From an uncultured Saprospiraceae bacterium (GTDB lineage Bacteria; Bacteroidota; Bacteroidia; Chitinophagales; Saprospiraceae): 32,459 nucleotides of DNA. Position 1 is the stretch's first letter. The number at the start of each line of letters is the position of its first letter. The notes under the pieces are model-generated. The model was not told the origin of the DNA and did not search any database. It was given only the letters and a program-made list of their open reading frames with translations. Made by a program: the position numbers and the translations under genes. Location of the stretch: contig CAKZUV010000110.1 of NCBI GenBank assembly GCA_937921555.1, positions 1 through 32,459 of the forward strand, written 5' to 3'. Shown in pieces: positions 1 through 32,459 of the stretch.

Positions 1-22
1 ACTCCATAATATCCAAACTAAT

Positions 23-892
23 ATGGCCAAAAAGCGTAAAATTAAAGACGAAAAAAACAACGATTCCGGGAATATTTATGACCGTATTTTCCGTGAAAAT
101 GCACGAACTATTTTTATTCCATTAATCCAGTTTCAATTAAATATCGATATCACCAGATACGAAGCACTGGAATTTAAAATGTCCAGAACCCGGGAAAGGG
201 AGGTAGATTTTTTATATAAAATTTTTGACAAAAATGGGAAGGTGAGTATCCTTCATTTAGAATTCCAAACGAAGAACGATCCGGCAATGCTCGCCCGAAT
301 TCAGGAGTACCACGCTTTAATTTATCGAAAACACAAGTTTCCTATTCGTCATATTGTGATTTATCTCGGTAAGCGAAAATCTTCCATGAAAAATAAACTG
401 GAACCAGACCACGTTTTCTCTGGTTTTGATATTATAAATATCACTGCGATTGATCCCAATCAACTGATCAGCACCCAAATTCCGGAAATGGTGATTATGG
501 CTTTGTTAGCTGATTTCAAAAAAGATAAACTGGAAAAAATACTGCACGATATTGTCGAAAGGTTAAAAAGTCTGGTCGATTCCAAGGATTCAATGTCTAA
601 ATACATCAACCAATTGTTAATCTTAGCAAGAATTCGTAACTTACAAATGATTATTTCACAAAAATTAGATGATATGCCTATTTCATATAACGTCGAAAAA
701 GACGGGTTATACCTAAGGGGAGTTGAGAAAGGAATTCAGAAGGGAATTGAAAAAGGGGTCAATAAAGGAATTGCCCAATCTGTCTGGAAGCTTTTTAGCA
801 GAGGTAATTCAGTTGAGTTCATTGCAAATAATCTTGAATTAACTATCCAACAAGTGAAGCAATACATTCAGGACTGGGAAGCTAAATCCTGA
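23..892 (+). CDS. Rpn family recombination-promoting nuclease / putative transposase (PD-(D/E)XK)
   Basis: A 289-residue protein of the Rpn / PD-(D/E)XK nuclease-transposase family. The nuclease core is visible as D62 in REVDFLYKI, then E80 and Q82 in LHLEFQTK, the D...ExQ pattern of the family, followed by the helix ARIQEYHALIYRKH. The C-terminus (from about residue 209) has a run of four-residue repeats, GIQKGIEKGVNKGI, then a small helical tail ending QYIQDWEAKS. Family knowledge: E. coli Rpn proteins are DNA endonucleases whose C-terminal part is also made separately from an internal start and acts as an antitoxin. Here M209 and M218 are in-frame ATG codons at that boundary. The same C-terminal segment follows twice more as separate ORFs. 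The promoter is outside or at the window edge. The family call is firm; the role in recombination or phage defence is inferred. Confidence 0.88.
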   Translation: MAKKRKIKDEKNNDSGNIYDRIFRENARTIFIPLIQFQLNIDITRYEALEFKMSRTREREVDFLYKIFDKNGKVSILHLEFQTKNDPAMLARIQEYHALIYRKHKFPIRHIVIYLGKRKSSMKNKLEPDHVFSGFDIINITAIDPNQLISTQIPEMVIMALLADFKKDKLEKILHDIVERLKSLVDSKDSMSKYINQLLILARIRNLQMIISQKLDDMPISYNVEKDGLYLRGVEKGIQKGIEKGVNKGIAQSVWKLFSRGNSVEFIANNLELTIQQVKQYIQDWEAKS

Positions 893-1361
893 TTATTTCA
901 CAAAATTTAGATGATATGCCTATTTCATATAACGTCGAAAAGGACGGGTTATACCTAAGGGGAGTTGAGAAAGGAATTGAGAAGGGGATTGAAAAGGGAA
1001 TCGCCCAATCTGTTTGGAATCTTTACAATGGTGGCTTTTCGATTCAGGTAATTGCAAAAAATCTTAACCTTAGTATCCAACAAGTGGAGCAATACATCCA
1101 GGACTGGGAAGCCAAATCCTGATTATTTCACAAAAATTAGATGATATGCCTATTTCATATAACGTCGAAAAAGACGGGTTATACCTAAGGGGAGTTGAGA
1201 AAGGAATACAAAAGGGAATTGAGAAGGGAATTGAAAAGGGAATCGCCCAATCCGTTTGGAATTTTTATAATGGTGGCTTTTCGATTCAAGTAATTGCAAA
1301 AAACCTTAACCTTACTACCCAACAAGTGAAACAATACATCCAGGACTGGGAAGCCAAATCC
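648..1361 (+). repeat. Three tandem copies of the Rpn C-terminal cassette
   Basis: Three head-to-tail units at 648-889, 890-1119 and 1120-1361, each beginning TGATTATTTCACAAAA and ending GAAGC(T/C)AAATCC. Lengths are 242, 230 and 242 bp; the 12-bp difference equals one four-residue repeat. In unit 1 the leading TGA is the last three bases of AATGA in the parent reading frame (codon M209). In units 2 and 3 the same TGA falls in frame as the stop codon of the preceding ORF, which fixes the direction and register of the duplication. Confidence 0.9.
916..1122 (+). CDS. Free-standing copy of the Rpn C-terminal domain (RpnS-like), copy 2
   Basis: A 68-residue ORF that repeats the C-terminal domain of the Rpn gene just upstream. 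It starts at an ATG equivalent to M218 of that protein (MPISYNVEKDGLYLRGVEKG) and ends in the same QYIQDWEAKS tail. It has three KGI-type four-residue repeats against four in the parent gene. The middle (SVWNLYNGGFSIQVIAKNLNL) differs from the parent's SVWKLFSRGNSVEFIANNLEL, while both flanks are almost identical. It lies 23 bp after the parent stop and no nuclease core precedes it. It could be a translated antitoxin-like fragment, a cassette for recombination into the full gene, or an unexpressed duplicate. The reading frame is intact, which favours function. No clear ribosome binding site is visible, but such sites are weak in Bacteroidota. Confidence 0.6.
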   Translation: MPISYNVEKDGLYLRGVEKGIEKGIEKGIAQSVWNLYNGGFSIQVIAKNLNLSIQQVEQYIQDWEAKS

Positions 1362-1364
1362 TAA
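1146..1364 (+). CDS. Free-standing copy of the Rpn C-terminal domain (RpnS-like), copy 3
   Basis: A 72-residue ORF, third tandem copy of the Rpn C-terminal domain. It begins at the same ATG as copy 2 and carries four KGI-type repeats (GIQKGIEKGIEKGIAQ). Its core (SVWNFYNGGFSIQVIAKNLNL) resembles copy 2 rather than the parent gene. It ends with TAA, whereas the parent and copy 2 end with TGA. That TGA is part of the junction sequence TGATTATTTCAC, so copy 3 probably keeps the original gene end. The intact frame and length suggest selection, but expression cannot be judged from sequence. Confidence 0.6.
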   Translation: MPISYNVEKDGLYLRGVEKGIQKGIEKGIEKGIAQSVWNFYNGGFSIQVIAKNLNLTTQQVKQYIQDWEAKS

Positions 1365-1436
1365 AACCAACCCAAACAACAAAACCCTTCAATTCTCCAT
1401 TTTTTTCAAAAGAAATCTGCCAAAACCTGCCTTCTT

Positions 1437-1469
1437 TCTGCGGAAAAGCCTATTTTCGCGCTATCTTTA
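1437..1469 (+). promoter_or_regulatory. Candidate promoter for feoAB
   Basis: A Bacteroidota-type -7 box TATCTTTA lies at 1462-1469, with a poor -33 match (TCTG, 1437-1440) 21 bases upstream. It is 25 bp before the feoA ATG. No convincing Fur or DtxR operator was recognised. Confidence 0.4.
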
Positions 1470-1493
1470 TTAAGTCTAAATAGGCATACCATT

Positions 1494-1727
1494 ATGATTT
1501 CTCTTAATATGCTAAAAAAGGGTACCCTCGCCAGAGTTGAACTACTCCCCAGCGACGCGGAAGCCCGCCAATTACTGCTTACCCACGGGATTCATCCCGG
1601 TAAGCGGATTAGACTTTTACAATCCTTCCCTTCGCAGGATCTTTCTCTGATTACTTGCAACGGAAGAAAATTAGCCATCCGTCGGGCTGATATGGCCTCG
1701 ATTCAGGTAGAACCAATGAATGAGTAA
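1494..1727 (+). CDS. feoA: FeoA family protein, ferrous iron transport accessory
   Basis: A 77-residue SH3-like FeoA protein. It has the family pattern of a start-proximal beta strand (ARVELLPSDAEA), then LLTHGIHPGKRIRLLQSFPSQDLSLITCNGRKLAIRRADMASIQVEP. In family terms the HGI(H)PGxxI turn and the late LAIR...A strand are diagnostic. FeoA binds the cytoplasmic side of FeoB and supports Fe(II) import. Its stop overlaps the feoB start by 8 bp (ATG at 1720), so the two are translationally coupled. The N-terminus MISLNML fits the expected length, so no other start is needed. Confidence 0.88.
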   Translation: MISLNMLKKGTLARVELLPSDAEARQLLLTHGIHPGKRIRLLQSFPSQDLSLITCNGRKLAIRRADMASIQVEPMNE

Positions 1728-3684
1728 AACAATCTTACTGGCCGGAAATCCCAACGTCGGAAAATCCAGCCTCTTTAATCTATTAACCGGTCTTAAGCAA
1801 CATACAGGAAACTACGAAGGAGTAACGGTAGAAAAAAAGACGGGACGCTACCAGGACTATTCCATCATCGACCTGCCTGGCCTGAAATCCCTGTGGGCGG
1901 CGACCATCGACGAACAGATTTCTGCCCGCGCTATCCTGCAAGGCAAAGACACCAGTCAACCCATCATTTTCGTCGTCAGCGGTACCAAACTGGAAGAGGA
2001 ATTATTACTTTTTACCCAGATTGCGGATCTCCAAATTCCAATGATTCTCGTCATCAATTTTAAGGATGAACTGGCCGCTAACAACATCACCATTGATACC
2101 GATTTACTTTCGGGCCGGCTCAATTGTCCTGTCCTGCTCTGTAACTCCAGAAACGGAGACGGACTGGAGGATATAAAAGAGATTATTCACAATAATAATT
2201 TTGCGATACCAACCGCTTTTGCGCGCAGTCATTACGATGATTTCAGCAGTGGTAATTATGGTAACGCCTACGAACCACTGGTCCGCGCCTGGGTCGGTGA
2301 CCCTGCCGATACCAAACCGGATCTGGCGATTCGCGATCTGGAAAAAAGGTACCTGGTCATTGGTCAGTTACTAACGGATACCATGGAAATTCCTGCCCTC
2401 GTGGAACAGCAGGAACGCAGCGACCGGCTGGATAAAATACTACTTCACCCCTTTTTTGGCACCTTGATTTTTCTGGCCATTTTGTTTGTTATTTTTCAAT
2501 CCATCTTTTCCTTTACGGCTTACCCCATGGATCTGATCGACGGTACTTTCGCCTGGATAAGTGGTAAAGCCAGCAATATTCAGCCCACCTGGCTGGGAGA
2601 TTTGCTCAGTAATGGATTGATTCCCGGTCTGGGTGGTATCCTGATTTTTATTCCCCAAATTGCGATTCTGTTCTTTTTCTTCGGACTTCTGGAAAGCACC
2701 GGATATATGACCCGGATTTCTTTTCTTTCAGATAATGTTCTGAAAAGATTTGGCCTCAGTGGTTCCAGTGTTGTACCAATTGTTTCGGGACTGGCCTGTG
2801 CGATTCCCGCGATTATGTCCGTACGGACGGTAGAGCGAGAACGGGAAAGACTGGCCCTGATTATGGCCATTCCATTCATGACCTGCAGTGCGCGGCTGCC
2901 CGTATATACAATTTTGATCGCCCTGATTTTTCCCGACGAATATCTCTTCGGTATTTTTAGTTACAAAGGACTTGCCTTATTCGCGTTATACCTTTTGGGT
3001 ACTTTCAGTACGCTCGGAGCCGCCTGGCTGATTTCCCGCTGGAAAGAACCCTCCGCTGATCCCATCTGGATCATGGAAATGCCGTTGTACCGGAGTCCGC
3101 ACTGGCGCCGGGTCTTTAGTGATATGTTTATAAAAACAAAATCATTCGTCGTAGGAGCCGGAAAAATCATTTTATTATTTTCGCTTATCCTCTGGTTCCT
3201 GTCGGCCTTCAGTCCGCACGATCAGGATTTTATTGACCAAAAAGCAGCCCAACAAACGGAAGTAGATGCTTCCTCGGTAGCCCTGGAATATTCTTACGCG
3301 GGATATATTGGAAAAACCATTGAACCTATTATTGCTCCGCTTGGTTATGACTGGAAAATAGGAATTGCCCTACTCTCTTCTTTTGCCGCCAGAGAAATTT
3401 TTGTCGGTACTTTAGCGACCATCTATAGCATCGGATCGGAAGAAGAAGGAAGTGTGATTACTCGTTTAAAAAGTGAGGTGAAACCGGGTACCAATCTGCC
3501 CCGGTTTGATATCGCTACCTGTTTTTCGTTGCTGCTTTTCTACGCCTTTGCGTTGCAGTGTATGAGTACGGTGGCCATCGTCCGCAGAGAGACAGGAAGC
3601 TGGAAGTGGCCTTTGATTCAGTTTGGAGCCATGTTGCTGGTGGCTTACATAAGTGCGCTGGCGGGCTATCAGTTATTGTCTTGA
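1720..3684 (+). CDS. feoB: FeoB, ferrous iron transporter with N-terminal GTPase domain
   Basis: A 654-residue inner-membrane Fe(II) transporter. The G domain is at the N-terminus: G1 GNPNVGKSS (9-17), switch region GNYEGVTVEKK (30-40), G3 DLPG (51-54), and NFKDE in the G4 position. It is followed by the helical GDI-like linker and about eight or more hydrophobic segments, including the Gate repeats (around VVPIVSGLACAIPAIMSVRT and AAREIFVGTLATIYS). The C-terminus has the conserved CMSTVAIVRRETGSWKWP segment. At 654 residues it is shorter than the roughly 700-770 common in the family; the linker and C-terminus look compact. G4 is NFKDE rather than NxxD in its commonest form. It overlaps feoA by 8 bp. 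No FeoC is present. Confidence 0.93.
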   Translation: MSKTILLAGNPNVGKSSLFNLLTGLKQHTGNYEGVTVEKKTGRYQDYSIIDLPGLKSLWAATIDEQISARAILQGKDTSQPIIFVVSGTKLEEELLLFTQIADLQIPMILVINFKDELAANNITIDTDLLSGRLNCPVLLCNSRNGDGLEDIKEIIHNNNFAIPTAFARSHYDDFSSGNYGNAYEPLVRAWVGDPADTKPDLAIRDLEKRYLVIGQLLTDTMEIPALVEQQERSDRLDKILLHPFFGTLIFLAILFVIFQSIFSFTAYPMDLIDGTFAWISGKASNIQPTWLGDLLSNGLIPGLGGILIFIPQIAILFFFFGLLESTGYMTRISFLSDNVLKRFGLSGSSVVPIVSGLACAIPAIMSVRTVERERERLALIMAIPFMTCSARLPVYTILIALIFPDEYLFGIFSYKGLALFALYLLGTFSTLGAAWLISRWKEPSADPIWIMEMPLYRSPHWRRVFSDMFIKTKSFVVGAGKIILLFSLILWFLSAFSPHDQDFIDQKAAQQTEVDASSVALEYSYAGYIGKTIEPIIAPLGYDWKIGIALLSSFAAREIFVGTLATIYSIGSEEEGSVITRLKSEVKPGTNLPRFDIATCFSLLLFYAFALQCMSTVAIVRRETGSWKWPLIQFGAMLLVAYISALAGYQLLS

Positions 3685-3707
3685 TTATGATATCAAATCA
3701 GTGTGAG

Positions 3708-3781
3708 GATTCCAGCGGAATCACATTATATTAGCCCGGGTAATGGTAACGAACCGACCCCAGCGGGTGTCGCATTATATT
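3708..3781. repeat. Two REP-like hairpin repeats
   Basis: The first hairpin is GATTCC-AGC-GGAATC (3708-3722), a perfect 6-bp stem. The second is GACCCC-AGC-GGGTGTC (3756-3771), with one bulged T. Both have the loop AGC and both run directly into TC(A/G)CATTATATT (3721-3732 and 3770-3781). The shared tail and loop with compensating stem changes point to one repeat family rather than chance. Confidence 0.65.
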
Positions 3782-3968
3782 TTGAAAGTTATTTAAAAAG
3801 TGTGCCAGGACATTTTGAATGTTGTTTAAAAAAAACCGGCTGAACAATATGCTCAAAAAACACCTTATAAACCTGCGTAAAAACTAAATTTTCCCTAATA
3901 ATTAAAAATTTGACAGAAGAAGGTTCGTAAACCATGAATTTATCGTTATTTTGTCCTTTTTTAGTGTT

Positions 3969-4133
3969 AGGGATCATTAAAATAATAACTTAGTAACATT
4001 TGGTTGCTTAATTAGCTCCTACTCTTCGTTGGCAAAAAACTCATTATGCTACGGCATAAATCGCTTTTTACCCCTCGATTAGAACTAAATTAACCGACCC
4101 AAACCTTTATATCTTATTTTTTAAATGATCCCC
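3969..4133. repeat. Imperfect ~165-bp palindrome (MITE-like or cruciform element)
   Basis: The left arm (3969 to about 4052) and the reverse complement of the right arm (about 4053-4133) align along most of their length. Matching blocks are GGGATCATT and AAAATAA at the outer ends, TTTGG, TTAATT(T)AG, GGCAAAAA against GGTAAAAA, and CATTATGC against TTTATGCC at the centre (around CTACGG, 4050-4055). There are several mismatches and small gaps. No ORF lies inside. It may be a non-autonomous mobile element or a transcribed hairpin upstream of the hydroxylase gene. Confidence 0.6.
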
Positions 4134-4147
4134 AAAAATTAAATGTG

Positions 4148-4774
4148 ATGGCAGAAAAGAATCCAACCGCGACCAGCGGCCGAATGTACGAAAATCCAAT
4201 TTTAGAAAAGTTGACGGCTACGTCTCCCCGAATGATGGTCCCCTTTCATCTTATCATCGCCTCTTTCTGTATTTTCTGGGGCTTTTACAATGGCTATTCC
4301 AGTAGCCCATTGACCATCGGACTTTTATTTCTGGGCGGTATGTTCTTCTGGACGTTTGCCGAATATGCCCTGCACCGCTGGATTTTTCACTACGTCCACG
4401 ACTCTCCGATGATGAAAACGGTTCATTATGCGATCCACGGATATCACCACAACGCACCGAGAGATGCCAAACGTCTATACATGCCCCCCATTCCAGCCAT
4501 CGTTATTTTACTGGCTTTTTTCGGTATGTTTTATCTGGCAATGGGCGACCTTGCGTGGTTTTTCCTGCCGGGTTTTGAAATTGGTTATCTGATGTATGCG
4601 TCTGTACACTACGGCGTACACACCCGTAAAGCACCAAAACGATTGAAACATCTATGGCACCACCACGCATTACACCACCACAAATATCCAAACCTGGCTT
4701 TTGGAGTTTCCAATACTTTCTGGGACAAGGTATTCCGAACAATGCCACCGGAACGAAAGAAATTATCCGCATAA
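4148..4774 (+). CDS. Membrane fatty acid hydroxylase (FA2H/Scs7-like)
   Basis: A 208-residue integral membrane di-iron hydroxylase of the fatty acid hydroxylase superfamily. The histidine clusters are all present: HRWIFH (76-81), HGYHH (97-101), HYGVH (154-158) and HLWHHHALHHH (168-178). Hydrophobic segments lie at about 32-70 and 115-150. The short length and spacing fit the fatty acid 2-hydroxylase branch, which hydroxylates acyl chains of sphingolipids; Bacteroidota commonly make sphingolipids, so that substrate is a reasonable inference. A GTG at 4145 is in frame, but the ATG at 4148 is the more likely start. A strong terminator follows at once. It stands alone, with no lipid gene beside it. 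Confidence 0.87.
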   Translation: MAEKNPTATSGRMYENPILEKLTATSPRMMVPFHLIIASFCIFWGFYNGYSSSPLTIGLLFLGGMFFWTFAEYALHRWIFHYVHDSPMMKTVHYAIHGYHHNAPRDAKRLYMPPIPAIVILLAFFGMFYLAMGDLAWFFLPGFEIGYLMYASVHYGVHTRKAPKRLKHLWHHHALHHHKYPNLAFGVSNTFWDKVFRTMPPERKKLSA

Positions 4775-4816
4775 AAAAAAGCCCGATTTGATCTGATGAT
4801 TAAATCGGGCTTTTTT
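4773..4816. terminator. Strong bidirectional rho-independent terminator
   Basis: Perfect 9-bp stem GCCCGATTT (4781-4789) / AAATCGGGC (4802-4810) with a 12-base loop. It is flanked by an A-run on the left and TTTTTT (4811-4816) on the right, so it can stop transcription from both sides: the hydroxylase on plus and, weakly, bshB1 on minus. Confidence 0.9.
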
Positions 4817-4873
4817 GATAGGTTTAGGAAACGAATGAGGGAAAGGTTCTGGGGGCGTCAAAATCTTCTCAAC

Positions 4874-4915
4874 AACTCAACCGCTTTGCAATTCAACGCG
4901 CAAAGCGCTTCCAAC
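4874..4915 (+). repeat. Dispersed intergenic repeat, copy 1
   Basis: This degenerate sequence built on AACTCAACCGC, ATTCAAC and GCAAAGCGCTTC lies downstream of the hydroxylase terminator. A second copy lies on the opposite strand at 32304-32342, 27 kb away, sharing AACTCAACCGC, TTCAAC and GCAAAGCGC in the same order. It does not code for anything recognisable. Confidence 0.55.
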
Positions 4916-4937
4916 AGCAAAACGCTCAACAAGCGCC

Positions 4938-5660
4938 CTACTCCAACCCAAACAAATCACTTACTCCAACCGGGCGCACCACGTTAAATCCTTCACCAAA
5001 GGTAGCGTTGATATACCGTCCGTGGATTCGGTTTTTGGCTTTGATGGATTCAAAAAAATCTTCGCCGGAAATGGGCGTTTGGGGGCCTTTGATTTTTGCT
5101 TTTGGATCAAAAAACTGGGTTTTATAAGCGAGGATGCATTCCAGTTTTTTATCGAGGTATGGAGTGATATCCACTACAATATCCGGATGTAACGTGTGAT
5201 CCTGAATATAGTGATAGATGACTTTAGGTCGCCACTTTTTCTGTTTTTTTCCATCTAACTTTGTTTCTACCTTGCTGAGTCCCGCCAGAAAACAGGCATC
5301 ATTTACCAACTGGGCGGCACGTCCGTGGTCGGGATGCCGGTCGCTCAGCGCATTGGCCAGTACGATGTCCGGCTGACAATCGCGGATGACTTTGATAATC
5401 TTTTTTTTATTTTTTTTACTAAGGGTAAAAAATCCATCGCCCAGATTCAGGGTTTTCCGGAAACGAGCTCCCATGATTTTGGCGGAAGCCAGTCCTTCTT
5501 TCTTTCGGGTTTTGGCGGTACCGCGAGTGCCCATTTCTCCGCGAGTCAAATCCAGGAGTCCGACGGAATATCCCAGATCAATATGCCGGAGTAAAGTTCC
5601 GCAACAACTCAATTCTACGTCGTCGGGATGGACACCGATTGCCAGTATGTTAACTTTCAT
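4938..5660 (-). CDS. bshB1: Bacillithiol biosynthesis deacetylase BshB1 (PIG-L/LmbE family)
   Basis: A 240-residue zinc-dependent N-acetylglucosaminyl-malate deacetylase, second step of bacillithiol synthesis. The metal and catalytic motif GVHPDDVE is at residues 9-16 and the second motif RHPDHG is near residue 110; the later LHPD and the C-terminal HGRYINATFGEGF segment match the BshB1 subgroup. The length is normal. It begins one base after the stop of the peroxidase gene, so the two are in one operon and probably coupled. That pairing suggests low-molecular-weight thiol supply linked to peroxide removal. bshA and bshC are not in the window. Confidence 0.9.
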   Translation of the reverse strand: MKVNILAIGVHPDDVELSCCGTLLRHIDLGYSVGLLDLTRGEMGTRGTAKTRKKEGLASAKIMGARFRKTLNLGDGFFTLSKKNKKKIIKVIRDCQPDIVLANALSDRHPDHGRAAQLVNDACFLAGLSKVETKLDGKKQKKWRPKVIYHYIQDHTLHPDIVVDITPYLDKKLECILAYKTQFFDPKAKIKGPQTPISGEDFFESIKAKNRIHGRYINATFGEGFNVVRPVGVSDLFGLE

Positions 5661-5661
5661 C

Positions 5662-6150
5662 TTATAGTAATTTTTCGATGGCTTTTTTCACTTTTCCACT
5701 GGTCGGTTTGGTTGTGGAGAAATAATAGTCCACCACTTTTCCCTCTTTATCGACGAGGTATTTATGGAAATTCCATTTGGGTTTGGAAGATACTTTCCCG
5801 TTTTTGGATTTATCAGAAAGAAAATCGTACAATGGATGTACTTCCTTGCCCTTTACTTTTATTTTATTGAAAATGGGATAAGATACTTCGTATTTAGTCA
5901 TACAAAATTGTGCAATTGCTTCGCCGTCGAGTGGTTCCTGTCCCGCAAAATCATTACTGGGAAAAGCTAAAACTTCCAGTCCCTGGTCTTTATATTCGGC
6001 GTAGAGTGCTTCCATATCTTTTAGCTGTGGCGTAAAACCACACTTGGAGGCGGTATTGACAACGAGCAAAACTTTTCCGGCGTACTTTTTTAAATCCACG
6101 ATGGCGCCCGTGGTGTCTTCGACTTGAAACTGATGAATAGAATTTGACAT
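5662..6150 (-). CDS. Glutathione peroxidase family thiol peroxidase
   Basis: A thioredoxin-fold peroxidase of 162 residues from the ATG at 6150. An upstream in-frame start would add MSFSLLYSIKI, which is not part of the family fold. The peroxidatic cysteine is C37 in NTASKCGFTPQ, and the catalytic Gln and Trp are in FAGQEP (Q71) and KWNFHKYLVD. C83 in QFCMTKYEVSYPIF sits where thioredoxin-dependent (non-selenium) members carry the resolving cysteine. The usual FPCNQF is FPSNDF here. The protein probably reduces peroxides with thioredoxin or bacillithiol as donor; the donor is inference. It lies between an NTF2-like gene and bshB1 in a tight minus-strand group. Confidence 0.9.
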   Translation of the reverse strand: MSNSIHQFQVEDTTGAIVDLKKYAGKVLLVVNTASKCGFTPQLKDMEALYAEYKDQGLEVLAFPSNDFAGQEPLDGEAIAQFCMTKYEVSYPIFNKIKVKGKEVHPLYDFLSDKSKNGKVSSKPKWNFHKYLVDKEGKVVDYYFSTTKPTSGKVKKAIEKLL

Positions 6151-6196
6151 AATTTTTATTGAATACAACAATGAAAAGGACAAATAGTTAATGAAA

Positions 6197-6538
6197 CTAC
6201 TTCTCTCTCAGAAAACGGGCTTTTGCGATCAATCCGTTTTCTATTTCATAAATAGCAATGATGACAGATACTTCAACACCTTTTCTTCCGGTCACTCTTT
6301 CGTGGTCAATCACTGTATTTCCCATCACCATTCTATTGATAATTTCAGCATGCAAATCCGGTGAATTTTCAAAAACATCCTGATAGATATTCTTCAGATC
6401 CGCTCTTCCCGTCGCATAAGGTGTATGCTCCGAAAAATGATATAACTCAACATCAGGAGCGTGACAATCTAAAAAAATTGCCAGATTCCTTGCGTTATAA
6501 GCATCGACCTGTTTTTGAACAACCATTTCTGAATTCAT
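6197..6538 (-). CDS. SnoaL-like / nuclear transport factor 2 family protein
   Basis: A 113-residue single-domain protein with the NTF2/SnoaL pattern: N-terminal helix MVVQKQVDAYNARNLAIFLD, then CHAPDVELYHF, a helix with GRADLKNIYQDVFENSPDLHAE, and beta strands ending IAIYEIENGLIAKARFLREK. Many such proteins are called steroid delta-isomerase-like, but their substrates are mostly unknown. It lies 46 bp upstream of the peroxidase gene on the same strand and is probably the first gene of the redox operon. No specific enzyme activity can be assigned. Confidence 0.75.
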   Translation of the reverse strand: MNSEMVVQKQVDAYNARNLAIFLDCHAPDVELYHFSEHTPYATGRADLKNIYQDVFENSPDLHAEIINRMVMGNTVIDHERVTGRKGVEVSVIIAIYEIENGLIAKARFLREK

Positions 6539-6569
6539 TTATTTAATTTTCTATTAAAATCAGTATTCT

Positions 6570-9500
6570 TTACCCTCCCGTCAGCGCCAATGACCTCACC
6601 ACACTACCCCGTTCCGTTTCGATCACCAAAAAATAGGTTCCCGCCGCCGCCGTTGAAATATCTACTTCCACGAGCAATTCCCGACCGGTTTCCTGCTGCA
6701 AAAACACGGTTCTTCCCATCAAATCCAGGATTTTAAAATCCACCACCGACGAGTTTTCCAATACCAGATCCACCTTAAATATTCCGTTGGATGGATTCGG
6801 AAAAATTTGCAAAGAAGTCAGATAATCCGGCAATTCCGTCGAGGTAGGATAGTCAATAAAAAAGTCCGCAACGCCCGTACAGCCGTTTGCATCCGTGATG
6901 GTTACACTATAATTTCCCCGAGTCAGATTTTCAATAAAAATACCCGTCGCTCCCGTACTCCATTGATAAGAATAGGGACCTTGTCCACCGGAAACATTCG
7001 CGATGGCCGATCCGGTATTAGACTGTGTACCCGTAGTAATCACACTGGGAGTAATGGCCCCCGAACTGCCCACCGTAATCGATCCGATCAAATTACAATC
7101 ATTGGCATCTACAATTTCAAAAACATATTCTCCCACTGGTAAATTTTCCAGCAAGACTCCCGTTGCACCATTTGACCAGTTAACGGTATAAGGTGCCGTG
7201 CCGGAAGTTATTTCCAGTATGATTGTTCCATCTTCTGCATTTTCACAACTAACATTTTCGACCACCGGATTAAAATCGATGGCCATTCCCGCGTCAATCG
7301 TCGACGTCGCAATCTGACTACAGCCCGCAGCATCCGTGACCGTCAGAGTATATGTACCCGATACCACGTTAGGCAGGTCCGCCGTTATTGCGCCCGTATT
7401 CCACAGATAGGTCAGTGCGCCTGTTCCACCTTCGGCCTCCGTTGCGATGTATCCTTGTCCCGAACAGGCTCCCGTCGTATTGAATGAAACTGCTATTTCC
7501 GGACTCACCAGTATATTAATCAGATGTAAGCTGTCGCATCCCCGGTAACTGGTCAGCGTCAGATTCAATTGGCTGTCTTCGGTATATCCAATGCCATTAT
7601 ACATTTCACCATAACAAAGATTGACCGTCTCGCTGGTTGCCGGAATTTCTATATCTGAAATCGTAAAGTCCGTCGTTCCCGTACAGGCTTGAGCATCGGT
7701 AACGGTTACCGAATAGATACCGGGATTATTTACATTAATAAATTGCTGAGTACTTCCCGTAGACCACTGATAATTGGAATACGTATTTGTTAACCCCAAC
7801 AAAATGGGTGCTCCTTCGGCACAAACGGACGTCGCCCCTGTTCCTGTCAAATCTAATTCTGCTCCGGGCGCAACGGTAAAATTTGTGGTTCCGGTACATC
7901 CCGCGTCGTTGGTGACGGTCACAAAATAGTTGCCGGGAGTCGTTACAGACAATATTGAATTTTGGGAATTATCACTCCATTGGTATTCCGCGTAGGGTTC
8001 GGATAAACTCAGATCGGCAATGCCCCCCGTACAGACAGCCGCCGGACCGGAGATAACCGGAGCGACCATTTCTTCGGCTTCTACTGTCACACTGTTTGTT
8101 AGCTGGCAGTTGTTGTCATCCGTTACGCTCACGGTGTATACTCCGGGTGTATTGACCACGATAGATTCCGCGTCACCTCCGTTCGACCAGGTGTACTGAT
8201 CAAAACCCGGTGTGGCGGCCAGACTGGTCGTTCCCTGATCACAAAAACTCAGACTTCCAATAATTTGTAAATCTACGGTTGGAAAACCCTCAACGACAAA
8301 GCTGGCTATCCCAAAACAACCGTTATCATCGGTTACCGTCAAGGTGTACGTTCCCGGTTCCGTTGCGGTAAGATCACTTCCATTGCTTCCATCGGACCAC
8401 GAATAAGTGGCGTATTCTTCGTTGACATTTAAGGTAAAAACACTTCCGTCACATACGGTTGCCGGACCACTGATTTGCGGCATCGTACCACAATTAATTT
8501 CCAGAAAATTGGCAACAATAGTATCTCCGGTTTCCAGACTCATACTGATGGCAATCTGCATCTCGTCGGGACCAAAGATATTGTTCGCAACTTCCCAATG
8601 AGAAAACGCAAAATTATTTTCGGGCAACGCGGTAAGGTTCAGATCGATACCTCCGAAATACGAAACCGTCCAGGGATAGGACGTTCCAATGGCGCTATTC
8701 ATTTGCACGTGTCCTCCCACGGGTGGAAAAACATCCAGTAAAATATCGAAAGGTCCGGTGAGTCCTTCTTCTTCGTAACAATCTGCTACCTGATCTACCA
8801 CTACAAAGCACTTTTTTTGAATTTGTATCCGGAGTGAATCCAGGTTTTTGTACCAGTCGTCCAGGTCCCCGTTCCAGCGTTCTACCTGGCGGGGCATCTC
8901 CGGTTCGATTTCAGCGACCATCTCATCGAGTAGTCCCAGCATTGACTCACAACTAAAAGTAGTAGCCGCCAGATCTGCGTAACGACTGGCGTATTGCTGA
9001 AAGAAATTTTCGTTTTCAAACAAAGCCACCAGCATTTCAATATGACCAATATCCGAATCATTCACATTACCAAAAACGCCTTCCACATCACAGGGATTGC
9101 TTTGCCAGGTGACGTCCGGAAGTCCACTGTAATTCTGCCCCAAACCAAAAATATTGTCCATGTCCCACAGACAATACCGCCAGCCAGTTCCAGCGTCTTT
9201 ATTACCACGCCACCATTTGGTATTCCAGTTGAGCCAGTCCGTATTGACCACAAAAGTGTTTAAAACAATATAATCAATCAGGCTGCTAACGTCCAGTCTT
9301 TCCGTCACGTAATCGTAGTTGGCAGGAATGGATAAATCATTTTGAATCATAAAATTATAAAGTAATTCCCAGTCGTCATCGTCGCCGTAGCGCGCATCCA
9401 ATCCACCCCAGTACTCAAGCATATCGACCCATTTTTCTCCCTGATCGTAATAATGTTTAGTATAATCCGAATCAATCCGTTCCCGCATTTCATAAATCCC

Positions 9501-10727
9501 CCAATATTGTCCATTGACGTACATTACGCAACGACGGTAACGTCGTTCGTCCAGATTCAGATCATGGCGATCAGATAATTCCTGTACATAAGCGTCCCGC
9601 AAGTGACAAGAGGGCCGGTCCCATTGTTGTTGCGCGTTTGGAAAATTATCAGAAGCACTGGCTTTTAAAATAAAGACATCAAAATCGGTTCGGTCAGAAG
9701 TGGGGAAAAGTTGGTGATCAATTTTATGCGCGTAGCCATAATCATCTTCGACGTAAAACCGGATACCACGCTGGTTGAGACTCCAGGAATCATTTCCGTG
9801 AGGACGACAATGCCCGAGCATATTAAACACGCTGTTTCCATCTTCAAAATATTCTGCGTGGGTAATATAATTACGGTCAAAATCATTGCCACTCAACAAA
9901 GTTTCGACCCTGTCCGAAGAAACAGAAATGACAGGCAGTGTATGATTTTCATTAATAAAAAAAGTATTTACAATGGTAAAACTCGCCGCGTGGTCATTAC
10001 CCGTCGGAAAAGCTTTTGCTTTGACAACCGTTGTATTATTTATGGTAATTGGATTACTGTAAAGAGGACTACTGTTATTTGGCTCGTCACCGTCAAGGGT
10101 ATAGCGAATTTGTGCATCCGCCGGAGCAAACAGGGACAAGGTGACAGGGGCCTCATAAAATCCTGCTGTTTCCGAAAAAACGGGTGCATCGGTGTATGCT
10201 GATTTATAATTAAAGTTTGGTTGGTTGGGAGAAGGTTGTGTGGTTACCCCCCAGGTGGGTGCTCCGTCTGAAATTCGTCCGCGGGCGTGGTCCCGTTGCG
10301 TGGGATTGACCATCTGAATAAAATCAATGGGTATTCCGGATGGATCGCTCAACACAATATATTCCTGTTTCATTTGGGTGAGCTTGAAGTTGGTATGAAT
10401 ACCGGAAAATGTCATTTCATCGCGACTATCACAGATAAAAACCTGGTGGTCATTGGCCGTGATGACGACGCCGGCAGGTATCTGCCATTTGGTTGGATTG
10501 TCAATCTTATCACTCAGATAATAACCGGTAAGATTAATGGTGGCGTTGGTGGTGTTATACAGTTCTATCCAGTCCGGGTACTTGCCTTCGCTATCTTCCA
10601 GGCCATTCATATTGGAGGCAGAAAATTCGTTGATGACGACCGATTGGGCTTCAGACCTCCCGGGAAGAAAGCAAAACAGGAGCAAGATGGCGCAATACCA
10701 TATTGTGGTTGTGTAATTGAGGTTCAA
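6570..10727 (-). CDS. Secreted CotH-kinase/lamin-tail protein with Ig-like and SprB-type repeats and T9SS sorting domain
   Basis: A 1385-residue multidomain exported protein. The signal peptide is about 1-27 (hydrophobic core CAILLLFCFLPG, ends RSEAQ). A lamin-tail domain (VVINEFSASN...PDWIELYNTT) covers about 28-150. A chitobiase/hexosaminidase C-terminal-like module (VTLSLFAPADAQIRYTLDGD) is near 190-250, and a CotH kinase-like region (about 265-620) contains RYRRCVMYVNGQYWGIYEMR and the metal-site-like WRYCLWDMDN. Then come repeated Ig/PKD-like units of the form YxWSxGS...PGTYxVxVTDxxGC, SprB-like repeats, and a type A T9SS sorting tail (LQIFPNPSNGIFKVDL...). The start is TTG at 10727, with an in-frame stop only five codons upstream and no nearby ATG. 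A candidate -7 box TATCTTGG is at 10757-10750. Family knowledge: CotH proteins are atypical secreted kinases; the target here is unknown. Confidence 0.88.
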   Translation of the reverse strand: MNLNYTTTIWYCAILLLFCFLPGRSEAQSVVINEFSASNMNGLEDSEGKYPDWIELYNTTNATINLTGYYLSDKIDNPTKWQIPAGVVITANDHQVFICDSRDEMTFSGIHTNFKLTQMKQEYIVLSDPSGIPIDFIQMVNPTQRDHARGRISDGAPTWGVTTQPSPNQPNFNYKSAYTDAPVFSETAGFYEAPVTLSLFAPADAQIRYTLDGDEPNNSSPLYSNPITINNTTVVKAKAFPTGNDHAASFTIVNTFFINENHTLPVISVSSDRVETLLSGNDFDRNYITHAEYFEDGNSVFNMLGHCRPHGNDSWSLNQRGIRFYVEDDYGYAHKIDHQLFPTSDRTDFDVFILKASASDNFPNAQQQWDRPSCHLRDAYVQELSDRHDLNLDERRYRRCVMYVNGQYWGIYEMRERIDSDYTKHYYDQGEKWVDMLEYWGGLDARYGDDDDWELLYNFMIQNDLSIPANYDYVTERLDVSSLIDYIVLNTFVVNTDWLNWNTKWWRGNKDAGTGWRYCLWDMDNIFGLGQNYSGLPDVTWQSNPCDVEGVFGNVNDSDIGHIEMLVALFENENFFQQYASRYADLAATTFSCESMLGLLDEMVAEIEPEMPRQVERWNGDLDDWYKNLDSLRIQIQKKCFVVVDQVADCYEEEGLTGPFDILLDVFPPVGGHVQMNSAIGTSYPWTVSYFGGIDLNLTALPENNFAFSHWEVANNIFGPDEMQIAISMSLETGDTIVANFLEINCGTMPQISGPATVCDGSVFTLNVNEEYATYSWSDGSNGSDLTATEPGTYTLTVTDDNGCFGIASFVVEGFPTVDLQIIGSLSFCDQGTTSLAATPGFDQYTWSNGGDAESIVVNTPGVYTVSVTDDNNCQLTNSVTVEAEEMVAPVISGPAAVCTGGIADLSLSEPYAEYQWSDNSQNSILSVTTPGNYFVTVTNDAGCTGTTNFTVAPGAELDLTGTGATSVCAEGAPILLGLTNTYSNYQWSTGSTQQFINVNNPGIYSVTVTDAQACTGTTDFTISDIEIPATSETVNLCYGEMYNGIGYTEDSQLNLTLTSYRGCDSLHLINILVSPEIAVSFNTTGACSGQGYIATEAEGGTGALTYLWNTGAITADLPNVVSGTYTLTVTDAAGCSQIATSTIDAGMAIDFNPVVENVSCENAEDGTIILEITSGTAPYTVNWSNGATGVLLENLPVGEYVFEIVDANDCNLIGSITVGSSGAITPSVITTGTQSNTGSAIANVSGGQGPYSYQWSTGATGIFIENLTRGNYSVTITDANGCTGVADFFIDYPTSTELPDYLTSLQIFPNPSNGIFKVDLVLENSSVVDFKILDLMGRTVFLQQETGRELLVEVDISTAAAGTYFLVIETERGSVVRSLALTGG

Positions 10728-10963
10728 GATTTTTGTTTTTTATTAGTTCCCAAGATAGGGGTTTTGGAATTAAAAAGGCGACTTAAACGGAGTGTTGAAA
10801 GATTTTTTTGGAGTTTTGTATGACAATTTTGGACAGATTTTTCAGTTTGAGATCTTGAGACTGTCCTAAAAAGTATTTTATCGCTCAAAAGGGCAGAGAA
10901 ATGCAGAGCGTGTAACCTACCTTTGCCGACAAACAGAAGTGCATATTTTTAGAAATTAAATTT

Positions 10964-12013
10964 TTACCATCTAATCAACGCCGATCCCCACGTAAAGCCA
11001 CTACCAAAAGCCGCCATACAAACCAAATCTCCGTCCTTTACTTTACCCGCTTCCCAGGCTTCGCAGAGGGCAATGGGAATGGAAGCAGCCGTAGTATTTC
11101 CGTATTTTTGAATATTATTCCAGACCTGATCATCACGTAGTCCGAGTCTTTTTTGAACGAACTGGCTAATCCGCAGATTGGCCTGATGGGGAATTAGCAT
11201 ATCGATATCCGTCGTCTGAAGTTCATTGGTCTGGAGTGCCTCCATAATGACTTCGGGAAATTTCTGGACCGCCATTTTAAAGACCGCCTGACCTTCCATG
11301 TTGGGATAATACTGTTCATCCTGCCACATTTTTTCGGTCAGATAAGCCCCCCCGAATTCCTGCTCGGGATAACCGAATTGTTCCGGTCCCAGGTGTACTC
11401 CGCCGTGACAACCGGGATTCAGATAGGCGAGTTTTTCGGCGTAGTCACCGTCCGCGTGGAGATGGGTAGAAAGAATACCTGATTTTTTGTCCTCCGTTGG
11501 TTGCAGAATTACCGCTCCGGCACCGTCTCCAAAAATGACCGTTACATTTCGACCTCTGGTAGAATAATCCAGTCCAAATGAATGCACTTCTGAACCGACG
11601 AGCAGAACATTTCTATACATACCCGTTTTCACAAACTGATCGGCAATACTCAGTCCATACACAAATCCACTGCACTGATTACGAATATCCAGTGCGCCGA
11701 TGCCCTGCATGCCCATCTGTCGCTGCAACAAAACGGCACTGCCCGGAAAATAGTAGTCGGGACTAAGGGTCGCAAAAATGATAAAATCAACATCGGCGGC
11801 GGTAATTCCCGCTCGTTCGATGGCAATTTCAGCGGCTTTGACACCAAGCGTAGAAGTAGATTCTTTGTGTTTTTCGGCGTACCGACGTTCTTTGATGCCC
11901 GTACGTTCCTGAATCCATTCATCGGAGGTATCCATTACTTTGGTCAGGTCATCATTGGTAACTACTTTTTCCGGAACATAGTAACCGATTCCAGCAATCT
12001 TTGCATTTTTCAT
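10964..12013 (-). CDS. fabH: 3-oxoacyl-ACP synthase III (FabH-like)
   Basis: A 349-residue thiolase-fold ketoacyl-ACP synthase III. The N-terminal signature is DTSDEWIQERTGIKERR (28-44). The catalytic triad is C114 in IRNQCSGFVYG, His in LIPHQANLRIS and Asn in KYGNTTAASIPIAL, and the C-terminal GSGFTWGSALIRW is typical. It condenses an acyl-CoA with malonyl-ACP to start fatty acid synthesis. It is longer than the ~320-residue housekeeping enzyme because of an insertion around ADGDYAEKLAYLNPGCHGG, so it may be a paralogue for another primer or product. It is not beside other fab genes, and stands alone between the CotH gene and a micro-ORF. Confidence 0.85.
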   Translation of the reverse strand: MKNAKIAGIGYYVPEKVVTNDDLTKVMDTSDEWIQERTGIKERRYAEKHKESTSTLGVKAAEIAIERAGITAADVDFIIFATLSPDYYFPGSAVLLQRQMGMQGIGALDIRNQCSGFVYGLSIADQFVKTGMYRNVLLVGSEVHSFGLDYSTRGRNVTVIFGDGAGAVILQPTEDKKSGILSTHLHADGDYAEKLAYLNPGCHGGVHLGPEQFGYPEQEFGGAYLTEKMWQDEQYYPNMEGQAVFKMAVQKFPEVIMEALQTNELQTTDIDMLIPHQANLRISQFVQKRLGLRDDQVWNNIQKYGNTTAASIPIALCEAWEAGKVKDGDLVCMAAFGSGFTWGSALIRW

Positions 12014-12152
12014 ACGGGTTCTTACTTAATTTGGTAAATGAATGTGTAAAATCGGAAAAATATAGGCTATTTCAAAATTGAAATACCTGATCCGGTGTTT
12101 TTGTATATTTACAATCGAAAAATTGTTAGAAAACAGTCAAAACCCCCTCATC

Positions 12153-12239
12153 ATGGATTTATGGAAAGCAATTATGAGTTTTATTAATGCGATATTGGGA
12201 AAAAAGAAGAAGGATAAGGATAAAGATCAGCCGAAATAG
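12153..12239 (+). CDS. 28-residue micro-ORF, amphipathic helix with Lys/Asp tail
   Basis: ATG at 12153, 28 codons, stop TAG at 12237. The product begins MDLWKAIMSFINAILG, which would form a hydrophobic or amphipathic helix, then changes abruptly to a very charged tail of Lys and Asp. A -7-like box TATATTTA lies at 12104-12111, about 40 bp upstream on the same strand, and a weak terminator follows at 12335-12374. Both neighbours are on the other strand, so this would be its own transcript. The composition resembles small membrane-active peptides, but no family is recognised. It could also be chance. Confidence 0.4.
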   Translation: MDLWKAIMSFINAILGKKKKDKDKDQPK

Positions 12240-12334
12240 CGGTTTAGCATTACGTGGTATTTTGGGAAGCGTGGGAGTATTGCTTAAATCTAAAAACCTT
12301 TTTTCCGGTCAGCCGGTTGGTTCCTTTTAATCAA

Positions 12335-12374
12335 AAAAGCCTCCTCCGATCAATTAAAATCAGAACAGGCTTTT
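12335..12374. terminator. Weak candidate terminator
   Basis: AAAAGCCT (12335-12342) pairs with AGGCTTTT (12367-12374) across a 24-base loop. It lies between the micro-ORF and the 3' end of rfbD, so it could serve both. Only four G/C pairs make it weak. Confidence 0.4.
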
Positions 12375-12400
12375 CGCTGATTAAGGTAATGGATATATTT

Positions 12401-13285
12401 TTACGAATTTACCCGCAGCGCCTTCAGGCACTTTTCCAGGCTCGCTTCCCAGTGCGGGATTTCCAGGCCAAATGCCTTTTTGATTTTAGCTTTATTCAGC
12501 AAACTGAAATGGGGTCGTTTGGCGGCCGTCGGATAATCTTTGGTTTCAATGGGTGAAACGTGACAGTTGATGTTTTCTATTCTAAAAATGGCAGTTGCAA
12601 AATCATACCAGGAAGTAACACCTTCGTTGCTGTAATGATATACACCGCCAATGCTGTCAGATTGTACTTCTTTATTTTCAATTTTTGTAATAATATCCAA
12701 CATGGCTTTGGCCAGATCATACGCGTAAGTCGGTGTGCCGATCTGATCAAAAATTACGGTCAGTTTATCCCGGTCTGCTCCTAAACGCAGCATTGTCTTC
12801 ACAAAATTATTTCCAAAAGTAGAATATACCCACGAAGTCCGGATGACCAGATTCTTTGAATTTATGTTCAAAACCGTCCGGTCTCCCGCCAACTTGGAAG
12901 AGGCGTAAATCCCCTGCGGATTGGTTTCGTCCGTTTCTACAAAAGGGGTATTTTGATCATTATGATAAACGTAATCTGTCGACAGATGAAGTAGTCGCCC
13001 GCCTGTTTTCTCTGCGGCTAACGCCAGATTTTTTGCTCCTACGGTATTGACGAGCATGGCAATATCTTTAAATTCTTCCGCTTTATCAACCGCCGTATAG
13101 GCTGCACAACTCAGACAGTAGTCGATTTTTTCATTTTCAAAATAAGCCATCACCGCCGCTTCGTCCGTGATATCCAGTTCTGCTTTATCGACAAAATCAA
13201 AACTAAAATCAGGATACTGTGCAGCAAGTGCTTTGAGTTCCGAACCTACTTGTCCATTGGCACCGGTGACGAGGATATTTTTCAT
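12401..13285 (-). CDS. rfbD: dTDP-4-dehydrorhamnose reductase
   Basis: A 294-residue extended short-chain dehydrogenase, last step of dTDP-L-rhamnose synthesis. The NAD(P)-binding motif is TGANGQVGSEL (7-17), the catalytic Ser/Thr region is LLHLSTDYVYHN, and the YxxxK pair is in YASSKLAGD. RTSWVYSTFGNNFVKTM and GVYHYSNEG are characteristic of the RmlD subgroup. It is downstream of rfbC on the same strand, separated by a 130-bp gap, so the two probably form one unit. rfbA and rfbB are not in the window. Confidence 0.92.
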   Translation of the reverse strand: MKNILVTGANGQVGSELKALAAQYPDFSFDFVDKAELDITDEAAVMAYFENEKIDYCLSCAAYTAVDKAEEFKDIAMLVNTVGAKNLALAAEKTGGRLLHLSTDYVYHNDQNTPFVETDETNPQGIYASSKLAGDRTVLNINSKNLVIRTSWVYSTFGNNFVKTMLRLGADRDKLTVIFDQIGTPTYAYDLAKAMLDIITKIENKEVQSDSIGGVYHYSNEGVTSWYDFATAIFRIENINCHVSPIETKDYPTAAKRPHFSLLNKAKIKKAFGLEIPHWEASLEKCLKALRVNS

Positions 13286-13415
13286 TGTTGTTGATTTGTT
13301 GAATTGTTGATTTGTTTAGACACTTTTTACGCTGAAATCCAAGGTAAAAAATCATGGAATCTCCCCTTGGGGTTGGGGTAAAATTCCGTGATTTTTAACT
13401 GGAGCCTTTAAGCGT

Positions 13416-13988
13416 TTATTTCTCTGCGCCTACGGTAAAATCAACGAATTTCAGATGATTTCCGAGCGTTGGCAGAATGGCATCTTTTTCAGATAACAAT
13501 ACATTTTTAACTTCTACTTCCCAGTCAATTTCAATTTTCGGATCGTCGTAACGCAGACCGCCTTCACTTTCTTTATTATAAAAATTATCACATTTGTACG
13601 CAAAAACCGCGTGTTCACTCAAAGTCAAAAAACCGTGTGCAAAGCCTCTTGGAATAAAAAACTGTTTTTTGTTTTCACCACTCAACCGAACGCTGTGCCA
13701 CTGCCCGTAGGTGGGTGATCCTTCGCGAATATCGACGGCGACATCCAGCACTTCACCGGACAATACCCGAACCAGTTTTGCCTGCGCGTAGGGAGGTCGC
13801 TGATAATGCAATCCTCTTAAAACACCCTTGACGGAGGCCGACTGATTGTCCTGTACGAAGTTGTTATTAATACCGGCCGCTTTGAACGTCTGCGCGTTAT
13901 AGGATTCGTAAAAATAGCCCCGATCGTCCCCAAATACCCGGGGTTCAATAATTTTAAGTCCTGCAATATGGGTTTCAGTAATTGTCAT
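13416..13988 (-). CDS. rfbC: dTDP-4-dehydrorhamnose 3,5-epimerase
   Basis: A 190-residue cupin epimerase. Family motifs are present in order: VFGDDRGYFYESYN, FVQDNQSASVKGVLRGLHYQ (with the catalytic-region His), LVRVLSGEVLDVAVDIR, and FFIPRGFAHGFLTLSEHAVFAYKC. It converts dTDP-4-keto-6-deoxy-D-glucose to the L-lyxo form used by RfbD downstream. The length and ATG start are normal. It lies 103 bp after der on the same strand. Confidence 0.93.
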   Translation of the reverse strand: MTITETHIAGLKIIEPRVFGDDRGYFYESYNAQTFKAAGINNNFVQDNQSASVKGVLRGLHYQRPPYAQAKLVRVLSGEVLDVAVDIREGSPTYGQWHSVRLSGENKKQFFIPRGFAHGFLTLSEHAVFAYKCDNFYNKESEGGLRYDDPKIEIDWEVEVKNVLLSEKDAILPTLGNHLKFVDFTVGAEK

Positions 13989-14091
13989 TATGCTTAGTTT
14001 GTATGCTTAAAACTGCTGATTTTCTGTTTGAATTCAGCTAATATTTACGGAAAAGGCCATGACCACACCTTTATTATGGCAGTTATTGTGC

Positions 14092-15393
14092 CTATTTTTG
14101 CCGGAAAAAGATACCAATCGGAACTCCCGTAAAATTGAATTCTTTGCGCAGTTGATTTTCGAGGAAATTTTTATAATCCGCCTTAATGTATTTTGGGTTA
14201 TTACAAAAGAAAGCAAAAGCCGGATAATAAGTGGGTAATTGGGTGATAAATTTGATTTTTGCGAAGCGCCCCCGGTTTGATGGCGGTGGGTTTCGGTCGA
14301 TGGCTTCCAGCATAAATTCGTTGAGCGCCGAAGTTTTAATTTTACGGTTTCGGTTTTCGTATACTTCCAGTGCCACCTCAATGGATTTCAGGATTCGCTG
14401 CTTATTGACCACCGACGTAAAGATAATCGGGACATCGTTGAAAGGAGCAATTTTGGCGCGTAGTTCAAGTTCATAATCCCTGGCCGTATTGGTTTCTTTT
14501 TCTACCAAATCCCATTTATTGACCAAAATAACCACCCCTTTATTTCTTTTTAGCGCCAGCGAAAAAATACTCATATCCTGCGCTTCCATTCCCGTCTGCG
14601 CGTCAATCATCAGGATACAAACATCGGCTTCCTCCATGGCTTTGATGGCCCGCATCACCGAATAGAATTCTATATCTTCGTGGACCCGCGCTTTTTTTCG
14701 CATACCCGCCGTATCAATAATCAAAAAATCTTTGTCAAATTTCTGGTAACGGGAATGAATCGAATCCCGCGTAGTACCGGCGATGTCCGTGACGATGTTT
14801 CGTTCTTCGCCGAGCAACGCATTGGCCAGGGACGACTTTCCGACGTTCGGTTGTCCAAGAATCGCAAATTTAGGAATATCCAGTTCCATCGGCGGATCAT
14901 CTTGAATGAGTTCCGTAACGAGATCCAGTACCTCACCCGTCCCGCTACCGGTCAGTGACGACAGGAAATAAGTATGTTCAAACCCCATGCTCCAAAACTC
15001 ATTCGCTTCGAGCATCCGGCGGTGATTATCCACTTTGTTGACAACCAGAATCACCGGTTTATCGGTTTTACGCAACAACTGCGCTACCTCTTCGTCCAGG
15101 TCGGTAATCCCGGTCGTTACGTCTACCAAAAATATCATCAGCGTTGCCTCTTCAATCGCTATACGTACTTGTGAACGGATTGCCGATTCAAAAATATCAT
15201 CCGACCCCTGCACGAATCCACCGGTATCAATAACGGTAAATTTTTTCCCGTTCCATTCACTCATCCCGTATTTCCGGTCCCGGGTTACCCCGCTGACATC
15301 ATCGATGATGGCTTGTCTTTCGCCGATCAAACGGTTGTAAAGTGTTGATTTTCCGACGTTCGGACGTCCCACGATGGCTACAATATTTCCCAT
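14092..15393 (-). CDS. der: GTPase Der (EngA), ribosome assembly factor
   Basis: A 433-residue double GTPase for 50S subunit maturation. The first G domain has GRPNVGKS (9-16), DTGGF and NKVD; the second has GQPNVGKSS near residue 180, DTAGMRKKARVHED, and NKWDLVEK. A KH-like C-terminal domain follows (FAKIKFITQLPTYYPAFAFF) and ends in GIFFRQK. The length is normal. It is downstream of era with a repeat-rich 235-bp gap. It is essential in most bacteria. Confidence 0.96.
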   Translation of the reverse strand: MGNIVAIVGRPNVGKSTLYNRLIGERQAIIDDVSGVTRDRKYGMSEWNGKKFTVIDTGGFVQGSDDIFESAIRSQVRIAIEEATLMIFLVDVTTGITDLDEEVAQLLRKTDKPVILVVNKVDNHRRMLEANEFWSMGFEHTYFLSSLTGSGTGEVLDLVTELIQDDPPMELDIPKFAILGQPNVGKSSLANALLGEERNIVTDIAGTTRDSIHSRYQKFDKDFLIIDTAGMRKKARVHEDIEFYSVMRAIKAMEEADVCILMIDAQTGMEAQDMSIFSLALKRNKGVVILVNKWDLVEKETNTARDYELELRAKIAPFNDVPIIFTSVVNKQRILKSIEVALEVYENRNRKIKTSALNEFMLEAIDRNPPPSNRGRFAKIKFITQLPTYYPAFAFFCNNPKYIKADYKNFLENQLRKEFNFTGVPIGIFFRQK

Positions 15394-15423
15394 GATTTTA
15401 TGCTTTGTGGCACTTTTGAGGTT

Positions 15424-15479
15424 AGAGCTTGTCTAAACTTCCATTAATTGGCTAAAATTGGTAAATTTGGACAAGCTCT
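15424..15479. repeat. Inverted repeat between der and era
   Basis: AGAGCTTGTC (15424-15433) and GACAAGCTCT (15470-15479) form a perfect 10-bp stem with a 36-base A+T-rich loop. It has no T-tract and lies 31 bp upstream of the der start codon on the minus strand, so it would be in the der leader. Confidence 0.6.
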
Positions 15480-15513
15480 TAGTGCGTTTGAAGTGCAAAG
15501 ATACGCTTATTTT

Positions 15514-15628
15514 GATGTGTGGATGTGTGGATTAATTGATGTGCGGATTTGCGGATGTCGGATTATTTGATGTGGGGATTATCGAGTAAAAATCCGCACA
15601 TCTACTAATCAAATAATCCACACATCCA
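15514..15628. repeat. Degenerate GATGTGnGGATT repeats forming a long inverted repeat
   Basis: The left side (15514-15580) carries several variants of GATGTG(T/C/G)GGATT. The right side (15591-15628) is the reverse complement of the same motif, so GGATGTGTGGATTA at 15521 faces TAATCCACACATCC near the era stop. The whole block can fold into a long hairpin right after era. Similar low-complexity intergenic repeats are common in Bacteroidota. Confidence 0.65.
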
Positions 15629-16519
15629 TCAGTATCCAAAATGCTTCAGCATCCGGTCGTCGTCCCGCCAGTTACTTTTCACTTTGACGTGTATTTCCAG
15701 AAAGACCTTTGATTCGAGCCACTTTTCCATATCCTTCCGGGCGCTCGCTCCGAGTCTTTTGATGGCCGAGCCGCCTTTTCCGATGAGGATATTTTTTTGT
15801 GAATCCCGGGCGACAAAAATAGTAGCAGCAATCCGGACGATGGGTTCGTTGTTTTTAGTTACGGTATTTTTAAAACTATCAACGATCACCTCGCAGGAAT
15901 AAGGAATTTCCTGATGGTAAAATAAAAGAATTTTTTCGCGAATAATTTCGCTGATAAAGAATCGTTCGTTGCGGTCTGTGAGTTGATCTTTGGGATAATA
16001 GACCGGACCTTCCGGCAGATTATCGACAATCAATTTTAGTACCGTATTTACATTTTTTTCATTTAAAGCAGAAATTGGAACAGTTTCTTTAAAGTTGACC
16101 AGGTTGTTCCACCACTGGATCAGTTCGATTATTTTATCGGGCGTGCTGAGATCCGTTTTATTGATTAATAGAAACAGTGGAATTTTTACTCTTTGTAATC
16201 TTTTGATAATCGGATCATCTGCCTTGTATTTTTCTTCGGTATCCGTTACAAATAACATCACGTCAGCGTCTTCAAAAGTAGAAGCGACAAAGCGATTCAT
16301 GGCCTCCTGCATTTTGTACGAAGGGTCTGCGATGATACCGGGTGTATCCGAAAAAACAATTTGAGAATCAGGCGTACTTACGATCCCGATGATCCGGTGC
16401 CGGGTCGTTTGGGGTTTATTCGTGATAATGGACATTTTTTCACCCACCATAATATTCATGAGGGTGGATTTGCCGACGTTGGGACGACCAATAATATTAA
16501 CGAATCCTGATTTGTGCAT
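15629..16519 (-). CDS. era: GTPase Era, 16S rRNA maturation factor
   Basis: A 296-residue GTPase with KH domain. G1 is GRPNVGKS (11-18), the switch contains TNKPQTTRHR, G3 is DTPG (in FSDTPGIIADP) and G4 is NKTD. The C-terminal KH domain has the signature ILIGKGGSAIKRLG and ends VKVKSNWRDDDRMLKHFGY. It binds the 3' end of 16S rRNA and couples 30S assembly to growth. The length is normal. It is upstream of der on the same strand. Confidence 0.96.
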   Translation of the reverse strand: MHKSGFVNIIGRPNVGKSTLMNIMVGEKMSIITNKPQTTRHRIIGIVSTPDSQIVFSDTPGIIADPSYKMQEAMNRFVASTFEDADVMLFVTDTEEKYKADDPIIKRLQRVKIPLFLLINKTDLSTPDKIIELIQWWNNLVNFKETVPISALNEKNVNTVLKLIVDNLPEGPVYYPKDQLTDRNERFFISEIIREKILLFYHQEIPYSCEVIVDSFKNTVTKNNEPIVRIAATIFVARDSQKNILIGKGGSAIKRLGASARKDMEKWLESKVFLEIHVKVKSNWRDDDRMLKHFGY

Positions 16520-16617
16520 TTAAAATTTACTTTTCTGATTATTGACTATTTCTCCATTTGCAACCTCCCAGCCTCCAAAAGGAGTAGCTCCAAACCCGCA
16601 AATGTCCAATAATCAGT

Positions 16618-17202
16618 TTAATTTTCTAATAGTTTGACGTCTCCGTGAATCAGCGCTTCCATGAGTAAGCGGAGGTTTTCGGGCTTTTGAGTTCGCCAGT
16701 TGATATTGTTGTAACGGTCGCCAAAGTTAAGATAATAATGCAATTGGGTGTCGGACATTTCCTGAGCTACGTGTTCCTGCACGTTGATCATACAAATCCA
16801 GCCATCCTCGTCCGCCACATCGTCGTACCATTCTTCGTAATAAGCATCTTCGTCCCCATGGAAATTCAGGACATTTTCCATGATAAACATAAATTTATGG
16901 ATACCGTGGTGGGCCAGCTGATCCACGATTTCACGTTTAAGCCACATGATGTCGTTGTGGATAACATCGTTCCACTCACCAATGAGTTCGATGGCCGCAA
17001 AACCATCGTCGTAATCCGCAAAAAGTATTTTAGCATACAGCGTTTCCGAACCAAAATGATCCCATTGCGGATGAATATAATAGTTGTAAATTTTTTGAGA
17101 AAAAGAAAATTCATCGTAGGTCCGTCCGTAGAAAGGAGAATTTTCGTCTTCGGCGGCGATGTATTTATTCCGCCATTTAAAATGTGGTTCTATATCGTGC
17201 AT
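16618..17202 (-). CDS. Conserved-looking hypothetical protein, acidic and aromatic-rich
   Basis: A 194-residue protein of unknown function. It has no signal peptide or membrane segment. It is rich in Asp, Glu, Trp and Tyr (DEDAYYEEWYDDVADEDGW) and has a central segment KFMFIMENVLNFHGDED that reads like a beta strand and loop of a compact soluble fold. The ATG start MHDIEPHFKWRNKY is clean. It is upstream of era by 98 bp on the same strand and may be co-transcribed with it. The coding bias and even composition make it a real gene; no family is recognised with confidence. Confidence 0.75.
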   Translation of the reverse strand: MHDIEPHFKWRNKYIAAEDENSPFYGRTYDEFSFSQKIYNYYIHPQWDHFGSETLYAKILFADYDDGFAAIELIGEWNDVIHNDIMWLKREIVDQLAHHGIHKFMFIMENVLNFHGDEDAYYEEWYDDVADEDGWICMINVQEHVAQEMSDTQLHYYLNFGDRYNNINWRTQKPENLRLLMEALIHGDVKLLEN

Positions 17203-17314
17203 CTGGGAAATTATTTTAAAAATATAAAGATATTTAATTTTTTAGAAACTGTGAAGTAAACAAAAACTACTCCGTAAGGTTGTTTAAAATAAAAATTTAC
17301 AAAAGTGATAATAA

Positions 17315-17346
17315 TTTGTAATTATAGTCAAAATTGATTATATTTA
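17315..17346 (+). promoter_or_regulatory. Bacteroidota-type promoter for the GNAT/XRE pair
   Basis: TTTG (17315-17318), a 20-base spacer, then TATATTTA (17339-17346): an almost ideal TTTG / TAnnTTTG promoter. The GNAT ATG follows 19 bp later at 17366, leaving a short leader. Confidence 0.6.
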
Positions 17347-17365
17347 TACTGATAAAACCATACAA

Positions 17366-17854
17366 ATGCAAGTACAAATAATATCCGTTAAAACACAAAA
17401 AGAGATAGACGCAGTAATAGAAAATGCGATATTAAAAGATATGCCTAAGAAAAAAAACGGCTGGCAATTTACCTGGAGCACACTCTACAAAACGGAAGGA
17501 GCAAAGTTTTATAAATTATCGCTGATAAATAACTCAGATCAGGTAGAAGGAATTTTAATGTTATCAATAATGTATGATGAAATGGTATACATGAATAACA
17601 TTGAAGTAGCGCCACAAAACTTAGGTAAAAAAGGGAAGTATAACAATATTGCAGGATGTTTAATAGCTTACGGATGTTTGAAAAGTTTTGAATTAGGTAA
17701 AAATGCTTACCAGGGATATTTAACATTTGAAAGCAAAACTAAATTGATTCCGTTATACGAAAATAAATACGGAGCTACCCTAGCAATGGGACAGAGAATG
17801 TTTATTGAACCGGAAGTAGGATTAAAATTAATTAAAGAATATTTAAAACTCTAA
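17366..17854 (+). CDS. GNAT-like acetyltransferase, probable toxin of a TA pair
   Basis: A 162-residue protein with a GNAT-like core. EGILMLSIMYDEMVYMNNIEV gives the central strands. APQNLGKKGKYNNIAGCLIAYG stands where GNAT proteins have the acetyl-CoA loop (an expanded form of the QxxGxG motif), and LTFESKTKLIPLYENKYGA is the late strand-helix. It is 2 bp upstream of a HigA/XRE-like gene. Known GNAT toxins acetylate aminoacyl-tRNA and are paired with DNA-binding antitoxins, so a toxin-antitoxin role is a good inference, but the catalytic residues differ from standard GNAT toxins. The gene is much richer in A+T than its neighbours, consistent with transfer. It could instead be an ordinary acetyltransferase with its regulator. 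Confidence 0.7.
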   Translation: MQVQIISVKTQKEIDAVIENAILKDMPKKKNGWQFTWSTLYKTEGAKFYKLSLINNSDQVEGILMLSIMYDEMVYMNNIEVAPQNLGKKGKYNNIAGCLIAYGCLKSFELGKNAYQGYLTFESKTKLIPLYENKYGATLAMGQRMFIEPEVGLKLIKEYLKL

Positions 17855-17856
17855 AA

Positions 17857-18354
17857 ATGGCAAAAAATACAGAAGACATTAACCCAGGAGGAATAAACGG
17901 ATCAGGAAAAGGAGTTGTAAATACTAATAGTGCTGACTTTATCAGTTTAAGAGAAGCGGTCAAGGAACATGCTAAAAAACAAACACCAGAGGATCAGATA
18001 AGGTATAAATTGTTATCACTAAAATTACAAATGACAACATACGTTTCCGAAGAAAACCCATCAGTACATATTAGTGTCGGCGATTTTTTGAAACAACATT
18101 TAAAAGCAATAAAAATAAAAAATAAAGAATTTGCAAAGTATGTAGAAATTGAAGAATCCAATTTAAGTTCAATGATAAGAGGAAGAAGAAAAATAAACAT
18201 TGACTTTGCTTTAAAATTAGGTCAACTCTTTAAAGTTAATCCAAATCTTTGGTTACTCATACAAAGTAAAAACGAATTTTTAAATATAGATAGAGAAAAA
18301 AAACTATCCTACCGAAAGTATAAACTCGATGATTTATTAAAGAAAACAGGATGA
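17857..18354 (+). CDS. XRE/HigA-like transcriptional regulator, probable antitoxin
   Basis: A 165-residue protein. The C-terminal half holds a HigA-type helix-turn-helix: VGDFLKQHLKAIKIKNKEFA, then YVEIEESNLSSMIRGRRKIN with the recognition helix, and IDFALKLGQLFKVNPNLWL. The first ~70 residues are an extension (NPGGINGSGKGVVNTNSADF then a charged helix) that is not part of the usual HigA fold and may neutralise the partner. It follows the GNAT gene after 2 bp and its stop overlaps the next start as ATGA (18351-18354). It probably represses the promoter at 17315-17346. Like its partner it is A+T-rich. Confidence 0.78.
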   Translation: MAKNTEDINPGGINGSGKGVVNTNSADFISLREAVKEHAKKQTPEDQIRYKLLSLKLQMTTYVSEENPSVHISVGDFLKQHLKAIKIKNKEFAKYVEIEESNLSSMIRGRRKINIDFALKLGQLFKVNPNLWLLIQSKNEFLNIDREKKLSYRKYKLDDLLKKTG

Positions 18355-18875
18355 AAAAAATCACCCTCACCGGCCCCGAATCCTCCGGAAAAACCACCAT
18401 CGCTCAGCGTTTGGCCATGGACTTTAACGCGCCGCTCGTTACCGAATATGCCCGTACTTATCTGGAGCAGTTGAACCAACCCTACCAAAAATCCGACCTC
18501 CGAAAAATCGCACAGGGTCAACTACTCGCTGAAAAAGAAGTCACTGAAAACAAGTCCCGTTACCTGATTTGTGATACCGACCTTTTGACCATTATCATCT
18601 GGAGCGAAGAAAAATACGGAAGCGTTGATCCGTGGATTTCCGAAGCTTTTTTAAATCAGCAGACCGACCTTTATTTCCTCCTCCGGCCTACCCTGCCCTG
18701 GACCTACGATCCACAAAGGGAAAATCCCAATGACCGGGATCGCCTGTTCCAAATCTACCGGAACAAGCTCCGTCAATACCGAAATCCTTACCTCGAAATA
18801 GACCCGACGGATAAAAATTTTTACAAAAAAATTAGAATTGGCCTCACCCAAATTCAGACACCTCTTTCAAAATAG
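18351..18875 (+). CDS. NadR-like P-loop kinase (AAA_28), probable vitamin/nucleoside kinase
   Basis: A 174-residue P-loop protein equal to the kinase half of NadR, without the NMN adenylyltransferase domain. Walker A is GPESSGKTT (8-16). EYARTYLEQL, CDTDLLTIIIWSEEKYG and DPQRENPNDRDRLFQIYRNKL are the conserved family segments (lid and substrate sites). NadR kinases phosphorylate nicotinamide riboside; many Bacteroidota stand-alone versions lie next to vitamin uptake genes. Here a TPP riboswitch and a TonB receptor follow directly, so a role in thiamine salvage is possible but unproven. The gene is outside the riboswitch. Its start overlaps the XRE stop (ATGA), although base composition shifts sharply at that point. 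Confidence 0.82.
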   Translation: MKKITLTGPESSGKTTIAQRLAMDFNAPLVTEYARTYLEQLNQPYQKSDLRKIAQGQLLAEKEVTENKSRYLICDTDLLTIIIWSEEKYGSVDPWISEAFLNQQTDLYFLLRPTLPWTYDPQRENPNDRDRLFQIYRNKLRQYRNPYLEIDPTDKNFYKKIRIGLTQIQTPLSK

Positions 18876-18877
18876 GG

Positions 18878-18885
18878 TATATTTG
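18878..18885 (+). promoter_or_regulatory. Candidate -7 box upstream of the TPP riboswitch
   Basis: TATATTTG, a full match to TAnnTTTG, lies directly after the stop of the kinase gene and about 35 bp before the riboswitch core. No clear -33 TTTG was found at the right distance. Confidence 0.45.
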
Positions 18886-18918
18886 CAGCAGATTTGTGTT
18901 TTACACGAATTTTTACAC

Positions 18919-18990
18919 TTACTGGGGTGCCGATAAGGCTGAGATTATACCCATTGAACCTGCCCGGATAATGCCGGGAAGGGATAGTTC
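18919..18990 (+). promoter_or_regulatory. TPP (thiamine pyrophosphate) riboswitch, THI element
   Basis: The conserved aptamer is present in order: GGGGTGC (18924-18930), GGCTGAGAT (18937-18945), ACCC (18949-18952), TGAACCTG (18955-18962), GGATAATGCC (18966-18975) and GGGAAGGGATAGT. It precedes the TonB receptor ATG by about 90 bp. A stem GGATGC/GCATCC (19007-19012 / 19020-19025) follows and may belong to the expression platform. High TPP would be expected to shut off the receptor. An open frame runs through this element from a GTG at 18896, but that is not a real gene start. Confidence 0.93.
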
Positions 18991-19078
18991 CTACCAACTA
19001 CGCAGTGGATGCTTTGTACGCATCCGACCTGTCGTCGTTTCTCCAGAAGTGCATTTTCTAACATTAACCCCTTTTACA

Positions 19079-21577
19079 ATGCACAGAATTGTACTCTTTT
19101 TCGTTGGTCTTTTTTGCTCCTTTTCTTTGTCTGCTCAGTACACGCTGATCGGAAATATTATTGATCAGGATGGCATTTCTATTCCCGGTGCAACGGTTGA
19201 ATTACTCACCACCAATCAGGGAGCCGTTACCGGAACGGACGGTTTTTTTATTTTTCAAAAACTGGATCAAACTGCTTATCAGTTACGTGCCAGTTACCTG
19301 GGGTATGAAACGGTTACCAAGGATGTCAAGCTGACTAAGGCTACCACCGAAGTGACCATCACGCTGGTATCGGCTAATTTTGAAATGCCGCTCATCGAAG
19401 TAAATGGCAACTGGGCCAACGAAAAAACGCCCGTTACCTACACCAATCTCGACGCCGAAGAAATTCAGGAACGCAACCTCGGACAGGATGTTCCCTACCT
19501 GCTACGCTGGACACCGTCGACCGTCGTTACCTCAGATGCCGGAACGGGTATCGGATATACGGGTATCAGAATTCGGGGCAGCGACCCGAGTCGTACCAAC
19601 GTGAGTATCAACGGTATTCCGCTCAACGACGCTGAATCACAGGGCGTATTCTGGGTAGATTTACCCGACTTTGCCACCTCGACCAGTCAAATTCAAATCC
19701 AGCGGGGCGTCGGAACGTCTACCAACGGAGCGGGTGCGTTCGGTGCAACCATCAATTTGAGTACTACTCAAATCAATCCCGAACCTTTCGTAGAAATTAA
19801 TAATTCTGTCGGTTCGTTCGCCACCCTCAAACACAATATCAACGCCAGTACGGGATTGATCAATAATAAATTTGTAGTAGACGGACGACTCTCCAGAATT
19901 ACGTCGGACGGGTTTATCGACCGGGCGACTGCCAGACTGCACTCTTTCTATCTTTCGGGTGCCTATCTGGGAGAAAAACAGTCTTTACGACTTAACGTTT
20001 TTTCCGGACACGAAGTAACGTACCAGGCCTGGAACGGAGTTCCGGCTCAGTACATTGAGGTCGATTCACTGCGCAATTTTAATACCGCCGGAACGGAAAA
20101 ATTTGCCGGAGAACCGCATGATAACGAGGTCGATGATTACACGCAAACTCATTATCAACTCCTTTACAATCGCAAGATTAATTCTCAGTGGAACGCGGAT
20201 TTGAATTTTCACTACACCCGTGGTCTTGGTTTTTTTGAACAATATAAAGGAGGCGAAGACCTGATCGATTATCTGGTAACCGAGGATCCAACGGTTCAGT
20301 CGGATGTGATTCGCCGCCGCTGGCTGGACAATCATTTCTACGGCGCCACTTACGCGCTCAATTATATGAGTACGAATCAGAAAACACAGTTTACGCTGGG
20401 CGGTGCGTTGAATCAATATCTGGGCGGACATTACGGGGAAGCAATTTGGTCAGTGCCAACCGGCGAACTGAAAGGCGCGCCCCGCTACTACGACAATGAC
20501 GCGACCAAAACAGATTTTAATATCTTTGGAAAAGTCAATTATCAACTGACGGAAAAACTAAATGGATATCTGGACCTGCAATACCGACGGGTCAATTATG
20601 AGTTTGTAGGTTTTGATATTGATGGAGAAAATGTAACGCAAGACGATCAGCTCAACTTTTTCAATCCAAAATTCGGGTTGGTTTTTACACCCAAAAAAGG
20701 ACAACGACTGTACGCCAGTTTTGCGGTAGCCAATCGCGAACCTAACCGTTCGGACTACACCGAATCTTCTCCGGCAGACCGTCCGCAGCACGAAACATTG
20801 TACAATACCGAGATCGGATATCGTTTCACAGGAGAGCGTGGATTTGCGGGTATCAATGGTTATTTGATGGATTATAACAATCAGCTCGCCATCACCGGAC
20901 AGATCAACGACGTAGGTGAATATACGCGTCGCAACGTACCGGACAGTTACCGGCTGGGCGTAGAACTGGAAGGCGCAGTAGCCATCACCCGTGGTTTACA
21001 ATTGAACGGAAATTTGACGTTAAGTCAGAACAAAATAAAGTCCTTTACCGAATTTATTGACAACTGGGATTACTGGTTTCAGGATTTTGAAAATACACCT
21101 GTCGAAGATCTTGAACCTTTACAGTTTGAAAACGAACTGGAAAATACAGATCTAGCTCTCTCCCCCAACGTAATCGCCGGAGCAGAATTGAGTTATGATT
21201 TTTTAAATGAAATCAGTCGGCAGAGTCTGGTTATCGGATTGATGAATAAATACGTCAGTGATCAGTTTATTGACAATACCAGCAATGAAAATACCATGTT
21301 ACCTTCTTATTTTTTCAGTGATCTGAGACTATCTTACGACCTGAGCGCTGCTGGTCCGTTTGAAAATATTCTCTTAACCGTACTCGTGCGCAATCTTTGG
21401 GATGCTGATTTTTCTTCTAATGCGTGGACTTACCGTTACCGTTCGGCGGGATATGATGGTCGTCCGGATGATCCGTATACCCGTCTGGAAAATGCGGATA
21501 CCAGTATTTACAATCTGACTGGATTTTATCCACAGGCCGGACGAAATATCTTGGTTGGATTGAGATTACGGTTTTAG
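19079..21577 (+). CDS. TonB-dependent receptor under TPP control, probable thiamine transporter
   Basis: An outer-membrane receptor of 832 residues from the ATG at 19079. That start begins a proper signal peptide (MHRIVLFFVGLFCSFSLSAQ); the longer frame from 18896 would translate the riboswitch. After the signal comes a carboxypeptidase-D-like domain (LIGNIIDQDGISIPGATVELL), a plug (TGIRIRGSDPSRTNVSINGI...LPDFATSTSQIQIQRGVGTSTNG) and a 22-strand-type barrel ending in the C-terminal aromatic strand NILVGLRLRF. The TPP riboswitch makes thiamine or a thiamine phosphate the likely substrate. It uses TonB-ExbBD energy from elsewhere. No inner-membrane PnuT-like permease follows. Confidence 0.92.
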   Translation: MHRIVLFFVGLFCSFSLSAQYTLIGNIIDQDGISIPGATVELLTTNQGAVTGTDGFFIFQKLDQTAYQLRASYLGYETVTKDVKLTKATTEVTITLVSANFEMPLIEVNGNWANEKTPVTYTNLDAEEIQERNLGQDVPYLLRWTPSTVVTSDAGTGIGYTGIRIRGSDPSRTNVSINGIPLNDAESQGVFWVDLPDFATSTSQIQIQRGVGTSTNGAGAFGATINLSTTQINPEPFVEINNSVGSFATLKHNINASTGLINNKFVVDGRLSRITSDGFIDRATARLHSFYLSGAYLGEKQSLRLNVFSGHEVTYQAWNGVPAQYIEVDSLRNFNTAGTEKFAGEPHDNEVDDYTQTHYQLLYNRKINSQWNADLNFHYTRGLGFFEQYKGGEDLIDYLVTEDPTVQSDVIRRRWLDNHFYGATYALNYMSTNQKTQFTLGGALNQYLGGHYGEAIWSVPTGELKGAPRYYDNDATKTDFNIFGKVNYQLTEKLNGYLDLQYRRVNYEFVGFDIDGENVTQDDQLNFFNPKFGLVFTPKKGQRLYASFAVANREPNRSDYTESSPADRPQHETLYNTEIGYRFTGERGFAGINGYLMDYNNQLAITGQINDVGEYTRRNVPDSYRLGVELEGAVAITRGLQLNGNLTLSQNKIKSFTEFIDNWDYWFQDFENTPVEDLEPLQFENELENTDLALSPNVIAGAELSYDFLNEISRQSLVIGLMNKYVSDQFIDNTSNENTMLPSYFFSDLRLSYDLSAAGPFENILLTVLVRNLWDADFSSNAWTYRYRSAGYDGRPDDPYTRLENADTSIYNLTGFYPQAGRNILVGLRLRF

Positions 21578-21592
21578 AAGCTAACTATTTGC

Positions 21593-21643
21593 CACTTGCT
21601 TCTTGCGCTCTTCAAGTTGTTAGAGGAGGGCAAGAAGCAAGTG
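21593..21643 (+). terminator. Long hairpin after the TonB receptor
   Basis: Perfect 14-bp stem CACTTGCTTCTTGC (21593-21606) / GCAAGAAGCAAGTG (21630-21643) with a 23-base loop. Only a delayed T-run (ATTTTTAT, about 21651) follows, so it may be a weak terminator or a 3'-end stabiliser. Confidence 0.5.
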
Positions 21644-21750
21644 ACAATCTATTTTTATAAAACGTTTTTCAAGTCTAACAATTTAGAATAATCTCCATGT
21701 AAAGTATTCCTCTATTTTTAGTACCTTAGCTTTCCAAAAAAGAACTAAAA

Positions 21751-23385
21751 ATGGCCAAAATAGACCTGGAAAAAAGTAAGAACGAGGATGCGCTCCTCCT
21801 CGCAATTTCCCGCTGGCAGCGACGACTGGAAAAGATCAAACTCGGTGGCGGTGAAAAAAAGATTGCCCGACAGCACGAAAAAGGAAAAATGACCGCCCGC
21901 GAGCGAGTCGATGCCCTCATCGATAAAAAATCAAAATTTCTCGAAATCGGCGCTTTTGCCGGATACAAAATGTACGAAGAACACGGTGGTTGTCCGGCGG
22001 GTGGTGTCATCACCGGAATCGGATATATCAACGGCCGGCAGTGTATGATCGTAGCCAATGATGCGACGGTCAAAGCGGGTGCGTGGTTTCCTATCACAGG
22101 TAAAAAGAATCTCCGGGCGCAGGAAATTGCGATGGAAAACAGATTGCCGATTATTTATCTGGTAGATAGTGCGGGTGTGTTTCTGCCGATGCAGGATGAA
22201 ATTTTTCCGGACAAAGAACACTTCGGCCGGATGTTTCGCAACAACGCCCGGATGAGTAGTATGGGCATTCCGCAGATTGCGGCCATCATGGGCAGCTGCG
22301 TGGCGGGTGGTGCGTATCTGCCGATCATGTCGGACGAAGCCCTGATCGTCGAAGGAACCGGATCGATTTTTCTGGCGGGCCCCTATCTGGTCAAAGCGGC
22401 GATCGGAGAAGACGTTGATAAGGAAACGCTCGGTGGTGCAACGACGCAGACTGAAATTTCCGGCGTGACCGATTATAAAATGCCCGACGATAAAACCTGC
22501 CTGGAAACTATCCGGACTTTGGTCGGACAAATCGGCGAATTTTCAAAAGCAGGATTCAGTCGTATCGAACCGGTAGAACCCAAACTCCCGGCGGAACATA
22601 TCCTTTCTACTTTTCCGGAATTACCCACCAAGCCGTACGATACCCGCGAAATTCTAAAGGCCATTGTGGATGACAGCAAATTAACAGAATACAAAAAAGG
22701 CTACGGTCAGACGATTATTTGCGCGACGGCCAGAATTGACGGTTGGGCGGTAGGAATTGTGGCCAACAGCCGTCAGGTGGTTAAAACCAAAACGGGTGAA
22801 ATGCAATTTGGTGGGGTGATTTATTCTGATTCGGCGGATAAAGCGGCGCGGTTTATTATGAATTGTAATCAGAAAAAAATTCCGCTGGTTTTTTGTCACG
22901 ACGTTACTGGTTTTATGGTGGGCAAACGATCCGAGCACGGCGGGATCATTAAGGACGGTGCGAAAATGGTCAATGCGGTAAGTAATTCTACGGTACCAAA
23001 ATTTACCATCGTGATGGGAAATTCTTACGGTGCAGGGAATTATGCGATGTGTGGAAAAGCGTACGATCCCCGCTTGATTGTGGCCTGGCCAACGGCAAAA
23101 ATTGCGGTGATGGGTGGTTCGCAGGCAGCCAAGGTAATTTCACAAATTCAGGTTTCGGCGATGAAGCGAAAAGGGGAAACACTCGATCCGGAAAAGGAAA
23201 AGGCAGTTTTTGATAAAATTAAAAATGATTACGATGAACAGACCACGGCTTACTACGCGGCGTCGCGGCTTTGGGTGGATGCGATTATTGATCCACGAGA
23301 GACTCGTCAGGTGATTTCGATAGGTATTGAGGCGGCGAACAACGCGGAGGTAGAGAAATTTAACGTGGGGGTTTTGCAGACGTAG
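21751..23385 (+). CDS. Acyl-CoA carboxylase carboxyltransferase (beta) subunit, methylcrotonyl/propionyl-CoA type
   Basis: A 544-residue carboxyltransferase that moves CO2 from biotin to an acyl-CoA. The N-terminal crotonase-like half has KMTARERVDALIDKKSKFLE, a GGCPAGGVITGIG loop, and VKAGAWFPITGKKNLRAQEIA, which is typical of the methylcrotonyl-CoA carboxylase beta branch. The second half carries VFCHDVTGFMVGKRSEHGGI and NSYGAGNYAMCGKAYDPR. The length fits. No biotin carboxylase or leucine-degradation gene is adjacent, so the substrate (3-methylcrotonyl-, propionyl- or another acyl-CoA) is open. A -7-like box TACCTTAG is at 21722-21729. Confidence 0.88.
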   Translation: MAKIDLEKSKNEDALLLAISRWQRRLEKIKLGGGEKKIARQHEKGKMTARERVDALIDKKSKFLEIGAFAGYKMYEEHGGCPAGGVITGIGYINGRQCMIVANDATVKAGAWFPITGKKNLRAQEIAMENRLPIIYLVDSAGVFLPMQDEIFPDKEHFGRMFRNNARMSSMGIPQIAAIMGSCVAGGAYLPIMSDEALIVEGTGSIFLAGPYLVKAAIGEDVDKETLGGATTQTEISGVTDYKMPDDKTCLETIRTLVGQIGEFSKAGFSRIEPVEPKLPAEHILSTFPELPTKPYDTREILKAIVDDSKLTEYKKGYGQTIICATARIDGWAVGIVANSRQVVKTKTGEMQFGGVIYSDSADKAARFIMNCNQKKIPLVFCHDVTGFMVGKRSEHGGIIKDGAKMVNAVSNSTVPKFTIVMGNSYGAGNYAMCGKAYDPRLIVAWPTAKIAVMGGSQAAKVISQIQVSAMKRKGETLDPEKEKAVFDKIKNDYDEQTTAYYAASRLWVDAIIDPRETRQVISIGIEAANNAEVEKFNVGVLQT

Positions 23386-23394
23386 GTTTTCATT

Positions 23395-23486
23395 CGCTTT
23401 AAGAACGCTTGCTTGTGCGCGTTGCTGTCTCGTGGAGCGGGTTCGCTTTCAGAACGCTTGCTTACGCGCTTTGCTGCCTCGCGGAG
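23395..23486. repeat. Two tandem copies of a 43-bp sequence (49-bp period)
   Basis: Copies at 23395-23437 and 23444-23486 share CGCTTTnAGAACGCTTGCTT, then GCGCnTTGCTG and CTCGnGGAG, with five substitutions. They sit in the 115-bp gap between the convergent carboxylase and Rpn genes. No terminator-like stem with a T-tract is evident. The motif may be part of a wider intergenic repeat family. Confidence 0.7.
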
Positions 23487-23500
23487 TTCTCAAAGGCTTA

Positions 23501-24364
23501 TTAAAGATCTTTAATCTCCTCGGATGTAAGATTTGTGTATTTAATGATCTTCTCTATTGGTTCGCCATTATCTTTCATTTCTTTTGCCATTTTGAGGGTT
23601 ACCTTTTCGGTTACTTCTTCAATTACTTCCTCAGCCATTTTCCGCTTTTCCTCTTGCATCATAGCAATAATGGAAGCATTTTTGGCCATCATCATTTCGT
23701 AATGCATTCGCTGTTCAGCGGTCATTTTACTCTTATCCAATTTTTTCATGGCTTGTTCGATCCAATCTTCAGTTAAGAATTTTGGTAATTGATCTGCCCC
23801 TTCAATATTTTCGAGGTTCTTCATGACATAAATTAGTTTATCTAAATCTGATCGAATTTCAGTTTCTGCTTTATCAAATTTATCAATTTCTACAATGATA
23901 TGTGTAATCTGGTCGTCTAATTCTTCTCCTTTTTGGTTCATCAGCCTACCAAAATGGTAATATTCAGTTGATTTGGGGAAAATTCCTTTGGCTAAAAAGC
24001 CAATACAATATATTTGATGAAGATTATCAAATTGGTAATTTCCCTTTTCTACCATGGTATTGAACCGTTGAAAAGCATAAAATTTCGCTCTCTGAATGAA
24101 ATATTTATAATAACCTAACTGCATTTCAACAATAAAGGTTCTGTTTTTTTCATCTATACAAAGTAAATCGAAAACCCCGCCTCTCGAATCTTTGGTAATT
24201 CCTGAGAATTCGTTTCGCAAAATCTGAACATGTCTGATCCGTCTTTTACTTTGGATGAGTGCTTGCAATGCCTTTCTTAAAAATAAAGAATTTGACTCAT
24301 CCGCAAAAGCAACTTTAAAACCATAATCTGATAGTAAAGAGATAAACTTCTTTTCGTTTTCCAT
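23501..24364 (-). CDS. Rpn family recombination-promoting nuclease / putative transposase (second, divergent)
   Basis: A 287-residue protein of the PD-(D/E)XK nuclease-transposase family (PDDEXK_12-like). It starts FISLLSDYGFKVAFADESN, typical of the group. The nuclease core is D66 in GGVFDLLCIDE, then E80 and Q82 in TFIVEMQLGYYKYFIQRAKFYA. The middle (KGIFPKSTEYYHFGRLMNQKGEELDDQITHIIVE) is the family's conserved extension. The C-terminus is helical, with a coiled-coil-like EEVIEEVTEKVTLKMAKEMKDNG and a small tail. Several Met codons at the domain boundary (MTAEQRMHYEMMMAKN) could serve as internal starts for a short product as in E. coli Rpn. It belongs to a different subgroup from the first Rpn gene of this window. 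It is divergent from the methyltransferase gene. Confidence 0.88.
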   Translation of the reverse strand: MENEKKFISLLSDYGFKVAFADESNSLFLRKALQALIQSKRRIRHVQILRNEFSGITKDSRGGVFDLLCIDEKNRTFIVEMQLGYYKYFIQRAKFYAFQRFNTMVEKGNYQFDNLHQIYCIGFLAKGIFPKSTEYYHFGRLMNQKGEELDDQITHIIVEIDKFDKAETEIRSDLDKLIYVMKNLENIEGADQLPKFLTEDWIEQAMKKLDKSKMTAEQRMHYEMMMAKNASIIAMMQEEKRKMAEEVIEEVTEKVTLKMAKEMKDNGEPIEKIIKYTNLTSEEIKDL

Positions 24365-24434
24365 AGTTTTGAAATTCTAATTTTCACCAAGATCGTAAAT
24401 TTTATCGTAATTCCTGGAACCCCTCATATTTGCG

Positions 24435-24442
24435 TAACTTTG
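24435..24442 (+). promoter_or_regulatory. Candidate -7 box for the RNA methyltransferase gene
   Basis: TAACTTTG matches TAnnTTTG and lies 25 bp before the ATG at 24468. No clear -33 box was found. Confidence 0.45.
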
Positions 24443-24467
24443 CCAGAAAATTAATCAACAATATACT

Positions 24468-25622
24468 ATGCAACTACTCGCCAAAACGCTCCACGGTCTC
24501 GAAGCAGTCCTCGCCGAAGAACTGCGTCAACTCGGCGCGACCAAAATTGAAGAACGGAAAAGGGCGGTTGCCTTTGAGGGTGATCTGCAACTGATGTACC
24601 GCGCCAATCTCGAACTAAGAACGGCCATCCGGATTCTGATGCCGATCGCCAACTTTAAGGCACGCAACGAGGACGAGTTTTACGATAAGATCAAAGCCAT
24701 CGACTGGGAACAATACATGAACGTCAAACAGACCCTCGCCGTCGATGCGGTCACCGCTTCCAAAACTTTTAACCACAGCAAGTATATCGCCCTGAAGACA
24801 AAAGATGCGATTGTTGATCAATTCAGGGAAAAATATAAGAAAAGACCCAACGTTCGCGTTTACAATCCACATCTTGGGGTGTATATTTATATCCACGACG
24901 AGCAGGTAAATGTTTCAATTGACAGTACGGGCGAATCATTGCACAAAAGAGGGTACCGGGTCGCCTCGGTGGACGCGCCGATCAACGAGGTGCTCGCCGC
25001 CGGAATGATTTTGTTATCCGACTGGGACAAAGAGGGACTATTGATGGACCCAATGTGTGGTTCAGGAACTTTATTGATCGAAGCGGCGATGTACGCTAAT
25101 CATATTCCTCCCAATCGGTTGCGAACGCATTTTGCGTTTATGAACTGGAATGAATACGACCAGGATCTCTGGGAAAAGGTAAAAAAACAGGCCGATGATC
25201 ACATCGTCGATCACCCCCACCCGATTTTGGGCTGGGACAAAAATCTGGGTTGTGTCCGTAAGACGGAACAGAATATCGAAGCGGCCGGACTAACCGGAAA
25301 AATTGAAGTAAACCGTAAACGCTTTGAACGACTGGAGGCGCCACCGGCACCGGGAACGATCATCATGAATCCGCCGTACGATGAACGATTAGCGGAGGAC
25401 AACATCGAGGAGTTTTACGAAATTATCGGTGATACGCTGAAGAAAAAATATGCCGGCTTCCGGGCGTGGCTCATTACTTCCAGTATGGACGGAATTAAAA
25501 AAGTTGGCTTGCGTACCTCCCGTAAGATGACCTTATTCAACGGAAAACTGGAATGTAAATTTGTGAAATATGAAATGTATGAAGGTAGTAAAAAACAAAA
25601 AAATGAAGTGGTGCTGGAATAA
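24468..25622 (+). CDS. THUMP-domain class I RNA methyltransferase (RlmL N-half/YpsC-like)
   Basis: A 384-residue SAM-dependent N2-guanosine methyltransferase for rRNA. The N-terminal ferredoxin-like and THUMP region (LAKTLHGLEAVLAEELRQLG to VSIDSTGESLHKRGYR) binds RNA. The Rossmann domain has the SAM motif DPMCGSGTLLIEAAM and the catalytic motif IMNPPYDERL (NPPY type for exocyclic amino methylation). It matches the m2G2445 half of E. coli RlmL, without the second methyltransferase domain. The 3' end overlaps the next small ORF by 20 bp, suggesting co-translation. Confidence 0.9.
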   Translation: MQLLAKTLHGLEAVLAEELRQLGATKIEERKRAVAFEGDLQLMYRANLELRTAIRILMPIANFKARNEDEFYDKIKAIDWEQYMNVKQTLAVDAVTASKTFNHSKYIALKTKDAIVDQFREKYKKRPNVRVYNPHLGVYIYIHDEQVNVSIDSTGESLHKRGYRVASVDAPINEVLAAGMILLSDWDKEGLLMDPMCGSGTLLIEAAMYANHIPPNRLRTHFAFMNWNEYDQDLWEKVKKQADDHIVDHPHPILGWDKNLGCVRKTEQNIEAAGLTGKIEVNRKRFERLEAPPAPGTIIMNPPYDERLAEDNIEEFYEIIGDTLKKKYAGFRAWLITSSMDGIKKVGLRTSRKMTLFNGKLECKFVKYEMYEGSKKQKNEVVLE

Positions 25623-25983
25623 AAAAATAATCCTTCTCTGTTTATTTACCGTATCTGTATTTCCGCTTTTACAAGCACAAAAAGACGGAGCTTATACGCG
25701 TTTTCAAAACCAGTTTACGGTGAACCTGGCCGTCATAATTCCCGCCGGAAATTTCATCCTTGATAAGTACAACCGTCTTACTCCGTTCTCTCCGGTACGT
25801 ACGCCCCGACAATGGTCATCCGTACGTGTCCCCTCTCCGGATCGTTCTCCCCGCGTCTACAACTACCACGAAATTGGTATTTTTTGTAAATTAGATGTTA
25901 AACTGGATAAGGTCTCTAAACTACCTGTTCGTTTCCGGCTTGGAACACAGGAGGTGGTGGATAGGAAAGAGGGGAAGTATTAG
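25603..25983 (+). CDS. Small exported hypothetical protein
   Basis: 126 residues from the ATG at 25603, chosen because it begins a clean signal peptide (KWCWNKKIILLCLFTVSVFP...LLQAQ). An upstream in-frame start at 25570 would add an unlikely charged leader. The mature part has PRVYNYHEIGIFCKLDVKLD and SKLPVRFRLGTQEVVDRKEGK; proteins with this ending, probably periplasmic or outer-membrane associated, recur in Bacteroidota. No function is known. It overlaps the methyltransferase gene by 20 bp. Confidence 0.72.
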   Translation: MKWCWNKKIILLCLFTVSVFPLLQAQKDGAYTRFQNQFTVNLAVIIPAGNFILDKYNRLTPFSPVRTPRQWSSVRVPSPDRSPRVYNYHEIGIFCKLDVKLDKVSKLPVRFRLGTQEVVDRKEGKY

Positions 25984-26071
25984 GTTTATTTGTTGACGCG
26001 ATGTTGAACGCTGCAATGGCGAATTATTATTTACGTGGTTAAATGCGTTAGAAAACGAAAGTAGCAAATGG

Positions 26072-26284
26072 CTATTTCTTCTTCAAATATTGGGTTTTTA
26101 AAACCAGCCACGTTTTTCCATTCCGGCATTCAATCGCGCCGTCGTCTCCAGTCAATTTGATATTTTTAAAAACGGTTCCCCGCTTTAAATTGGTATTGGT
26201 TCCTTTCAATTTCAAATCCCGGGTCAACTGAACGGCATCTCCGTCTTTGAGTATATTGCCGTTACTATCTTTTACTTCTTCCAT
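26072..26284 (-). CDS. PhnA/YjdM C-terminal domain protein
   Basis: A 70-residue single-domain protein. KDSNGNILKDGDAVQLTRDL, then KLKGTNTNLKRGTVFKNIKL and IECRNGKTWLVLKTQYLKK match the beta-barrel C-terminal domain of the PhnA/YjdM family, with the N-terminal zinc ribbon missing. Despite the old name alkylphosphonate utilisation protein, the family's real role is unclear and no phosphonate gene is near. The ATG start is clear and the gene stands alone. Confidence 0.8.
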   Translation of the reverse strand: MEEVKDSNGNILKDGDAVQLTRDLKLKGTNTNLKRGTVFKNIKLTGDDGAIECRNGKTWLVLKTQYLKKK

Positions 26285-26434
26285 AATTATTTTTTGAAGT
26301 AAAAATACGAAGAATCAACTAAGTAAAGATTTCATTCCAAATGTTAAAATTTAATTACGAGAAATTTCCTTTAATTTATATCCGTTTTGATATAGCATTT
26401 CAATACCCTTATTCATCACCTAACCTAGGTAACA

Positions 26435-26893
26435 ATGAAAAAACTTTTTTTTCTTTTTCTTCTAATTTCTACGTTTAGTTCTAATATTCTAAAAGCCCAG
26501 GAGCTGACTATTTTTAGCGGTCTTGGCTGGGAATATTATCAGGATGACAAAAAAATTGACAAACGTTATTTTAAACAGCTACTTTCAGATGTACCAGCCG
26601 CACAGGATAATTGGAAAAAAGCCAATCTTAACCAAGGGATTGGATTAGGTTTTTTCGCTGTACAATTAGGTTTTAGTGCCTGGATGCTCGACAATGCTGA
26701 AAAAAATAAAAATCTTACTGTTCCTGCTGTAGGACTTGCCGCTTCTGCCCTATCGGCGCTTGTTTTCTCCATCCGTTCCTTAACGCACCGAAAGCATGCT
26801 ATTTTAAATTATAATCGTTCCTTCGATAAGAACAAAGTAGGTCAGCGACTCTCACCTGCTAAAACTGGTTTGGGGTTGGCCTGGTCATTTTGA
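26435..26893 (+). CDS. Small exported or envelope hypothetical protein
   Basis: 152 residues with an N-terminal signal peptide (KKLFFLFLLISTFSSNILKAQ). The mature part contains NQGIGLGFFAVQLGFSAWML and LTVPAVGLAASALSALVFSI, two hydrophobic stretches separated by charged residues, and ends in an aromatic LGLAWSF as many outer-membrane proteins do. The total is too short for a full barrel, so it may be a small envelope protein. No family is recognised. A gap of 91 bp with a GTTGAA-TTT-TTCAAC hairpin separates it from the helicase gene. Confidence 0.68.
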   Translation: MKKLFFLFLLISTFSSNILKAQELTIFSGLGWEYYQDDKKIDKRYFKQLLSDVPAAQDNWKKANLNQGIGLGFFAVQLGFSAWMLDNAEKNKNLTVPAVGLAASALSALVFSIRSLTHRKHAILNYNRSFDKNKVGQRLSPAKTGLGLAWSF

Positions 26894-26972
26894 TTTGATG
26901 ATTTGTTGAATTTTTCAACGATTCAACGGTTCAAGAAACTAACATTCCGGGTCTCTCTTTCCTGTTTTTTAC

Positions 26973-26980
26973 TATCTTCG
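26973..26980 (+). promoter_or_regulatory. Candidate -7 box just before the helicase start codon
   Basis: TATCTTCG, one mismatch to TAnnTTTG, ends four bases before the ATG at 26985. If used, transcription would start at or next to the start codon, giving a leaderless mRNA. Confidence 0.4.
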
Positions 26981-26984
26981 CTTC

Positions 26985-28283
26985 ATGATTGAGAAACAAC
27001 CATTACACTTAAACAGAACCTTCAAATACACGCTGGACCTGCTGGAAAAAACAACGACCAGCGCCTTCATTACCGGACGGGCCGGAACGGGGAAATCAAC
27101 TTTACTCAGCCTTTTCAGAAACAGTACGCGTAAAAAAATTGTGGTCCTGGCACCCACCGGAGTGGCCGCACTCAACGTACAGGGACAGACCATTCATTCC
27201 TTTTTTGGGTTTCCGGCCAAGCCACTTCAAAAGCATGATATTCAGAAGCGACGCAACCGTAGTTTATACCGAAAAATGGAAGTACTAGTCATCGACGAAA
27301 TCTCCATGGTTCGTGCTGATTTGCTGGATAATATTGATTATTTTTTGAGAATTAACCGCGACAATCCAAAACCATTCGGTGGTGTGCAGGTGGTCTTTTT
27401 CGGGGACCTTTTTCAGTTACCTCCCGTGGTGGCGACGATGGCCGAGAGAGAAATATTTTCTACTATTTACGAAAGTCCTTACTTTTTCTCTTCTAATGTT
27501 TTTGACGAAGAAATGGATATGGACTACATCGAACTGACCGAAACTTACCGCCAGGAATCCGCGCATTTTATCGGCCTGCTCGACGCCGTCCGACTGAATC
27601 AGATTGATTATGACATCATGGAAGATTTAAATACCCGTCATGTTCCCAACTTTACTTCTACCGATTTTTACATTACCCTTTCTTCCCGTAATAATATTGT
27701 TAATCAGATTAATCAGGAAAAACTCAAAGCCCTCAAAAGCGACGAATATACTTATCTGGCCAGTATGACCGGAAGTTTTGGTGAACGGCTGGCGCCCGCC
27801 GAACCAGCCCTGAAATTAAAAGTGGGAGCGCAGGTAATGTTTGTCAAAAATGATCCGCAACGACGTTTTGCCAACGGAACCATCGGAAAGGTTGTTAAGC
27901 TTTTAGACGACGAAATCCACGTGGTCATCGAAGGCCCGGACGGTAAACAAAAATATATCAACGTTGAAAAACTAAAGTGGGAAATGCTTCGCTATCAGGC
28001 CAATGAAATTGATGCCACCAATCCCATTTCAACCGAAACGGTCGGTAGCTATACCCAGTATCCGTTGCGCCTGGCCTGGGCCATTACAATCCACAAAAGT
28101 CAGGGAAAAACATTTGATAAAATCATTATTGATCTGGGACGGGGTGCCTTCGAACACGGGCAGACTTACGTAGCGCTGAGTCGCTGCCGTACGCTCGAAG
28201 GAATTGTCCTGCGAAAGCCGCTAACCGGACGGGATATCATCATTGACCCCAGAGTTGTCGAATTTTTTGAGCAAAATTTTTAG
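26985..28283 (+). CDS. Pif1/RecD-like DNA helicase (AAA family ATPase)
   Basis: A 432-residue superfamily 1B helicase core. Walker A is in TGRAGTGKSTLL, then motif Ia APTGVAALNVQGQTIHSFF, Walker B VLVIDEISMVRADLLD, motif III FFGDLFQLPPV, and the arginine-finger region TETYRQE. The C-terminal motifs are TIHKSQGKTFDKIIIDLGRG and YVALSRCRTLEGI. Pif1-like helicases unwind DNA 5'-3', including G-quadruplexes and stalled forks. Short bacterial Pif1-like proteins of this size are common in Bacteroidota. It is not linked to recognisable defence genes here. Confidence 0.9.
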   Translation: MIEKQPLHLNRTFKYTLDLLEKTTTSAFITGRAGTGKSTLLSLFRNSTRKKIVVLAPTGVAALNVQGQTIHSFFGFPAKPLQKHDIQKRRNRSLYRKMEVLVIDEISMVRADLLDNIDYFLRINRDNPKPFGGVQVVFFGDLFQLPPVVATMAEREIFSTIYESPYFFSSNVFDEEMDMDYIELTETYRQESAHFIGLLDAVRLNQIDYDIMEDLNTRHVPNFTSTDFYITLSSRNNIVNQINQEKLKALKSDEYTYLASMTGSFGERLAPAEPALKLKVGAQVMFVKNDPQRRFANGTIGKVVKLLDDEIHVVIEGPDGKQKYINVEKLKWEMLRYQANEIDATNPISTETVGSYTQYPLRLAWAITIHKSQGKTFDKIIIDLGRGAFEHGQTYVALSRCRTLEGIVLRKPLTGRDIIIDPRVVEFFEQNF

Positions 28284-28367
28284 CAATTCCAAAAAAATTC
28301 CTAATTTGGAGGGTATATTCCCCCATTAGACCTCATTCTAATATTCAATAACCTAAACCTAAATATC

Positions 28368-28496
28368 ATGGCTAAAAAGAAAAAACAAAGAATTATCGAA
28401 GCCAAAAATAAAGAAGCGGAGAAAAAAATGTTGATGATTGTAGGGATTGCTACCCTATTGCTGATGATCTTGCTCTACTCCGTTTTCATCGGATAA
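28368..28496 (+). CDS. 42-residue single-pass membrane microprotein
   Basis: ATG at 28368, stop TAA at 28494. The first half is very basic and charged (MAKKKKQRIIEAKNKEAEKK). The second half is one hydrophobic helix with the pattern MLMIVGIATLLLMILLYSVF, ending two residues later. This is a clean tail-anchored, N-in arrangement. It lies in its own space between the helicase and a strong terminator (28567-28605), so it is probably a real gene. No family is recognised. Confidence 0.62.
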   Translation: MAKKKKQRIIEAKNKEAEKKMLMIVGIATLLLMILLYSVFIG

Positions 28497-28566
28497 GCAT
28501 AAAATTTTCCGGGTCAGCGCTTCGGAATTTTTGTTTTGATTAATCCTCCGGCAAGCTAATACCGGA

Positions 28567-28605
28567 AAACACACCCCTGAATGTTCGCCATTGAGGGGTG
28601 TGTTT
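28567..28605. terminator. Strong bidirectional terminator
   Basis: Perfect 12-bp stem AAACACACCCCT (28567-28578) / AGGGGTGTGTTT (28594-28605) with a 15-base loop and A/T flanks. It separates the plus-strand microprotein from the convergent minus-strand glycosyltransferase gene. A smaller stem CCGG/CCGG lies just before it. Confidence 0.85.
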
Positions 28606-28614
28606 AATTTATGG

Positions 28615-30126
28615 TTATCGCCATTTTCCGATATAATAAGTTACTGGTTCCGCCAGCATATCCGGATACATATTAACACTATCCCGCAGAATAATCGGCG
28701 CGGGATTTATTTCCACGTAACTGGACTTTGGCAATACGACCAGATTGTTTTTATTACGTTTGGTGGTAGGAATTTGGGTAGTTGATAATGTTTGTATTTG
28801 AATACCTTTTGCCTGAGAATAAATATTGGTACCGGAACTAAAATCTCCCGGATCAGCACTGTAAAAAATTAATTGTCTGGTATCCGGATTCCGGTATTTA
28901 GTTGCCTTTTCTACCATCATGCGGTGGGCACCTCTCCTGCTTTCCAGCAGTGGCATTCCATTCAGCCAGAACATGAGAAATCCTACCATGGCAGCAACGG
29001 CTAAACTCCCCGTCAGCCGTTCTTGCCGCTCCGAAAAAATAGCAGTAACACTCACCAGACTTCCCCCCCAATAAGCAATGGCTACCGCAATGGAAGCCCG
29101 GTAACCAGCCGCTCCAAATTGATTATATCCGGCAAACATGATGAAGCCAAACAATCCAAAAAAGGCCAGTACAAAATGCGTCACCACCAACGACCGGACC
29201 GTACTGCGGTAAGGATAATTTTTTTGAAAATAGAATAATACGTGACGACCAATCATCAGCGCCAGAATAATTTGTAGAACACCCGTCCCGCAAACCACTG
29301 CTCCCAACAACCAGCCAGCATAAATTGTAGACAGCTCCTCGCGCTGCTTCAATTTCTTAAAAGTATGCCACAGTGCCGATGGTAAAAATGCCAGCCAGGG
29401 TAAGAGCGCCAATAGGTTATAAGTTAAAAAGTCTCCGGCTTTTCCATCCGGCCAGGCCATCAGCAAACCGGGTGTTTCCCAGTTCAACCCTCCGGATAAA
29501 ATGACGATCACGACGGTCAAAACAACGGGCACAGAAAAAATCGGTTTTAAAATATTTTTCCCATTTTTATGAAAAATTCCGTAGAACAGAAGAATCGCTC
29601 CTGTCCACAAAAACATGGAAATGGGAGCAATACAACAGCCCAGAAAAAAAGGTAAATTAGAACGGAAGGACCACTCCACCTGTGGCTGTTTGAGGTAATA
29701 AATCAACCCCAGAATTTGAAAAGTCTGCGCGGCAATCAACCAGGCATCCACACCTGCCAGTTTTCCGAAAACCAACAATAGAAAAGAACAGGCGGCCACG
29801 AGCGTCGCCATCCGGGCGGGCGGTTCACTAAAAATCCGACGTCCCAAAAAGTACACCCCACATAGCGTCAGGAAGATTGCGATGGCAGCGGGTATTCTCA
29901 GAAAAAATTCAGAAAGCTGCGCCTGACCGTGGATTTGCTGCAAAAGCCGGAAAGGTAGCGGCGCGATCGCGACGTCTTCGGGAGGGGGCGTCTGTACGAC
30001 GGAGAGCAGTGCTACTTCTCCACCTTCCCAAAAACTGGCGATATCATTGTAAACCAGCAGATTAACAATAGTAACGAAAACGGCCAGAATAATAATAAAA
30101 CGACTACGAGCTTGTTTTTTTTCCAC
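28615..30126 (-). CDS. GT39/ArnT-like polytopic membrane glycosyltransferase
   Basis: 503 residues with many hydrophobic segments through about residue 410, then a soluble C-terminal domain. The first outer loop has NDIASFWEGGEVALLS where GT-C enzymes such as ArnT and PMT carry their acidic catalytic residues; the E residues of WEGGE may take that role. Such enzymes transfer a sugar from a lipid-linked donor to lipid A, protein or another acceptor, which cannot be chosen here. The start is GTG at 30126, right after a candidate -7 box. It is divergent from a TetR gene with only 96 bp between them. Confidence 0.75.
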   Translation of the reverse strand: MEKKQARSRFIIILAVFVTIVNLLVYNDIASFWEGGEVALLSVVQTPPPEDVAIAPLPFRLLQQIHGQAQLSEFFLRIPAAIAIFLTLCGVYFLGRRIFSEPPARMATLVAACSFLLLVFGKLAGVDAWLIAAQTFQILGLIYYLKQPQVEWSFRSNLPFFLGCCIAPISMFLWTGAILLFYGIFHKNGKNILKPIFSVPVVLTVVIVILSGGLNWETPGLLMAWPDGKAGDFLTYNLLALLPWLAFLPSALWHTFKKLKQREELSTIYAGWLLGAVVCGTGVLQIILALMIGRHVLFYFQKNYPYRSTVRSLVVTHFVLAFFGLFGFIMFAGYNQFGAAGYRASIAVAIAYWGGSLVSVTAIFSERQERLTGSLAVAAMVGFLMFWLNGMPLLESRRGAHRMMVEKATKYRNPDTRQLIFYSADPGDFSSGTNIYSQAKGIQIQTLSTTQIPTTKRNKNNLVVLPKSSYVEINPAPIILRDSVNMYPDMLAEPVTYYIGKWR

Positions 30127-30130
30127 GGAA

Positions 30131-30163
30131 CAAAGGTAATTATTTTTGTTCAGGTAGTCTAAA
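30131..30163 (-). promoter_or_regulatory. Promoter for the membrane glycosyltransferase gene
   Basis: On the minus strand, TTTA (30163-30160), a 21-base spacer, then TACCTTTG (30138-30131), a full match to TAnnTTTG. The GTG start at 30126 is four bases later, so the transcript should be leaderless or nearly so. Confidence 0.55.
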
Positions 30164-30179
30164 CGAATTCGTACCTTTA
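30145..30179 (+). promoter_or_regulatory. Candidate promoter for the TetR gene
   Basis: TTTG (30145-30148) and TACCTTTA (30172-30179) are separated by 23 bases, slightly longer than usual. It overlaps the divergent glycosyltransferase promoter, so the two could be controlled together. Confidence 0.4.
30163..30172. promoter_or_regulatory. Candidate TetR operator palindrome
   Basis: ACGAATTCGT is a perfect 10-bp palindrome placed between the two divergent promoters and touching the -7 box of the TetR gene. It is shorter than many TetR operators, so the full site may be a wider imperfect palindrome. Confidence 0.35.
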
Positions 30180-30222
30180 CGGTAGTTTTACAAAGTAATT
30201 TCTATTTAAAGAAAAGATCAAA

Positions 30223-30819
30223 TTGACATTAAAATCTAAAAATCGTCAGAAAGAAATTCTGGCCAGGTCCGCCCGCTTGTTTCGTAAGAAAGGATACGCA
30301 GCTACGTCTATTCGCGACATTGCCGATGCCGTCGGAATGAAGTCAGCCAGCCTTTATAATCACATCAAAAGTAAACAGGACATTTTACAGCGATTATTAC
30401 TGCCCATCGCAAAAATTTACGTGACAAGTATTGACCGTGTGAATGACAGCAATCTGCCCGCCATCAAAAAACTTGAACAGATTATTCGTGATCAAATTAT
30501 CATCACCATCGAAAACCCGGATGCGGTATCGCTCGTTCCCGACCAGTGGTTTTTTCTGGAAAATAACGAAGCAGAAAAAAATAACGCCTACGATGCGTAT
30601 ATCCAACTTCGTAATTACTACGAAAAAATATTCCTCAAAATTTTTCAGGAAGCTATCGACGAAGGAGATTTAAAACCGGTACATATCGAAATTGCTTGTT
30701 TCAGTATCTTGTCCACTTTGCGCCGTCTGTATTCCTGGTTTGCCCGCCACCGAACGATTGACCAGAAAATTTTAGAGCAAGAATTGATTATGAATTTGCT
30801 GGGTGGACTGAGGACCTGA
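30223..30819 (+). CDS. TetR/AcrR family transcriptional regulator
   Basis: 198 residues. The N-terminal DNA-binding domain is complete only from the TTG at 30223: NRQKEILARSARLFRKKGYA, then TSIRDIADAVGMKSASLYNHIKSKQDIL with the recognition helix. No earlier or nearby ATG gives this fold, so the TTG start is strongly supported. The C-terminal ligand-binding half is helical (YIQLRNYYEKIFLKIFQEAIDEG...LSTLRRLYSWFARHR). The ligand and targets are unknown; the divergent glycosyltransferase and the gene itself are natural candidates. A short stem CCGGG-TG-CCCGG follows the stop at 30825-30836. Confidence 0.88.
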   Translation: MTLKSKNRQKEILARSARLFRKKGYAATSIRDIADAVGMKSASLYNHIKSKQDILQRLLLPIAKIYVTSIDRVNDSNLPAIKKLEQIIRDQIIITIENPDAVSLVPDQWFFLENNEAEKNNAYDAYIQLRNYYEKIFLKIFQEAIDEGDLKPVHIEIACFSILSTLRRLYSWFARHRTIDQKILEQELIMNLLGGLRT

Positions 30820-31487
30820 TATTACCGGGTGCCCGGACAATTAACAAAATCGTTCTATATTCACGAATAAAGGGAAGCCAATGGCAAATAGCAAATGACT
30901 TGTGTTCAATTAACAGAAAAAACTGCTGGTACTTTTCCCTGAAACAAACAGATTGCAATTTTTTAAATTTTACTTTTAAATTTATTTTTATTGTTCCTTT
31001 TTTTGCAGAAAAAAAACGAAACCAAAAAATCTGCCGCCTGTCGCATTTTTCGAATTCACTTTCCCATCCGCTCAGCGGTTCATTCACTTCTCGCATTGTC
31101 ATGCTCGACTCTTCGAGATCGTTCATTCATTAATAAAATATCAAACCGAATAAACTCGCCTTCGGGGTCTATTTTAAATTTTAAGTCATTGATTATCAGT
31201 CATTTACTTGTAATTTAACTGTTGTTTGGCTCATACAGTATTCGTTTTAAGATATTTTATTAATGTACCAAATGGAAAAAAGCTCAAGGTCGGAAACTTC
31301 ATTAAGCGGGAACAGTTTCTGTCATTGATGGAAACATTTATGCTGTAAAAATTCAAATTTGCTGCAAAAAATACAAGAAGAAATTTTCAAATCCCATAAG
31401 GTAGATTGAGCACCCTAACAAGAAGCTTCTTTCAGAGACTTTTTTATTATAGATTAGAAATTTAACTTCTGATTCGCATTAATAATT
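30820..31487. other. 668-bp A+T-rich region without a convincing gene
   Basis: No ORF here has a good start and coding-like composition on either strand. One short frame at about 31204-31348 reads coding-like near its end (VPNGKKLKVGNFIKREQFLS then LMETFML and a stop) but has no good start codon, so it may be a gene remnant. A CCGC-TCA-GCGG stem lies near 31069-31079. No tRNA, terminator or known repeat was identified. Confidence 0.5.
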
Positions 31488-32291
31488 TTACAACTCAGCC
31501 ACCGCTACCATCCGGTCTTCTACTTCGTGAACCAGTTCAATAAATCGGGGATCACGCTTGGTATTCCGGTCCCGGTGTAAGGGCAGGTCCACGTGGATGT
31601 GTTCCGCGAAGTGCGAAGGGGCAGATTTTAAAATATAAATATCATCGGCCAGATAAACGGCTTCGGAAATATCGTGGGTTACAAAAATAATGGTCGGATG
31701 CAATTTTTCAAAAATACCCAATACCAGATCCTGCATCTGTAAACGGGTTTTGACATCCAGGGCACCAAAGGGTTCGTCCATCAGCAAAATATTCGAATTG
31801 GCGAGGAGGCTACGACCGATGGCGACGCGTTGTAACTGTCCACCGGAAAGCGTCGGATACTGTGCGTATTTGTGTTCGTGTCCGGCGAGGCCCATGATTT
31901 CGATCATTTCCATGGCTTTTTCGTCGCGCTCTTTTTTATCAATTCCTTTAAATTTCAGGGCCAGTCCTACGTTATCCAACACCGACATCCAGGGCAAGGA
32001 GGAGTATTGTTGAAAAACCATACTGACGCGGTTGTCTTTGCTCAGTGGTTTTTGATTGACCAATAATTTATCAGCGGCAGTGGGTTCCTGTAATCCGGCG
32101 ATGTAACGAAGTAAAGTTGATTTTCCACTACCTGACATTCCTAAAATACAGACGAACTGTCCCCTGTCCGGTTTATTCTCCACCAAAAAATCCAGGTCTT
32201 TGATGATGTAGGATTTACCGCCATCGTAAGATTGGTCAATGCCGCGTAGTTCGACGATGTTATCAAGGTTGGTGTCGGGAAATTTTATCAT
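31488..32291 (-). CDS. ABC transporter ATP-binding protein, NitT/TauT (nitrate/sulfonate/bicarbonate) family
   Basis: A 267-residue importer ATPase. Walker A is LGMSGSGKSTLLRYIAGL, the Q-loop VFQQYSSLPWMSVLDNV, the signature LSGGQLQRVAIGRSLL, Walker B ILLMDEPFGALD, and the switch His is in IIFVTHDISEAVYLADD. Its closest pattern is the SsuB/TauB/NrtD group, which imports sulfonates, taurine, nitrate or similar small solutes. The permease and binding protein would be upstream on this strand, beyond the right edge. The last 26 bases of the window could be the end of a permease frame (stop complement at 32434-32436), but that is too short to call. Confidence 0.88.
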   Translation of the reverse strand: MIKFPDTNLDNIVELRGIDQSYDGGKSYIIKDLDFLVENKPDRGQFVCILGMSGSGKSTLLRYIAGLQEPTAADKLLVNQKPLSKDNRVSMVFQQYSSLPWMSVLDNVGLALKFKGIDKKERDEKAMEMIEIMGLAGHEHKYAQYPTLSGGQLQRVAIGRSLLANSNILLMDEPFGALDVKTRLQMQDLVLGIFEKLHPTIIFVTHDISEAVYLADDIYILKSAPSHFAEHIHVDLPLHRDRNTKRDPRFIELVHEVEDRMVAVAEL

Positions 32292-32303
32292 GATGTTTTA
32301 TTA

Positions 32304-32342
32304 TTGAGGCGCTTTGCGGTTGAAATACTGCGCGGTTGAGTT
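32304..32342 (-). repeat. Dispersed intergenic repeat, copy 2
   Basis: Read on the minus strand this is AACTCAACCGC, TTTCAAC, CGCAAAGCGC, CTCAA, in the same order as the plus-strand copy at 4874-4915. It lies in the 168-bp space upstream of the ABC ATPase, in which no gene is seen. Confidence 0.55.
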
Positions 32343-32459
32343 ACACTGCGCGCATCGAAGCGTTGTATGTATTTTGTATATTTTATTTTAAAAACTGAAT
32401 GTATTCGTTAAATTCCCAGTGGATTTGTCCAAACTATCTCTTTAAATCCTCAACGCGCG

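Follow-up and report, generated by a model that had tools for sequence, protein, structure and literature searches.

The window, a stretch of 32,459 nucleotides from an uncultured Saprospiraceae bacterium, opens with a full-length gene for an Rpn-like PD-(D/E)XK nuclease that is followed by two free-standing copies of its own 3' tail, each a mosaic of one part shared with the gene and one part that differs from it. We lean towards reading it as an RpnL/RpnS-like locus, in which free-standing RpnS-type antitoxin cassettes would double as exchangeable tails of the nuclease. Antitoxin action of RpnS on the Rpn nuclease was previously established, and RpnS tails were reported to be hypervariable, the origin of this variation together with toxin-antitoxin matching being left open (Zhong et al. 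2023, PMC10327210). Separately encoded tail arrays, with a given tail on the nuclease or downstream of it according to the strain, would offer a concrete route to RpnS variation, and they bring the question within reach of experiments, both in Bacteroidota and at rpnE/ypaA of a laboratory E. coli strain.

The nuclease gene (23..892, + strand) is an open reading frame of 289 aa from ATG 23. The contig begins 22 nt before this start codon and the promoter thus lies outside the visible sequence. Inside the gene, an RpnS-like tail of 72 codons (674..892, + strand) is recognised by its candidate internal start at ATG 674, a conserved Met-Pro and the 4-aa repeats VEKG IQKG IEKG VNKG. Tandem Repeats Finder resolved positions 648-1362 into 3.0 copies with a period of 242 (85% matches, score 947), a three-copy repeat that is far beyond chance. 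By repeat comparison, the first unit lies within the full gene (648..889, the 242-nt period), the second at 890..1119 (230 nt, one 12-nt repeat fewer) and the third at 1120..1361, all on the + strand. The unit starts at 648 (TGATTATTTCAC...), 26 nt 5' of ATG 674, and extends to the stop, the opening bases of each unit supplying the stop codon of the preceding copy.

The two free-standing cassettes, delimited by ORF and repeat map, occupy positions 916..1122 (cassette 1, 68 aa) and 1146..1364 (cassette 2, 72 aa) of the + strand, which confirmed a preliminary description of the locus as an Rpn gene followed by two intact ORFs of 68 and 72 residues. Full gene, cassette 1 and cassette 2 are in three different reading frames, and each of the two stop codons is separated from the following ATG by 23 nt. 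Both cassettes display a helix-turn-helix core of type B, that of the full gene being of type A. In the repeat map, cassette 2 equals the full gene in its number of 4-aa repeats, and cassette 1 is one repeat short. The earlier statement that the cassettes copy the C-terminal domain of the nuclease therefore held for the 5' half, common to gene and cassettes, but neither for the helix-turn-helix core, which differs from that of the full gene, nor for the repeat number of cassette 1. The tail combines three predicted helices (structure model) with length-variable 4-aa repeats (repeat map), both features of RpnS-type tails, and the initial view of the cassettes as RpnS-like free-standing C-terminal genes was supported. 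The model of cassette 2 (pLDDT 73.6) displayed one long and two short helices (11-42, 47-54 and 58-71). RpnAS is a three-helix bundle (Zhong et al. 2023, PMC10327210), with which the predicted cassette helices are consistent. Downstream, feoA (1494..1727, + strand, PF04023) lies outside the system and serves as context only, in the role of a syntenic anchor.

The nuclease was named Rpn-like and not filed as a member since it misses every curated Rpn cut-off. Against TIGR01784 (NCBIfam, Rpn), the full gene scored 45.4 bits and the cassettes 31.3 and 34.7 bits, for a curated cut-off of 52.1; against PF04754, the nuclease scored 13.6, below the cut-off of 21. The PD-(D/E)XK active-site pattern D ... 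E-x-Q is present, with D62, E80 and Q82 as predicted catalytic residues that were invariant in 21/21 aligned homologues, a set chosen by the authors. Profile comparison of these 21 homologues with E. coli RpnA/B/C/E gave an hhalign probability of 80% (E 1.4e-5, 205 columns); the alignment spans both nuclease and tail and sets D62/E80/Q82 opposite RpnA D63/E82/Q84. Each of the RpnA substitutions D63A, E82A and Q84K abolished all three overexpression phenotypes (Kingston 2017, PMC5350276). An internal Met-Pro at the start of the tail was found in the window gene and in 20/20 named full genes with a frame reaching the tail, a count that omits four more named loci whose frame stops short of it.

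A PDB sequence search with the full protein gave no match, and the structure model of the nuclease was weak (pLDDT 62.9). In a fold search of this model against the PDB, the best matches included EndoMS, EcoO109I, BamHI, MspJI and Cap4, which are PD-(D/E)XK enzymes, together with unrelated proteins, none reaching E 0.001. The cassette profile matched a PDB chain named CAP REPEAT (8vd6, 1.8e-21) and general helix-turn-helix proteins, and the RpnAS structure 7TH0 was not a sequence match among the PDB matches listed for the full protein or the cassette profile. Matches of the cassettes to helix-turn-helix families all stayed under cut-offs, and their structural matches to the DNA-binding domains of DeoR, resolvase and IstA all had E > 0.1. 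Such resemblances would suit cassettes acting as DNA-binding regulators of the operon, with the helix-turn-helix as the working part, a role that we hold to be highly improbable given that most mosaic loci vary the helix-turn-helix and keep the helix-1 half (see below).

The organization of the window locus recurred elsewhere, as the preliminary description had proposed to check: a further gene of this genome, related genomes and a different family of class Bacteroidia all provided examples. Downstream of the second paralogue in this genome, at a distance of 175 nt, lies a free-standing frame for a tail of 64 aa, counted from its ATG. A full gene with two cassettes occurred at the window locus (G000:C110) and at G005:C150, with one cassette at G000:C311, G009:C47, C14 and C55, G136:C87, G217:C43 and G159:C50, and with three at G324:C35. 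At G005:C67 the cassette following the full gene is cut by the contig end, and at G142:C55 it is the full gene that is cut by its contig. These loci were included because they were found, not randomly drawn. Most of the relatives that carry a name are MAGs of uncultured Saprospiraceae, and G324 is the representative of the other Bacteroidia family. The self-similarity screen for a full gene with a cassette required a full frame of >=230 aa; at G405:C73 (frames of 349 and 104 aa) it returned a full gene and no cassette frame. Matches to the cassette, which include the tails of full genes, were recorded in 19/60 relatives, 75/199 family genomes and 19/395 class genomes (cassette profile at E 1e-5 in the class scan), each set including the window's own genome; the class count is a floor since the profile is tuned to this subfamily. 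Likewise, array lengths are minimum values, since a number of contigs stop within these tails and the assemblies of the window genome (403 contigs) and of most relatives are fragmented. Across loci, stop-to-ATG gaps were mostly below 50 nt. The spacing at G324:C35 is -4, 6 and -4 nt, two of its three junctions being ATGA overlaps that suggest coupled translation.

The site 5' of feoA was located in 7/7 genomes of the genus. It contains the full gene and two cassettes in the window genome (G000) and the full gene alone in G001 and G005. In G002, three intact cassettes stand without a nuclease, the third being of a divergent type, and in G004 the contig opens inside a tail that is followed by this same divergent cassette type. 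G006 retains one decayed cassette whose start is lost, and G003 a tail fragment only. An intact solo cassette was also found in G004 away from the feoA locus (G004:C352). A search for the nuclease part beside the G002 cassettes and the solo G004 cassette revealed only a short stretch bordering the internal start. Cassettes have thus outlived the nuclease in one array and one solo case, and decayed in two other genomes. A degraded duplication confined to this strain, the outcome named beforehand as contrary evidence, is excluded since the layout recurs, yet decayed copies do occur in 2/7 genus genomes.

The three intact cassettes of G002 and the solo cassette G004:C352 are what would be expected if cassettes guarded against other Rpn nucleases, be they lost, sister or incoming alleles, much as immunity genes survive the loss of their toxin; that two thirds of the cassettes mismatch the repeat-region length of their neighbour (see below) points the same way. 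We nevertheless consider such a role unlikely, as no matching foreign nuclease was encountered in these incomplete MAGs, which may hide one.

The boundary of the copied unit was similar throughout. In 16/16 cassettes, 15 from Bacteroidia (of which one is cut short by the end of its contig) and ypaA from E. coli, homology with the full gene could be recognised for only 0-43 nt upstream of the internal ATG, namely for 13-43 nt in seven cassettes and 0-4 nt in nine. Nuclease codons further upstream of the boundary numbered 213-261, or 73 in G142, which is cut by its contig. Cassette ATGs were picked by the authors, on the Met-Pro in the main subfamily and by eye in G324 and G217. Judged from this sequence comparison, the copied unit looks like an internal translation unit; where upstream homology is limited to 0-4 nt, divergence could be hiding an older, longer copy. 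Short frames with more of the nuclease left were encountered away from full genes (G026:C605, G029:C93, G121:C6 and the second copy of G007:C31), and we read them as truncated genes. Random duplications would be expected to take in more upstream sequence often.

Repeated slippage at the repeat-rich 3' end might generate copies that merely decay, in which case the open frames would simply be young. Decay is indeed seen at this locus, where the G006 cassette has lost its start and G003 keeps no more than a fragment, and RefSeq labels K-12 ypaA a pseudogene. Several observations argue against such debris, which we regard as improbable: the recognisable copying from the internal ATG in all 16 cassettes; the lack of a stop in 38/40 frames of <=139 aa among the matches listed in the family, at least 12 of these 40 being cut by contig ends; the detection of a tagged YpaA protein (Zhong et al. 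2023, PMC10327210); and the substitution patterns. Depending on the alignment, 11-12 nt separate cassette 1 from cassette 2, with 4 aa changed (pN/pS 0.13), and so few amino-acid changes arose in 0.1-1.7% of neutral simulations (P 0.001-0.017, varying with transition bias). For the third, divergent cassette, the G002 and G004 orthologues gave a dN/dS of 0.22 (8 amino-acid changes in 18 substitutions, P 0.009). Both ratios are a signature of purifying selection on the open frames, a signal that gene conversion with a selected gene as donor could also produce.

A mosaic structure was apparent within the window itself. The full-gene unit and cassette 2 are identical over positions 648-735 (88 nt), differ at 33/93 positions over 750-842 and at 5/50 after it. 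This candidate exchange tract, which holds the type-A core of the full gene (750..842, + strand), was defined by mismatch clustering against cassette 2: 33 of its 93 bases differ versus 7/152 outside, and 0/500 codon-block shuffles were as extreme. Divided in two, the same pair shows 2 mismatches in the left 75 nt and 37 in the right 141 nt. Mosaics were detected in 8/10 loci with a complete pair of full gene and cassette (codon-shuffle tests, P <0.05, uncorrected), namely the window, G000:C311, G009:C47, C14 and C55, G136:C87, G324:C35 and G217:C43, and were not significant in G005:C150 and G142:C55. The ten-locus count omits G005:C67, whose cassette is cut by the contig end (P 0.0495), and G002:C112, devoid of a full gene (P 0.017 for its first two cassettes); G159:C50, with tails of 106 vs 66 aa, was omitted from the test.

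Six of the eight mosaic loci displayed alike 5' halves and divergent helix-turn-helix halves, synonymous sites included. G000:C311 has the reverse pattern, and in G217:C43 the difference is located mainly at the very start. From the left to the right part, mismatches changed from 1/99 to 40/90 in G009:C14, from 2/147 to 29/87 in G009:C55 and from 0/231 to 8/45 in G136:C87. In G009:C14, none of the 19 synonymous sites of the left part differs, against 14.5 of 18 in the right part, a contrast for which protein constraint cannot account; in the clearest loci, divergent tracts near synonymous saturation lie beside almost unchanged ones. At G324:C35, the full gene and its three cassettes carry tail types 1, 2, 1 and 3 on closely similar 5' halves, and the mosaic is significant for two of the three cassettes, the remaining one carrying the tail type of the full gene.

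Comparison of the central 66 nt of the core showed that the window full gene is closer to a G004 tail (82%) and to a G002 cassette (76%) than to its own cassettes (64-67%). For these cassettes, identity was 86% with the G006 remnant and 77% with the full-gene tail of G005. Among the window copies, the flanking pieces that were compared are 94-100% identical. A tree built from 108 nt of 15 tail cores favoured separate origins of the window tails and did not reject a single clade (AU p 0.30); since 108 nt are too short for a tree test, the case for mosaics rests on mismatch clustering.

The number of repeats bears on which nuclease a cassette could restrain. One extra 4-aa repeat was reported to deprive RpnCS of its action against RpnCLS, as also happens in the reverse case (Zhong et al. 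2023, PMC10327210). Repeat-region length differed from that of the neighbouring nuclease in 10/15 complete Bacteroidia cassettes (G159:C50 included, G005:C67 omitted), some differences not being multiples of four, and matched in 5/15 (window cassette 2, G009:C14, G009:C55, G136:C87 and G324 cassette 2). It was also mismatched in each of the two-copy E. coli strains that were read (6/6). Should the RpnC rule hold generally, many of the downstream cassettes would be expected not to neutralise the nuclease now beside them.

This weakened the simple dose model raised in the preliminary description, to which we now assign a rather low probability. Extra RpnS would here lower basal toxicity, and mosaics would reflect concerted evolution of the dimer half with the other half drifting. 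The alike 5' halves in 6/8 mosaic loci, the mostly short gaps (<50 nt) and the repeat length of cassette 2, equal to that of the full gene, are all compatible with it. On the other hand, it is at odds with length mismatches in two thirds of the Bacteroidia cassettes and in every two-copy E. coli strain, of a kind that stops neutralisation in RpnC, with near-saturated synonymous tracts beside almost unchanged ones in the clearest loci, and with the presence of one E. coli tail type on either gene.

The latter observation comes from rpnE/ypaA, a locus that also contradicts the initial impression that no example of this layout had been described. In E. coli, rpnE (ypaA) and rpnC have downstream rpnS genes, arrays of rpn genes and downstream copies are said to occur, and one sentence mentions fusion of the N-terminal domain with the downstream rpnS (Zhong et al. 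2023, PMC10327210). Like the window, rpnE-ypaA (rpnES) and rpnC/rpnCS display a separate same-strand copy of the RpnS-coding tail after a full rpn gene. In rpnE-ypaA, this copy similarly begins at the presumed internal start (gap of 12 nt in K-12). Variable 4-aa repeats are common to E. coli Rpn and the window, and rpnE/ypaA is also a mosaic, alike in 5' and divergent in 3': in K-12, mismatches were 5/116 then 21/52, and three further strains agreed. Yet E. coli has one cassette whereas some Bacteroidia loci have two or three, and its nuclease belongs to another, well recognised subfamily. Tandem cassettes, mosaic tails and the nuclease-less array are absent from the main text of that study (Zhong et al. 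2023, PMC10327210). A single downstream copy is thus already known. The open-licence literature searched yielded no arrays with two or three copies, no modular mosaics spanning two phyla and no cassettes arrayed in the absence of a nuclease.

Among 5426 E. coli genomes, the ypaA-type tail occurred in 5363 and the K-12 rpnE-type tail in 3101, so that at least 2262 genomes have the ypaA-type only. In 60 matches taken at intervals down the ranked list, the ypaA-type tail was a separate small ORF in 38 and part of rpnE itself in 22; the rpnE-type tail stood under a full gene in 60/60. Eleven loci were read, from K-12 and ten strains picked from a listing. The six two-copy strains carry the rpnE-type on the nuclease and the ypaA-type downstream (6/6), and the five one-copy strains the ypaA-type on the nuclease (5/5). 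A single tail type can therefore stand free downstream in one strain and belong to the nuclease in another. Together with the mosaic halves, this variable placement of the tail among strains gave positive evidence for the earlier suggestion of a store of variant C-termini.

For the window, read as an RpnL/RpnS-like locus with exchangeable tails, the following scheme may be proposed. An internal translation unit for a small C-terminal protein would have been copied twice downstream, giving an operon-like tandem array in which each cassette carries an internal start, a helix-1 half with 4-aa repeats and a putative helix-turn-helix module. The cassettes would be translated and work as RpnS-type antitoxins. 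Cassette 2, matched in repeat length, should bind and restrain the window nuclease, and cassette 1, one repeat short, should restrain it poorly or not at all. Recombination through the repeat region and the 5' half that they have in common would let full gene and cassettes trade helix-turn-helix modules, the array being a reservoir of alternative tails; the direction of exchange, and phage pressure as its driver, are presumed. More tentatively, the tail may be a targeting or oligomerisation domain that becomes an antitoxin if made alone, in which case arrays would store tails and recombination would load a new one, switching toxin behaviour and matching antitoxin together. If true, this would amount to CDI-like tail swapping in an intracellular defence nuclease, in Gammaproteobacteria and Bacteroidota alike.

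Phage-borne cassettes acting as counter-defence were also considered and rejected, no relative having been found in viral contigs or phage records: one motif matched 23 stretches of viral contigs, none of which was confirmed as a relative, and 50,697 phage records gave no cassette match.

The orphan cdiA-CT array is the nearest analogy in working, and the window locus is not a member of it. In that array, an orphan tail can be brought onto cdiA by a deletion (Poole et al. 2011, PMC3150448). Like the window, orphan cdiA-CT/cdiI arrays (CDI, Rhs) consist of a main gene followed by truncated copies that are alike upstream of a junction; downstream of it, their copies are unrelated (PMC3150448). 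Furthermore, CDI tails are described there as secreted toxins with separate immunity genes (PMC3150448), whereas the window tail is itself the presumed antitoxin. Inspection by eye of the window frames of >=90 aa revealed neither a secreted polymorphic toxin with immunity genes nor an export gene beside the tail. A second likeness concerns EcoR124I/II, as related in Zhong et al. 2023 (PMC10327210), where the number of 4-aa repeats determines specificity, as it would in the window. No cassette array is named in that account, and the repeats of EcoR124I/II set the spacing of DNA recognition whereas those of the window would set a protein-protein register.

Among the family matches listed, at least 12 of the 40 rows with short frames came from contigs that broke off within the tail (for example in stretches L044, L093, L133, L134, L152 and L157), which suggests that longer cassette arrays were collapsed or broken in short-read assemblies. 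Genome G024 had a tail gene of 127 codons in L140 (1820-2200) and another of 137 codons in L146 (2100-2510). The two share a MELIVINQMET stretch preceding the tail, have only a short nuclease remnant upstream and are possible dispersed orphan cassettes. The window's own genome contained a further relative (G000:C165, L006 1480-2085), whose tail was intact and whose nuclease part lacked the N-terminal portion; it overlapped a longer frame that looked helicase-like by eye.

In E. coli K-12, ypaA (L192, 5817-6002) carries a pseudogene label in RefSeq, which also lists rpnE as inactive, whereas the YpaA protein was detected by Zhong et al. 2023 (PMC10327210).

Window positions 1440-1493, directly 5' of feoA, hold a conserved element whose arms, GCCTATTT ... 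AAATAGGC, are complementary; it precedes this gene in all seven genus genomes read. It may be an iron-responsive operator or a terminator of the cassette array. The feoABC operon also adjoins rpnA in E. coli K-12 (L243, 3540000-3548000), just as the window gene adjoins feoAB, and this shared arrangement is probably a coincidence.

The window carried a second Rpn-type gene, from another subfamily, on the minus strand (23501-24364). Family profile searches matched it to PF12784 (PDDEXK_2, E-value 5e-36) and to TIGR01784, with a score of 74.8 bits, above the cut-off.
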